Source of the DNA: Acidobacteriota bacterium
GTDB lineage: Bacteria; Acidobacteriota; Terriglobia; Bryobacterales; Bryobacteraceae
Reading direction: 5' to 3'
Length of the DNA: 7,287 nucleotides
Assembly (NCBI GenBank): GCA_021788955.1
Contig: JAJYKC010000114.1
Coordinates: 1-7,287 of the forward strand
Made by a program: the position numbers and the translations under genes
Shown here: piece by piece, positions 1-7,287 of the stretch
Numbering within the stretch: position 1 is the stretch's first letter
How the letters are laid out: each line of letters opens with the position of its first letter
The notes under the pieces: generated by a model
The model's input: only the letters and a program-made list of their open reading frames with translations
The model's database searches: none
Told to the model about the DNA's origin: nothing

Positions 1-1419
1 GTCCTTGCCGAAGCCGTAGTAGAGAACGGCGCCCTGGGGGAGTTTGCCCTGGATGTGGAGGCGGACGGTGCTGGCCTCGGCGGGGTCGATGGTGACTTTG
101 TAGATGAGGGGAACTTCGGCGCCGTCGGGGGTGTGGATGGAGAAGCCGGTTATGCGGCCCGGGGCGGTGAGGCGGCCGTTAACGCCATAGAAGCCGACGG
201 CGATGACGCCGCCGCCGTAGAAGGCGCTGACCGGGTGAGGGCCGGGTTTGAAGGCGCCGCAACCGCCGAGGGCCGGATAAAGATCGTGACAGGCGCGGCG
301 GGCCAGACGCATGCCGAGACGCTTCAGATCCTGAGTGCCGATGTGGATGTCGTCGTCGAGGGAGAGGTCGACGGAGGCGACCATGCCGGAGTGGGGGATA
401 TTCGCTTCCGCAAGACGCTGGGCTTCCTGGACCTGGTTCCACTCAGCGACGTTGGCCGAACTCACGTGGCGGCCGATTTGGACATAGTAGAAGGGGAGAT
501 TGGGGTCGCCAAAGTCGCTCCGGACAGCCGCGACAAATTGCACGAAGCGGGTTTCGAAGTTCGGGGTGGCGCGGGGGTTGGCATCGGATTCGCCCTGATA
601 CCAGAGGACGCCTTTGACGTGGCCGCCGGTGGCGCGGAAGCGGCGAAGCATCGAGCCGTACAGGCTTTGGCCGCCGCGGTCCTTGAGGGACGGGGACCAC
701 TCTTCCATGAGGGTCCCACCGTGAGCGCACGGGATAACGCCTATGGGAATGCCAGTGAATTTCAGCATGTCGGCGGCGAAGGGGAGACCGAGGCCGGCGC
801 CTTTCTTGCGATTAGCGATGTAGGTGGCGAGTTTTTCGCCGGTGAGTTGTTCGGGCTCGCGTTTAGCGTTGAGGGGCCAGTGGATGGGATCGACGGCGTT
901 TTCGGGGGTGTGGAGAGGCTCCTGGGCGACGGCCCAATTGTCCGCCATGTCGAAGGTGTGGACGAGCGGGTCGGGCGGCTGGACGTCGATGAGGTCGCCG
1001 TGGCCTTCCATGTTGGACTGGCCGGCGAGGATCCAGAGGTCGCCCACGAGGAGGTCGTTGATGGTGAGGACGATGGGGGAATCGCGGAGGCGGATTTCGA
1101 CGCGATAGGGTCCACCGGTGGGGACGTTGTGGAGGGTGCCGGACCAGTTGCCGCGCTGGATGCGGGCGAAGGAGATCCAATCGAAACCGGCAACGGGGCC
1201 GGAGCGGGAACTGAGGCGGAGTTCGACGTATTTGCCGTTGGCTTTGTGGTTGATGGAAGCGCCGTTGAGGGGGATGTCGGCCACGCCGCCGGCGTTACGC
1301 TGGAAAACCTGGTGATCGGCCGCGCCTCCGGTGACGCGAAGTTCCTGGCCGGCCAGCGGGAGGAGGAAGATCGTGACCAGAGCGGCGAGATGAAGCGCGG
1401 ACTTCATGGCGCGCTTCAT
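1..1419 (-). CDS. SASA/SGNH-family carbohydrate O-acetylesterase (sialate O-acetylesterase-like), C-terminus cut by window edge
   Basis: Likely a secreted serine esterase that removes O-acetyl groups from sugars (sialate 9-O-acetylesterase / acetylxylan esterase type); the true substrate cannot be read from sequence. The minus frame is open for 473 codons from ATG 1419 to the left edge with no stop, so the 3' end is missing. Residues 1-24 form a signal peptide: MKRAMK, a hydrophobic run LAALVTIFLLPLAG, then QELRV. The nucleophile motif LAGQSNMEG lies at about 131-139 (Ser135). The second block GVLWYQGESDA is at about 270-280. The catalytic Asp-His pair is in DDDIHIG at about 355-361 (D357, H359). 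An N-terminal beta-rich region (about 25-125) precedes the SGNH core, as in SIAE proteins. ATG 1407 (MKSALH) is an alternative start; neither start has a clear Shine-Dalgarno. The gene is divergent from the deacetylase operon. The family call is firm and the substrate is unknown. Confidence 0.93.
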   Translation of the reverse strand, partial: MKRAMKSALHLAALVTIFLLPLAGQELRVTGGAADHQVFQRNAGGVADIPLNGASINHKANGKYVELRLSSRSGPVAGFDWISFARIQRGNWSGTLHNVPTGGPYRVEIRLRDSPIVLTINDLLVGDLWILAGQSNMEGHGDLIDVQPPDPLVHTFDMADNWAVAQEPLHTPENAVDPIHWPLNAKREPEQLTGEKLATYIANRKKGAGLGLPFAADMLKFTGIPIGVIPCAHGGTLMEEWSPSLKDRGGQSLYGSMLRRFRATGGHVKGVLWYQGESDANPRATPNFETRFVQFVAAVRSDFGDPNLPFYYVQIGRHVSSANVAEWNQVQEAQRLAEANIPHSGMVASVDLSLDDDIHIGTQDLKRLGMRLARRACHDLYPALGGCGAFKPGPHPVSAFYGGGVIAVGFYGVNGRLTAPGRITGFSIHTPDGAEVPLIYKVTIDPAEASTVRLHIQGKLPQGAVLYYGFGKD

Positions 1420-1546
1420 TCTAGCATCCGGGTTTCGGGGGCCGGCGCTCAAGGGACGACAGCACGCCACGTGGAGATAGTTCGTCGGGCGGCCGTGTTT
1501 GCTGCCGATTGCGGTTCTCGCGGGGACTGGTAGGCTGGGAGCGAGG
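1420..1546. promoter_or_regulatory. Divergent intergenic region between esterase and deacetylase operon
   Basis: This 127-bp gap must hold the promoters for both the leftward esterase and the rightward deacetylase-ACP-KAS operon, unless their promoters lie inside coding sequence. The only plus-strand match I see is TTGCGG (1509-1514), 16 bp, then TAGGCT (1531-1536), which is a weak sigma70-like pair. No convincing minus-strand box, operator repeat or terminator hairpin is visible. The assignment is by position, not by a strong motif. Confidence 0.35.
1537..1541 (+). promoter_or_regulatory. Ribosome binding site deciding the deacetylase start
   Basis: GGGAG at 1537-1541, followed by GAGG at 1543-1546, sits at normal distance from the tandem ATGs at 1547 and 1550. 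It argues against the upstream in-frame TTG at 1499. Confidence 0.55.
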
Positions 1547-2260
1547 ATGATGACGAGCCTGTGGATAGGGGGGGCGCCGGCGGCGGGCGTGGCGTGGTTT
1601 AGCTGGGCTGTGCGCGGGCGAACGTCGCAGGTGTTTGCGCCTTCGGTCTACCGGGGCGCGAGGGATCGGAAGTCCGTCGCGTTGACGTTCGACGACGGGC
1701 CTTCGGAGTCGACGGCGCGGCTGCTGGAGGTTTTGGCTCGCGAGGGCGTGCCGGCTACGTTCTTTTTCTGCGGGAGGAATGTCAGGAGGTTGCCCGAAGT
1801 TTCCCGGGCTGCGGCTTCGGCGGGGCATGAGATTGGGAATCACACGGAGAACCACGCGAGGCTATGGCTGCGGAGTGCGGCGTTCGTACGCGAAGAGCTA
1901 ATGGGTGGACAGAAGACGATCGAGGACGTGTGCGGTGCGAGACCCCGATTGTTCCGCGCACCTTATGGAGTGCGGTGGCCGGGGCTTGCGGCGGCACAGA
2001 GGGAAGCAGGGTTGACGGGGGTGATGTGGACCGTGATCGGGCGGGATTGGAAATTGGGCGCGGAGGCGATTGAGAAGCGGTTGCTCGGCGGGACGTGCGG
2101 AGGCGCGATACTCTGTTTACATGACGGCCGGGGCGTCATGCCGGATCCGGACATCGCGCAAACGCTCCAAGCCGTGCGGCGCGTGATTCCGGCGCTTCGC
2201 GACCGCGGATATCAGTTTGAGACGGTGACTCAAATCTTATGCCCGACCAAGACGACGTAA
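1547..2260 (+). CDS. Membrane-anchored polysaccharide deacetylase (NodB homology domain, CE4)
   Basis: A metal-dependent de-N-acetylase of carbohydrate esterase family 4, acting on GlcNAc-type residues of a glycan outside or at the membrane. The 237-residue product begins with a short N-terminus and a hydrophobic segment (about 4-22, LWIGGAPAAGVAWFSWAV), likely a signal-anchor. The NodB domain follows. Motif 1 is TFDDGPS (D49 catalytic base, D50 metal ligand). Motif 2 is GNHTENHARL (H99 and H103 metal ligands). Motif 3 is RAPYG (137-141). Motif 4 is GRDWK (D167, W168). Motif 5 is ILCLHDG (L191, H192). All motifs are intact, so it should be active. ATG 1547 or the adjacent ATG 1550 is chosen because GGGAG (1537-1541) lies 5-8 nt upstream; a TTG at 1499 in the same frame lacks such a site. 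It is the first gene of a three-gene operon, and its last 22 nt overlap the ACP gene. The substrate is unknown. Confidence 0.93.
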   Translation: MMTSLWIGGAPAAGVAWFSWAVRGRTSQVFAPSVYRGARDRKSVALTFDDGPSESTARLLEVLAREGVPATFFFCGRNVRRLPEVSRAAASAGHEIGNHTENHARLWLRSAAFVREELMGGQKTIEDVCGARPRLFRAPYGVRWPGLAAAQREAGLTGVMWTVIGRDWKLGAEAIEKRLLGGTCGGAILCLHDGRGVMPDPDIAQTLQAVRRVIPALRDRGYQFETVTQILCPTKTT

Positions 2261-2511
2261 CCCAACGTGTGATTCAGGTGATCACGACGGCGCAGCATCT
2301 GGAGCCGGCGGCTGTGACGGAGGCTAGCACCTTCGAGGAACTGCATATCGATTCGCTCGACGGGATCAACATCCTGTTCGCGCTCGAGAACGAGTTCAAC
2401 GTGAACATTCCGGATGAAGAGGCCCAGAAACTGCGCTCTGTAAGCGAGATCTCCGAGGGTATCCGGAAACTGCTCGAGGCGAAAGCCGGGAGCGCGGGCG
2501 CGGTGGTCTGA
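2239..2511 (+). CDS. Acyl carrier protein (dedicated, next to KAS)
   Basis: A 90-residue cytosolic acyl carrier protein that would hold the growing acyl chain on a phosphopantetheine arm. The attachment site is Ser39 in the motif HIDSLDGINILFALE, followed by the usual acidic helix II and the EFNVNIPDEE stretch of type II ACPs. Length and spacing match normal ACPs (about 75-90 residues), with a short Gly/Ala/Val tail. The ATG lies inside the deacetylase gene (22-nt overlap), and only a weak purine stretch precedes it, so translational coupling is likely. The ketosynthase starts 2 nt after its stop. This context points to a specialised ACP like NodF, not the main AcpP, which usually sits beside fabG/fabF/rnc. 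Its partners beyond the adjacent KAS cannot be seen. Confidence 0.95.
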   Translation: MPDQDDVTQRVIQVITTAQHLEPAAVTEASTFEELHIDSLDGINILFALENEFNVNIPDEEAQKLRSVSEISEGIRKLLEAKAGSAGAVV

Positions 2512-2513
2512 AC

Positions 2514-3722
2514 GTGCGGCGCGTAGTGGTCACCGGGCTGGGCGCGGTGACGGCTTTCGGCGTGGGAGTGAAGCCGCTGTGGGAAGCGCTGGCAAGCGGG
2601 CGGCCGGGGTTTGCCGAGATCGAGGGCGTGGACCTGGAGCGGTTGCGGTTCCGGTTTGGGGCGCAGGTGCGGGGATGGAAGGGCGAGGAGCATTTCGACC
2701 CGCGCGAGGCAACGCTACTCGACGCGTTCGCGCAGTATGGAGCGGTGGCGGCGCGGGAGGCGATCCGTGAGGCGGGGATCGAGTGGACGCCGGAGTTGCG
2801 CGAGCAGACGGCGATTGTGACGGGGTCGTGCGTGGGCGGGCAAGGGAGCGAGGACGAGGAGTTCGTGGCCTTGTACGGGCGCAGCAGTCCGCGCGTCAGC
2901 CCGTTGACGATTCCGCGGATCATGGGGAACGCGGCGGCGAGCCGGATATCGCTTGAGCACAGGATTGTCGGGCCGGTGTACACGATTTCGACGGCGTGCT
3001 CGTCTTCGAACCATGCGCTAGGGCAAGCGTTTCAGCTTGTGCGATCGGGAGCGGTGGAGATGGCGATTGCGGGCGGCAGCGAGGCGGTGTTCAGTCTGGG
3101 ATTCCTGAAAGCGTGGGAGGCGATGCGCGTGGTGTCTCCGGACACGTGCAGGCCGTTTTCGGCGGACCGCAAGGGGCTGATTCTGGGCGATGGCGCGGCG
3201 ATGCTGGTGCTGGAGCCGATGGAGGCGGCGAAGGCGCGGGGCGCGGCGATATACGGAGAGATTGTCGGGTTCGGGATGTCGAGCGACGCGCATCATGTTA
3301 CGCAGCCGAGCACGGACGGGGCAGCAAGAGCCATGCGGGCAGCGTTGCGGGACGCTGGCTTGGCGGGGGAAGCGATCGAGTATGTGAATGCGCACGGTAC
3401 GGGCACTCAGGCCAACGACGCAACCGAGACAGCGGCACTGAAAAGCGTGTTCGGCGCGCATGCGGAAAGGCTGAGAGTGAGTTCGACGAAGTCGATGCAC
3501 GGGCACGGGCTGGGAGCGGCGGGGGCGATTGAAGCGGTGGGGACGGTGATGGCGCTGCGGGAGGGCGTGCTGCCGCCGACGGCGAATTATACGGCGCGAG
3601 ACGCGGCGTGCGACCTGGATGTGATTCCGAACGAGGCGCGGGCGGCGGCGTGCGAGTACGCGCTTTCGAATTCGTTTGCGTTCGGCGGGTTGAACGCGGT
3701 GGTTTGTTTCCGGGCGGCTTAG
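2514..3722 (+). CDS. Beta-ketoacyl-ACP synthase, FabF/NodE type
   Basis: A condensing enzyme that joins malonyl-ACP to an acyl chain by decarboxylative Claisen condensation. The 402-residue protein is full length for KAS II. The catalytic triad is complete: Cys162 in STACSSSNHA, His294 in VNAHGTGT, and His331 in KSMHGHGLGAAG (with Lys326). The C-terminal gate loop is NSFAFGGLN, with Phe390 where FabF has its acyl-pocket gating Phe. The block LKAWEAMR...PDTCRPFSADRKG (198-221) and the end ALSNSFAFGGLNAVV resemble, from memory, NodE-like synthases. The start is GTG 2514, giving the typical RRVVVTGLG beginning; GGTGG about 8 nt upstream may serve as ribosome binding site. It is the last gene of the operon. 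Its TAG overlaps the opposing MFS stop. Chain specificity is unknown. Housekeeping FabF is the alternative, but the deacetylase neighbour and lack of other fab genes argue against it. Confidence 0.95.
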   Translation: MRRVVVTGLGAVTAFGVGVKPLWEALASGRPGFAEIEGVDLERLRFRFGAQVRGWKGEEHFDPREATLLDAFAQYGAVAAREAIREAGIEWTPELREQTAIVTGSCVGGQGSEDEEFVALYGRSSPRVSPLTIPRIMGNAAASRISLEHRIVGPVYTISTACSSSNHALGQAFQLVRSGAVEMAIAGGSEAVFSLGFLKAWEAMRVVSPDTCRPFSADRKGLILGDGAAMLVLEPMEAAKARGAAIYGEIVGFGMSSDAHHVTQPSTDGAARAMRAALRDAGLAGEAIEYVNAHGTGTQANDATETAALKSVFGAHAERLRVSSTKSMHGHGLGAAGAIEAVGTVMALREGVLPPTANYTARDAACDLDVIPNEARAAACEYALSNSFAFGGLNAVVCFRAA

Positions 3723-5010
3723 TCCGGCTCGGTGGGGTGCAATTCGAGCGGGGTGACGGGGTCGATGAACGGCCAGCAGAAGGCGCCGCATAGGTAGACG
3801 GCGGCCATGGTGTAGAGGAAGATGTTCCAGTTGCCGTGGGTCGCGTGGAGGATGTAGCCGCCGGCGACGGGGGCGACGAAGCCGGCGAGGTTGCCAACCA
3901 TATCATGGAGCCGGAGACGGTGCCGGCGAAGCGGCCGCCGATGTCCATGCAGGCGGTCCAGGAAGGCGGCATGACGAGGTCGTTGCAGAAGCTCGCCAAG
4001 CCCATGACGATCATGGCGAGCGGGGGGCTGTTCAACTGGCTGCAGAGGGCCATCAGGAGGGACGCGCCGACGAAGGCGGAGGCGGCGACGATGCGGCGGG
4101 CGCGGGCGGTGCCGCCGATGTGGCGGGCGAGCGGGGCGAGGAGGAAGCCGCACAGCAGGGCGCCTGTGCCACCGAGCAACAGCGGCAGGACGGAATAGTT
4201 GGCGCTGGCCGATTCGGAAAGGTGATGGCGCTCCTGGAGCCAAGTGGGCAACCAGGTGATGTAGAAGTACCAGGGGTAGGTGAGGCAGAAATACTGTACC
4301 CACAAAAGAAGTACGCTGCGCGAGCGGACGATTTTGCCCCAGGGGACGTGAGCATGCGTGGAGGCCTGAGAAGCGCCGTGGTGGATGAGCGCGAGTTCGG
4401 CGGCGTTGACGCCAGGGTGGGCAGCCGGGTCGTTGCGATACCAGCGTGCGAAAAGGACGGCCCAGGCGACACCGAGGATACCGAACACGGTGAAGGCCCA
4501 ACGCCAGTTCATCCACGTTAGGCAGAGGACAACGAGTGGGGGAGTGAATGCCCCGCCCCAGCGTGCGAATGTCCAGAGGATGCCCTGCGCGCGCGTGCGC
4601 TCGCCGTGTGGGAGCCAGGTGGCGAAGGCTTTGGTGAGGTTGGGAAAACAGCCCGCTTCGCCGGCGCCAAACAGGAAGCGCACGGTGACCATCGGGGTGA
4701 AGGAGAACATCCAGCCGGAGAGTGCCTTGAAGGCGCTCCACCAGAGCACGATGCGGAGGAGCACGGCGCGGGCGCCGAGGCGGTCGCCGAGCCAGCCGCT
4801 GGGGACCTCGAAGATGGCGTAGGCGAGCGCGAAGGCGCCGAAGACGTAGCCCATCTGCTCCTTGCTCAGATGAAGATCGCGCATGACGAGCGGAGCGGCT
4901 TGCGAGATGGAGACGCGGTCGATGTAAGAGAGGATGGCGAGGGTAACTGCGAAGACGATGACCCAGTAGCGGGCGCGTGTTGGCGTTTCGGTGGCGTGGA
5001 CGGGCGTCAC
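3719..5010 (-). CDS. MFS transporter, ACS (anion:cation symporter) family, with a one-base frameshift near the 3' end
   Basis: An inner-membrane proton-coupled symporter of the ExuT/GudP/phthalate-like group, expected to import an organic anion such as a sugar acid; the substrate is not determinable. The first 369 codons show clear 12-TM MFS architecture: TM1 with ILSYIDRVSISQA (26-38), motif A GWLGDRLGAR (72-81), the ACS hallmark GAGEAGCFPN (115-124), and the TM10-11 block WTACMDIGGRFAGTVSGSM (351-369). The frame then breaks. The expected continuation MVGNLAGFVAPVAGGY and a further 44 residues are encoded one frame over and end at TAA 3719. Restoring one base gives about 430 residues, the normal family length. 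Read without correction, the frame runs on to 3298 with a Ser/Pro/Arg-rich tail that resembles nothing. The start is GTG 5010, overlapping the cutA stop as GTGA, with a TGAGG ribosome site 7 nt upstream. This is either a sequencing error or a recent pseudogene. Confidence 0.9.
3899..3906 (-). other. Frameshift site in MFS gene (apparent one-base deletion)
   Basis: On the minus strand the sequence reads ATG AT ATG GTT GGC (3906 downward). One more base between the two ATGs, for example AAT, would give S-M-N-M-V-G-N, the usual ACS-family wording at this place. Everything before (residues 1-369) and after (60 residues) matches the family. The missing base lies at about 3902-3903. No X-XXY-YYZ slippery heptamer is present, so programmed shifting is not supported. 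Confidence 0.85.
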
Positions 5011-5342
5011 TGGGCCGCCTCAGCGGGCTTCAGTTCGCTGGCAAGCCAGGCGAGGTAGGGCTCGGATCCGTATTTGATGGGCACGGCGATGATCTCCGGT
5101 GTGGTGTAGGGATGGAGGGCAGCGAGGCGGCGGCTCAATTCGGTGAAGAGCCGGCGGTCGGACTTGATGACGAGCAGGGTTTCCGGGCTGTCCTCGATGG
5201 CGCCCTGCCAGCGATAGATGCTGCGGGCGCCGGTGACGATGTTGACGCAAGCGGCCAGACGGTCTTCCACGAGTGCCCGGGCGATTCGCGCAGCCTCGTC
5301 CTCGTTGGGCGCGGTGCTGAGGATGAGGAGCGGCTGCAGCAT
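5007..5342 (-). CDS. cutA: Divalent-cation tolerance protein CutA
   Basis: A small trimeric PII-like cytosolic protein linked in E. coli to copper/divalent cation tolerance; its molecular role remains unsettled in the family. The 111-residue product has the family signatures in order: STAPNEDEAARIARALVE (9-26), LAACVNIV (29-36), SIYRWQGAIE (41-50), ETLLVIKSD (54-62) and LHPYTTPEIIAVPI (76-89). The length fits CutA (about 105-115). ATG 5342 is chosen because homology begins at once with LQPLLILST. A TTG 12 codons upstream (5378) is in frame but would add an unlike Pro-rich leader and would fall at the expected transcription start of the candidate promoter. The stop TGA overlaps the MFS GTG start by 4 nt, indicating a two-gene unit with coupled translation. 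Confidence 0.95.
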   Translation of the reverse strand: MLQPLLILSTAPNEDEAARIARALVEDRLAACVNIVTGARSIYRWQGAIEDSPETLLVIKSDRRLFTELSRRLAALHPYTTPEIIAVPIKYGSEPYLAWLASELKPAEAAQ

Positions 5343-5384
5343 TGCGTGGGACGTACCGGGAGCGGGCGGCTTGGTCAATAGGGG

Positions 5385-5390
5385 ATTATA
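5385..5390 (-). promoter_or_regulatory. Candidate -10 box upstream of cutA
   Basis: On the minus strand this reads TATAAT, a perfect sigma70 -10 hexamer in otherwise very GC-rich DNA. It lies 42 nt upstream of the cutA ATG in the 79-nt gap after the beta-propeller gene. The position 17 bp further upstream (near AGTGCG) is a poor -35 match. If used, transcription would begin near 5378 and cutA-MFS would be a separate transcript from the genes to the right. Confidence 0.4.
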
Positions 5391-5421
5391 CGAAATCCTG
5401 CCGCGTTCGCACTCCGGCCGT

Positions 5422-6417
5422 TTATTGACGCGTCATTTCCAGCACGGCGAACGAGCCAGGAACGATGGATGGGCGGCCTCCCTGGGGGTTCGGTTTCGTT
5501 TCGGCGAACGGCAGATAGATGGCGTGGGTATTCAGATCGAGCCCCATGGTGCGCGCGCTGACTCGTGTGTGAAGAGTGTCGACCACGGAGTAATGGTCAT
5601 TGCCGTCTTCGTGGACTACGGTGGTGGTTCCGTCACCGCACGACGCAAAGGCAAACTTCGTCTCCGGGTCGAAGCGGCCGGCATCGACGCCGCGGCCGAT
5701 GGGGAGGGTCGCGACCACCTTGCCGGTGTCGGCATTCACAACGGCCATCATCTGGTTATGGCAGCCGATGAACACGCGGCGAGATTCGCGATCCATGGAC
5801 ATGGCTGACGGCGATTCGCAAGGTGCGAGAGGCCAGGTGTGGTCGACCTTCAGCGTCTTGGGGTCGAACTCGACCACTTGGCTCTTGTCCTCGAGATTGA
5901 CGAAGACTTTGCCATCGCCGTCCGCGGCGGCGAATTCCGGACCGCCGCCGAGAGCGACGGTACCGGTAACGACGGCGCGGCGGGCATCGATGACAGTGGC
6001 ACTGTCGCTGCCACCGTTGAAGACGAGGACGCGGCCAGTGGATTCATCGTAGATGGTTCCGTCGGGCTTTTTACCTGGGGTGAGATGGCCAATGGTGTTG
6101 AGGGTCTTCAGGTCGAAAACGACGACCTGGTTGGTCTGGCCGGCCGTGATGAAGCCTTTGCCGGCATCCGGAGCCAGGGCTATCCCGTGGACGCCGGGTG
6201 TGTCGGGGATTTTGCCGATCACTTTGCCGGTGTCGAGACTGACGACGTCGACTTCGGTTGCATGAGATACGAAGATGCGGCGGCCCGGGGAATCAACGGA
6301 GACGTAGTCCCAGAAACCGTTGCCACCGATGGTGAAGGTGCGTGCTTCCTTATAGCCGCTCGATCCGGCGACGGCTACTGCGGCGGCGATGAGAAGTCCA
6401 ATCGCGAGTTTTTTCAA
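5422..6417 (-). CDS. Secreted YncE-like YVTN beta-propeller protein
   Basis: A predicted periplasmic or secreted seven-bladed beta-propeller of the YncE/40-residue YVTN repeat type; such proteins serve as binding scaffolds, and no enzyme function can be assigned. The 331-residue product starts with a signal peptide (MKKLAIGLLIAAAVAVAG, no lipobox Cys). Repeats of roughly 40-45 residues follow, each with a V-x-V-(D/N)-x-x-T-x-K-V core: EVDVVSLDTGKVIGKI, QVVVFDLKTLNTIGHL, SATVIDARRAVVTGTV, QVVEFDPKTLKVDHTW, MMAVVNADTGKVVATL, TTVVHEDGNDHYSVVDTL, and a closing strand SFAVLEM. The start is placed at TTG 6417 because AGGGAGG lies 5-8 nt upstream. An in-frame ATG at 6435 would put that Shine-Dalgarno inside the coding sequence. 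It follows the TPR gene by 83 nt on the same strand. Confidence 0.88.
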   Translation of the reverse strand: MKKLAIGLLIAAAVAVAGSSGYKEARTFTIGGNGFWDYVSVDSPGRRIFVSHATEVDVVSLDTGKVIGKIPDTPGVHGIALAPDAGKGFITAGQTNQVVVFDLKTLNTIGHLTPGKKPDGTIYDESTGRVLVFNGGSDSATVIDARRAVVTGTVALGGGPEFAAADGDGKVFVNLEDKSQVVEFDPKTLKVDHTWPLAPCESPSAMSMDRESRRVFIGCHNQMMAVVNADTGKVVATLPIGRGVDAGRFDPETKFAFASCGDGTTTVVHEDGNDHYSVVDTLHTRVSARTMGLDLNTHAIYLPFAETKPNPQGGRPSIVPGSFAVLEMTRQ

Positions 6418-6422
6418 AGTTC

Positions 6423-6429
6423 CCTCCCT
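6423..6429 (-). promoter_or_regulatory. Strong Shine-Dalgarno setting a TTG start for the beta-propeller
   Basis: The minus strand reads AGGGAGG at 6429-6423, 5 nt before TTG 6417. This is the best ribosome binding site in the window. It lies downstream of the in-frame ATG at 6435, so it selects the TTG, and the signal peptide then begins correctly with MKKL. Confidence 0.7.
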
Positions 6430-6448
6430 GCTCATTCAAAGCGCGCCC

Positions 6449-6454
6449 ATCGTA
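6449..6454 (-). promoter_or_regulatory. Weak candidate -10 box upstream of the beta-propeller
   Basis: The minus strand reads TACGAT in the 83-nt gap before the TTG start, which would give a leader of about 25 nt. No good -35 is seen at 16-18 bp. It is offered only as the best site in this gap. Confidence 0.2.
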
Positions 6455-6500
6455 GCGCATTCGGGCGGAGGGAAGCATGAAACCGGCCTGACCGCGAGCC

Positions 6501-7287
6501 CTATGTATCGGGCGACTTCTGCTCGTAGGGTTTACGGAGGTATTTCGCGGCCTCCGCCTGGGCTCCGGCGGTGTTGTCGTGCGTGCGGATGGCGAGGTTA
6601 TATTCGTTCACCGCCCGGTCCCGGCTGCCGGTCATGTCGAAAATCTTGCCGAGGTTGATGTGAGCCCAAACTTCGATCCACTTGGGGTCGAGGTCGCCGT
6701 TCAAGGCTTCGCGGAATTCGTTGGCGGCGGACTGGAAATTGTTCTGTTTGAAGAAGACTTCGGCGATGCGGAAGTGGGCGAGGGAGCTGTTGCGGTGAAC
6801 TTGCAGCGCCTTCTGATACTCGCCCAGGGCTTCGGCGTACTGGCCGGTTTCGACGAACTGTTCGCCACGGCGGATGGCTACCGCGACGCGGATGTTGTCG
6901 GTGTAGTGGAGCACCTTCTCGTCGGGGTCGACCTTGACGTCTTTCGGTTTGCCGAACGTGTCGATGGTGAATTCGGTTGAACTGCCGACGAGGTCGATCC
7001 GCTGGCGTTCAGGATTGCCTTCGGTTTCAATCAGGAGCTCGACGGGCATATGGAAGGTGTCGAGGTCCTGATTCACCTTGCCGACGACGCGGAAGCCTTT
7101 CTGAGTGCGGTAGACGATGTAGTCGAGCTTGAACTGGGGCGCACCGCTCGAGTCGATCCACTGGAGGAAGAAGTATCGGACGTTCTGTCCGTAGACCTGG
7201 CTGGTCATTTCCTCGAAATTGGCGGTGCTGACCGCCTTCCAGGCGTATTGATCGGGGAAAGCTTTCAGGAGTTTGAAAAAGTTTGCG
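6501..7287 (-). CDS. C-terminal part of probable M1-family peptidase with TPR repeats; 5' end beyond window
   Basis: The minus frame is open from the right edge to TAG 6501 (261 visible residues), so the N-terminus is missing. Residues 1-130 look, from memory, like the end of M1 (aminopeptidase N-type) proteins: YGQNVRYFFLQWIDSSGAPQ, then a beta-sandwich region with the family-like pattern GKVNQD and PVELLIETEG, and FGKPKDVKVDPDEKVL. Three TPR units follow: about 138-168 (GEQFVETGQYAEALGEYQKA), about 168-198 (FRIAEVFFKQNNFQSAANEF) and about 205-239 (INLGKIFDMTGSRDRAVNEY). The end is short and charged. The catalytic HExxH and zinc-ligand Glu would lie upstream outside the window, so peptidase activity is an inference. 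An ATG at 7208 is internal: the frame continues upstream with normal protein-like sequence (ANFFKLLKAFPDQYAWKAV). It is the upstream neighbour of the propeller gene on the same strand. Confidence 0.85.
   Translation of the reverse strand, partial: ANFFKLLKAFPDQYAWKAVSTANFEEMTSQVYGQNVRYFFLQWIDSSGAPQFKLDYIVYRTQKGFRVVGKVNQDLDTFHMPVELLIETEGNPERQRIDLVGSSTEFTIDTFGKPKDVKVDPDEKVLHYTDNIRVAVAIRRGEQFVETGQYAEALGEYQKALQVHRNSSLAHFRIAEVFFKQNNFQSAANEFREALNGDLDPKWIEVWAHINLGKIFDMTGSRDRAVNEYNLAIRTHDNTAGAQAEAAKYLRKPYEQKSPDT

Follow-up and report, generated by a model that had tools for sequence, protein, structure and literature searches.

A NodE-related ketosynthase, a specialised acyl carrier protein and a separable CE4 deacetylase in Bryobacterales: a candidate envelope-lipid operon

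In rhizobia, a gene for an acyl carrier protein (ACP) and a gene for a beta-ketoacyl-ACP synthase (KAS) form the pair nodF-nodE, which is found with nodA, nodB and nodC. Other ACPs are tied to other lipids: according to the available excerpts of two sources, the acpXL-lpxXL cluster of Rhizobiaceae serves very-long-chain lipid A (PMC11901934), and AcpR is a specialised ACP of serine palmitoyltransferase, SPT (PMC9386255). Here we analyse an acidobacterial ACP-KAS pair that follows a CE4 deacetylase gene, an operon for which no description was found by title or abstract in the open-licence literature.

The window, that is, the whole 7,287-nt stretch of DNA analysed, had been read in a first-pass annotation as holding a self-contained set of three intact genes on one strand, the first two overlapping by 22 nt and the last two spaced by 2 nt, with every catalytic residue in place and a resemblance to NodB-NodF-NodE. 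The ORF map confirms the layout, including the 2-nt gap between ACP and KAS, and alignment confirms the residues. The features are as follows.

1547-2260, + strand: CE4 polysaccharide deacetylase, 237 aa (ORF, Pfam, alignment)
1571-1612, + strand: CE4 N-terminal helix, residues 9-22, then RGR; likely membrane anchor, predicted C-in (model, homologues)
1691-1696, + strand: CE4 motif 1, Asp49-Asp50 (invariant columns)
1841-1855, + strand: CE4 motif 2, His99...His103 (invariant columns)
2239-2260, + strand: CE4/ACP reading-frame overlap, 22 nt (ORF map)
2239-2511, + strand: specialised ACP, 90 aa (ORF, Pfam, alignment)
2353-2355, + strand: ACP Ser39, phosphopantetheine site (aligned with AcpP Ser36; invariant)
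2514-3722, + strand: NodE-related KAS, 402 aa (ORF, Pfam, NCBIfam, trees, alignment)
2997-2999, + strand: KAS catalytic Cys162 (aligned with FabF Cys163)
3393-3395, + strand: KAS His294 (aligned with FabF His303)
3504-3506, + strand: KAS His331 (aligned with FabF His340)

The trio is flanked by minus-strand genes for a sialate O-acetylesterase-like protein, an MFS transporter, CutA, a beta-propeller-like protein and a TPR protein, and its best homologues with a named source are mostly from Bryobacteraceae. An ORF and Pfam reading of the window found no fabZ, second fabF or dehydrogenase gene, and Pfam and NCBIfam found no nod gene among its other genes, the only NodB match being that of the CE4, below cut-off. 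The MFS transporter gene (minus strand, 3719-5010) has an apparent frameshift near 3890-3905, where its C-terminus seems to run on in another frame (ORFs 3298-5010 and 3719-4741); this may be a sequence error.

The KAS matches the N- and C-terminal ketoacyl-synt domains of Pfam at 160 and 132 bits. It scores 454.1 bits against the fabF equivalog, below the cut-off of 493.75, and passes one FabF subfamily model of broader scope (442.5 bits, cut-off 387). A tree of 94 rows was rooted on a third KAS of Acidobacteria. In it, one clade of 73 rows (98/90) unites the 64 rows of the acidobacterial family (support 100/98) with NodE and with plasmid KASs of Xanthomonas and Paracoccus, and FabF forms a clade apart (10 rows, 99/88). 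The sister of the acidobacterial family is NodE together with the Xanthomonas (99/90) and Paracoccus (97/89) sequences; one Streptomyces row and L130, an acidobacterial row that joins with support 96/46, lie just outside the NodE-containing clade. Two rows are labelled NodE by their place in the tree, L157 being unannotated and the L162 stretch having no annotated nod gene, and labels for gene surroundings ('near type III PKS' and the like) were assigned by hand. A tree of 38 of the 94 rows, from which the atypical L130 and the long rows of Legionella, Streptomyces, Pantoea and L083 were omitted, again unites the family with NodE (100/99). On it, a grouping of the family with FabF to the exclusion of NodE is rejected (AU p 0.004); this test was chosen once the 94-row tree was known, the FabF grouping itself having been named beforehand in the first-pass annotation.

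Residue patterns point the same way in part. Twelve diagnostic columns are common to the family and NodE: each is shared by 80% or more of the 52 family rows counted and of the 7 NodE rows, and occurs in no more than one of 10 FabF rows and one of 7 rows of the third KAS. The 52 exclude L130 and the 12 rows of a subclade linked to type III polyketide synthases (PKSs). Twelve columns are common to the family and FabF and not NodE, and two to NodE and FabF and not the family. A stretch of the loop before CRPF that is present in two FabFs, of Klebsiella and Acidobacteria, is missing from the rows inspected of the family, of NodE and of Xanthomonas and Paracoccus. At the ACP-facing surface, Arg68 of FabF presumably acts alongside Lys65 and Lys69. 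A basic residue (K, R or H) stands at FabF positions 68 and 69 in 10/10 FabF rows, as against 0/47 and 1/47 family rows and 0/7 NodE rows, while positions 65, 128 and 206 are kept in 47/47 family and 7/7 NodE rows; position 65 is lost in all 12 rows of the type-III-PKS-linked subclade. Mutation of K65, or of K65 and K69, weakens crosslinking of FabF to AcpP, according to the excerpt available (PMC7138838). Judged from trees and alignments, the KAS is related to NodE, as part of a sister lineage that lies outside the NodE group. A housekeeping FabF identity was rejected on the equivalog score, on the tree and its AU test, and on the separate acpP-fabF pair found in relatives.

The ACP (34.8 bits against Pfam PP-binding) is not AcpP and, by alignment, does not look like a NodF either. 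AcpP position 41 is acidic in 8/8 AcpPs and Asn or Gln in 33/33 Bryobacterales ACPs, whose mean net charge is -8 versus -15 for AcpP; the six NodFs compared are all acidic there, unlike the Bryobacterales ACPs. By alignment, the family ACP also departs from these NodFs at AcpP positions 30, 38 and 56, as well as 41, and in the helix II motif. Since NodF is acidic at position 41 and differs from AcpP elsewhere, the ACP probably represents a separate family and not NodF; it is distinct from AcpP and less acidic. AcpP itself was rejected as its identity because position 41 and charge are altered and a separate acpP stands beside fabF in 14/14 relatives.

This last count comes from 14 genomes reached via ACP loci, each with one KAS 55-70% identical to the window's and another at 40-44%. 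The second KAS adjoins an ACP that scores 48-55 bits with the family profile, against 109-140.5 bits for family ACPs, and a separate acpP-fabF exists besides the trio-type ACP-KAS in 14/14. Because the housekeeping pair coexists with it, the operon pair is additional and dedicated in these relatives, and by extension probably so in the window. The earlier suggestions of a NodE-like KAS and of an ACP other than AcpP were upheld, and the housekeeping grouping that would have spoken against them was not seen. One of the relatives surveyed, G013 (genome of L025), has sixteen ketosynthase matches, several in frames of 1,100 to 6,464 aa, and appears to be a polyketide-rich acidobacterium.

The deacetylase is a sound member of its Pfam family (Polysacc_deac_1, 116.2 bits, cut-off 23.1) with intact motifs. 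In an alignment of the window CE4 with 16 relatives, T47 to S53, H94, N98-H99, H103, R137, P139, D167-W168 and L191 to D193 are invariant; motifs 1 and 2 presumably keep their usual CE4 roles, that of motif 2 being metal binding. A longer frame is possible from a TTG at 1499, and close homologues start near MTSLW or MITSLW. The AlphaFold model has a mean pLDDT of 87.3, with residues 1-30 at only 50-70, and the solved folds nearest to it are GlcNAc deacetylases, with peptidoglycan and chitin deacetylases and acetylxylan esterases among the nearest. An N-terminal hydrophobic stretch recurs in 108/119 homologues and a charge bias in 112/119. Positively charged residues flanking a membrane helix tend to stay inside, and by this rule the CE4 is probably membrane-anchored and cytosol-facing (C-in), as far as the model and homologues allow. 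The earlier label of a NodB-like deacetylase was not sustained. NodB is the best NCBIfam model, at 131.5 bits against a cut-off of 240, and the best topology of a 33-row tree keeps the CE4 apart from NodB, with the joined topology still compatible with the data (AU p 0.10); a first tree of 68 rows had included very long rows, and in the smaller one eight acidobacterial CE4 rows and many rows of trio and solo CE4s were dropped. On the profile cut-off, a NodB identity of the CE4 was set aside; 'NodFE-like' applies to the KAS and its pairing with the ACP.

The arrangement of the trio is beyond chance. A search with the ACP alone returned 80 loci, of which the 31 acidobacterial ones were counted and the 49 from other phyla left out; the next gene downstream is the KAS in 30 of them, and the next upstream the CE4 in 24. 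In 21 of 25 loci the end of the CE4 frame overlaps or abuts the aligned start of the ACP. We then turned to the order as a whole: 81 genomes were drawn and one left out, and at cut-offs of 1e-20 (ACP), 1e-130 (KAS) and 1e-45 (CE4) the remaining 80 yielded an ACP in 50, a KAS in 48 and a CE4 in 74. Among the 50 ACP genomes, CE4 is adjacent in 37, KAS in 44 and all three stand together in at least 31, a lower bound, as G375 and G384 were scored KAS-less although their loci L191 and L192 hold a KAS that is shortened or lies at a contig edge. The expectation that relatives keep the trio together thus held for these genomes and not for the rest: ACP-KAS stands apart from CE4 in 13/50, and four genomes have a CE4-ACP pair with the KAS elsewhere. 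CE4 is present in 50/50 ACP genomes and in 24/30 without ACP (Fisher p 0.002, kinship uncorrected).

The CE4 is also found alone. At the cut-offs used, 24 of the 74 CE4 genomes have neither ACP nor KAS, and in four of them (G316, G356, G347, G314) nearly the whole genome is in one contig. Thirteen score 304-350 bits and 11 score 228-255 bits, the latter being perhaps a different subgroup; in the 68-row tree, the solo CE4s L169, L171 and L174 are placed among those of trios. These genomes and tree places indicate that the CE4 is separable and serves some purpose independently of the acyl module, and together with the ACP-KAS pairs apart from CE4 and the KASs located elsewhere they imply that a joint pathway is not obligatory. 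Three of the 13 solo-CE4 loci read (L170, L173, L174) keep parts of the trio's upstream genes, as do ACP-KAS pairs without CE4 (L195, L198). Other recurrent upstream genes (arginine genes, an MR/MLE enolase and a MoeA-like protein) occur whether or not ACP-KAS is present, and we treated them as background. A conserved protein of about 323 aa (c4; L022:6889-7944, L019:8876-9847), upstream of the trio or of ACP-KAS, has no Pfam or NCBIfam match and is MoeA-like by eye.

Partner genes were sought in two ways. NodA, which the first-pass annotation had thought might be borrowed from elsewhere, was found in 0/59 genomes of ACP-bearing relatives (G006 being left out of the 59), with a positive control of 4/4 rhizobial plasmids and 14 built-in controls matched in 0. 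Nor did a linked gene recur directly after KAS: the largest same-strand cluster within 120 nt covers 2/40 loci.

Outside the order, the ACP-KAS pair keeps other company. The family ACP occurs at 1e-20 in at least 27 of 297 genomes elsewhere in the phylum (at most 17 candidates scored per genome in most), and at 30 such places CE4 is adjacent in one and KAS lies within about 1.5 kb in 24. The neighbours fall into several kinds in 28 wider acidobacterial loci, each cluster named from one representative. A type III PKS-like gene, with chalcone synthase Pfam domains and DpgA as best NCBIfam model below cut-off, lies near related ACP-KAS pairs in 13 (L129, L131, L137, L139, L140, L141, L143, L144, L145, L146, L147, L151, L152), sometimes with an FAD monooxygenase. 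In four (L134, L135, L136, L138) an LpxL-like acyltransferase follows ACP-KAS and a divergent fatty acid desaturase lies upstream. In four others (L127, L128, L132, L133) an epimerase and an alpha-oxoamine synthase (the aminotransferase) are convergent with ACP-KAS; these are gene kinds of bacterial ceramide synthesis, though the synthase scores below SPT cut-offs. An LpxD gene (282 bits, cut-off 242.5) precedes the pair in Paracoccus, and in rhizobia the pair is NodFE itself. A plasmid search with the ACP gave three weak matches. The ACP-KAS of the Xanthomonas sacchari plasmid (L153), whose KAS has the highest identity among plasmids (54%), adjoins arginase-family, GNAT and class III aminotransferase genes. 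Such varied lipid-gene neighbours favour a portable module that would furnish various lipid pathways with a special acyl chain, although their nearness in other clades may be accidental.

Our preferred reading, to which we give a probability of roughly 0.55, is an envelope-lipid operon in which a NodFE-type acyl module is co-expressed with a separable, probably membrane-anchored deacetylase. Its parts differ in strength. From sequence kinship, the ACP-KAS is very probably a NodFE-type specialised acyl module, and its product is on balance likely to be an envelope lipid. The KAS would elongate an acyl chain, which the special ACP, with a surface unlike that of AcpP, would keep apart from bulk fatty acids and pass on to a dedicated acyltransferase whose gene would lie elsewhere. 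The CE4 N-deacetylase would free an amine on an N-acetyl sugar, possibly lipid-linked; it may be co-expressed with the acyl module as both remodel the envelope, and would also work without it.

The odds of the rivals overlap with those of this reading and need not sum to one. The best surviving rival, which we consider rather unlikely, is that the genes are neighbours by history only, an ordinary wall or polysaccharide deacetylase being read through into a secondary fatty-acid module. The partial upstream surroundings shared by solo CE4s and CE4-less ACP-KAS loci would fit such a history, as would the wall- and polysaccharide-type enzymes among the CE4's nearest solved folds, but the overlap or touch of frames kept across those divergent loci and the co-occurrence of CE4 with ACP, uncorrected for kinship, argue against it. 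Doubtful to a greater degree is the pathway first proposed, a stricter form of our own reading in which the amine freed by CE4 is exactly the one acylated with the NodFE-like chain. Adjacency, overlapping frames, co-occurrence and the CE4-ACP pairs that stand with KAS elsewhere all speak for it, and the predicted C-in anchor would put the CE4 on the acyl-ACP side; against it are the 24 genomes that keep CE4 alone, the placing of some solo CE4s among those of trios, the missing NodA in the genomes searched and the lack of a recurrent gene after KAS. It is very improbable that ACP-KAS duplicates FabF-AcpP as a reserve or stress copy for making bulk fatty acids, for the score above one FabF subfamily cut-off is outweighed by the equivalog score, the tree, the altered KAS and ACP residues and the coexisting acpP-fabF.

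Returning to the envelope-lipid operon, a bolder extension can be stated, which we regard as a long shot: rhizobial NodB-NodF-NodE might be one instance of an older, wider scheme in which a cytosol-facing deacetylase and a dedicated ACP-KAS jointly attach an unusual N-acyl chain to an envelope glycolipid, a scheme that would still operate without NodA in free-living Acidobacteria. Whatever its fate, a non-symbiotic phylum is shown to hold a sizeable group of KASs that is sister to NodE, a determinant of host range. As ACP-KAS pairs related to this one lie close to lipid genes of several kinds, it becomes testable where the acyl chain of the Nod factor came from, as does an envelope lipid, hidden so far, of abundant soil bacteria.

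Among the described systems, as far as the excerpts go, the likeness to AcpR lies in the extra ACP beside an oxoamine synthase and epimerase at four acidobacterial loci, which are outside the window's clade and whose synthase is below SPT cut-offs. With acpXL-lpxXL, on the same partial basis, the operon has a dedicated ACP and KAS in common, and an LpxL-like acyltransferase accompanies the pair at four acidobacterial loci outside the window's clade; the window differs in having no fabZ, second fabF or dehydrogenase, and Bryobacterales have no such acyltransferase directly after KAS. The CE4 shares fold and motifs with NodB, its top NCBIfam model, but carries an N-terminal hydrophobic stretch that four NodBs inspected by eye do not have. 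NodF differs from the family ACP in that the latter has DGIN in helix II, which six NodFs lack. From rhizobial NodF-NodE the pair is set apart by the missing NodA (0/59 genomes here), by a location outside any nod gene cluster and by a sister position of its KAS, to which NodE is less close than to the KASs of Xanthomonas and Paracoccus. What it has in common with NodF-NodE is an ACP gene directly before the KAS gene, KASs in one clade and, within them, the KAWE segment, His329 and the loop deletion.
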